From the NCBI GenBank assembly GCA_026874595.1, contig CM049311.1:34637176-34701175 (forward strand): DNA of 64,000 bases. The letters are read 5' to 3'. The first letter of the stretch is position 1, and every line of letters starts with the position of its first letter. Below the pieces are notes generated by a model, which was not told the origin of the DNA, made no database searches, and saw nothing but the letters and a program-made list of their open reading frames with translations. The position numbers were made by a program, and so were the translations under genes. Below, in pieces: positions 1 to 64,000 of the stretch. The stretch is from Sipunculus nudus. Its lineage: Eukaryota > Annelida > Sipuncula > Golfingiida > Sipunculidae.

Positions 1-335
1 ATACCATAATTCAACTAGGATCTTGTTCTAGTTCCACTAAGTTCACTTAAGAGCATTACTGGTTCATACTTTCTGAAAACTACTTGTAAATTAGCAAACA
101 GGATAAGTATACATGCCATTCACACATATATTTTATAACCCAAGTCCTGTTTTTAACAGTAAAGGAATGTTGTAATAAAGCAGATAATGCAGGCATAAGC
201 CAAGCAAGGTTGATTCTCACCAGACTGGCCATTTATGATTTTTAAAGTAGTATGCACAAAACAAAATCCATGTGACCAACCTGTGTTAATGGTTAACATG
301 ATAACATATTGTATAGCAAATATATCGACCATTAT

Positions 336-372
<37 letters not shown>

Positions 373-1082
373 TTGATTGATTCATGTGAATAATAATCAA
401 AGCAACATGTTATACATGTGTATTTGTAATAATCAATTATAAAATAAAAGCTCACGCTATAGAAAAAAAAAGGTTCTTCCTGTACCTTTTTTTTTTATTA
501 TCAGCACTTGTCAGGTATTAAATTAAAAAGTGACTGAAAAGTCCATATAATATTTGGACAAATTTTCTGTTGTTTTGAATTTATTACCCACTTTCTGCAT
601 TATTAATTCTGTTAAATATGGGTGGGCATTATTATAATTCTGTTTAAGGTGGGGCCTTTTAGCGACTGCCTAATTTGCATCAATAATTTGAGGGACTTCT
701 TGAAATAAACCAGGATTCAGAAAGAAAATGGGATGAGACATTGTGACCATCAACTTTCTGGTTACAAACTTGTCACCAATATTTTTTCTCAAAAATGAAA
801 GAGACACTTCTTGGCCAAACTGAAGATGCATTTTATCATGCACACATTTATGATTAGCATTGCACTGCATGATTAGAAATCAACACTGGACTATACTAAT
901 AACTAACAAAAGGGACAGTACCATCAATTTGTGCATAACAAATGTACCAATAAAAGTATCACAAACTCCTCCCATGTTTCACTAGAGTTTGTCACATTTT
1001 GTTGTTAACCATTTTTGTCATACTATAACTTATAAAGCCAAAGGTGCATGTATCGTTTTGACACTGGAAATTTCTCTTGAAG
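1..1082 (+). other. Intron of PACRG upstream of the first visible exon
   Basis: This stretch precedes the first recognisable PACRG exon and must hold intron, because the encoded protein lacks about 50 N-terminal residues compared with human PACRG. I found no exon in it. It contains a (TA)n microsatellite at about 338-369. The segment ends in the acceptor TTGAAG at 1077-1082. Confidence 0.75.
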
Positions 1083-3112
1083 GTTGGAGGCCCACCGGCA
1101 GCTGGCGCCTTCCAGTGCAGAAAGTCTGATCCCACAAACTTCAGGTACTTTTATGAGAGAGGAGACTTCCCAATTGCTCTTGAACATGACACAAAAGGCA
1201 ACAAAATCGCATGGAAGGTAAGATCTGACTCACTGGTCCTTCAATTAAGTAGAATTTTTGACTCAACCTTGATATAGACAGTAATGTTTATATAACTTGT
1301 CAGAAAATATATATATATATCTTATCTTCTTGCAGCAAGACCAAACAAATATTTGTTGATTATAAAAAGTGTCATTTTTTAATATGTAAATTCCAAGATT
1401 GCATTATAAGTATCATTTAAGGATAGTGAGTTGTCTGTGATCATCAGATTTTCAGTACACGTATGATATGGGCCTATAAATACTTTTTTATTTAATTTTC
1501 ACTACAGGTAGAGATAGAAAAGCTGGACTACCACCACTACCTTCCATTGTTTTTCGATGGTCTATGTGAAACACAACATCCCCATGAATTTTTCGCAAGG
1601 CAAGGTGTCCATGACATGCTGGAACATGGAGGCAAAAAAATTCTCCCAGTCATCCCTCAACTCATTATCCCCATAAAGAGTAAGTAAATTATTGAAATTA
1701 AATTAATATCAAGACAGGAATTAGCCCTGTGATATTAACATTTTGTGACATTCAGTGGTTTGAATATACTGAAAAATTATTTACACAGAGTTCCTTGGAA
1801 AAAGCAGTAACATTTGTCATTTTAGTGTCTGACATTTTATAAATCTATATCAAATGCATTTAGGTGTGACCAACTTTTTAGTTAATGTTTTGATTACCAT
1901 GAATAATTGGAAATGTGTTCTGCTGTGTTGTACCTTGGTTTTCTTTAATTATTAAATTTTTATATATTTTATATTCATATAATTTATATTTAATATTTAT
2001 ATCTATAAATGTTTTATTATTTATAAGAATACAGTACCAATAGTTGCACATTTCCTAGCATTAGGTTTAATTGACTAGTTACTAAACTTCATTGAGACCT
2101 TGTATGTCACAAAAATTGACCATTATTAACATCCATGGTGGGCTCCATGTAAACAAAAAATTCTTATTTTGCTACTTGCACAATGTAATTAAACCCTTCC
2201 TTGAACATTTTTTTTACTTTAGTTCAGTCTTTGATACAGTGTGATATATATTTACCTTTTCTTTGACAGATGCCCTTAACACAAGAAACCAAAAAGTAAT
2301 GTGCACAACCTTGAAGGTCTTGCAGCATTTGGTTGTGTCAGCTGACCTGGTCGGTGAAGCCCTCGTCCCCTACTACAGACAGATCCTGCCAGTCCTAAAT
2401 ATCTTCAAGGGCAAAAACTGTAAGTACAGTTTGTAGTCTGTATAAATACATGGTCATGTTTTAATACAGAAAATGTATGTCAGAAATGTGATGTAACTAG
2501 TTTTCACTGTCTGTATTTTTCTAGGCATATAACATATACATAAAAAGTGCTTGCTCCTGGAAATGTTATTATATCTGCCAGGATTTTGTTCTGAAACCAT
2601 TACCGTCACACAATAAAAATGATTCATGACAGGTACATCTTTATTGTTGATTGTGAGTTTTCACCCATGCACAATATCATATCTTTGGCCACCTGTCTAG
2701 TTATAGTAAAACTGACAGGTTTGCCAAGTAATTATTTTTATAATTATTGTTTATATTCATTATATGACAGGAGGGAATAACATTTGGTCAACTTTGAACT
2801 ATTACAGTCGGTATATGCTGATATATTTTACTTAAATTTGAATATATCTCAGTCATTACAGCCACAGTCAAACCTCACTTCTGTATATATAGAGAAATGC
2901 AGGGTGTATCTGCTTTAATATTTATTTTTATCTTTCTCTCATCTTTCATAGTAAACTCTGGTGATGGTATTGACTACAGTCAGCAGAAGAGGGAAAACAT
3001 TGGAGAACTAATCCAGGAAACGCTAGAAGCATTTGAGCGCCATGGTGGAGAGGATGCTTTCATCAATATCAAATATATGGTTCCGACATACGAGTCATGC
3101 ATGCTCAACTGA
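1083..3112 (+). CDS. PACRG: PACRG, Parkin co-regulated gene protein (3' part, four exons)
   Basis: PACRG is an armadillo-like helical protein of the ciliary doublet inner junction, where it bridges A and B tubules with FAP20; in vertebrates it shares a bidirectional promoter with Parkin. Four exons are read: 1083-1217, 1508-1679, 2270-2419 and 2952-3112, all with GT-AG borders and compatible phases, giving 205 residues and a TAG-free frame to the TGA at 3110-3112. The peptide is near-identical to human PACRG from GPPAAGAF onward, with [14 protein letters not shown], the [20 protein letters not shown] block across the first intron, [11 protein letters not shown] and the C-terminus [16 protein letters not shown]. 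The reading starts at an acceptor, so the N-terminal exon or exons lie before the window. No break is seen, and the gene looks functional. Confidence 0.97.
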
Positions 3113-3373
3113 GCTGACCTAAAACCTCTCAGACTTTTTACCATCTGTATATATGTGTATATGCACCACCATAATTTTTTGTTTACCCGTTTCTGATTAT
3201 AATTTTTCAGTTGTTCAGAACTGTTTAAAGCATATCCACCAGATGGACTCAATCTGTGAACTTTTCATTTCTCATAGTTACTATTTATATGTTTGATCGT
3301 GATTTATGTATGTGATAAACCTTTAGCCTGCTGGTTTAATTTAATAACAACTAGAAACTGCCCTGATAATAAA
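3113..3373 (+). other. PACRG 3' UTR candidate
   Basis: Downstream of the PACRG stop the first canonical polyadenylation hexamer on the plus strand is AATAAA at 3368-3373. The end of the transcript just beyond it is an inference; a later, weaker signal could be used instead. Confidence 0.4.
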
Positions 3374-4283
3374 AATTGTTGGCAGGATGTTATTTACACT
3401 GATAGTGGCAAAGCTGAAATTCCTACAACTTTCAATGACAAATATTTGTGCATCTGTTACAGTCCCCATGACCTTTCAAACAAAACAGGTGCAAGTGAAC
3501 ATGCTTTTACTTTTAATTTGTTTTTTTTTTCTGAATTATTGTTATATATTGTGTACAAAACTTCAGATCTGTTGATATCACAAAGCATATTTATACGTAT
3601 CACCATCCAATGAAAAAAATAATTTTTCAGGGTCCTTTCATAAGCGCAAAGTGAAATTCATACATCATGCAGAAAATTAATATTATATTATTATATAATT
3701 CTTTTCAGGGATATTTTATTAACCAATGTGTCTATGGTAGCATCATGATAGCCTCGAATTATGCGTCCTTTCAAACATGCCTGTGATGATTCTGTGATCC
3801 TATGTGCCAATTTCTGAATAGATTAGCAAAAACTTTTATACCACCATATTTGTGCCAAACCTTTGTAAACAATATATAACCAGTACCTTTCAAAGGGCGC
3901 GGACCGCCATCCTTCCCGTCGCACACGTGCCTTTTTAGTACCTTTCAATATTTGGAGAATACACTTGAGCGTTACGTGGTACATGAGAACGTAGACATGT
4001 AAATGTGTTTGCCGACTTTGCTGGAGCACTTTGCGATACCATTATGATAATAAAGTCCTTAAATAAAGGCAAACTTTTTGAGTTATATGAGTTTTGTTGT
4101 TTTCCCGAGAGTGAATGTGTGGTATGATGGTAACGGAAATATAAATAACCACAATGCCTTTAATCCCAATGTGTGGATGTGATTTGATCGAGGAATGGAC
4201 GAAACTGCACTGAATGAATATATCTTCGTATGGAGATGGCGTGTATTACAACCCGAAAGGCGCATTTGTCCTATAATATTTAT
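3374..4283. other. Intergenic, nothing recognised
   Basis: AT-rich DNA without a recognisable gene. A short GC-richer patch at 3890-3935 shows no known motif. Open frames here are short and have no family resemblance. Confidence 0.5.
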
Positions 4284-4664
4284 CAGGGTTCCCTGGGGCC
4301 TTTAAAATTTTTAAAAAGTTATTTTTTATTAAGCATTTTTAAAGCCTAGAAAAGGTTTTAAAAATGCCAGGAATTCTGACACAGGTCTTTAAAAAGGTCT
4401 TAAATTTGATCTTACCCACCCTGATATAATGAATGTGCACAAACCGTTAATTCGGTGATCGAACGTAAGCTTCGACAGTTCAGGAGACGTTGCCGCGGTT
4501 TCTTGTCGAAGAATGATCTCCGTAGATATAGTCAGTATAGTTTTAAAGCAAGGTAGGGCCATTAAAGAATTCTGTGTATAAAAGGGTCTTAAATTTTCTG
4601 TCAGCTGGTCTTAAAGTCTTACAAAGGTCTTAAATTTGCTTTGCCAAGAGGTGCAGGAACCCTG
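4284..4664. mobile_element. hAT-like nonautonomous element (MITE), 381 bp
   Basis: The segment begins CAGGGTTCC and ends GGAACCCTG, a perfect 9-bp terminal inverted repeat of the CAGGG type typical of hAT transposons. The flanking 8-mers ATATTTAT (left) and ATATATAT (right) match at 7 of 8 positions, fitting an 8-bp hAT target duplication. The interior is A/T-rich with repeated GGTCTTAAATTTG motifs near both ends and has no transposase frame, so it is nonautonomous. Confidence 0.75.
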
Positions 4665-4872
4665 ATATATATGTGCTGTCGCTTCCTATTTTCCATTTAC
4701 TAGGATTCGAGCAACTATGGTATAAATTACTGAGGCTGAAGAAACTTTAAATGAGAAACACAATCCTGTTAGAAGATGCATTATTTTGAGATTTTATAAA
4801 TCTAAACAGTATGGTAACTTCTGTGACCAAAATTTAAAGAGACAAAATCAGGAGGATTGTTTGGTTTAAACA

Positions 4873-7742
4873 TATTTATTTAACCACGATTACAAAAATA
4901 GCCGTTAGGCTAATGCAAATGTTTTCCTGGGAAACGTATACAAACAAAGGTTCAATACAAATACATGGTGATGACCAGTGAATATAGTAACACTGACATA
5001 GTTTGAACAAACATATACATTAAACACACACACATACTGCACGTACAATAGTGCCTATTACATTGTTACATCAGATCCATGAAAGTGTCAGACAGTTTAA
5101 ATGAAATTACCTTAAAATCAAAATCGTTTTGTGTCCCCTATGTATCTGTATACGTGACTGAAGAGTTTGAAATTATCTGTAGAAGTAAGGGAGCAGCTGC
5201 CACAAAGTAAAATTCTAACTATTTCTAACTTAGTTTTCTTAGAGTAATTTTCAGTTATATGTTGAAATGTAAAACAGCAAAATTCCTGCAAACTAGCAAA
5301 AAGTGGGCGTCTCTGTTCAATATAAAGTGGGCAGTCTAAGAAATAATGAACAACAGTTTCGTCGGCGAGATTACATGCACAAGTTGGCTTTTCAGTTAAC
5401 CTTAAACAGAATACTGTTAAGGGTGCTGCAGTCAGTGCGTAACCGCGTGTGTAGGATATTATCACGTCGTATACCACCAAAGAAATAATTTGGCGGCCTT
5501 TTTGGATAAAACATATCGCACAATGCATTTTTAAATACATTGGTAGAAGTAATTGTTCTCACCTTTTCTGGTAAGGAATTCCAAATTTTAACTGCCGTAG
5601 GAATAAATGAGTGTTGTCCGGCATGGAGTCTGAATACTGGTACTCTGTACTCGCTGGCATTTCTAAGGTTATACGAGCCTTGTTTGCATTTATAACCGGA
5701 TAATGTTTCTATCAGATAGGGAGGACCCAGATTGTTTATAATTTTATAGAAAGTCGTAACAATTTTTACTTTCCTGCGGACAGACCATGTAGGCCAACCA
5801 AGCTGGTTTAACAGTTGTGTGCTGCTGCACCATCTTGTAGCTCCAGTTCACAGTAGCATGCCTTTGCGCTGAACACTTTCTCGATTGCTCGCCTGTACTG
5901 CAGAACAATTGTTAAATAGTATATCCCCATATCCGAGGACAGAAATCACCATTGATGTATACAGTCTATCTAGGACTTTTTTTTAGATAAAATGAACTTG
6001 AATGTTTGAAGCATTTCTATTCGTCTTGATGCTTCAGTACAAAGATTCCGAATATGGTCACCCCAGCTCAAGTCTTGAGAAAGCAATATTCCTAGATGGG
6101 ATAACTGTTCTACCTCAGATAAAACAGTTTTATTTAATATTAGCGCGGGGTGGGATTGTCCCTGATATTTCCTTGAAAAGGTTATGACTTTTGACTTAGT
6201 ACTATTGAATGTAATGTGCCATTGTGAAGACCATTCCTCTAATTTTAATAGGTCAGTATTTAGAGATTGGGCCGAGGCTGCAGGTGATTTAATCTTGGTG
6301 TACAAGCAAGTATCGTCAGCGTACATACGTATATGGTGTTTGTGATACCATTAGATGTATCATTAACATAAACTAAGTATAACAGCAGCCCTAAAATAGA
6401 GCCTTGTGGAACTCCTGCTTGTATGTGAACAGTGTTTGATGTGTGGCCCTGGAGTAGAACTCTTTGTGATCTATCGTGTAGATAGGACCCGAACCATTCT
6501 AGAATTTATCCTGAAATGCCCATTTGCTGCAATTTAAAGAGGAGGTCCCTGTGCCACACCTTGTCAAAGGCCTTGGATACATCGAGGCAGATTAATCTTG
6601 TATCCATACTTTCATCAAATCCCCTATATATAATATTCACAAGTTCAGTCAGCTGGTACAATGGACTATCGTTTTTCTTGTATGCAGAATTTATTGGTAT
6701 AAGTACTTTGTACCGAGTGAAATATTCATAACATTTATTATAGACTAACCTCTCGAATATTTGGATACATTATTCAACAGCGAAATGGGTTTATACTTTG
6801 GATTCTGGAACGGTCTCCTTTTTCAAAACGGGAATACCATTAGCTGTTTTCGATATAGAAGGAAATTTATCGGTTAACAATGACCTGTTAAATAATTATC
6901 AAAGCGGAATGGCAAGTATGCGAGACATCTTTTTTTTAAATGAGATTACATATTCCACCAGGACCTATGGCTTTAGCCACTTTAAGATTGTTCAACACCT
7001 GTTCTACGTCGGTAGGATTTAGTTGAAGTGACCATTAAAAAGATCATGTAGTATATTATTTAGTGGTGAGAGCGGCGTGGAATCGACATCTTCGGGAAGG
7101 ATGGCCTGAATGCTAAAGTAATTATTGAAAGCTTCGGCCTTTTCAATAGGGTCATATATGATATCTTCATCCACTTCCAGTAGTGGTTTTGGGGAATGCG
7201 TTTTTGTGCCCAGCAAGCCATGACTAATTTTCCACCACAGCGTATAGTCATGATACCCTACGTCTAGCTGATTTCTTATTTTATTCCAATAATTTTTCTT
7301 TTGCTTTCTGATCTCGGATACAACCATATTTCTTGCTTTTTTAAAAGACGCGTAATGTTCGGGCTGGTTATTATTTTTTATTTTTTTCCATGCCCTGTTT
7401 CTTTGTCTAATCATGCGTCTTATGTTTGCATTCATCCACGGCGTGTCCGTTGGTCGTATGGTTACAGTTTTTAATGGAACAGATTGTTAAATAGCATACG
7501 TTATAATATCACAGACTGATTCTGCAATGTCGTCTACGTAGTCAAAATCATCGTATAAAGTATCCCATGGAGCGTTTTGAAGACATTCTTCAAGCATTGT
7601 AAAATTTGTTTCGTTATATTTAAAAATTTTATGTTCATATGATTTCGGTTTATATACCTTAAGAAAAAACGACCAGGCCGTGACAGCATGGTCGCAATTT
7701 GAAAGCGGTGACGTTAAGTGAACATTAGTAAGACGTCCATGT
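4873..7742 (-). mobile_element. Decayed Jockey-like non-LTR retrotransposon (LINE), 5' truncated
   Basis: Read on the minus strand, conceptual fragments follow LINE ORF2 order. At 7742-7440 there is the end of the AP endonuclease and the linker, at 7435-7019 the linker with NANIRRMIRQRNRAWKK, and near 7000-6940 the first RT motif (KAIGPGG). GVPQGSILG lies near 6415-6385, the catalytic YADD at about 6323-6312, and a CNLADETVVHYFLDCPLY zinc-knuckle-like tail near 5385. The 3' end is an A/T-rich tail around 4873. Several stops (for example at 7019-7021) and frame changes separate the blocks, and most of the endonuclease is absent, so this copy cannot be active. Clade assignment (Jockey group) rests on motif layout only. 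Confidence 0.9.
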
Positions 7743-8298
7743 TATGCCTATCCTTTCACACCATCATACCATAACAAGGTCGGGTGACCGGAGGTCCGAT
7801 TGTGAGCCGCAACGTGCGGTTGTTTCAACCATTTTTTCGCGAAGTCAGTCAGGGCATCTCCTTATAACACGTGTTGTGGCTTTGCGATGCACACGGCCTC
7901 ACGCGCTGTGTTTATGTTGACACCTGTGATCGCGTCCGTCCCAGGCTTTTTAACAATTCAACATGCTTTATAGGTGATTGGGTCCCTTTAAGGGACCCCC
8001 TGTGCCTCATATTTGAATTCAACATATTATTTTGGATCTTGAGCTGCGAATCGCACCCCGCCCCAAGGATTTATGAAATTATTATTAAATTCAAAGGACT
8101 ACTCTATAATTTTGGAAATGTAATTATGCTTTAAGATTAATAGGTTGTCACAAATTTACTTATATGTATTTGATAAATTTTCCAGTACCTCTGCTATCAA
8201 TGTACAATCATTACCAATGCACTGCTGCAGCAGTATTTGATTGGAAGTCAATCAATCAGCTGGTGGCTGGCCAACACACCCTCTCCCCTAATTAATTG
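7743..8298. other. Unassigned GC-richer spacer
   Basis: Between the LINE 5' truncation point and the modular repeat. A frame at 7871-8134 could encode 87 residues but shows no family resemblance and no clear splice context. It may be remnant repeat DNA. Confidence 0.4.
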
Positions 8299-9740
8299 TA
8301 TCCCCAGACAAAGTCGGGGGATACTATGTTTTCATGACGGTCCGGCCGCCGCATATAAATCTTGTTGGCGCGATAACTCAAAAAATATTTCACGGATCTT
8401 TACCAAACTTGGTGTATGTATAGATATGGGTGAGAGGACGACGCCTATATAAAATGAGGTCATGACCTTTACTAGGAGAGTGTCCTTCACCTTGAATAGG
8501 TCCAATTTTGGGGAAAATCACACAAATTCTTAAATATTTCAAGAAATCTTGAATGGATTGATCCCAAAATCAAGTGGATCGAAGATCATGGATAGGGTTG
8601 TCATGTTCCAGAAACTGGTGGCGCCACCTATTATTCTTTACTTGTTTTCGTGCCTTTTATTACCCCCAAAATTGCCACTTGACAGTACTGTGAGCATTAT
8701 AAGTAAAAAACTAATGCACAGATTTCTTTTATATTATCCATATACATAGATATGGGTTATGGGATGATTTTTTTTTTTTAATTGGGGTCATGATCTTTCT
8801 TATGAGAGTGGCCTTGACCTTGAATATTCCCATATTTGGTGAAATTCACACAAAATCTGTAATGTCTCAGTAAGGGATATATGGAATGATCCAAAAATCA
8901 AATTGACCGAAGATCTTGGATAGCTTTGTCTTTTGCAGAAAACAGGTGGCGCCACCTTGTGTCGTTTTCTTGTTAAAATGATGTTAACGCAATAACTTTG
9001 TAAGAATTTGAGGTACAGTCACCAAACCCACAGGTTTGATGCAACTTATAAACGGCTAGGTCAAGTTCGAACATGGATAACCTTGATGCATTTTTTCAAG
9101 ATCACAGCAGCGATTATGCTAAAATGATATTAGGGCAATAACTCAAAAAGAATTTGTGGTACAGTCACCAAACCGACAGTTTAGATGCATCTTATCAAGG
9201 GCTAGGCCAAGTTCGAATATGGATGACCTTGATGCATTTTTCAAGGTCACAGAAGCGATAACGCTGAAATGATGTTAACTTTAATATCTCACTGAGGGAT
9301 GCTTGGATTGGTCCAAAAATCAAATTGACATAAGATCTTTGATAGCATTTTTTTCTGCAGAAGACAGGTGGCGCCACCTTATGTTGTTTTCTTGCTAAAA
9401 TGGTGTTTAAACGGAATAACTTTGTAAGAATTTGAGGTACAGTCTCCAAACCCACAAGTCTGATGCATCTTATCAACGGCTAGGTCAAATTTGAACATAT
9501 AAAGACATGGGTTACGGAATGAGATATTTTTTCAATTTGGATCATGACCTCTCCTATGAGAGTGACCTTTACCTTGAATATGCCCATACTTATTAGAAAC
9601 CATGGTGGCTTGCCAGTTGTCAAAGTCTGCATCTGAATTTCAGATGGGATCCTATTCTTCGAGGCTGGGGGAGGGGGGGGGGTTTATTGTCTGGGGATAC
9701 TATGGCAACTGCGGTGCCAAGAAATATCTAGTTAGCCTAT
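8299..9740 (+). repeat. Modular interspersed repeat, copy A (largest)
   Basis: Begins with TATCCCCAGACAA (about 8300) and closes with the inverse TTGTCTGGGGATA (about 9687-9699), followed by GCGGTGCCAAGAAATATCTAG. The interior is built of modules that recur. GGTGGCGCCACC occurs near 8627, 8945 and 9366, and a block with GTACAGTCACCAAAC occurs near 9013 and 9159 and, as GTACAGTCTCCAAAC, near 9437. Related copies lie at 36.5, 40.5, 41.6 and 42.2 kb. No protein is encoded. The inverted ends suggest a nonautonomous DNA element, but the superfamily is unknown to me. Confidence 0.8.
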
Positions 9741-12700
9741 GGCATGGTTTGCCCCCCTGCCTTTTCGTTAAATTCTGCGTACAGTTCCTTTCTCTTAACA
9801 AATAATACTTGTCATCTGGCAAATGTACAGGAATGATATGAGACTTTCAAACTTGGATGAACATACTCCAGTTGAATGAGATAAGCTTCACTATGCCACG
9901 AAGGAAACGATTCCTTCAGCTTTGTTGATTTAGGATGAACAATGTGATATCCCTCTCTCAGCAACGACAAGACAGGTTTTCTTAGCAATACAGAATTTTA
10001 TTATTTTCAGTTATGAATTTTGACACCTGTATATATGATGGGCCAAATGCGTCACAAACCAAATTTAACAGCGCTTCCTATATTTTGGCGATTTTATGTT
10101 GGTTGGTTGGTTACTTGGTTGCTTTGTCATTTTGCAACTTAACCCAAAACGTTATGATGAAATTGGTGGATGACAATTTATGGCAGCACCCAAGAAACAC
10201 CGATCAAATATTAGAGTTAAATGATATCAACATAAAATGGTTTTTTTTTTGTGGCTGGAATGGTTCATAATCATTGCGAAATAGGACAGGGTGTTTTTCC
10301 TGGACCGGGCCCCGAGCCATTCCGTGGTATTAGGGACCTTTATGCTTGTCCGAAGAGGTGAGAGTTGATGGAGTTAGTCAATGCATCACATTCGCCCAAA
10401 ATGAATTGCATTGATATATTTCCCATGCACCACAAACCTGGCTGAGGTAAACAAATGTAGTCTCGGACAAAATTTCTACTTAGTAAGTTGTTAAATAATT
10501 CTTGCGACCGTTTATACATACTATACGCACACTAAATTCTAATGTCTTGGTAAGAGAAATATAATCTTAGTTTTCACATCTGTAACCGGACCTATATTTT
10601 ATTAGGATTTTGTCCAATGATTTCTAACACTTCGCGCACCTAAGGGATGAAAACTCTATTTGTTATACAGGCATCTAACATATACCATCACAAAAGTAAC
10701 AAATATCTAACATGGAGAACATGTCTCCCTCAAGTTTGGGAGGATTTATCACAAAATTTTTTAATTTCGAAATAATTCCATCATCGTCATATTGTCCTCG
10801 GTAATCTTTTAAGCATGCAGTATTGTATCTCATTATGAGAAATTTATGATTTTACACTTGTCAATTATCTAATTACATTTTCATAAATGTAAGCCTATTT
10901 TTGAATGTTCAAAAGTAAATAATGAATACTAAAATTGCTGAAAACAGAGCAAGATCATTTTCGTATGATGAAAATATATGCTTCATAATCTTCAGACTAT
11001 GTGAAGAAAATCATAGTATTCTGGGAGATGGATTTTGTCATTTGGGGGATGATGGAACGTTTTTTCCTGGTGTCCTACAGTCGGGGAGGAGATGAACACC
11101 CGAGCCATGAACACCCGACTCAGTAGGCATTTTTATTGGGCTGGTAAGCCTAACTTGAGGCTACGTACGCTGGTCGTATAGACTGTCAGAGGGCCGAAAT
11201 GGTACTGGGAAGGGGGGGGGGGGGGGGTAGGGGCCTTCTGCAAAAGATGCCTATGGTTATCAGGAGTTTTTCGGGGATTTAAGAACTTCATAAACTTGAA
11301 ATCATGCCAGCGTTCCCCGTCAGCATGAAATTCGTCCTATATATGGCCCATCTGTTACCTCTAAAAGGCCAAGAAACCAGGGTCATTGTAGTAAGGGCTT
11401 TTGAAATAAAGACTGGCCATTTATAGACTACCAATATATATATATATATAAAGGCTACCATTTAAAGTAGTCTCGAGTTTAAACATGTATAGTTTATTAA
11501 TATAATATGAATATTATGAATGAATTATGAAAGAAAATATGACAAAATATATAACTGTTACATAAATACAACAACGTTTACAAACTCCACCAGAGCTAGA
11601 TATGTTATGGTGTGTAATCATAATATGATCATCGAGTAATCAATAAAGTATTTATTCACAGGCATTAAAGTTGGGTTTCTTCAAGGCTGTGACCTGTATT
11701 GCACAAATCCAGATTTAGAAATTCACTTTTCCATTGACAACTGCACAGAATGCGGTCAACTGCATGTTAAAATATACCCTGTTATGCTGATAGAGAATAA
11801 AGAAGGGACGTAATTCTATAATATAATTTGGCTTTACTTCTTTTTCTGGGTATCTCAAACTGGGTTGAAGTTTTTATGCAATGTGTTATGCGCTTCGATC
11901 TACTGTATTGATATATTTAATACACTTACTTTTTCAGATATACTGAGGCCATACCAAAAAGAATTATTCTTCTGCGGATTCGCCGCTCAAATTGTTGTGG
12001 ATCATTTTTTATTTTATCTTTTTTGTACAAAATTATGATCAGGTCCTTGGTGGTGTTGCTAAGTAGTGGTAAGACGCAGTTTCCTTAAAGGAGTTCTAAC
12101 AGGTATATGGAAAACGGACTAAATTTTTTATCATTTACGCCACTTAAAATTTGAAGCAATGTTTTATATTTTCTAGGCAAACTGATAAAATTTAAAGTAT
12201 AATATTGTATTTTGACCAAAACGATGGATGAAAAATCACCCGCTCGCAAATATTTTTTTGTTCCCAGAGCCCGTGGAACAATATTTGTGTGGGTGTGCGA
12301 CTGTGCGTGTGTGTGTCCTGAGAACAGCATTCAATCTTTCACTTGTTTTATTTTATAAACATAATCATATAATCTAGATCAGGAAGGGGGACGTAAACAG
12401 TGTAAGGGTAACATGAATTCCGAATCAAGGTTCCCTATAGGATAATTTGAAACGTATTTACACCGCTGGACCGAAGATATTAACTTTGGACCGATTTGAC
12501 CGCCTCTGTGTAATGGACATGCACTATGATACATCACCTGATCATATGCTGATCTGGTCACGTGACGATCCTCTGCAACAGTAAAAAAAGATCACCAGGT
12601 AAATTTCGCAGAAGTCTATTTAATTGTTTATGCAGATGCAATAGATTACATTCCTACCAGTTTGTATTATATTGGATAAAACAACAGATGGTATAGCTAT

Positions 12701-12929
12701 TTTTTTTCACACAAGTCATAACAATTATCCACATGCATGCATGTACACTCCAAATTAGAGTGGCTGGCAGTCATAGTTTAGCGTTAATGTAATAACAACG
12801 AATTTGCCTAATACATGCGCACACACACATGAGACAGAGAGAAAGAGAGAGGCGGGATTGTCGGAGGAAAGAATGAGAAAGCGAGGCTCAATCTGTGTGT
12901 ATGTGTGTGTTTGTGTGAGAGAGAGAATA

Positions 12930-12931
<2 letters not shown>
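9741..12931. other. Intergenic, nothing recognised apart from simple repeats
   Basis: No gene or exon could be supported on either strand. It contains a 16-base G tract at 11212-11227, a short (TA)n at about 11431-11450, and at about 10095-10260 a weak match to the TTGGTTGGTT-type repeat seen again at 46.9-47.6 kb. Confidence 0.5.

Positions 12932-12995
<64 letters not shown>
12932..12995. repeat. (AT)n microsatellite
   Basis: A nearly pure AT dinucleotide tract preceded by a GT/GA-rich simple stretch. It is the left flank and probable target of the neighbouring hAT-like element, since AT repeats resume at 13400 after that element ends. Confidence 0.95.
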
Positions 12996-13397
12996 CAGGG
13001 GTCGAAATAACGCTATTCCGCCTGTCTGAGACAGGCAAACACGTGCACGGAAAGGCATGCATTTTTCATTTTCCACCAATCCGTTCGAAAGTTGAACACA
13101 GATGTTTCCACATCAGTAGCTGATAAGTAGTGACAACCATGACACAAAAATAAAATATTTTACAGGTGGTGCTCCACTTTTAGTACTTACTCCCCATTCA
13201 GATATTTTTACATGCAAGTGTGCATGTATAGGATGGCATGCAAGATGCAGAATCGGGTTAACACTAGCGAAGTGTGACTGAAATCTTGATATGATGATAT
13301 AGGATGCATCTTTACGGAAATTTTTCTGCGGAAAGTCAAACCTGTATAAATGCCTTTCCGTTGGAAAGGTAAAAATTTCAAAGTATTACGACCCCTG
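12996..13397. mobile_element. hAT-like MITE inserted in an AT microsatellite, 402 bp
   Basis: Ends are CAGGGGTCGAAATAA and, inverted, CAGGGGTCGTAATAC: a CAGGG-type terminal inverted repeat of about 14-15 bp with two differences. The element interrupts a single (AT)n tract, which continues on both sides, so the exact target duplication cannot be read. Inside, short inverted pieces (GACAGGC near 13035, GGAAAGGC near 13049 and again near the right end) are present. No transposase frame. Confidence 0.75.

Positions 13398-13451
<54 letters not shown>
13398..13451. repeat. (AT)n then (GT)n microsatellite
   Basis: Continuation of the AT tract right of the MITE, passing into about 12 GT units. Confidence 0.9.
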
Positions 13452-15691
13452 TTAGCTTTAAAATTATAAAATAAATCAGGATGAACAATCGCATTACACA
13501 ATTTAAGTTATTTGAATGCACTTCATAATCTTAAATTCAATATTATATAACTCCTGTGTATAATTTTATGTACAAATTTGATTACTTCATTCTGTAGCTG
13601 AGGAGTGAGGACAGCTTTACCACAGTTCTTACGAAACAGTTCCGCAGAACCAACAAATGAAGTCCGACTCACTGTATATAATGATCTTGTATAAATACTC
13701 CGCTATACGGTTGGGCACTCCCATCATATAAATGGTTTACTGAAACCATAGTATGTTAATTATAATTAAAAGATATGATTATATATATATGTATAAAGAT
13801 TGCACAACCTACATCACAAGGTTGGTTTATGTATTCTATTATATAACAGCTTTGATACACTTAGGTGTAAACTAGGTCTCTGTTACATTTACTAGTTCAT
13901 GTAGCTGACCTGAGTACTTAAAGGCAATAAGCCGTACTCTGCCACAGTTCATGTCAGCAAATATGTATGTAATCTGTGTTATATTCAAAGTGTAATAGAA
14001 AGCAATCGGAATAAGTACCCGGGGTGATGCCAGGAGCACCCGATATATAATGGTGGTGCGTCGAACATTAAACAGACCTAAGAGTATAAGACACTCATCA
14101 AAGTAACACATATAACGGAGAAATAAAATTCCTATTACATATGTTTTATTAGAGCCATAATAGAAGATGAGCTCCGTTAAGCCTGAGACCCAGGTGGGGG
14201 GGGGGGGGGGGATTTGCAGACAGTTGAGGCACGTGTCCCGTCCCGAACTCTTAATTCAAGGAGGGGGTGGGGTGCATTTCTTAGCAAGAACCGAGACATA
14301 AAGGGGGAAAAGGATATATTATATAAATATTGTCCCGAAAAATTGTAAAAGGCTAATCTATTTGATACCGGGCATATATATACGTTTAATTATCTTGAGT
14401 ACGTTTTTGCAATTTCGTACACCTAAGTCGCCAAATCATGTGATTTCCTATATATCTAGACTTCTTTCCCATGACGTCACGCCTTGCGTATTTATGTATA
14501 CGTATATAAGAGTAAATACTTTAGGGTAAATGTTGTACCAGCTCAGTCAAGCTGATGAAAAAAAAATGGTTTTTTTTTCAAGAATGATTTTATATTGAAT
14601 GATTTAAAATTCTGAAGTTGAGTTTTTTTGTATTAAATTCTAATAAAAGAAGGTTACTTGCTTGGATTTATTTTAAAGACTTTTTCCAGGCTACAATTTT
14701 TAATGCGGGGGTGACGCAATTCCTGGCACATATGTTATGTACAATTATTGCGAAAGAGTAGCTTTAAAAATCAATAACAACCAGGTGTGTCGACCCCCCA
14801 GGTCGGAAGCCTGAATCACCTCTCCGCAGATATGATTTATGCCCATGCAGCACTGAAAGCGCGGCATGATAACGCAATGGTGCGAGCTGCCAGTTACGTC
14901 ATCATTAAAATCCGTAATTATACAAACAAAGGATAAAGGTCCCCTCCATGAGGCGCGAATATTGACTTGATTCTGATGGCCGATGGCTAAATTAGACAAA
15001 TGATATGTAGGCTAAATATTGAATACTTCTCACCTCCAGATGGCGACATTGATATATACATAGCGGTTTATCTATACTGTGCATCTTACATTGCTAAGGA
15101 GCCAAATGCACAGGGAATATGGTGTACGTCAAAACATGTACATTGATAAATTATATTAAACACGTGATCTAGCCACGTGACCCAATAATAATATAAAATA
15201 TAATACTTGACTTATAATTTAATAATAAATCAGAGTGAGATAGGAGAAAGGTTAATATAGTATAAGAATATAAAGATGCAAAAAAGATTGTTAACCTTAT
15301 ATGTAACAATAACATTTTCGATGGAACTAGCGGATATATATATATATATATATATACGTATAAATGTATAATGGTCTTGCACTCTTTTAATGTAATGAGG
15401 GGTTCACCTAAGCTTGCATTGTTAGTGTGAGTTTTAATGTCTTTGATTTGTATTGTAATGTACAATATTTGCTGCACAATCGTCCCTGCATTCCCATTGG
15501 TAATATACTAACTGCTTTATAATTCGTGCTTGTATTAAAACCAATAATGATACCAAAGATACAAAAAGTGAACATGCATTATTTCACAAAGACGATTGAT
15601 TATGTTTTTTTCGACTTCTGTGTAAACTGAATATATGTATTAATTGTCTACAGAAGAAATTGTGCATTAATAAAATATGAAGTATAAATTA
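13452..15691. other. Intergenic, nothing recognised
   Basis: No supported gene. It holds a 16-base G tract at 14196-14211 and a (TA)n at about 15334-15355. Confidence 0.5.
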
Positions 15692-15882
15692 CACTGGCGG
15701 AACCGAGGAGTTAGGGGGGGGGGTTCCAAAACGTCCGGGCCCCCTTTTTTTAGCCGCAATTAACATCCTTTTTTAGGGTTTTAAGCAAATTTTTCCATCC
15801 TAAACCCCCTCCCTTTCTGGAACAGGGAACCTTTTTTTCCTGGGGAAGACACTCGCTTTTCCAAAATCCTGAATCCACCCTT
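15692..15882. mobile_element. Possible hAT-like MITE of the CAGTGGCGGATCC type
   Basis: Left end CACTGGCGGAACC followed by a 10-base G run. The right end, near 15868-15882, reads ATCCTGAATCCACCC, roughly the inverse. The pattern matches the CAGTGGCGGATCCAG end seen at 36133 and the CTGTATCCGCCACTG end at 44094. Ends are diverged, so the exact limits are approximate. Confidence 0.45.
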
Positions 15883-16549
15883 AATTATTCATTAAAAATC
15901 ATGATCCCGTCTGCTTTTCACTCATATCACACGTTTAGGGTGAATTTAGGAAGATTTGCACTTAGATTCCCGTAGATTCCTCACACGCTAAGATCTGCAT
16001 TGATTTTTATATCATTTAAAGTGACACCTTCGGATATTTTATCAATATCATTTTGTCTGAGAAATAAATGATTCATTTAAGGGTAAAACATAGTAATGTA
16101 ATCGAGTTTCCCATTTCAAAAGTATACTCATTATTATTAATAAATAATCAATGAAGCCATGAATATATCATAGATATATAATAATTCAGTTTAGAAATTT
16201 TTCAAAGTTAAAATGCAATTATACATGGAATACTCATATTAAATCACCATACAAAAACGCATGGGAGCGTGATGAAACTCGTGACATACGTCACACGGTC
16301 TCACACCATATCTAGGCCTATATAATAACTGCTATCCCGCTTCTAAACATCCGTCTACATTTATAATATAACATGCATGTTTTTATGATCATCCGTACCA
16401 CCAAAATGTTACATAACATCTGAGAAAGTCACTTGGTGCATTCAGATCTAATTACAGGATATGGCAGGGTCAGGCGACATGCAAAGGGACAAATTCTGAG
16501 TAAAGTGTGTCAGATCGGCAGCTGCTGCCACCTCGTGGTGATTGTATAA

Positions 16550-16624
16550 GTATTGTGACGTCACGTGTCATATGACTGACGGTCATATGACCTGGAATCC
16601 CGTGACCCACTCACTGTTTATTGT
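16550..16624 (+). promoter_or_regulatory. Putative cathepsin L promoter with E-box and CRE cluster
   Basis: Within about 40 bp there is a perfect CRE (TGACGTCA, 16556-16563) overlapping GTCACGTGTC (16560-16569), and two identical palindromes GTCATATGAC at 16567-16576 and 16582-16591. GTCACGTGTC differs at one base from the CLEAR element GTCACGTGAC bound by TFEB/TFE3/MITF at lysosomal genes. It lies just upstream of a candidate first exon that ends in a good donor. Its assignment to cathepsin L rests on position and strand. Confidence 0.5.
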
Positions 16625-16692
16625 ACATAAAGCCAGACCGGCAACAAGGGCGCCCAGTAAGCAACAGAACATCGAAGAAGGAACACATATCG
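16625..16692 (+). other. Candidate 5' UTR exon of the cathepsin L gene
   Basis: The first coding exon at 21405 begins at an acceptor (TTTTATTTCAG), so an upstream noncoding exon must exist. This short non-AT-rich stretch lies next to the promoter-like cluster and ends at 16692 in the strong donor GTGAGT. The transcription start is approximate. Confidence 0.45.
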
Positions 16693-17033
16693 GTGAGTGA
16701 CCAATATGTACATGTATTGACGATCAGTTATTATATTCAGCTAATCAATATTATTTTAGCTTTATATGGTACCCTAATCGAAATCCATAAGGCGATAACT
16801 TTAAATTGTCTTGCAGTTTTTGTCAGGTTGTGCCCTGTGGGGAACCCAACATCGTCACGTCACCAGCAGCAATACATTTTTGTATCATTTTGAGTTTTTT
16901 TTCCTACCGTTGTTTGCGTACTGCCTTTTGGGTTTTCACGGCATAAGCTATCTGGCTGAATTGCAGGAAAAGCGACATTGAAATTTTACTTTTCTGTTCT
17001 GCGAGTTTTTGTTTCTGAGAATTCATGTTGAGC

Positions 17034-17119
17034 TTGCCTTGGTGCAAGGCTGAGAATTACACACCAGGTGACCCGGGCTCCATACTCAAAATCTCATTTC
17101 AGTTATGAACCCCTAACAA
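17034..17119 (+). mobile_element. 86-bp deletion copy of an unclassified element with 9-bp target duplication
   Basis: Starts TTGCCTTGGTGCAAGGC and ends GAACCCCTAACAA, flanked by the exact 9-bp direct repeat ATGTTGAGC at 17025-17033 and 17120-17128. Its first 55 bases are identical to the inverted end of the 842-bp element at 40735-41576, and its last 31 bases differ from that element's other end at one position. It is therefore the same element with about 756 bp of interior missing. Confidence 0.85.
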
Positions 17120-19645
17120 ATGTTGAGCTAGGTATGACTCATCACGTTGCTCGATCCGTTATTGAACCCTCCGTGTCTGTCACTGAGTTTAAAGTTATAT
17201 AACGTAACTCATACATTCAGAAGTTATGCGTTTCTGCGTAATAAAATTCTCCCTCAAGGCATGTATCAGTTGGGACGAATACTGTAATATTACCACTACT
17301 ATAATACAAGTAAAACTTAAAGAAAGGGGTCCCTTGCACTAACATAAGTTTGGTCCACGGAACAGTTTTACCAAAATAGTGAGGAAAGCTACATTATTAT
17401 TAACATTATATAGTACATATTTAAAACTACTGAACTTAACTCTGAAGCAGGGATATAATACTGAGTAAATGCAGGCCAAAACTATTGAGTGCAGCTTGCA
17501 TTGATGAAAACTAAAATGTCAAAAATTAAAATGACACAATGCAAGTGTAGTAATTAGCAAGTCAAATTTTTCAATTTATGTAATACTAATAAATATTTGT
17601 CACAAGTCTGTTTTATAACTTGCACAAAGTTTTCTGATTGATCATCACTTAATCATTAAAAATACTGTGTACATTAATTCAGTGATTTACTTGGTCATGC
17701 GCATAAAAACTACTACAAGTATTGCATCCTGTTTTGACACATTTGGGTAAAATTAGATCTCATGATTAATATATTTTACTACTTACTTTTAACCAAAAAT
17801 ATAATGCTAACTTTTTACTGTGCATTTCAGTGCATGCCCCCTTTGTTGCAGCATTAATCACAGTAAATGTTACCCTTAGTTTAAAACACTGAACAAGTTT
17901 TGCATTGTTTTACATAATGGCATGACTATACTGCATATATATTCAAAAGATAATACTTGGTAATAAATTATTTAATGACAAGTGCAGGTTGTAATTTGAA
18001 GCTTACTAGGTGCTTTACACTGTGATGTCAAAAATATACTGGGCCCATATTATTTTCTCATTTATTAAATGCTTAACTACTAGTATACCTTAATGATCAA
18101 TGTCTAAGCCTTTTCCATGTTATATGTATGCACAAGTACAGATGTAAATTTTCTGTTCATAATATAATTTTGTTGCATTTATTTATCTCTAACATTGCAT
18201 TTACAGTACTGAGCCTTTCCCAAACGCCTGAAAAACCTGAAAGCACAGATAAAAATTCCCTGTTTCTTCATGTACATATTATTATTGTCAGTGCTTTTAC
18301 TTGTCAGTTATCTGCAGGTTAAGAAATGTAAACCAGGTTAAGTGGGTCACATGTTTACTTTGTAAATTGGTCTCCCTGACACACCGGCTCCACCACAATG
18401 GAACCCCTGTGCCCAGTGTATAGAACAGATCCAATCTATGATTGGTTATATAGCAATTAACACTGCTACTCTGCATTGTTCCTGTAGTGAGCTGTTACTC
18501 CCATGGACTATGATTAAGTAATGTCTTATGCTAGATTACACCAAAGACAATTGTTTGTTTATACTCGCTAATAATACAACAGGTACACCCTTTACAAACT
18601 ATTGTACTTGAAAGTTAGCAGATGAATAGTCTGTAATTTATTATTTAAATTAAATCTGTGGAATTTATTTCTTGGGGAAAACTGATAATAAAATTTCCTG
18701 TACATGTTTTTGACTGTTAAAGTATAGGACTGCATGTTTATAAGTTTTGTGTTCATGAGTATAGATTACCTCTGCTGCAACCTTACTTAAATGAGAATTT
18801 TAGACACTTCTGTCCAAAGATAGAATACATATGAGACTGATTTCTCATGGCATGAAAGCATGAGACAAGGGACACTAGCACCTTGCTTAAATCATGTTCA
18901 ATACATGAGACTTGGTATATCTGACATCAACAGTAATTGCTCACAGCTCCAATATAAATTAATGTTAATAGAGCTACCTACCACCTTTTGGACTGTCTCT
19001 ATAAAACTTTGTAAAAATCAGTAGATAATCGATTCCTACATGAAAGATATTACTAACACAGTAGCACTGCTGTGGCATGCTTTATGCTTCTGCCAAAGGT
19101 ATCACTTTTGTTATAAATTATAATAGAGAATGACATGAAAACACAATATAAGGTCTTCAGGTTACATGTCCTTAACTTGTTAGTGATGGCTTTGTTTTGA
19201 TAATATGTCAGGTGAGAGTACAAAGGTGAAAATGCTTGTCACACTAGTTACCAGTTATATATTATAAGAGGATGTAGGTGTTTTGATACACTCAACTCTG
19301 CAACACTAGGGTTCATGTTTCTGTGGAAATTTAAAATAATTATCAGGGGCTGGTGGCTGAACCTGCTAAAGCAACTCAATAGCTAACCCCCCCCCCCCCC
19401 CCACCCTTCCACACCCTCAGTAAAACGTTATTACATAAGATGATATTGGTATGTTTACTGTGAAATAATATCTGATTCCAAGTTTGTCTTGGTGGTTTGG
19501 AAATCATTTCATGTAATTGTCAGACTTCTTTGTGAAGATAATATTGTAGAGAAACATTCAGATTCTCTTACTGTTCATGCTAAGATACAGTACCAGAAAA
19601 CTGTGTGTAATGCCTGTTGGTTACATCCTACACATCTGTGTAGCA

Positions 19646-19855
19646 GAGTCAGATCCTGGATCTTAGAAGGGGGGGGGGGGGGGGCTAAGCACCCTGGCAC
19701 AAGTAAATAAATTGCCAAGAGTGCTAATAGACTTAATATTCAACTTTTGCATGCAGAAGAAGAAAGAAAACCAGACATTTTGGCTGCAAAATTATACTGC
19801 TTCTCAGACTCCTTAAAAAAAAAAGAACTGAATCCCCTCTAAATCCAGCCCTAGG
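19646..19855. mobile_element. Possible decayed hAT-like MITE with G tract
   Basis: Left part has AGATCCTGGATCTTAGAAG followed by a 16-base G tract (19669-19684). Right part reads AATCCCCTCTAAATCCAGCC, roughly the inverse (GGCTGGATTTAGAGGGG). No target duplication is clear. Confidence 0.35.
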
Positions 19856-21404
19856 GTGTTTAACATAAACAGCTGCTGAATACTATTCATTCACCCATTC
19901 TAGCTATGATTTATTGAAGTGAATCATCATAATTGGTTTTATTGCCAGTATTTTAATTGCTTTAAATGCACCATCAACATAAAGTGATTTGTAACAGCAA
20001 ATTATGTGGAATAATTTTTACAACTTACATCTCTGGTCAGGGCTGTTAAATGATTAAATGCCATCAGTATGGTATGGGTAAATATGTATTTAAAATTTAA
20101 TAGCAATCAATTTGATTAGATAATGGTTTTATAATGAGTAATGCTCTTAAATGAGCAAAGAGATTTATAACAAGGTGGTAAATGAGCAAAACAAGGAACT
20201 TTAAACCTTCCTGCATTTAAAGAATATGGCTGATAATAATAGGATTATATTTAAATAACCAAAAAACACAGGAAGTCGAGGTTTTGTTGTATGAGAGGCT
20301 TTGAAAGGGATTGGTTATAATTAAAAAGGGGTACTGTCACACAAGTATGAGTGTCCTGAGTCACATTACCATCACAGTCACATGATGTGGGTGGATCATG
20401 TGACCGGGGGTTCCAGTCAGTGAGCATGCTATCCTGTGTGTCACTTGTATCCTGGATCCTGTAGAGGTGAGATGTGTTCACATCAAGCTCCTGAAGCTAT
20501 TGATGGTTAGAACTGGTAATAAAACTAACATTTAATAATTACATTGTATTTTATTGATGGTAATCATTATCATAATTTCATAATTAATTATTATACATTA
20601 TGGGTTTGCATTAATACTAGGCTTACTGTCATATCTGTTTCAATATGCAGGGATGTTTGTAGTTGTTAGCTATAGCCAACATTCAGCAAATGGAACACTA
20701 AATTGACTTGATCACTTGACAGGGGGTTTTATTGATATGCTTAGTATATATCTACCAATAAACATGTACATGATCAAATAATTTAGTGACTTCTATTTCT
20801 CCCTCATAGTGCTCATGTGTGCAAGTCATCTGTTTCAGGGGAGTGTATATAATTTCCTCATTTCACAGTAATTTCCAACAGGAAAGATTCCAAACTGATG
20901 GCAGCGTACACCATGCTCAACTGATAAAGCACTGCAGTAAACTGCACGTCCATTAAAACCACACAAAATATTTCCCAGCAGATAAGGATTGACAGCATTG
21001 CCAAAGTGCGGCTAGATAACATGTCCATATGCTGACACCAACAGAGTCTTTGGATAGCTTTATTTGCATAAATATTATAGTGACATAGGTTACACTGAAA
21101 TCTAATATATATATCTTGTGAAGATGTGTCCATCATCTGGAATTTTATGAAAAGTCTTCTGGTTATCAGGTTTTTGTATATGTAGGGCTAGGAACAACCT
21201 AGAAGATGTAAAGACACTAGATTGAATCTGAGGTTGAATAAGATTTCGTCTTTGTATCACTTGAGTTCAGTAGGAACCTTCATTTCTAGGTTCAACACCT
21301 TTTTAAACTGTGGTTCATCCTACACCATGAAATAACATGTTTCATCAGTCCTCTCAGGCTTGACATGAGTTATTTTAGCTGATTCTTGTTTTGTTTTATT
21401 TCAG

Positions 21405-21432
21405 ATACCTTAGAATTTTCCAGACATCAGCC
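21405..21432 (+). other. 5' UTR part of cathepsin L exon 2
   Basis: Twenty-eight noncoding bases between the acceptor at 21403-21404 and the start codon at 21433. The start is chosen because it opens a signal peptide directly. Confidence 0.85.
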
Positions 21433-26789
<5,357 letters not shown>

Positions 26790-29140
26790 TGAAATGGTCA
26801 ATATTATCAGATTTACAAGGGTAAGTTCTACAGGGCTGCTATATGTTACTGGTACTCCTAACCCCTTGGCTCCTGTATTACATGCATTTAGTAATGTTTT
26901 ATCAAGGCATACTGTTTATGTTATAGATGAACACTTAAAATACACAGTCCATACATGTTTGTTAGATATGTTGATGGCCTCCCAAAAAAACAGCAGCTAG
27001 AAAAGACATTTTCAGCTTCCTTCCTGATGTAAAAACCTAATGATTTGATAATATTTGTCACACATTTTAAGATCCTATCCATAAATTTGGTTCTTTAAGC
27101 TTCCTGTACCAGAGTTAATATAAAAATATTTGTCACCTGTTTATGATCATAATACCCCATCTCTGTTTCATGTTTTCTTGGAGTTCCTTTATATGTAATA
27201 TTAAAACAGATTATTAGTTTATAGCTATTTGGTCAAAAGTGTCATTGATTTTATCATTCTAGTTCTGTTGCTTATTGACGCTAGTAACGGTAGTGTTCAC
27301 ATTTATTATTTACCTGCCTGAGACTGAGCATTTAATATTTTATATTTCAGGTATTTTGAAACTGTGATGGACAGAAGCTGCCTGTTTACAGTTTTTTTAA
27401 CAAGGGAGCTTCAATTTACTCTTAAGTCCTGGACACAAGCATTCCTACGAATGAAACTTAGGGGCCATTTCAAGTGGCCTGCCTATACAACAAACTGTTT
27501 TATCACATCCTTTGTAAAACTGGTTCCCAGTGTGTCACAGTTGAAGTTCATTTTCATTTTTCATCAATTGCAAATGTTAAATGTTTTTTATACACATTAA
27601 TCAACATCTAATGGATTTTGAAATTTTATACTTCTAAGGTTCACTGCACACCAGTGTCTTACAGGATAGAATAGTTTTTACATGTAATTGTGTTTTAATT
27701 GTTTTCCTTAGACTGTTACCCTAGATTAAGATGAAACATGGTTTTCTTGGCTTTTATTGACTGTTGCTGCTGTGTTCTTAGCTGCTGGTAGCTAAGGATA
27801 TACAGTTTTATAAGCAGTACATGGTCCTAGAACAGCACATGTTGAACCATGATATTTTTGTAAATCCTTAATTTACCAAAGAGGGTTGTGAGGGTTATAA
27901 AAAGTTAATATGGTGTTTCTGTTGCATTAATTAGTAATGATTGATGCTTTTGTGTATTATGTTTATGTTTAACAGTATTCAGAGTGTTTTGAGTTCATGG
28001 TGACGGGCCTTATTGTGTGAATCTTATATTTTTTTTGTTATAAAGTATACTTGTCTTTAAATTTAAATTCTCAATTACAGATATATTTGATATAATTTGC
28101 TGGGAAACCTGCACTGAGGTATTTTTAATAATCTGCATAATTTCACAGATCTGAACATGGAGGAATCAAAATTGTAATGGATTTTTTACTGCTTTGAATC
28201 AGAATCTTTGGACTTTGATCTGCTTTATTATTTTTTATATAAAACCACATTGTCTCATCTCAACATTTATTCAGACCTGCTTTTTTATGTTTTATGATTT
28301 CATTAAGAGAATGCAGTGAGTAACATTATAATTTTTTTTTACCTTTTTTTAAATCACACATTGTGATTTTATATCTTGAATGTGTGCATTATGTTTGGGA
28401 ATAATTAATGTAAAATTGTAGATGTCAGTAGATTATTATTCAGAAGAGATTTAAGGACACTATTGTTCTTAAACTTTATTTTGTAAAGGGGGGGGGGTCT
28501 TAGTAACATTTATTACATACCTTAAATATGTGATGATATCTTGGTGATATTTTCAAGAGAACTGCAGATATCATGTGATACTCACATGACCACTGCTGGT
28601 ATCTCTGTTTGGTCCTGCTGTGAGTACTGCATATTGATATCACTTGTGATACCTGCATGGTCCCTGCAGATATCAGTGTGATCAGTGCTGTTATCACTAG
28701 CCACATCAACATGAACACTGCTGGTATCACTAGTGATACTAATATTGCTGGTGATACATGCATGCTCGCTCCTGATATTTCTGGGGATACCCACATAAGC
28801 TCAGATGATATCACTTGTGATGATGTCTCCAGTTACTCACATGAGCAGTGATGGTATCATTGATACTGACCCTTTGAATACTTCTTTCTGATATCACTGG
28901 TCCAACCCCTATAAATATAAATGATGTCACTGGTGATATCTCTAGATTTTTATCCGTGACATTTTAGTGATTTAGGGGCATGAGCAATATACAGTCATTG
29001 ATCATAAAAAATAGCATTTTTTCAATAAGAAAGATAAATATGCAGAGAGTTTATGTATATTGATATTGTACACATGATTTTATGAGGTTGATATCAGGGA
29101 ATAATGTATAATTTAATAAATGTTCTTACAATGTGTGTTT
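26790..29140 (+). other. Cathepsin L 3' UTR with an internal intron
   Basis: Thirty-one bases after the stop codon there is a strong donor (GTAAGT at 26821), and at 27349-27350 an acceptor after TTTTATATTTCAG, so a 530-bp intron within the 3' UTR is likely. The junction lies less than 50 nt beyond the stop, so it should not trigger nonsense-mediated decay. The terminal exon would run from 27351 to a polyadenylation signal AATAAA at 29115-29120, followed by a GT-rich stretch. This gives an unusually long UTR of about 1.8 kb. Confidence 0.6.
28525..28945 (+). repeat. Degenerate GATATCACTNGTGATA-rich tandem repeat in the 3' UTR
   Basis: Variants of GATATCACTTGTGATAC, CTGCTGGTATCACTAGTGATAC and CACTGGTGATATC recur through about 420 bp at irregular intervals. 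The motif is nearly palindromic, so it reads on both strands and creates spurious open frames in both directions. The transcribed copy would offer many short stem-loops. Confidence 0.6.
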
Positions 29141-30097
29141 TTGTTGTTTTTGAAGTATGATGAATCCAGTGGGTTGATAGTTTTCACATACGTAGACATG
29201 AATGAATACACCCATGCCTGTGTATGAAATCAGCAGTCTGCTACCCAGAATATGTCCACCTGTATGTATGTGTGTGTGTCCAGACGTGATTTTGTCCTAC
29301 AGCATATCCATCTGAATGCATGTATTTGACACAAGGTGTGTCTCCACAATATCTTGGTCCTTTTAGATCATCAGAATCTAGATTCTAGTTTTCACACTGA
29401 AAAAAAAACAAATTGCATTTTACTAATTACTCTCTAGATGGCAGCAGTGTGGGGGTCTAAGATTAATTTGCCTTTCTATCAAGGGACAAATTATCAACTT
29501 TGATCACTATTACTGGGCAAGATGTTAAGTAGAGTATCTCCCCACCAATTGCAAAATTCACATGCCACTTTTGACAGAAATCCAACCAAGAGACTTTATT
29601 TTGGACAAGCCCTGTGGCATCGAGTGTTTTGTCCTTGAGAACTGATCTTTGCTTCTGTTACATAATTCTGTTTTTATCAGATATTTAAGTAGTGTTTGTA
29701 TTAATTATAAGATTCCAGTGATAGCCCAAGCTTATGAATACAAATTTGGACAGTTATGGAAACAATAGCTAAGAAAAATTTGTTGAAGGGCCAAGGTATG
29801 AAAAAGATGGTGGCAGTAATAATACACGTCTGACGTCATCTTAAGGTGAGATAATCAACTTAACTTGAGCCTTCATTTGACCTATAGATTAACTAATTAA
29901 GATCCAAGAAAAACAAACGTAACCACACGGCCAGTACACCCGTAATTTTCACATCTAGTAACGCAACGGCTCACCCCAGCACTTATTGCAGTATGTCAGG
30001 GAAGCCACTACGGACGTTTGATGGCCACGAAAACTGCACGAACACTGTAATTCAGAGTAGAGAGGTGCCCGCAATTGAGAAAAAAATTATATGATAA
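29141..30097. other. Intergenic, nothing recognised
   Basis: No supported gene or repeat. It ends with GAGAGGTGCCCGC near 30060, which resembles GTGCC motifs right of the next element and could be a remnant of an older, larger repeat. Confidence 0.45.
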
Positions 30098-30432
30098 GGC
30101 CAAAATAAAAAAAAGGTATGGTTCTCAGGCACTTTTTTTCGGGATTCAATGCGGGCGGGCGCTTTTTTTATTTTAAATTTTTTGGTATGTTTCGATAGAA
30201 ATGTCAAATGATAAAGGAAAAGCATGAAAATAAGTTTTATTTTGTTAAATAAGTAAAAGCACTATAAAACAAAGGAAATTGTATGGTTTTATCTTCTTGA
30301 AAGAAATGTCGGAGCGGTAGAAGCTCAAAATTGGAAAGTTTTTATTGTAAATCAAAATAAAAATTTTTGATGCAGGGGTTTAAAATTGATGCGGGCGGTG
30401 CCTGAGAACCATACCTTTAATTTTTTTTGGCC
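30098..30432. mobile_element. TIR-bounded MITE, about 335 bp
   Basis: The left end carries AAGGTATGGTTCTCAGGCAC and the right end its exact inverse. Including the A-rich flank and GGCC at both outer edges, the inverted repeat spans about 35 bp with roughly four differences. The interior is A/T-rich with GCGGGCGG near both ends and no coding frame. A variant end, GGTATGGTTTTCAGGCA, appears at about 38769. Confidence 0.7.
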
Positions 30433-31330
30433 TAAAAAATAGGAAATTTTCAAGGGAATGCCTGTTTCAAGGCAGTGGCCGTTAATAGGAGGTGCCTTTA
30501 GTATAGAGGTGCCGGAAAGAGAGGTTCCATTGTGTGTATATATATATTTATATATATGAATAACAGCTACGAAATTTGCAATTATGACTTTTTATGTGTT
30601 GCTGCATGAAGTATGTTATGCATGGCAACATAATACAGACTTCCATATGTGAGCTTGGTTTGCATAGCATTTTAGAAAACCTACTCCACAAGGTATCACA
30701 CTGCCAGTCTTGGTATCTTTAACACTTTCATAAATTCCGCTTTCCTCCTCGTTTTCAGGTCCTAAACGTAACTGTGCCCACCTACCTACAGCGCCCCCTA
30801 TAGGCACCTCTGGATACTAATCAAAACATCAGCATTTAATTATTTTAAACACTTTAATATGATATTGATACTGAAATATATTAACCAACCTTACCCTTGG
30901 CTCCTGCAACTAGATTTTCATTACACAGATGATGTGATGCTAATTTGTGCTGTTGCCTCTATTCCTGAAAAGAATTTCTAAAGGCATTGAAAATAAGACT
31001 ACCGGTATATAATTGTTGTGTTGATTTGGTGCACCATTTCAAGGACTGAACTGAATTCTTGTATTTTCCTATCAGGCTTGATTGTGTCTCAAATTATGCT
31101 TTTAAAGAAACACTCACTCGCGCCACAAAATTTGTTCGTTACGTCCGCAGCACAATTCATGTGCCTGACGGGCAGTTTCCACTTAACCAGCGCAACTATC
31201 GGTCAACACTGACACTGAGTATTTTTATCTAGTCTATTGACAAAACAGATATTTAGTCATATATCAGATTATAAGATAAATAAGCTGTCTTATCTTTAGC
31301 TGAGTGGTTCATGTGGAAATCTGGCTCATG
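30433..31330. other. Intergenic, nothing firmly recognised
   Basis: Contains a short (TA)n near 30537 and a minus-strand frame at 30616-30807 that is rejected below. A TATAGGGGGCGCTGTAG-like sequence (minus strand, about 30786-30802) resembles a CTCF core. Confidence 0.4.
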
Positions 31331-31840
31331 TCTAGACCAATGTACAAAAAGCTCGGCATGTGGACCCATAAGCCCCTTCGCCTTGAACAAAGCAGACGAT
31401 CATGACTCACAGAGCGCATGATCGAAAAAGGAACACTTTATTTGGAGCTTTATGGCTCATTATAAAACTCCATGGCGCTTCTGCTAATTAAGGTGAGAAA
31501 AAGCACAGCAATACTATCAAAATATAAAGTTTCTACAAGAAATTTTCCTCGCCTGATAAAAATAAAAATAGATTTCCCTGAAAATCTATACTCCCTGGCT
31601 TTCATCTGGACCTGTCCACAAAAGCCCCCCATGCTGGCCCATGAGCCCTTTCGCCCCGAACATAGCAGACGATCATGACGCGGCGAGAAAGAAGCAATTT
31701 CTTTGGCGCTTTGAGGCACGTTATATAACTCCACATGTGTCGCTTCTGTTAATTAAGGTAAGATTAAGCCCAGTAATACCACCAAATTATATATTTTCTT
31801 TAAGAAATTTGCCCCACATAAAACAGCTGCTTACATATTT
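31331..31840 (+). repeat. Diverged tandem duplication, period 273 bp
   Basis: Two successive units share landmarks in the same order. GCAGACGATCATGAC occurs at about 31393 and 31666, CTTCTGCTAATTAAGGTGAG and CTTCTGTTAATTAAGGTAAG follow, then AAGAAATTT. Landmark positions (31395 and 31668) give the 273-bp period. The copies differ at many sites, so the duplication is old. Function unknown. Confidence 0.7.
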
Positions 31841-34226
31841 TGTAGTTAATGGGTAAGGTTTTATCCCATATCCAGCAGTCACAACATTTAATGTTTAAGC
31901 GGGGTTATAATCAAGGGTTCGCTTTTAATTGAACTTCAAGACAGTGTCATATTTGTTTAGCAACATAGCAACACATGCATGGCAATATGATATCCACATG
32001 TCAGTGATCGATTTTACTCGCTTTTACCTGAGCAAGGTTTAATGGGTCGTGGGGGGGGGACCCCTCTTCACGGTGTGGAATTTTTTTAAAATACATGCTA
32101 TAAATTAGCATTTCTATGGGTATTTTCCTTATGATATAAGCTCTTATCACAGAACATTATTGCTTGCTTTTACGTTGCTTAAGGGACACTGAGTGATAGT
32201 CATGAAACTGAACTTCCTTGCAAATACTTCCAACATCATTTTTTTTGGGGGGGGGGGGGGGATTGGGCGCTACGGCACTCGCGTGTCCTAATCTATTAAT
32301 AATAACCATTTGAAAGCATTTCAGCTTGGAGCATATTTATTATATTTTTTAACAGTTAATTGCAGAGTGCCATGCTAAGCTTATTGTATGCATTATTTTG
32401 ATATCAAAGACGTGACTAGTACTTGAAACAAAAATTATTAAACGCACAATAGATGTAAGCATGCGAAATAAAAGCAACGCTAGCACTTATTAGATCCTAA
32501 CATATTTCGAACTTTTTATAACAATAATGATTCAGTAACAAAACTAGATAGAATCTGCAGACATTCGCCTTTTTGCTGAATATGCCTTTTACTGCCATCT
32601 ATGGAGTGAACCACAATTTATTTTTTTTCCTAGGGTCAGTGGGGATGGTATTTTCCCTTAGTTGATTGATTGGTTGCTCTGTTAGCAGCTTTACGCAAAA
32701 ATGTATCAACAGATTTTTTTATTATTTTTTTTTTGGGGGGGGGATTGGTGTTAAATCAATTTATATTTTTTATACAGGGTGATTCCTTTGACCCAGGCCA
32801 GAGACTACAAATACACTGGTATGGGCCTGTGGGGACAGTTTGTTTTGCAGCTCTCAAGGTTAACCCCTTTTTACCTAAACGTAACATTATACACCGAACG
32901 ATTTGAATACGGCATCCTGGCGGGATTTACATGTGGACTATGACTGCACGCATCAAGTTACTTATTTTTTTACCGGGTGAATTTTTAAGGGGCCTATTTC
33001 GATATCTGCATTGCGTTTTTTTACTTAAGATAATCAATTGAAAGTTTTACTTAAAAAAAAAGTCCAGAAACCACCGATTCCACCACACACAGGCTTCTCG
33101 CTTTGTATTGCTTATATCCACTGCATGGTTTGTATCAAACATATTTTTTTTCTGTTTGTCAACATTTGCGGGTGTACCGCTTTTACTGACAACTTGTAGA
33201 TAAACAAACACATGGATCCGTCACAGAGGCGTTATAAGACCCATTTTTTTAACAGGAATTACCCAGAGTAAGAAAGAAGTAAGAAAGAAATCGCATAAAT
33301 TTGAGTACAAAGACGTTTTAGAGACGTAGTTTTGGGGTCACAGGTCTGAACAGACATACAGACAAAATTATACTTACACACAGATGGCAATACTGTCACC
33401 CTTCGGGGCGCGGAAAATAACGCATGCTTTCAGACAAGAAACTTGTGGCACTGTTTTTCGGTGTTAAGCGCTTACTGTTCTAGTTTCTCACATTTTTAGG
33501 TCGAAAAGGGAGAGGGGGAGGTTAAATCCGCTGCCGGGGCCACCCTGCAGACTGATGATGTTTAGGAGACAAAATCTGCATGTATGTTTTAATAAGCATG
33601 TCCCTGTCAGGTCAGCACCTGGGTTGAGTTGTGGTTTGACTACAGTTATACAGTTTTGATTCTGCATGAATGACCATAATATTTACACTTTCACTCAATA
33701 TTCCCGCATTTCCTGCCTGACTCAATTGTCCAGGGGTTGATCACGAAAGTATAGGTATAGGAACAAATGCATTTGCATTGGTATTAGAGCTAGCTACCAG
33801 CGATTCTGCATTTGCAGTGCACTGAAAACATATTAAATGAAAAGCAGTTTAAATATCGTGATTCATAAATTATTTTTTTAGACATTAAGTAATATAATAC
33901 TTTTAAAAAAGGAAAATCTAACATAACTTGATTTAAATTGATACATTTAATAGTAATCAACCTGCATTTCAGTTTGATATTCTTAAGCATGGATAACATG
34001 TGAAATATTTAAAGAATTTGTTCGGAAACAAACGAGTTACATTTGAACTAAAGTCTGCAAGAAACTCTTTTAAATCAGAAATGGGTTGAGTCAATGGTAA
34101 TTTCTGACAAGGTCGACCGGACACTTCAGACCTTGTAGGTCTATGTGAATACGTTTAGAACTACCAGGCCTCTATTATCTTTGTCAATAAATTTGTAAAC
34201 GAAAACCTAACCCTTTGCCTCGGCAG
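31841..34226. other. Intergenic, nothing recognised apart from simple repeats
   Basis: Holds a 15-base G tract at 32247-32261 and, at about 32660-32730, a fragment resembling the TTGGTTG...CAGCTTTACGCAAAAA repeat also present in the 46.9-47.6 kb element. No exon could be supported. Confidence 0.45.
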
Positions 34227-34359
34227 ACTAAACTTTGCACGGAAGTTCTGGACTGGCGCAAACTATTCTGGACAGACGTGGCGGTACCCTGTCCAAGAGG
34301 TTGCCATAGAGACGATTAACGCTTACCGACGGGACCAGTTTACTGTGTGTTTTAGTTAA
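34227..34359 (+). other. Weak exon candidate, unassigned
   Basis: After the acceptor-like CTTTGCCTCGGCAG a frame stays open for 43 codons (34228-34359, TAA) and includes FWTGANYSGQTWRYPVQE. I do not recognise it. A 43-codon run can arise by chance, and no matching neighbour exon was found. Confidence 0.2.
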
Positions 34360-35161
34360 GTAAACATATTCCACGTGCGTTTGTTGTAAGGATTTCACCC
34401 AGATCCAAGACTTTGCCCTGATTTGAGTGGCTGGTACACGTGACATCATGGACTGAATTTTATCAACAACTCAGATCTAGTAATGCATGTTGTTTTTATT
34501 CTCTGCTGAACATTTGGGACTGACAGAGGCGGAAATACTGTGCTTTTACTGAGATCTAGAATTTTTAGTCACAGGGGATTTCCCAGTGTGTGACGTCACT
34601 GCCGATTTGACAGTGTTCATAGATGTGCCCATAGTTTTTGAACAAATCACACAACCTCATTTTTTTAGTGGAAAAATAGATAGAAAATATGTTTTTCCTT
34701 CAGGAATTAGGCTCATTTTATGTAAAATCTATATTAATATTTTTTTCATAGGCAATTATGTTATATGATAATATAATGAGATTTGGAATACGTTTGCTTG
34801 ACCTGAATTTTGTCTCGGGATATTGCTTGTCTCACTATCATCATTACTTAGGTCTGGCATGGAATTAAGAATCATATCAATATAAGTTAAAAATGTGATA
34901 AACTAATTGCGCATGAGCTCGATCTCTGGTTAAAGATATAGAACCCAAAGTTTTCAGCCAACTGTTTTACTTTCATTTCTTTACTCCTCAAGTGACAGCT
35001 GTTTTGCAGATCAATTATAGCTAGTTAAATTCATGAAATTATTTATAAAGATAAGTTTATGGACCATTGTTTTAGAAAAATATATATATATATTACTTAT
35101 CCAGTGTCCCTACTATTCCGGATAGAACATTAATCCTTACTATAATAATTTTGGAATTCAG

Positions 35162-35272
35162 GATACAGGAGCCGGATGCAGTGGATCTCTCTCCACCAGA
35201 TGTCGCCACATACTGTGGTCCCAACATTGAAACACGATTGAAACGACCGGGAAATGTACCACAGATAAGAAG
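35162..35272 (+). other. Weak exon candidate, unassigned
   Basis: Bounded by acceptor TTGGAATTCAG and donor GTAATA, 111 bp, one frame open throughout (contains DLSPPDVATYCGPNIE). Its phase does not join the candidate at 34.2 kb. No family resemblance is recognised. Confidence 0.25.
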
Positions 35273-35553
35273 GTAATAACGCCAGTTTAAAATAAATTTC
35301 AGTGTTTCATTATAAAGTTTAGCATTTTTTTATCTTATAGAGAACAATTTTTACAAAGATTTATTATTGTCTTGGCGATTGTGCGATTGGCACAGCCGGC
35401 ATGTAAGTGTACTTTTCTAAATGCTAGCTAGATAGCCCCCCCCCCCCCCCCCCTACATATTTACGACAAGATCTTATTCGGCTTTTCTTTAAAAAAAAAA
35501 AGCTTTGTAAGACGTACCTTTAACGACACAACAAAATAAAATGAACTACTCTT

Positions 35554-35570
35554 CCAACAGGTGGCGCTGG
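35554..35570 (+). promoter_or_regulatory. CTCF-like core motif
   Basis: CCAACAGGTGGCGCTGG matches the bilaterian CTCF core (CCASYAGRKGGCRS) at 13 of 14 positions. No binding evidence. Confidence 0.3.
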
Positions 35571-36132
35571 GGGATGCCATTTAAACCGGTTGACCGGGTT
35601 GCACGCACAAGCTTTATCCAACAATATGTTCATATATTGAATTTTCACGTAGTGCTGTAAGATGTGGCAGTTGCAAATTCATAAAGATTTATTCAGTGGC
35701 TAAGTTTAACACACACACACACACACACACCATCACACACATCCCCCTCCCCCCCCCACACACACACACTAAACTGGACGCCTGTGACCAAGGGGCGATA
35801 AATAAGAATGTGCTTAATTTCTAAAATGTACATTGAATAAGTTTCACAGGTTTCCTACACTTTCGCCAGATCAGATTTTCATAACATTTCAATTATTATT
35901 TTCCAAAAACGTTGATGTTAAATAACTTAAATTGTTCAAACAGTCAATTAATAGCATTAATGCGAAGTTAAATATATTAAAAGAACATTTCTACAGCAAT
36001 TTTTTTTTCAAGAACCAACCAGTTTACTTTCAAGCATTGGTTAAGATCCAGAGTTCCTAGATTTGTAGGAAGGTTCTCTTAAGATAACCACGTTTTCCAG
36101 TTTACGAGTACGGGGGAACCTGGGTGTTATAT

Positions 36133-36147
36133 CAGTGGCGGATCCAG
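36133..36147 (+). mobile_element. End of a CAGTGGCGGATCCAG-type hAT-like element
   Basis: CAGTGGCGGATCCAG followed by GGGGGCGCC is the terminal motif shared with the sequence at 44094-44108 (inverse). The other end of this copy was not located. Confidence 0.45.
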
Positions 36148-36237
36148 AAATTCGTGAACAGGGGGCGCCAATATTGAATTGGCGCTTGATGGGTATTATA
36201 AAAACTGAGTTCTTAATTATTTGGTTTGGTAAATTTA

Positions 36238-36271
<34 letters not shown>

Positions 36272-36504
36272 ATTATCGTGTAATATATTTCACCTTATGG
36301 ATTAATATAATAAAATCTATAGCCATGTTTTTAAAAGTTAATTGTATTTACATGGGGAGGGTGTATGGTGTCACCCAATTTTTTTAAATATGCAATTAAG
36401 AGGACATTTTGAGGAACTTTTAACAAACGAATATGAGGATTTTCTGTTCCTCAACTAGCCCTGCCTGGGCTTTAGTATTTGCGTTTACTAATAAAATACT
36501 TAAA

Positions 36505-36775
36505 ACTAGACATTTCTTGGCACCGCAGGTGCCATAGTATCCCCAGACAATTAATCCCCCCCCCCCCTTTAAGAATAGCCCCCCCCCCCCCCCCCCATCT
36601 TCAGCAACAATTAATATCAGACCACACTCATAGAAAAGGTCACTCTCATAGAAAAGGCCAGGACCCCATTTTCAATATACATCATCCCCTAACCCATGTC
36701 TATGTATATGCATAATATGAAAGAAATTTGTCCATTAGTTTTTGACTTATAATGCTCTCAGTACTGTTGAAACTG
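36505..36775 (-). repeat. Modular interspersed repeat, copy B (partial)
   Basis: Carries the outer end (CTAGACATTTCTTGGCACCG, then ATAGTATCCCCAGACAAT) as the inverse of copy A's right end. It is followed by two C tracts (36556-36567 and 36579-36596) and then the CCCATGTCTATGTATATG module. It gives an empty-site comparison for the insertion in copy C. Confidence 0.75.
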
Positions 36776-36799
36776 CTGTGTATTGCTTCGAAAGATACC

Positions 36800-37033
36800 C
36801 CACCTTTAAGTCAGTGCGCATGCGCATAAGCTGGTTACCGCGAGCACCCGGTAAAAGTAAAACGATGCGTGTTGCCTGACATACCCTTCATTACGGACGT
36901 TAAATACAGGCTTCTCTCTGACAACATAACAACAACAAGGCAAACTAGTTTTTATTAAGGGAACAAGAACCCATTTTCTGTTATTTGCGTGTACTAGTCA
37001 TTTTGTGGATTCACATCTGGCAAGAAGCGGCAT
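36800..37033 (+). promoter_or_regulatory. Putative promoter with a perfect NRF1 palindrome
   Basis: TGCGCATGCGCA at 36815-36826 is the full NRF1 palindrome, a motif typical of core promoters. The DNA from 36810 to 37100 is less AT-rich than its surroundings and leads to a candidate start codon at 37034. Confidence 0.4.
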
Positions 37034-37109
37034 CATGGTTTTGACTCACAGCCGTGATCAGGCCGAGGATCGTCTGGTCAGCGTCTGCAATCGTGTAGCT
37101 ACCGTGAAA
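37034..37109 (+). CDS. Candidate first coding exon, unassigned
   Basis: An ATG at 37034 opens 25 codons, ending in a good donor (GTGAGT at 37110) in phase 0. The peptide includes THSRDQAEDRLVSVCNRVA, which is charged and likely helical. I do not recognise the protein, and no continuing exon was identified downstream, so it could also be the leader of a noncoding transcript. Confidence 0.3.
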
Positions 37110-38342
37110 GTGAGTAATATAGCAATAAAATGCTAGGATTAAAACTACTAGCACGGTATACGTGTGGAAATAACGTTATCTAATCTGATTTAACTAACGT
37201 TAGAAATATGAAATCTAGCGGACGTTAGAAGCGGCAGCTGGGCGATAATACGTGGACTTTTGATTGTTTATTATTATATTTTTCATATGTAGAGTTTGCA
37301 AAGTACAATCAGGTTTATTGCAGATACCAAATATCTGCAAATGTGTCGAATAATAGAATAAATATTAATCACTCTTAATTTGCACGTACTGTTGACCATT
37401 TTATCCCAATTGTTGCCAGTTTTGGATAAAGTTTTTAGAACAGGACGTGCCTTATAGAAAGGTTGAAGAATGAAGTATAACTATAAACAAAGCCAAACCC
37501 GCCCAAGTTTGGATATTTCAGATTGTTAAAATTGCTCCAGGATCAATTTTTCGTTTGTATTATATCATATTTTTCTAATATTTTTGCATAGTTTAACCTG
37601 ATTGCATAATTTTTAGAACAAATATATTTTAATGCAATAAATTGTTTAATGACTAAATCATGTTTATAACATACAAATGATATATCATTTTCATCATGAA
37701 TCTCTAATTCTACTTATATAAATATATTTGTGTGTGCTTACCATGAACCACTTGTGCAAGTTGTGGTGGAAATATATAAACATATATAATTGTATTTATG
37801 TATATTTATATATATAATTATATATCAAATATTTTTTTAGTTTAAATATGCTTTTTAAATTTTAAAGAAAATATCTTAATATATATTTGTACTTTTATCT
37901 TTTTTATTTTTACTGTAGTCTCTGTCATGCATGAAATTAACATTTTCATATACTGCTAACTGAAATAGAAAGTATCAAATCACTGTAAATTTTCAGTTTG
38001 TCACACTAAACGTTACTTATGATTGTGGCTCCATTCAAGTTCTTAGGTGCAAATTATACCAGGAATATTCTATTGAATTGTTCTGCAAGAGTATTATGGT
38101 TCTTCTTAACATAGAAAGCTTATAATGTTGGCAAAATATATGTGTACAGTTGTGATTTACATGCATTTTGCAGATCCAAAGGATGGCATATGAACATATA
38201 CAAAGCATATATTTGGACTAATCTTGTCATCTTGAGAGCAGCATGTTGCAAAGAGAGTGATGAAAGAATTGATCTGTATACAGACAGGTAATTTTTCATA
38301 GCACAGGAAGGAATCATAATGAGGGGTGAGGTATATATATAT

Positions 38343-38438
<96 letters not shown>

Positions 38439-40489
38439 TGACAATGTAATGTTAGACGTTAATAAAAATTACCGGTAATAAGCCAAAGCTAAGGCTGCTC
38501 GTTCAGTTCCATCTTATAAATTGTGGTTAATATTTATAATCTGCTTTCAGATGGTAGTAATTTGAGGCTGTGCAGAATTTACAAGGAATAACTTCTGAAT
38601 TCAGTGCCTGAACAACTCTAAAATGTCTTAATGTCTTGCTAGATGCCATTTCTTTATTTTTTACATTCCTAAATGTAAATATTTAAACATAAATGCCAAA
38701 CCTTGTGTAAGCATGAGCAATTTAAATAGTTTAAGAGGTTTTTTTTATTGATTTTAAACCAAAAAGGGTATGGTTTTCAGGCATTGTACGGGTCAATTTT
38801 AACCCCCCCCCCCCCTTTTTTCGAAACAAACAAAAAGGTTATAAAAATAAGAGAAACATTCTCAGAAATCAGTGCAGAATATGAGACTTTTTCTAAGTAG
38901 ATCCGTACAGTAAAGAGTATGGATGACTTGCATATGATACCCCATTTGCTAACTAATCTACTAATATAATGGTAACTAATATACAGCAGATATTACATGC
39001 CTTTCACTGTCATGATTCAACATACTTTCATAACTTTTTAATATAATTTTATAAAGTCAATGTTCCTGTCATATATATAGAATCATTTTAATTTAAAAAA
39101 ATGACAAAATATTTACCAGATTTGTAATATGAAAATATGCCAGTACAAAGGGTCTGGAAAGTACTTTAAAATGTATTTTTGATAAATAAATGTTGCAAAG
39201 GAAACCTTTCATTTTATTATAGAACAATGTTTAAAAAAAAAGAAGCATTTTTAATTAAATTAATGTCCTTTTAAATAATATAAGAGAATTCAAATATAAT
39301 TAAACCCATCTGTAAGCATAACTTTATAATATTTAGCCAAATCATGGATAAATGAAGGTGCAATTTAGAATTGTGAATTCTAAATCAAGTGTTATTTTCA
39401 GGTATTATTTTTTTGTAGATTAAAGGTATATTTTATAAAAAAAAAGTAATGCATCTATGTGCATAATGTGACATTACCTGACCAAATTAGCTATAAATGT
39501 TGGTGCAATTTAGAATTATGAATCAACTTGAATATTTAGACTTATATGTTATACTGTAAATGGTGTTGTAAAAATTTACAAACATGAAAAAAATTAATAA
39601 AATAAAAAAATGAGGACCTAATGCAAACATTTGTTCATTATTTTTCTGCCTCAGTAAAATAGGAATAAAAGTGATTTGCTTTGTTTTTTTTCCATCTCTC
39701 TGCCTGATTTTAAATATTAAATTATTATGAATGAAATTTTTTCCTGTATGCACTGTTGAATTAAATTTCATATCCTGTATGTATGTGCAAGGGTGTTCCC
39801 ATTCCCCCTACCCCTGGGATTTTTTCCTTGCACCTGAGCACTGGGGACAATAGTTTTATTGCAACTGTATAAAATTTATTAAATTAAGAAAATATATACA
39901 GAATTGCAGATGATTTAACCCACCATCATGTCCTTCCACCTGTGGAGTGGGAACTTTATGGAATCTGTATACATTTTATAAAATAGAAATCAAATTTGGT
40001 TTAATAAAAAAAAAAGGATCTAATTGGACAAATGTGTAAACTGCTGAACTGTCAACAGCTTATCAAAAAGCCAACAAATGATCATAAGAATATTATAGAT
40101 TTTATATTAAAAACTGCTTACATGCTTTAGTTTCAACATAAGGAAACATGGTCATGTCACAAAATATTATTTGCAACAATTTCTTGCTCATCAATATAAA
40201 CCAATCATATAAAACAAACAATGGCTTATATTACCTCTTCTTCTTACACTTTATCTCCATTTGATTTTATTTTAGATTTTTACCTTCAAGATCAAATTCA
40301 GCTGAGCACAGTCACCCATATGTCCCTTGTTTTTCATGTGTATTTTGTCAAATAGAACATGTGAATTACATACCTGCCTATTATATCTTATGGCTGCCAG
40401 TCAGAGATTTTCGTTTACTAACCTTGACACTCATGTGCATCTGTGCTCTCAAATTCAGAACCCTGTTAAATTCAATACAGCAGCCAGGC
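37110..40489. other. AT-rich stretch without supported exons
   Basis: Very AT-rich DNA with a long (AT)n microsatellite at about 38331-38438, a C tract near 38803, and a single MITE-like end GGTATGGTTTTCAGGCA near 38769. Nothing else recognised. Confidence 0.5.
38331..38438. repeat. (AT)n microsatellite, about 108 bp
   Basis: Nearly uninterrupted AT dinucleotides with one TTG interruption near the left end. Confidence 0.95.
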
Positions 40490-41706
40490 AATGATGGGGT
40501 ATTAAATGGCACGAAAACAAGTAAAAGAATAACAGGTGGCGCTATCAGTTTCCAGTACATGACAACACTATCCAAGATCTTCGGTCAAGTTGATTTTTGG
40601 ACCAATCAATGCATCCCTTACTGAGATATTAATGATTGTGTGTGATTTTAACCATATATGGCAATATTCAAGGTCAAGGCCACTCTCAAAGGAAAGGTCA
40701 TGACCCCAATATAAATATGAATCATCCCATAACCTTGTTATGGGTTCATAACTGAAATGAGATTTCAGTTATGGGGATCCTCTTATGGAAAAGCGTAGCA
40801 GGGGTATATTGGGATATTTGCAAAATAAACAGAGAAAATGGAGGCAATTTAGCAAATTTCTTACCAATAATGGCTAATAAACTGTTCTGGAGTAAAAATA
40901 AATTATGTAGAAGTGCCCTCATAAGGAAATTGTTAAGATTTCAACTCCTGTGGGTTTTTTTTTAGCCTGCCATGCGGTCATGTTTATCTTTTGTCACATG
41001 ACCCTGTCCTTGACCTTATTGATATGAGAAAAGTTGTCCTCTGATTATTGTTCCAAATAAATTATAGTAAATATTATTTCCATAACTTCTATAGGCAAAT
41101 TTGTTAAAACATTTAATGATATAGCCATAAACTTATAAAGGACTTATTGAAGCCATATATTATCATTTACTCATAAGTATTATTCATGAAATAAGATTTT
41201 TTAAATAGATTTATTAGCAATAAATTACTCTGGTACACCAGAGGTCAGGTCACAGGTCAGGTCATGGGTGACCAGAGTTCATGCCTCAGCAACATGGCTG
41301 TGTCAGTGATGGTCTTCTGCTCTTCTCTTCATGATAAAATGCTGTTATATCATATATAACATAAACAGGAGACTCCACATGTATGGAAACTGATATATAA
41401 AGGATATATAGGTAGAGTGAACATAGTTTAAGCTGCATCTTATTCTTAATTACTCTTTTATTCTTTCCTTCTGATACATCAGAAGGACCGCTACGATATT
41501 TCGTAAGAACATTCTCAAGGCTGAGTATGGAGCCCGGGTCACCTGGTGTGTAATTCTCAGCCTTGCACCAAGGCAACCCATAACCCATGTCTATGTATAT
41601 GGATAATATGAAAGAAATCTGTCCATTAGTTTTTGACTTTTAATGCTCACAGTACTGTTAAGTGGCAATGATTGGGGTATTAAACGGAACGAAAACAAGT
41701 AAAGGT
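40490..41706 (-). repeat. Modular interspersed repeat, copy C (interrupted)
   Basis: Inverse orientation to copy A. The left part (40490-40734) carries ACGAAAACAAGTAAAAG, then AGGTGGCGC and TTCAAGGTCAAGG. The right part (41577-41706) carries CATGTCTATGTATATGG and ACGAAAACAAGTAAAG. The two halves are split by the 842-bp insertion listed next; copies A and B show the uninterrupted order. Confidence 0.8.
40735..41576 (-). mobile_element. Unclassified 842-bp element with 9-bp target duplication and hairpin ends
   Basis: Inserted in copy C of the modular repeat. The exact 9-mer CCCATAACC flanks it at 40726-40734 and 41577-41585, and copies A and B show the single-copy empty site. Read inversely it starts TTGCCTTGGTGCAAGGC (a GCCTTG/CAAGGC hairpin) and ends in a perfect 12-bp hairpin (CATAACTGAAAT-CTC-ATTTCAGTTATG) followed by AACCCATAACAA. 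Beyond TTG...CAA there is no real terminal inverted repeat. No transposase frame is present, so it is nonautonomous. A 9-bp duplication fits Mutator/Rehavkus-like elements, but the hairpin ends are not typical of them. Confidence 0.85.
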
Positions 41707-42164
41707 TACACTGACGTAGCGGCGTGCCTGGAGATTCTGTGTAGGGTTTGACAGGACAGAGCCGAATGCAATACCGCACTTCAAGACTCTCGTAAATATT
41801 GCAGAATGCAACAGGGCAGTTACCCATGATGGTATCTGGTAACGAATCTTTTTAGCTATTTTATGACACCTGTTTTGTAAATTTAGAGCGACTATAAGCG
41901 CAACAGTGACACGGCCAGTAAATGGTGTTAAAATTCTATGAATTGTTCAGCGCAGTGCTGCCATCTGGAGCTCCCAATGAAAACAAGTTAATAATGCGAA
42001 AACCAATCACACATGATATGTATTTCTGGGTTGAATTAAATAGTGTATTGTCCTAGGAGCTAGGAAAATATCATAATTGTGCCGGAAACAGGGTAGATAT
42101 ATTTTTTAATGGACAGAGTGTTTAACATCACAAAGTGGGCTGCAGAATAGGTGGGTCTAGCCTA
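41707..42164. other. Spacer between repeat copies, nothing recognised
   Basis: Moderate GC content, no supported gene or motif. Confidence 0.4.
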
Positions 42165-42515
42165 AAGAATAATAGGTGGCGCCACCAGTTTCTGGAACAT
42201 GACAACCCTATCCATGATCTTCAATCAACTTGATTTTGGGATCAATCCTTCCAAGATTTCTTGAGATATTTAAGAATTTGTGTGATTTTCCCCCAAACTG
42301 GACCTATTCAAGGTCAAGGACACTCTCCTACTCAAGGTCATGACCTCATTTTGAATAGGCGTCGTCCTCTCACCCATATCTATACATATACAAAGTTTGG
42401 TAAAGATCCGTGAAATATTTTTTGAGTTATCGCGCCAACAAGATTTATATGCGGCTGTGACAGCGGGACCGGTATAAAAACATAGTATCCCCCGACTTTG
42501 TCTGGGGATAAAATA
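42165..42515 (-). repeat. Modular interspersed repeat, copy D
   Basis: Collinear with copy A (8300-8640) but inverted: GGTGGCGCCACCAG, GTCAAGGACACTCTCCTAC, GTTATCGCGCCAACAAG and the outer end CCCCCGACTTTGTCTGGGG can all be followed. It is the most similar pair in the window. It contains TCAAGGTCA at 42308-42316 and 42332-42340. Confidence 0.85.
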
Positions 42516-42589
42516 AAACGTGATTTCATATACCGATAGACTTAACTCAGTGCCAGCTCTTATCACTAAAGCCCTGTGAAGTCCGCATG

Positions 42590-43360
42590 GAGAATCCCTG
42601 ATATTTGCATATTAAGGCGTCACAAGGCTCTTTGAGGACCTGACGATTCCCCCGTATTTGCATATCAGGCCGTCAAGCCTCATGTGAGTGGCATCGTTGC
42701 TATGGGAACGCCAACAGCGGTCCCACAGCTCGACCCGCTTGGTAACATTCGCATTGAAATCATGTATTCAGGTAGTGCACACAGCTGGCAGCATTTGTGT
42801 GAACCCGTGTATTAACTGTCAAACTGCGACTCGCGAATCGTGATCGTTTCAGTCAGCCGGTACATTTTGCCTGCGCTCGTCGTGTGCACCTGATTATCTC
42901 GCGCTGATTGGCTGAGCCAAAGTTTGTTAGACCTATTGTCAAGAGTGGTGGTCCGGTAAACGTTAACACTGAGGCTGAGGGCCGAACTCAACATAAGCGA
43001 CGGCCGAAAAATATTAAGACAAATTAAAAGGGAATATTAATTAGTAGCCAATTGGAAGCCCGGAATAGGCGATGACTGATTGAACAATGTTGGTTTTGAA
43101 AAAGATTCTGGGAAAGACCACTGCTGACGTCACTGGAAAAGACCTTAGTTCAGCGAGGCGGTGATGTGTGGCGCTGACCGTCCGGGAACCGGCCAAGATT
43201 ACCAGTCCATGAAATAAGAGGGTCAGATAGTGGAAAATTAGTCATATGAGTTGCCGCAAGATGGCGGTACCGATACTAAGTGTGATACAACGCGGGAACG
43301 TTTGATCTCTCTGTCTGAAGCAACAATTAAGTCATCACTATTTCATGGACTGGACCAGTC
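42590..43360. promoter_or_regulatory. GC-richer promoter-like segment with paired octamers and a YY1 site
   Basis: ATTTGCAT occurs at 42603-42610 and 42656-42663 within two related units about 53 bp apart. A YY1-type CAAGATGGCGG lies at 43257-43267. An inverted repeat CCAGTCCATGAAATA (43202-43216 and 43339-43353) brackets the YY1 site. No gene could be attached to it, and the inverted repeat could equally be a small MITE. Confidence 0.35.
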
Positions 43361-43614
43361 TATTCCTCAACTACTTTTCTCTGACATTTTTTTTTTGCAT
43401 TATGTATTTAAACTTTAGGGGGTTTTGGAACGTGTGACCGGCTTTAATATTTATATTTATGCAAAATTAGGGTACAGACATACAATAGATCGTAACATGT
43501 GGATGTCAATGGTGAAATACGCATCTACGTCTGTAACTAGCAAAATGTCAACTTTTAAATGTAGTTCTCATTGTAAGATAATTGATTTAAAGCTTATGGC
43601 AATCTTTGCATTTT

Positions 43615-43784
43615 GTCGGCTTCTGTGGTCTAGGCAGCGCATAGGACTCGGAGAGCAGAGTACAGAGCGTGAGTTCGAATATAAGCCGAGGACCTGTCAG
43701 ATTTTTCACGGTTGGTCCCAGCTCCAAGCTGAGCATTGTAGGGTAATGGGCAGGCCGTGCCCAACTCTCAGGCTAATGCGATGT
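43615..43784 (+). mobile_element. Possible tRNA-derived SINE
   Basis: TGGTCTAGGC at 43626-43635 resembles a pol III A box, and GAGTTCGAAT at 43671-43680 a degenerate B box, at about tRNA spacing. The match is weaker than the copy at 22160. Ends are uncertain. Confidence 0.35.
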
Positions 43785-43804
43785 GGGGGGGGGGGGGGGG
43801 GGGG
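43785..43804 (+). repeat. Poly(G) tract, 20 bases
   Basis: Uninterrupted G run, one of many long G or C runs in the window. Confidence 0.95.
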
Positions 43805-44066
43805 CGGTGGTTGTTATGACAGAGCAGATAACGAAAAGACTCCCTCTCTCAATATAATATAATATTTGGATGCTATATCTCAATGGAGTAAATCACAAAG
43901 TTGTTCATTAATATCCTCAACTTATCAATTGGAAAGTAATAAACATAAAAAAATAATATACATAATAATCTAATTGCTAGGGAATGAGAGGTTATCTGAA
44001 AAATGAAAATGGTTTTGGAAAAAATGGGAAAAGAACTTGATAAAATGAAAGATGATACAGCTGAAC

Positions 44067-44108
44067 GGGGGGGGGGGGGGGGGGGGGGGCGCTCTGTATC
44101 CGCCACTG
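44067..44108 (+). mobile_element. 23-base poly(G) tract and adjoining hAT-like element end
   Basis: Uninterrupted G from 44067 to 44089, followed by CGCT and CTGTATCCGCCACTG (44094-44108), the inverse of the CAGTGGCGGATCCAG terminus at 36133. The G run thus lies just inside an element end, as at 15714 and 36163. Confidence 0.55.
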
Positions 44109-44489
44109 CTATATGGCGACCACAGGGGTTACTGCATTTTGTCACATCTTTGATAACTTACTGGGGTGAAATTGGTCATTGGAGCGAGAAAGATGTAGAC
44201 ACATTCTCAAAATCCACATTTTTTCATGCAATGAATATTTTCAAAATATAAAGACTTAAAAGGCGTGGAACCCATGGTTCATCGTCCAATTTCGTCTGTG
44301 TCGGGTGCGCGAACCACGTACCACAGTGAAAGAGGAAAGTCACGTGTGGAGTTCCTGCAGGCTCGGCAAGTTCAGGCATCTCACATAGCATGCAATATAT
44401 AGGGTCTGAAGAGTTATAGGAAATGCCTGGCGAGCATGTCATAAGCGAGCAGTCACAAATGACATGCACACGTTGGTTGTGTTGCATGG

Positions 44490-45470
44490 AGCGGGCACAG
44501 ATCGGGTGTGCGTCACGTTGGGAACACGTATGTTTCACGCTGGGGCGGGCATAGTCTGAGGTGCGTCACGTGGAGTCGGGCATGGTCACTTTGGGGAAGG
44601 CACAGGTCGGTTGTGCGCAACGTTGGAGGGGGCACACGTCTGTTGTGCATTATATTATTACGTTGGGGAGGGCACAGCCTCGAGTCTGTTGTGGGTCACC
44701 ACACTGGGCAGAATCGGACTCACAACATTTGGGGTGTGTTGGTAAAGGTTCATCGGCTTCAAATTCAGGTACCCACAATGCACCAGGGCTACTTAATACA
44801 CCAGCGGCTTCGGTATAAATGTAGTAAAGATGGTAATGTAGTCCGTTCAAATATGTTGGACAAGACCTGTTTAAAGGCAAATTACATTAACATGAGTTTT
44901 TGTGGTAAGGACTTCACGGAATAAGAAGTATTTTGTAAAACATGCGCATGTGAAATATGAACATATCTTGTTTTCGTGAAATGTAACAAATTTTGATTTT
45001 AAAGTTTTAGAACTGAGACAAGTGGTCCCGGCCGTCCACACTGGCCAACTGAAAGAGGTTGGTTTGGAGAAGAAACAACCTCTGATAGGTTTCAATGTTT
45101 GTGAACTTGTCATGCAGCATTATACGTAAAGATGGGGCGGGCACAGGTCTGTACGCGTCACATTGGGGTGGGCACAGGTCTATTGTTTTACGTTGGGGTG
45201 GATACAGATCTCATGTGCGTTTCCTGGGGAGGGTACAGGTCTGTTGTGCGCCACATGGGGATGGTCAAAGTTATGCTTTGCGTCTCGTTGTGATGGGTAA
45301 AGGTTCTGGATGGGCGTTGCGTGTGGGGCGGGCAAAGATCTGTTGTGGCTCACATTAGAGCGGGCACAGGTCGGTTGCGCGTCACACGGGGGCCCGGAGC
45401 CCTGTTCGGTTGCGCGTCATGTTGGAATGGGCACAGGTCTGATGTACTTAGCATATCGCGCTTACAGGTT
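44490..45470 (+). repeat. Minisatellite, about 31-bp unit, in two blocks
   Basis: Blocks at about 44490-44700 and 45125-45470 repeat GGGGTGGGCACAGGTCTGTT then GTGCGTCACGTT with period near 31 bp and much divergence. Unlike most of the window it is GC-rich. The intervening 44700-45125 shows no repeat. Confidence 0.75.
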
Positions 45471-45774
45471 CAGGGAAGCCTGTTTTGCGTCATGTGTACC
45501 CAATGTGATGCGATTGTAGGTCTGTTCAGTTCTCGTGCAAGTCTTTTTAGGCGGCCACAAGCATGGGTAGGAATGGTGGAAATGTCATATACATTGTGTC
45601 TGGAGGTCAGATATCTGGGAAAGTCTCGTGCGCAGATCAGTTTAAGGCACAGTTCTGTTAAAAACAATTGGGTCCATGTAATGTTCGAATGTCACAGGTT
45701 GGGAAAATACTGATATGTCGGCCATGCGATAGGATAAGAAGTCTGGTGTGTAAGTCACGTGGTAGGGTCATTGG

Positions 45775-46560
45775 CATGTGAATCAAGTCACGTAGAGAGG
45801 TCACAGATTCAGGAAGTCTAGGGTTCATTAGAGCCATGTCACAGAGGTCACAGGTTCAGCAAAGCCTAGTGTTCTTGTAACCCATGTCACGTGGAGAGGC
45901 CACAGGTTGGGGAAAATCCTGATATGTCAAGCACGCGATAGGATTAAAAGTCCGGTGTGTAAGTCACGTGATAAGGTCATAGGCATTGGCATGTACATAG
46001 TCATACAGAGGTCACAGGTTCAAGTAGTCTTGTGATCCTGTGGGCCATGTCATGCAGACGTGTCAGATTCAGCAGTCTTGGGTTCATGCGAATCATGTCA
46101 CGTGGAAATGTCACAGGTTCAGCAAGTCTGGTTTTCATTTAATCATGTCACACAGAGGTCACAGGTTCATCAACGTCCAGGGTTCATGTGAATCATGTCA
46201 CACAGGTGTCACACGTTCATCAACATCCAGGGTTCATGTAAATCATGTCAGAGAGGTCACAGGTTCAGCAAGCCTAGAATTCATGCGAATCATGTAACAC
46301 AAAGGTCACAGGTGAAGCAAGTCTAGGGTTCATGTGAATCCTGTCACACAGAGGTCACGTGTTTAGCAAGTTCAGTGTTCATGTGGGCCATGTCATCAAG
46401 AGATGTCACAGGCTCAGCAAGCCTAATGTTCATGTGAATCTTGTCACACAGAGGTCACAGGTTTAGCAAGCCCAGTGCTCATGTTGGCCATGTCACAGGC
46501 TCAGCAAGCAGTGTTCATGTGAGCAATGTCACAAAAGCGGTCAGGGGTTTAACCGTTCAG
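45775..46560 (+). repeat. Minisatellite, about 50-bp unit, with nuclear-receptor-like half-sites
   Basis: About 15 diverged units built on GGTTCATGTGAATCATGTCA followed by CACAGAGGTCACAGGTTCAG and CAAGTCTAG. The string AGGTCACAGGTTCA is exact at 45845, 46009, 46155 and 46254. No coding potential is apparent; frames through it only reflect the repeat. Confidence 0.8.
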
Positions 46561-46900
46561 TTTGTCTTCTTGGCAGGTCAGTTGAAGAGTGACACAATTG
46601 AGACTGGTCTGATAAAGAAGAGAAAGTTGTATAAGATTCTTAGATATATAATCACCTGGTCATTCTGCTTCTGATACCAAATACACTTGTTTTGTATCGG
46701 AAATATGATTTACCCTAACTAGAACTTAAAAGATGAATGGATTTACAAGTTTAGAAATACATGTAGTCAACAGTGGTTGTTCAAAATGCATGGTAAATCT
46801 TAAAAGCTCATTAATTTTGTAAAGAAGTTCCATTTGGACCTTGACCCTTCCTTCTCTGACCCTTCATGGCAGGTTTTACCATTCACCTTTGTCTTTTAAT

Positions 46901-47617
46901 ACCTCTGCCAGGTAGCAAGAGGCAATACAGGTTTCCCTTGGTTTTTTCTGACAGCAAATTTACACCAACTGTTATGAACAGATTTTGTTGGCGTTTTGCA
47001 GAAGGTTAGAAACACCAAGGGGATAATCCATTAAATCCGGAGGTAATCTAGATAACCATGATAAAATGTTTATTTATGTGGATTCTGTCCAACTGTAACA
47101 ACTATGTCATTACAATAGAGCTATTAATGGGTATCAGCAGGTAGCTCTGCACTGGAGGCGACCTGGGATGGGGTTTTTGAACCGTGACCTACATCACAAA
47201 GATCATCCTAGTGGGGCTTCACAGTCTCCAACAGCATCTTGTTATAGTATAAACCTCTTTAAGGTGGTGTCCAATTAACCTTGGTTGGTTGGTCTGTCAG
47301 CAACTTTACATAAATAACAGATTCTGAAGAAATTTGTCGAGGATTAGGGTAACACCCAATGAACAATTGGTTATATTTTTCGGTAATCTGGATAACCATA
47401 ATGGTTTAATTTAAAGAATACTTTTGCACTGTATAAATTTTTTTTAATTTAAATTTTTTTTTATCCATTGTGAGTTGAGGCAAATTTCTTTATCCAAACA
47501 AAGGGCGGGAGCCATTCATTGATGTTGGGGGCACCTTTGAGCTTCACTGGAGCTCACCTGTAATCTGTGATGTCCTGTGAGAACACAGGGAAGGTTGATT
47601 AGGATCCTGGCAGAGGT
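46901..47617. mobile_element. TIR-bounded repeat, 717 bp
   Basis: Starts ACCTCTGCCAGG (46901-46912) and ends with its exact inverse CCTGGCAGAGGT (47606-47617). The interior has two related TTGGTTGGT/GACAGCAA...ACAGATT segments. Fragments of the same kind occur near 10.1 and 32.7 kb. No target duplication is clear. Confidence 0.6.
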
Positions 47618-50600
47618 ACATGTGCATGAAGGCTATGACTACAGATCTAGTTCTGTTACCTTCATATGCTTATAAAATGTCAGAGTATGACCTTGTACAA
47701 CTTAGTCCAGTCCCAAAGTCTCACACATACCAGGAAACGAGGCAACAAGATTCACACCATGTTTGTACACTTTTAATTTATTTTCAAAAGATTATATGCA
47801 GCGAATGCAAACACCTTGATTATAAAGGCAAGTATACTTGGAAGATAACACTTTAGTTTATGAAAATTGTATTATGCCCACCAGTATAAAGATTTATGTA
47901 TATTTATAATAATGCTAATAAGTCAATGTACAAAATAAAATGTGGCCAGCCTGAATCAAAAGACTGGGTTGAAGTGAGCAATTCAAAACCTCTGAGCATT
48001 TGTGCTATATGCAAATATAGTTTGTGTCATGGCCTGGGCCTCCTCATATCAAACTGCAGTTAATTTTAATGTAGGCCTCCAGAAAATAATCATAATGTAC
48101 AAATATGAAAATTGCTATGGTCAAAAATAGAACAAAAACACTGAGATATGTATAAAACAAATGCCCTACCCACTGTATGTATAAATCAGGGGTCCTGCCC
48201 TTCCCACCCCATCCCTGGCAAGTCTCGGCCACTGGAGTCCATGATTTTGGCATTGAATAATGCATTTAACGAGGTCCATATAATACGAGCGAATATATAC
48301 AAATCATGATGAAGCTAAGTCATTATGTTCTCAGACGATGTTGGGTGACGCCCCTGCCTTTTATGATAACAATGCAATTGATTTTTCATTTGAATAAACT
48401 ACAATTAATTAATAAGCAAAGCATCTGAGCCTCATGGCCATTTCGCAGGACTGTTGCAAGCTCTTTGCATACAAGTCCTATTCTAGTACATGGCAACAGG
48501 TCCACTTAACTCTGTACAAAATTAGAGAAATCATGTTTTGTCTGCATGGAACATATTGGGTTTAGTTGCACTCCTTATGCAGTGGTCACTTAGTATTCGT
48601 TCTTGAACGCCTTCCAGCAGTGGTTAAATGGAAGGAGTACAAGAACAAATGTAGGGTGACCAATGTTCAAGGAGTGTAGGGTTTAGTAGAATATCTGGAG
48701 AAGACAAGGTCTCACAGAAACACACCACACTAACACCAATCTATGCAGAGGCACATACGGTACTGGTTTATACTATCTGAGGTAGATCCGTTTTCAGTAT
48801 CATCACATAATGTACCAACCAATCACTCAGATTACCAAACTTGATCAGTCCAACTACCCCTCCCATCATCCGTCTAAGTTAAACTCTTGGCAAAGAAGAT
48901 TGTTAGATAGCTACGAAATAAATGACACCGCCTGTTTAATTGTTAATGTTCATGTCAAAACATGAGCCATGATTACAGCTCCCCCCCCCCCCCCTATAAT
49001 ACTTATTTCAAGTATAATTTACATACTCTTACTTCAGACACCTGACACACCAAATTGATTCTTCAATTACATCAATAATAGAGAGGCAGTGGGTACCTTG
49101 CATGTTAGAATCTACATTCACTTAACTTAAAAATACAAATTCAAGACACCTCACATACCACTTGTATACTAGGTAAAAATTACATCTATAGCCAAAAAAG
49201 CCATTTCATCACTTTATATTATGACTGTTTGTTACCTTTGGTAAGAAAAGTAACTAGTTGAAACATCCAATATCCATTTAAAAAAAAAAAAACATTCATT
49301 TTACACCATATTTTTAACAGAAAATTTATTTTACCTGATAATAACTTGAAAATGATTACATTTATGCATTCAAAAAATTATCTAAATGGTGATACAGTTA
49401 AATTTCCGCCATGTAGACAGTGCGCTTCTGCATAGATTACAACACTTACACAACAGTAGTCCAAACACTACACACTCCTGTTCTCCTTCACACTGCTGCC
49501 CAAATGGCCACCAGGCGGCGCCATGTGTGCAGCATCAGTCCAGGGTTAATATACCAGGTTAGGGGGAGGTTAGGAAAGGGTGCCATTCCAATAACATGTG
49601 TGCAAGCAGCTAGCCATTATAATAACGTTATCAACAGCATTACTCACAATATCAGAAGGTTAAAAGAAGCCCGTGAAAAAGGTGGCTGATGTCCCAACAT
49701 CACCTCAACCAAACTTGCAAAGTACAGGGTTAGTAACAAGAACCAAGAGGATATCAAATCCGGTTTATTAATAAATGCGATTATCATTGTGAGGCAATAA
49801 AAAACCACAAAGCAATTGTTATTCTCAATGGGTTATCGAGGATTCTTGTTATTATAAAACTTAAATGTTAAATCTAAACAATGTTAAACAATAACAGTTG
49901 AACATTCGCACATGTCAGATCTATGTGAAGCCTGGTCGGCAAGGACCCAGGCGTTCTCTAATGAATGAGATTCTTTAGTCAGGTTACCTCAAGCGCTAGC
50001 CCATGGACCCTCAAAAACATGATGACGCCAGTTCCTGGTGTCATCTTAATTATGCAATGCATGACAAAAACATTAAGTGCAACCCATTGTAAACAATACT
50101 GATTAACCATCAGTCAGTAAGTACATGTTACAAAATGTGAACCAATAACAGGCCAATCACATCACGTGGCAATATTATACATGTGTGAAATATCAATACA
50201 AATTGTAAGGCACCTAGATCAGCAGTATTACTTAGTTATATTTTAAACCAGCAACATCTCCGACACAGTCTCACATCAAGGCACGCTGGCAATAATCGGT
50301 TGGGACAACTTGCAGCACCAATAAAATAACCAACAGTTCTAAATATAACTTGTTGGTTTTCAAGTAATTCTTATTCATTTACAATGCATCTTTTTAATCT
50401 TAAATGCCTATGATCAAAATACTATGGAGGTTTTTATATTAAAAGCACATTTAAATTTATCAAAAGATATTTTAAAAGGTTATTCTATATCTATATGAAC
50501 CTAATTTGGGAGCTGAATTCCAGAGCTCACAGGATTTTTTAACATATTCAAGTACAAAAGGCACTTCAGTGGACAAATCATTTGGAGCATCTGTGAGACT

Positions 50601-53600
50601 GAGTCGAAGGTGCTGGGAAAACAGACCAAGCTGAAAAAAACACCACTTCTGTGTATGAAAAATCACTTTACATGAGGACATTTCTTGATGACCAAAAGCA
50701 AGTCTTGAAAACGATCTGATCTTGTGAAAAAGCCTATGAGAAGACAAATGAAATAATAATTTCAAAACCTGATAGTTATGTAATGAAATCAAGAGCAACA
50801 AAATGATTTACATGTACATAAAATCTGGTACCAGAAAAGTTCAATTTCACTCAGAACTTGTTCCGAAAAGAGGGAGTAACAATGGGAGTAACCCCATGGG
50901 GTAACCATGGCAAATTTAAAGGGCTAACAGTAACAATCAGCTGTTTGAACATTTTCCTTTACGTCTTTAATAAATGACATCACACCAGGATTTGGCAGCA
51001 GCCATGATTTGGTTCAATAAAGCAACATCAGTAGTAATCTCATGGCATGATTCCTGTAATTTTAAACGTTCTGTATTTCATTCAAAAATTGAACAAGTAA
51101 TGAAAAATATAAACAAAAATATAAACTTCAAAATCTAAAATACATAATGTGCTAAAAGATAATATCCATCATTGAGTGGGTAATGAGAAATCCATTAAGC
51201 AATGGAAAATAATTTCAAAATATAAATGATGCAAATATTTCACAAAAATAATCAGGTGGTGTTTCTAGTTTACCAACAAAAACAAAAATAAACGGTGGGA
51301 CAAGTTCGTTGATTTTTTATGATATGCATCACATTTTTGTGCAAGATGTAATCTCAATGTTGGCAATTGGTTGATAGGCTATTAACAACAAGATATTCAG
51401 CTTGGTCTGTGTGTTACAAATCACATATCAGCAAACGATTATTTACACGAGGATAAAGGCAAACAACCAACTGCAGATCCCCTGAGTGGGTAACGATATC
51501 GTGAAAAACATTCCTACTCGTCTGCAGGCTAAATCCCAACCGGTATATACACACTTAAATGACGCCCTGCCATAACATGGCAGAAAAACGTAAAAAACGC
51601 CAAGCGCCACGGCACTAACAGGTCAAACCCAACCAATCGGCTGGATGGAGAGATGTCAATGTTAGTACAGGGTTGTGGATCTGACACAGCCAAGTCAAAT
51701 TCTCTTGCCCTGAAAACTGCTCAGCCTCCTGATGTACCTTGCACATGGTACCTCAGTGAAATTGATACCTCGAAATTAAGATTTAATTCTGGTTTAAACC
51801 ATCAATTTCAGTTACTTAAGTTGCTTATGAAGGACTGGTTTCATTGTTCGAAGTCAAAGCATGTTATAATAACAATTACAGTTGAGGAAGGCAGGCATCA
51901 CAGTTCCCAAGGCGTAAGGACTGATCTATCCAAAAATAGTTACTAAAGAATTACTTACATAATATCATTATCACCATTTATATCACTTTCCAATGCTAGT
52001 GCTAATCTAATCAAGCTACATATACAAGCTAAATGTACACAAAGGGTCTATCTATGTAACACAAAGGTTAATATGAGCATTATTTATGTTTCATTTCATC
52101 AAATTCCCCCCCATTATTTGGCTGACCATTTGGAAGACAAATTTTGCAATACTATTTCCCCTGAACCCATCTTTCCCCTTACAAATACCTGTAGTATTAT
52201 AAATCAAAGTTGCATAGATACCAATATCAACCACCCACTAAGATGCGGTATTCGGAAGAAATTAAATTAACATCTGATCCCGTGAGCGGCTGCTTCATAG
52301 ACTGTCCCTGATATGTTTGCATGGAGTCGCGTAGACTAAAAGAGTATTTTCTCATTGATGATATCTTGCATCTTAACTGTGTATATCACTTCTTACCCTG
52401 CTAAGTATGCTTGCCGCTTGAACACATGACAACTCTGTCAAAATGCGATTAGCATAAACACCCTGCTAAGAATGAGGAGTGGTAATTATGCAATATTCTT
52501 TCATAATTGAAATACATTTAGTAGCCAAATACAGCTAAGTTCACAGGAAACCATCATTTTATCCAGCTCTACAAATCATAACTTGTTTAATTTTTTTTAA
52601 AGTGTTAAGGAGTACTGAAGATGTACCTGAAAACCAAGTTCCTTAACAAAGGATTAATGTCAATTATATAAATATTTCTGCCTTTACCAGTGGATTTCTT
52701 ATGGTAAATAGTATTCTAGTATGGTACAGGAAAGCATATCACCATGGTTACTGATTATTATTAAGCTGGCCGTGCAAGGACCCAGCAATACCTAAGTGCC
52801 ATAAAAAATTAAAGAGAAAAACTGACCAAAGACGTGCTTACAGTAGTAAATCAGCAATGACCATGCTTGGATCATGCACAAGATTATACAGTAGCACAGA
52901 ATTATTATGCAAATTCAACCATTAATACAAGACCAACAAGTATGCATATGAAACAGGTTCGAGCTTATGCAGGTGCAAGTTATTTCAAAGTAGGCCCCAG
53001 CAAAAGTGTACTATTCTTATACATTAGTTTGTAGGTTAACATTAGACTGCACAAACAGTGAAACAGAGCCCTTGTTGTATATAATTTACATACTTTTTAA
53101 TGAAATTTGCTCAAAACAGATTAAAATATTTAAATAATCTGCCTTAAAAACTTATATATGATTTTTAAATTTCATTCAACCAAAGCATGAATGTAAAATG
53201 TATCATGAGTATATAATCAATTATCAGATCTACTTTCACAAGACCTTACTTCAATTAAAAAAAAATTCTCATAAACATGAGAAACTAATAGTTCATGGCA
53301 TATAAACAATTTGCTAGAGCCGTAAAAAAAAATACATATTTGATAGAATGTGCCAGTCTACAGAGTTACTGGCGAACCATGTAGTTCTGGTTGAAAACTT
53401 TTTAAGGTGACCTTGACAGGGCACGGTGTACACTGAACAGCAGTAATGTGGTCAGTATCCATGACAACAATACCTACACAAGACAATATATACCGTACAG
53501 GAGAGGCCAGCGTTGCAAGCCGTAGCCAGATTTATCCCCTAACAAATGCAGTAGTTCGGTGCTGCTTCAACCGTTAGCACAAACACTTTATCAGTGGTAG

Positions 53601-53699
53601 CCAGATAGCATTACAAGAGTTCAACAGAAAAACGAGTCCACTGGTATTGGCTGTGAGCCGTTAATAAGTGAGCAGTCCTTGGTACAGTCAGCCTATAAA
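47618..53699. other. No supported gene; may include quaking 3' UTR
   Basis: AT-rich DNA downstream of the last recognised quaking exon (minus strand). Part of it may be that gene's 3' UTR; isolated ACTAAC sites on the minus strand occur at 49726-49731 and 51661-51666. A 14-base C tract lies at 48981-48994, and a CTCF-like TGGCCACCAGGCGGCGCCA at 49505-49523. Frames at 49420 and 51653 have no family resemblance. Confidence 0.4.
49505..49523 (+). promoter_or_regulatory. CTCF-like core motif
   Basis: TGGCCACCAGGCGGCGCCA differs from the classical animal CTCF core at one of 14 core positions. Prediction only. Confidence 0.35.
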
Positions 53700-53936
53700 C
53701 ATTGTGTTTCCTACTGTTAGTACATAAGATTAGTCCGTGTGGGACGACGGGCACTTATCTGTTGCAGCGCGGTTCTCAGAGTAAGTAACGCTCCGTCTAC
53801 AGATTAGTACTGGAAGTCAGCCATTTCAACCTCGTCAGGCGATGTAATACTGTGGGTTGTAGCAGAGCGGGTGTGCAGAGTAGTTGACTAAACCCGACGT
53901 TACGACCATGTGCCGGGGGACAGAGTTAGTGGCCGG
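53700..53936 (-). other. QKI: 3'-most quaking exon (exon e), probably mostly 3' UTR
   Basis: On the minus strand the acceptor TTTAACACAG precedes this stretch, and ACTAAC lies 36-41 nt upstream of the exon. The segment is GC-richer than its surroundings and contains four ACTAAY sites (53925-53930, 53803-53808, 53729-53734, 53716-53721). If exon c splices here directly, only three codons (AGH) precede a TAA. If exon d splices here through its donor at 57016-57021, the whole exon is 3' UTR. A 33-codon frame exists but is out of phase with both. The lower limit is arbitrary. Confidence 0.55.
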
Positions 53937-56900
53937 CTGTGTTAAATGTTGAAAAAAAATAGAAAAGAGTAGTTAGTCTACATGGCAACAAAATGGGCAT
54001 ACATTCAAGATTATTTATCTACAGAATTATCAGTTATATCAGTACTATGATTATGATTGCTCAAAAATGTGATTACAATGATTACCAGTGAGTGAACAGC
54101 TAGGAACACTTGATTAACCAGCATTCAGAGGCATTGTATGGAGGGCCTTTAAGCTTAGCATGCCATAAACAAATCACCACAGTACATATACAGTATTATC
54201 AAACCAGCAGTGCTGCACAGGGCTGGCCAATAGGCAATGGTTTCTTAGGGGTGACTGATACACTGTAGCCAATCAAGGTTAGGATGGTGATGGTGGTCAG
54301 GGGATTCCAAATTTAATACCCACATTTATACACTTTTTTATAGTCTTTGTGGAAATTTCTTCCATGCGTCAGTTTATAGACACTCTTACTTGTTTCGGCT
54401 GTTATATCAATGTGAGCTAGTCTTTCTATAAGAAACTTTTCTCATGATGTTCATGTGGATTGGTCTTTATGAAAGAGAGAGTTATCCAAGAAATCCACTA
54501 GCCCAGTTTTTACACCTGTTAGATATTTACAAGGGAGATTTGTCCCAGATATCCATTTGAGAAAGTTTTCACACAGGCTGAGATTTCTCTGTTATGAAAT
54601 TTTTATGATTGGGGGTTAATCTCAGACATCCATGAGTACAAATTTGTACAAAATCCAAAATATCATCTTGGGATATTTCCGTGAGGGAGAGTTATGCCAA
54701 AAATCTATATAGGCACATTTTTACACAAAAAATTATCCTAAAAATAAAAGCAAGTAATCTTAATGAGGAAGGGTTCTCCATATACCAATGTCATGTGGTA
54801 AGGTCTATACAAAGTTCTATTGCCAAATAAACTTGTGTTCCAGGCCGAGGGTGTCTCTGTTATGATGTTAGACAAAATACAAGGGAAGGTTTGCAGTGCT
54901 TTCGTGATCAGTACCCCTTCAGAAACCTTGCTCATTCATGAAAACCTCTTATAACATTAATATGCAAATAAATGAAACCAGTGGGAGGGCCATAATTAAT
55001 CTCCATCTGAAACAAACTAGTTAGTGACACTGTTAGTATATACATGAACATCCTAAAACCATAACACATGTCCACCGATAAAACACAAAAAACATATCTT
55101 AACCAGACCAGCACCAAGCTATAGTGTACAAATCTATTACTTATAGTGGAAAAAAATTAAAGAGGCCAAATATATAGATATAAATATATAAGCAGTAAGT
55201 GTTAATTAGAGGTGTGCAAGACTTTTCTAAATAATACATACAGGTGGACACAGTAAAGAAGAGATAATAAATAGAATTTTTTTAAACAATTTTATTATCA
55301 AATCTGAACCATTATTTACAATTTGAAATAAAACTGACCAACTGACAGCAGTTCCACATGGTCAAGAAGTTACCTGAGGCAATAGATGCCGATTTACTTA
55401 ACCATACAAATCCTGCTATAATAACATAATCTGAGGTTCTAAGACTTGTGTATCTAAACACATTTGTATATGTATAACATGCAAAATATACAAACCAACT
55501 CACAGCTACAAACAATAAAATTCATATAATCTAATAATAAACAATGTATAAGAATCATAGGGCAAAACGTGTCATGTTTACAATGTCTCAACATACACAC
55601 TGGAATGTAAAACAAAAGTATAAATTCAGCAAAAAATAAAATGGAATCTGAGGTAAATATGGCCACAGGTGTGATGTCTTCACCACTGTGTGTGTGTGTG
55701 TGTGTCTGAAACACTGGCTGCTTGGCCATCCAGTCCCTATCTACGTAATCATCACAGCCAATCAGATGGAAGGATCAAGCTTCATAGTTCATGTTAAGAA
55801 ATCACCTATTCCATTCCTAAATTGGTTTAAACGATCACCTCTTGTACTATGTAACGATTATGTGATCTTAGAAAATCTGTACTCGAACCATTCTGATCTA
55901 ACACCCAGGATGCTCAGTTTGCTGGTATTATATCACATGATCTGCTACAATTTACCACGTAAAAAGGTCACATGATCAAATAATTATCAGTGACCTGGTC
56001 AACTCATCTGTTTTACCAGATTAACACGAGTGTTTAATGATCTGGGTCTGATTTCTTTGTATGAAAAGCCTACTTGGATAACAGAAACTGGCCTGACCTA
56101 GTTGTCTACTTTAACATATATTTTTATAAAAAAAAGAAATCTTGTTGAGTACAGGTCATGTGATAAAAAAAACTGCATAAGCAGAGGCTGCCAATACTGA
56201 TAAGTCCAACCTGAACAAGCAATATGATCAAACTACATCAGATCACATGATTTGAATATACAAATTGAAGCTACCACATGTGAAGTATGGACCTATCTCA
56301 TTTTCCTAACATCCCTTCAATACAGCAGGCATCCAAGTGTTCTAATCCATTACTGAACATAACTCTACATAGAGCTGATCCTTAAAACTTCTGATCACAA
56401 TTAAAGTCCCTAAAAAGTTACTGGGTATTCTCACCCTTCTGAACAACTACAGTTCACAACTCAACTGATATCAATCTGCTGTGCTGTTTGTGCATTTTAA
56501 ACATGTTGATCCCTATGTTGCTGACTAGAAATTCTTGAGCAACTTGACATACAATGTGTCGTTATTTGAACAAAGCAGGTGATGAAATCCAATTCAAAAT
56601 TGCATTTTATAAAAGTCAGCTGGAAAACAAAACAACTAGAAAAACCAATGGATAGGGTGCCTATGTGACACAAAATGCCAGGCGTTTCAATAATTTGTGG
56701 ACATTTGGGTATCACTATAACTGATCACATACAAATGAATAACTGGTGTTTATGTATTAGCTTTTGTATGACAGCAACATAATAAGTGTATTAAACTGTA
56801 TTTAGTTACTGTGTTCAATTGGTCCACATTTGGGTACATAAACTCCTGACCCACCTGTCTTGACCTTTACTAAACTGGCCATGGTCTTTTCACCCTTATA

Positions 56901-57021
56901 TTAAAATAACCTATATGGGTTGGTCCTTGGGTGCCCTATCCATTGGTTCACAGCTAATGAGTCAGAAAGAGGTGAGAGCATTAAAACAAGTATGAAGGTG
57001 TGATAGAGAAGGATAACTAAC
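53937..57021 (-). other. Quaking intron between exons d and e (inferred)
   Basis: AT-rich. It contains two minus-strand ACTAAC sites 12 nt apart (55020-55025 and 55032-55037) and a (GT)n at about 55687-55705. No further exon was identified. Confidence 0.5.
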
Positions 57022-57050
57022 CTTGGATAACATTAGAATTCCAGCAGAGA

Positions 57051-57124
57051 CTAGGCCAGAGATACCCTGGAGTACGGGTGCTCTCGCATGCCTGCCACTG
57101 TTCTCCGAACCTTAGGTACAGCAC
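57051..57124 (-). CDS. QKI: Quaking exon d: QKI-5-like nuclear C-terminal tail
   Basis: Read on the minus strand after the acceptor GGGCTGTTTTAG, the exon gives GAVPKVRRTVAGMREHPYSR then VSLA and TAG (57051-57053). Vertebrate QKI-5 ends with GAVATKVRR...MRVHPYQR, the tail that holds the QKI-5 nuclear localisation signal, so this exon should specify a nuclear isoform. It joins in phase from exon c (codon G split 1/2). A downstream donor GTTAGT at 57021-57016 suggests that the exon continues to 57022 and splices to the 3' UTR exon, leaving a stop-to-junction distance of 29 nt. ACTAAC lies 31-36 nt upstream of the exon. Confidence 0.9.
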
Positions 57125-58376
57125 CTAAAACAGCCCAACACTGGTTAAACATCTGTTAGTCAAAACTCAATATCCTAGTTTGTTACGTGGCAGGGGCTGG
57201 GGAACTGCATGGGGAGTCAGCTGGAATGCTTCCTCTTAAACCTGTGCATAAATTAAGCATATTAACAGGATCTGCACATGAAATTATGCTAATGATTAGA
57301 ATTAGTGCATGAATTAAGGGAATTCCTTCAAACTTGCAAGATCATAATCTGTAATAAAGTTTAAATTTAATAAACATATGAAAAACTAGATGTATAAAGC
57401 TTTAGCAAAATTAGATTGTAAAGTAAATAGAAAATAAAATGCTTTATAGTTATGCTCAGAGCTTTGTGCAAACTTCCCTCTGTTTCTATAAAGTTATTCT
57501 CTGAACTGGGTTTAACATGAATCAACTAGTAATGATTTACTACTGGTACTTTTTTTCAAATTAAAAAGAGTAAAACCCAAGAAGCTGCTTATACCAGTTA
57601 AATAATTTGGTGGGAGTATCAATTTTCGAAAAAATCAAATTTTGTCAACTAAAATGCAGCTTTATAACATTACAGAGAAAGTCCCTCCCCAAAACACAAC
57701 TATCATTCCATCTGTGGCCCATGCAGTTCCAGACAGACAGGCACAACAACCTTGTAGTATGCTGCACAATGAGAGAATATTAGTGATTTAGTGCAGACCT
57801 TAAGCTGTTTAGAACACACTTCTCTAGTTTCTCTAGTGGTGAATGAATCATTATCATTGGTCAAAAAAAGTCAAGCTGAAAAAGTGGCTACAGAATCCAC
57901 ACTTAAGACGGGGCGAATATTTTATCATCAATTATTATATAAGGCCATACATTGTCTATAAATCCCCCACCATGCTATATCTACAGTTATCCCTGAAATA
58001 TGGTAAAAACAGTAAATACAAAAACAGGCATGCATTCAAAAAGCAAAACACAAAATAAACAAGACACTGTACAAAAGAATTCTGCAGTGGTCAAGCCAGG
58101 TGCTACATAAATTTAAAACAGTTACTACAGGGAGATTTAATTGGATTATTCGGTCTGCAAAGCCCAAAAGCCAAGATGGGACACGCAACGTACCTGCTTT
58201 TGATGTAGCTGCACACAGATGTCACACCATATATGCTACCCCTGATAATTTTACCCATAATAGGGTCAGATAATCAGGTCAGTTATTTCCTATCATGTGC
58301 TGACAACATGATAATTTAGTAAACGTGCACAGGATGAACACATCCCCCTGCCACAAATGTGTTATAATTCTAGTGC

Positions 58377-58391
58377 TCACTAGGGGGCGCT
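58377..58391 (+). promoter_or_regulatory. CTCF-like core motif
   Basis: TCACTAGGGGGCGCTAG, inside the intron of quaking between exons c and d, fits the CTCF core at 13 of 14 positions. Prediction only. Confidence 0.3.
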
Positions 58392-59394
58392 AGTGTTCTA
58401 TCAGTGAAAAAGCTCATGCTCCTGTACAAATAAAAGGAACTGCACCTGGCTTTACCCCTTAATTCTGTGGACAGCAAACCATACCACTATAATTGCCCAG
58501 GTGCTTATATCACTTTAATATACATTACACACCCTAAGGGTAACAAAAATACCCATATAAAGACCCATGACCCAAAGCTACCATCTAAGAAAGACCATCC
58601 CAACAAAAATTTAACAAGAAAATTATACAATGCACTTGTGTCAAAGGTTTATCAGCTGATGCACTAGTGTGTAAAAAATGTTCTGAAACTTTTTGTACTG
58701 AAAATACAAGTTACTTCCCCTTATACTCTTGTCATAATCTAGACTCGAGCAAAACACAAAGAAATATGTATATAAAAGAAGTCACAATAATAAGAAAGGT
58801 TTGTTCAGGACCAATGACAAACCTTGTCAGATATTGCACATAATTATTGCATCTGATCGTGTGAACGCCTCAGACAAGTTAACAAATTAACAGCCTAATG
58901 ATAACATTTAATATCCGCAGGGCAGTTCACACAAAATGACCAACCACACCCCCTGAACTGTAATTACTGCACCCAGATTATCAGTCAGTAAAAATTTCAG
59001 TCCTACCCAGGGAGAATTTATATATTGGATTAATTATTTTTACATTGACTAATTTATACATTTAAATACTTATTTAAAAAAAGACTAGCATTTGAGCTTT
59101 ACAATACAAGTTCACAAAATCTCTGAGATGATCTACTGATCTTAACAGGAGGGTTTCTTTTATTCCTCCTTGTTCTGAGATACGGTTTCTTCTAATCCCC
59201 CATTAAACCCTCTCCATGCAGCACCATGCCTCAACTAACAACCCCCCCTCCCCAAAGTTTTTTTCTGTCATTCCCTAAAGACATCAATAACAGTATTGCA
59301 CCATGAAATAAAAATACACAACGTGCATCTTTAAAAAGTCTCTTGAAAGTAAAACTGAACAAAGAATTGACATTTTGTACTAATCCAGTCCATT

Positions 59395-59717
59395 TCACCG
59401 TATATATGACATACCAGCTGCACTCTGTTCGATGCTACCAGGGTATTCTGATAGGAGGGTAGGTGATGCTAGCCCTGCCATTGCTGCTGCCGCTGCTGCT
59501 CCATAGGGATACTCATAAGGGTTGTATAACAGTCCACTCTCTGCTGGTGAAACCAGTGGGGGTGGCGCATTACCCAGCAAATTCTGAGCTGCTGTCGTGT
59601 TTACTACTGGAAGCCTTGGTGCCATGATGATGGGGGCGCCACCTACACCCAGAGCCGGAGATGTGGGAGACCGCAGTGCTGGTGAGACTGCGAGGCCATG
59701 CGGCAAAAGCTTTTGTG
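59395..59717 (-). CDS. QKI: Quaking exon c: shared C-terminal region with read-through short tail
   Basis: Begins after the acceptor TTTTTTGTTGCAG (minus strand) in phase 1/2. It encodes a Pro/Ala/Gly-rich region including GAPIIMAPRLPVVNTTAA, NAPPPLVSPAESGLLYNPYE (QKI: PGPEAGLIYTPYEYPY) and an alanine run, ending SIEQSAAG. A good donor, GTATGT, at 59414-59409 lets exon 59415-59717 join exon d. If it is not used, translation reads on for MSYIR and stops at 59395-59397. That read-through tail starts G-M like the vertebrate QKI-6 tail (GMAFPTKG), which suggests a parallel short, possibly cytoplasmic, isoform. ACTAAT lies 31-36 nt upstream of the exon. Confidence 0.93.
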
Positions 59718-62273
59718 CTGCAACAAAAAACCCAAACCCAATATAATATTAGTATTATATTACCCAAGATAAAATATGTTCCATCAGAATCATTATGATA
59801 GCCGTTTTCATAATGCTTTCATCATGCTTAAGCTAGTAACGCAAGAGCTTGTGCAGAATATCATCCCATTAAATATGACTAATTAAAAATCAAAAGCTAA
59901 AAATAATAACTCCAATCCCAATTATCTTCACATAATCTGTGATGCCCCTGATACAAACTCTTGCATGATCTATGAAACAGCAGCATTCTCTTATCCAAAT
60001 GTCTTGTTACTGACAGTATAAAATAATTACAGATCCTGTGAATATTAGTCAGTTTTCTTACTTAAACTGCAGTTAGCAATTAACCATCAGCATAGTCATC
60101 ACACTATCATTTTTAAGCATGGGATTTAAAACCATAAACTCATAAAATATACACTAAAGACTTATTCAGATGATTAGGCCTATAATAACCCAATCCCAAA
60201 ATCAAAGGACTGTTAAACCTATAAAATCCTAACCTATCATTGAAAACATTTTTTTTTATCATTTTATCACAATGAATCTGTATTCATATAGATTAAATTA
60301 ATACTAAAACTTTACACAGCATACTGCACCAAACACTAGAAAGTAACTTTATCCATTAATAAAAAGGTTCATCACTTAGCACCAAAATAAACCACAGTGC
60401 AGCATACAAACAAGCTATGACTCAATAACAACGCAGACCCAATGCAGACTGGTGCTAAAGACCATTTCTGCTTGCATGCATAACAATAACAGCACCTGGT
60501 GGCAAATTTAGGACCTAATTTCTCTAGGTTACATTAAATTTCCTCCCTGTTTTATGATTTATGTATTTCCAAACTGTGAAATCAATTATTTTTATATGGT
60601 TTGTTATGTTCCATGCAGTTGGTAGTTAGGTCTCCTACTGATTACTCCTTGAAAGGTACAGCCAAAAATTAGTTCTTATATCAGCCACTAGGTGATGCTA
60701 GTATTGTTGAAATAGCCAATACAAGTTAATTTGTGAGGTATTTAGGTCCGAACCTGAGAATTGTCGGTATTGGCCTGAGCTGTCTATATATGTGGGTTGT
60801 TCAACATATTGGCCCAGGCTGGTGTCCAATATGACGCCTGTGGCTAAATGTGAAAATAACTCATTTCAGTGCCAGAGAAACAGCTCATTAGGAGGGTCAG
60901 AGTTCACAAAAGTACAGTTTTAAATAGATGGTCCGTTTTTTTTAACATGTCTAGTTGCTGGGCTTCATGAACTACCAGTAATTCTACAAACTCCTCATAC
61001 AGTGATCACCTTACATATGTTCTTTAAACATTTTCACTTAACCATTGTCTTCAATAGCAGGGTTTGATGTAAATCACCACCAGTGGGTTGGCATAGGTCA
61101 AAGAATATTGGCTGATGGGAGTTGGGTTCAAAGGGTCTAATTTCATGTCCAAGTATTAAACCCTTAAATTACTGCACTCACAGGTCAAGAACAATCTTGT
61201 CCCTGTGCCAACTCCCTGGCAGCAATATACATCAAAACCTGCTTGATAGCACTGGTTTGGTAGAAGTTACAGAGCAAATGTAATGAGACCACCATTTAAG
61301 AAGTGTAGAATTAAGCAGGTAACCTGGAACATTTTGTTGAATCAGAAAAATATCCTTTCATTATATAAAATGGATCTAAAGTTTCCTTAAATAAGTTTCA
61401 TATTTTATGAGTGATATCTGTTGGGAATATCCAATTAGAAACTTAACACAATTTAAAATAAAATCTAAATGTATACTTCACTTCTGTATCTTATGAGTTG
61501 AGGAAAGAATTAAGACCATCCACAAAAACTGTACTTTGTGAACACAAAAGCAGTTGCACAAAATCATCAAGCAGCCATTAAAAAACAGAGATAACACTTC
61601 AAACCATGTGACCTTTGGGTAAAGCATATCCAATACAGTAAATTCAATATTAACAAGTATTGGCGAATGTTAAACTGGCCACCAAAATCTGATTGTTGTC
61701 TCATCATTACACTCAAAACAAAAGCAGTGCTGGTACAAACGTTAACAATCTTTAAATACTTTATACATTGACAAGCAATACTACAACATAACACCCATGC
61801 ACACTTCATGCCATTATTAGATATTAAGGTTAGTAAAGATCAAAATCAAAATGATTGTTCCTGAAAGAGAAAAAATAAGAAATGCTGAAACCAGCACACT
61901 AATCAAAATCTGAAAACACAGCACAGCAACAGGTCAAGGTCATGTCCAATAGCAGCTTGTGAGAAACAGAAACAGAAAATAATCCAAGCTGTGAAGAGAG
62001 AAAGAGAGCAAGAGTTTGATTGACAGAAATCAGGGTCGTGAGAAGCGACAAACTGTTGTACGTATCACTGCACGCTCACCAGCCTGCCAGCTGTGGGTCT
62101 CAGAAACCTCGTTCATGCACGGCCAAGGGCTGCAAACCAATCCAAAAAGGGAGAAGTCCACAGACCAAATCAAAACAGGAAAGCAACTAAACAGGCTGGC
62201 TAACCGTGTGGGGGGCGGGGTAATGAAGGGATGGGCTTCCTATGTACTCCAGACCATGCCCATGCCAACTTAC
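59718..62273 (-). other. Quaking intron between exons b and c
   Basis: No additional exon recognised. AT-rich, with no repeat that I could name. Confidence 0.7.
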
Positions 62274-62397
62274 GAGCGGCCACCGTGGCTGTAACGGAAG
62301 TGGCGGATGACACAGGGTTTTTGGTATCGCGGTACGTTCCATTGATAATGGCTAACTCCATCAACTGCCTCTTCTTCAAGTCGTCCTCTCCTTCAGG
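62274..62397 (-). CDS. QKI: Quaking exon b: QUA2 exon, downstream copy
   Basis: Minus-strand exon of 124 nt between acceptor TTCTGTGTTTCAG and donor GTAAGT, encoding PEGEDDLKKRQLMELAIING then TYRDTKNPVSSATSVTATVAA. It aligns with human [21 protein letters not shown] and TYRD..., the end of the KH/QUA2 RNA-binding module, plus a Ser/Thr/Ala linker that resembles QKI's SLAATAQAAP. It begins in phase 0 and ends in phase 1 (C + CA of exon c makes Pro). ACTAAC at 62426-62431 lies 29-34 nt upstream, flanked by two more CTAAC motifs. This copy has the more QKI-like linker and is probably the ancestral one. Confidence 0.94.
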
Positions 62398-63038
62398 CTG
62401 AAACACAGAACAAGTTAGCTTGCTGGTTAGTGCAGTTAGGCTACAGTTGCTTGCTTGCCCAGTACTGGACAGTTGCCACCGCTGTTGCTGGGATGGTACC
62501 CCTGTTGTCCATGCCTCCAGTTTCAAACACATCAGAATCTGCTAAGAGCAACTCATATCCAATATTTCAAAATTTTGAATTCCAATCTTGGGAAAAGGAT
62601 ATAAAAGATAACAGAGGATGAACAAAATCAATTTGTGATTTTTCTAATCAAACTTATAATTTAAAAAAAAAATTAATTTAAATGATAATCTATAAATCAG
62701 TATATTGTATATTGTTTGCCCACATGCAACAAACATATCTGGCCTTTTTAAAACAATTTTCTTCATTTTCTGGAATCATGAGTTTGCAGATTAAATGCTT
62801 GCTACTTTGAGGTACAAAATTGGACATGAATTGCACTTTGCAGATTCCAATTTGCCACTAGGAATGCACTGTGTGGCTCCATAGCAAGTCCTGGGTTACT
62901 GGGTTAAATAGTTAGCTGGATGATGGCCAGATGGCACCACCTCATTTTGTTGGTGGATTAGCCCCAGCTAGTTCCAAGATTCACTGCTAAATGGCGACAG
63001 TGATGGCAGCAAGCACTGAGAACACATTATACACTTAC
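62398..63038 (-). other. Intron between the two quaking QUA2 exon copies
   Basis: 641 bp. I see no third copy of the exon. If the copies are mutually exclusive, this intron would be removed only as part of a longer intron or together with exon b. Confidence 0.7.
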
Positions 63039-63138
63039 AACTGTGGGCAGGTAGAACAGTTTTTGCATCACGGTATGTTCCATTCAGAATGGCAAGTTCC
63101 ATTAGCTGTTTTTTCTTCAGTTCATCTTCTCCCTCAGG
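63039..63138 (-). CDS. QKI: Quaking exon a: QUA2 exon, upstream copy
   Basis: Minus-strand exon of 100 nt between acceptor TGTATGTTTCAG and donor GTAAGT. It encodes [20 protein letters not shown] then [13 protein letters not shown]. Over the 26 aligned QUA2 residues it matches exon b at 22. The linker after TYRD is unrelated and eight residues shorter. It begins in phase 0 and ends in phase 1 (T + CA of exon c makes Ser), exactly like exon b. No ACTAAY lies in the 50 nt upstream. The KH-domain exons before it fall outside the window. Confidence 0.93.
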
Positions 63139-64000
63139 CTGAAACATACACACAAGACAACTACATACAGGGAGTGTTCAAAAGGTAAAAAGTCCCCTCG
63201 CACAAACGGCCACTTTAAAGTGCTTGTCAGATATTTCAAAGACAATTCCCGCAGTGATACCTCAACTGGGCATGTTTAAGCATGTGTGTGTTTCTAATAA
63301 CCCAGAAGGTTAACACTAGAAGGCCTGATATTTTTGTGCATTTACTGGGAATTATATGATTGTCAGGAAGCATGTGCTTTCATGATATAGCCAAATATGT
63401 AATTATAAGTAAATTTCATCCAGGCTTCATAAACTGCAAGACTTAAACTAAGGCAAGACCAGAACTATAGGAAAAAAGATAGTGTTTAAACTCTGATATA
63501 CACAGTTAATATGTTGGAGTCATGTAAAGCAAACACTGTTAACATCATACATGTGAACCTAACAGGCCACTCAAGTTTGAATATTTTGAGCTCTCTAAGT
63601 CCACAGCTGTTTTGCTGGGGTCATCAGCCCTAAGAGTGGATTGCTATGGTTTCATCAATAAGACCAGAGGAACTGCCATACACACAGTCCCAAACCTCTA
63701 ATAACAACAAGTAATACCCTCCCACAATGCCAGGCCCTGTTACCAGCCTGTCTACAGACCCTGAGGTGAAAGTGGTATAATTATCCTGAATTCTATAAAT
63801 ATCTCCAGAATTTGGTAAACAGCAACACTGGACTCTGCTCCACAGGTGGGCATTACCAGAGTCTATAATGACCAGAGCATTCAGCAATAGAACTTGACAA
63901 AGTTCCTAAGGCAAAGTTTGTTCTTCAAAAGAATGCCCTGCAGTCAAAGGTATTCAAGTTATTACTGGCAGGGACTTAGAGTCTCTCCCTATGTCCGAGC
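63139..64000 (-). other. Quaking intron upstream of exon a
   Basis: The exon that should precede exon a, ending the KH domain with a phase-0 donor, was not found here, so the intron continues past the window edge. Nothing else recognised. Confidence 0.6.

What the first reader, a model, noticed from the sequence alone, without database searches (positions are those of the whole stretch)
62274..63138. Tandem, phase-locked copies of the quaking QUA2 exon: a frame-enforced either/or splice choice
Two exons 641 bp apart encode the same QUA2 segment (22 of 26 residues equal) with full splice signals. Both start in phase 0 and end in phase 1. If both are included, the next codons read TCC TGA, an immediate stop; if both are skipped, exon c is read out of frame and soon stops. 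Only one at a time gives a full protein. The copies differ inside the RNA-contacting QUA2 helix (K/R, L/I, E/D) and completely in the following linker, so the switch could alter RNA affinity or partners. Vertebrate QKI and fly HOW are known for alternative C-termini; I know of no report of duplicated QUA2 exons.
Basis: partly seen in the sequence, partly recalled or inferred. Interest (0 to 1): 0.88.

Follow-up and report, generated by a model that had tools for sequence, protein, structure and literature searches.

The report
Duplicated either/or exons in quaking
An animal's quaking gene, which makes an RNA-binding splicing regulator, carries two copies of the exon that completes its RNA-binding domain, arranged so that only one at a time gives a full protein; one copy has what looks like the protein's own binding site at its splicing branch point, so the protein may control which version of itself is made.

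Summary
Confirmed at the stated coordinates, minus strand. Extended beyond the window, the gene has QUA1, linker, two KH exons, QUA2-a, QUA2-b, exon c and a tail exon. Through a or b it reads 331 or 339 aa, best solved match quaking. Both copies together stop at TCC TGA; neither gives a stop at the 25th codon of c. The copies differ at 19 of 78 bases but 4 of 26 residues; synonymous change is high or saturated and both stay close to QKI and GLD-1, so both look constrained and the duplication old. No third copy was found. No transcript could be checked. The four residue differences are mild and at positions where QKI and GLD-1 also vary or differ, so changed RNA specificity is unlikely. New here: three CUAAC motifs at exon b's branch site (-42, -33, -21; ACUAAC at -34), a Quaking-type site; exon a has none. 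Mammalian QKI represses such exons by displacing SF1, so I propose a self-reading switch (inferred). The frame-locked arrangement is known from U2AF1; six paper searches listed no report of it in quaking.

The parts
63039..63138 (-). QUA2 exon a (100 nt, phase 0 to 1): [33 protein letters not shown]
   Evidence: phmmer to QKI 4jvh 4.5e-9
62274..62397 (-). QUA2 exon b (124 nt, phase 0 to 1): PEGEDDLKKRQLMELAIINGTYRDTKNPVSSATSVTATVAA
   Evidence: phmmer to GLD-1 2mjh 3.8e-8 and QKI 4jvh 2.1e-7
62414..62439 (-). CUAAC cluster at exon b's branch site: CUAAC starting at -42, -33 and -21 from the acceptor, ACUAAC at -34
   Evidence: function inferred
59415..59717 (-). exon c (303 nt), shared, in frame after a or b; ACUAAU at -36
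57051..57124 (-). tail exon ending the reading frame (GAVPKVRRTVAGMREHPYSRVSLA); ACUAAC at -36
   Evidence: The upstream exons lie outside the window: e1 98208-98082, e2 83607-83477, KH1 75427-75311, KH2 69996-69853 in extended window coordinates

Best explanation
A pair of tandem-duplicated, mutually exclusive exons in an animal quaking (QKI/HOW-type STAR) gene that appears single-copy. Each copy completes the RNA-binding domain with nearly the same QUA2 helix and then supplies a different linker: short in a, longer and rich in Ser, Thr, Val and Ala in b. Shown from sequence: homologous exons, matching phases, premature stops when both or neither is used, constraint between the copies. Inferred: (1) cells use one at a time, and messages with both or neither are removed by nonsense-mediated decay; (2) the choice is set largely by Quaking itself, since exon b's branch site is a CUAAC cluster that a Quaking dimer should cover, blocking SF1 and sparing exon a, so low Quaking favours b and high Quaking favours a; (3) the isoforms keep RNA specificity and differ through the linker. 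My odds: one at a time 0.82; Quaking as the main switch 0.4; linker as the main functional difference 0.6. The confidence given is for the core, (1) with the shown parts.
For: Gene model and frames. STAR_dimer 2.7e-25 and KH 2.2e-18 in the joined a protein; best solved match quaking 4jvh, 1.6e-91 (a) and 1.8e-90 (b). Constraint: 4 residue changes for 19 base changes; dN 0.07-0.09; dS 2.0, 5.6, 11.7 or not computable (saturated) by four methods. Copy a differs from QKI at 4 and from GLD-1 at 5 of 26; b at 6 and 6. The stops lie 119 and 228 nt before the next junction. Switch: three CUAAC at exon b and none at a; from the genome-wide density the chance of a triplet just upstream of a or b is about 2e-4. 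Precedents: RAI14 exon 11, ACUAAC at 34 and 43 nt upstream, QKI-repressed and SF1-activated (PMC13004596 section 6); worm ASD-2 binds CUAAC repeats to repress unc-60 intron 1A removal (PMC3469465 passages); mouse QKI-5 regulates splicing of its own gene (PMC5548867 passages).
Against: No RNA evidence. ACUAAY also lies at -36 of exon c and of the tail, so it may simply be a favoured branch sequence in this gene; ACUAAC is also a good SF1 site. UAAY half sites are not enriched around the exons overall: 3 in the 300 nt before a, 10 in the a-b intron, 0 in the 300 nt after b, against 3.7, 8.0 and 3.7 expected at the gene's own density. CUAAC triplets occur 5,672 times in the genome (reversed control 2,571). 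The first CUAAC is predicted mostly paired (unpaired 0.23; the others 0.61 and 0.99). Only 26 codons underlie the dS estimate. Four AGs, two in the intron and two inside exon b, would let a join b in frame without a stop; I did not score them beyond reading their flanks.
Confidence: 0.82

Rival explanations
1. Either/or exons as above, but not chosen by Quaking: the CUAAC cluster is just a strong branch site recognised by SF1, and another tissue factor (for example a UG-binding protein at exon a) makes the choice.
For: ACUAAY also at -36 of c and tail, which do not compete with a; exon a's polypyrimidine tract holds UGUGUGU; UAAY not enriched overall.
Against: Three CUAAC in 26 nt exceed what a branch site needs; 0 of 19 crudely mapped myosin acceptors have ACUAAY or CUAAC in -52..-16, one more (L031) having ACUAAU at the edge.
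Confidence: 0.42
2. The pair mainly tunes the amount of protein: messages with both or neither copy are a decay outlet, and the two proteins are equivalent.
For: Both faulty messages carry stops 119 and 228 nt before the next junction; helix differences are mild. Autoregulation of RNA-binding proteins through stop-containing splicing is common (abstract opening of PMC6547761 in the listing).
Against: The linkers differ completely in sequence and length, and a decay outlet does not need two well-kept coding copies.
Confidence: 0.12
3. One copy is a relic or is hardly used.
For: No RNA evidence for either copy; old duplicates can persist.
Against: Both have an open frame, both splice signals and low dN against high dS; both stay near QKI and GLD-1.
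Confidence: 0.06

Closest known systems
U2AF1 exons Ab and 3 (human U2AF35a/b)
   Same: Tandem duplicated exons in the gene of a splicing factor, coding part of a functional domain with few residue changes; including or excluding both gives stop codons and decay (PMC5224494 passages).
   Different: Other gene and domain; those exons are both 67 nt and are regulated through U2AF; here the copies are 100 and 124 nt with unlike linkers, and the candidate regulator is Quaking.
Vertebrate QKI, fly HOW, worm ASD-2 and GLD-1
   Same: Same STAR architecture; QKI has alternative 3' ends and regulates its own splicing (PMC5548867 passages); this gene too has two possible ends after exon c.
   Different: The isoforms I saw described differ at the C-terminus (mouse qkI) or the first exon (asd-2, PMC3469465 passage), not in a duplicated QUA2 exon. 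HOW isoforms are recalled only.
QKI-repressed ACUAAC branch site of RAI14 exon 11
   Same: Tandem ACUAAC 34 and 43 nt upstream of the acceptor (PMC13004596 section 6); here ACUAAC at 34 and CUAAC at 42.
   Different: A cassette exon in another gene; here the site is in quaking's own transcript and would choose between two copies.
OGDH exons 4a/4b
   Same: Mutually exclusive duplicated exons; branch motifs noted as resembling STAR-protein targets (PMC7969005 passages and listing abstract).
   Different: There exclusion is enforced by distant branch points near the upstream 5' splice site; here the motifs are at ordinary branch distance from exon b.

Membership tests
Quaking-type STAR protein | QUA1 homodimerisation region | tested here: met
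   PF16544, 88.1 bits, cut-off 26.3
Quaking-type STAR protein | Single extended KH domain | tested here: met
   PF22675, 66.3 bits, cut-off 30
Quaking-type STAR protein | QUA2 helix after KH | tested here: met
   both copies match QKI 4jvh and GLD-1 4jvy; Pfam gave no match to the exons alone
Quaking-type STAR protein | Closer to QKI than to KHDRBS or SF1 proteins | tested here: met
   a form: 4jvh 1.6e-91, KHDRBS3 6.1e-32, SF1 5.5e-23; only proteins with solved structures compared
Quaking-type STAR protein | Binds ACUAAY-N-UAAY RNA as a dimer | not testable with these tools
   needs a binding assay
Frame-locked mutually exclusive tandem exons (U2AF1 type) | Adjacent homologous exons with equal phases | tested here: met
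Frame-locked mutually exclusive tandem exons (U2AF1 type) | Both or neither gives a premature stop | tested here: met
   stops after 207 and 197 residues
Frame-locked mutually exclusive tandem exons (U2AF1 type) | One copy at a time in mature RNA | not testable with these tools
   no transcript data
[quoted passage not shown]
   exon b: ACUAAC at -34, UAAC at -41 and -20
QKI-repressed ACUAAC branch-site exon | Repressed by QKI, activated by SF1 | not testable with these tools
   needs knock-down or minigene

The most novel reading that the evidence does not exclude
Quaking reads its own transcript to choose its own RNA-binding domain: Quaking dimers occupy the CUAAC cluster at exon b's branch site, shut out SF1 and force use of exon a, so the a/b ratio reports and steadies nuclear Quaking activity. 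The pair may be ancient, with lineages that have a single QUA2 exon having kept one of the two types.
Probability: 0.33. Interest if true: 0.78.

Novelty: new member of a known kind. Interest (0 to 1): 0.6.

Why it matters
Quaking-family proteins steer muscle, glial and germline RNA programmes and themselves regulate either/or exons. Such a choice inside Quaking's own RNA-binding domain would add a layer of isoform control that my searches did not find reported, and the branch-site cluster makes a specific feedback circuit testable with one minigene. It would be a further case, beside U2AF1, of a splice-signal-binding protein whose own domain is set by frame-locked tandem exons.

Tried and rejected
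Pfam on the isolated exons found nothing, so I used phmmer against solved structures. Third QUA2 copy: none in 114 kb. Genome-wide, the exon b peptide gave three hits at E up to 10: b, a, and one on C2 (E 0.0285) beside a KH hit, probably SF1 (inference). Homology of a and b outside the 78 nt: none above shuffles in 400 nt on either side. Rfam on the window: 0 matches. Tandem repeats at 55000-64000: none. Dating by relatives was not possible: the genome 'has no relatives here', and the other collections on hand are prokaryotic, viral or capped. Naming the animal: the COX1 search (11 matches) was meant to find mitochondrial DNA, but 10 of 11 lay on contigs C60-C123 that look bacterial. A scan with one of these found relatives at 59% identity at best among the 80 kept, so this was dropped.

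Branch-site background: 30 myosin loci (of 75 matches). A first pass (0 of 15 with ACUAAY, 1 of 15 with CUAAC) read minus-strand loci in the wrong orientation and is superseded. There 8 of 30 were left out for long open frames, 22 examined, 1 had no site and 2 scored low, leaving 19: 0 with ACUAAY and 0 with CUAAC in -52..-16; 1 of 19 has three or more UAAY. L031 has ACUAAU at -20, cut by the edge of that zone; if it is counted, 3 of 7 against 1 of 19 gives p 0.047 instead of 0.013. Acceptors were placed by a crude score, not by transcripts. The 14 AMP-binding loci were on contigs C61-C113 and not used; E1-E2 ATPase loci were not cut out. Structure prediction was not run, because a spliced protein is not letter for letter in the window.

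Full report
What is there. The gene runs on the minus strand and begins outside the window, so I fetched 40 kb beyond the high end and 10 kb beyond the low end. Exons in extended window coordinates: e1 98208-98082 (ATG, QUA1), e2 83607-83477, KH1 75427-75311, KH2 69996-69853, QUA2-a 63138-63039, QUA2-b 62397-62274, c 59717-59415, tail 57124-57051. The six internal exons have AG before and GT after. Joined through a or b the frame is open for 331 or 339 residues. The products have STAR_dimer and KH domains and match solved quaking best. One QUA1 match was found in the genome (27 of 27 candidates scored), so quaking looks single-copy. The exon model rests on homology and splice signals, not on transcripts.

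The either/or frame. Copy a then c, or copy b then c, is in frame. Copy a then b gives TCC TGA; skipping both gives a stop as the 25th codon of c. The stops lie 119 and 228 nt before the next junction, so both faulty messages should be open to nonsense-mediated decay (rule recalled). The second would escape if c were used as a last exon, which its read-through end GMSYIR makes possible.

Both copies look constrained. Over 26 codons 19 of 78 bases differ: 13 at third, 5 at first and 1 at second positions; 4 residues differ. dN is 0.07-0.09; dS is 2.0 (YN00), 5.6 (ML), 11.7 (LWL85) or not computable (NG86). The value is imprecise, but the duplication is old. Against QKI, a differs at 4 of 26 and b at 6; against GLD-1, 5 and 6. 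Neither copy looks decayed. At the four a/b differences (E/D, K/R, L/I, A/T) QKI has S, M, L, A and GLD-1 has E, K, I, M, so these positions vary among relatives that bind similar RNA (similar specificity is recalled). Hence I doubt a change in RNA recognition. The rest of the two exons does not align above chance: after DAK and DTK the residues are TVLPAHS in a and NPVSSATSVTATVAA in b.

The branch-site cluster. Upstream of exon b the RNA strand reads CUAACUGCACUAACCAGCAAGCUAACUUGUUCUGUGUUUCAG, with CUAAC at -42, -33 and -21 and ACUAAC at -34. It is the only CUAAC triplet within 35 nt on either strand of the 114 kb, and none arose in 200 dinucleotide shuffles of the 41.6-kb gene. Genome-wide a looser pattern occurs 5,672 times (reversed control 2,571; many of the listed places are tandem repeats); that density gives about 2e-4 for one starting in the 45 nt before exon a or b. 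Exon a has no UAAY in the 100 nt upstream. ACUAAY also sits at -36 of exons c and tail, and at none of e2, KH1, KH2 and a: 3 of 7 acceptors, where 14 sites spread over 41.6 kb predict p 6e-5. Against 19 crudely mapped myosin acceptors (0 of 19) p is 0.013, or 0.047 with one edge case counted. UAAY half sites are not enriched in the flanks overall, and the first of the three CUAAC is predicted mostly paired. I examined this motif because it is the known Quaking site, but only after seeing the sequence, so these p values are after the fact.

Reading. In mammals QKI and SF1 compete for ACUAA branch sites; SF1 activates, QKI represses; RAI14 exon 11 has ACUAAC at 34 and 43 nt upstream (PMC13004596: abstract, section 6 and Discussion read). 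In worms ASD-2 binds CUAAC repeats in unc-60 intron 1A and represses its removal (PMC3469465 passages). Mouse QKI-5 regulates splicing at the 3' end of its own gene (PMC5548867 passages). The simplest circuit is that Quaking represses b in its own transcript and so leaves a. This is inference. The same motif at c and tail, which do not compete with a, is the main point against it, though those could belong to autoregulation of the ends.

What is known. Frame-locked tandem exons in a splicing-factor gene are known from U2AF1, where including or excluding both exons gives stop codons and decay (PMC5224494 passages), so the arrangement is a known kind. Full-text searches for quaking, held out wings or asd-2 with QUA2, mutually exclusive exons, exon duplication, molluscs or tandem duplication listed no paper whose title, abstract opening or passages seen report it in a quaking gene. 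Most listed papers were not opened; subscription papers and database annotations were not searched. The likeness of exon b's tail to the vertebrate linker and of the tail exon to QKI-5's nuclear tail is recalled, not tested.

Noticed in passing
window 59395-59414 (minus): Exon c can read through its donor into GMSYIR and a stop, a second possible C-terminus without the HPYSR tail.
   Followed up: partly
window 57051-57160 (minus): The tail exon (GAVPKVRRTVAGMREHPYSRVSLA) has ACUAAC at -36 and a half site at -23, so the choice of C-terminus may also be Quaking-regulated.
   Followed up: partly
window 63139-63163 (minus): Exon a's polypyrimidine tract contains UGUGUGU, a possible site for UG-binding splicing factors.
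   Followed up: no
window 25550-25759 (+): A stretch coding part of a papain-family cysteine protease (PF00112, 8.2e-10).
   Followed up: no
window 5970-6347 (minus): A piece of a reverse transcriptase, below Pfam's cut-off (23.6 of 29.6 bits), likely a retrotransposon remnant.
   Followed up: no
G000 contigs C60-C75, C89, C113-C123: The assembly holds bacterial-looking contigs, several with near-equal scores for the same genes (COX1, AMP-binding, E1-E2 ATPase with long open frames). COX1 of C60 is at best 59% identical to a relative kept (an Oligoflexia MAG), so an associated, little-known bacterium is likely.
   Followed up: partly
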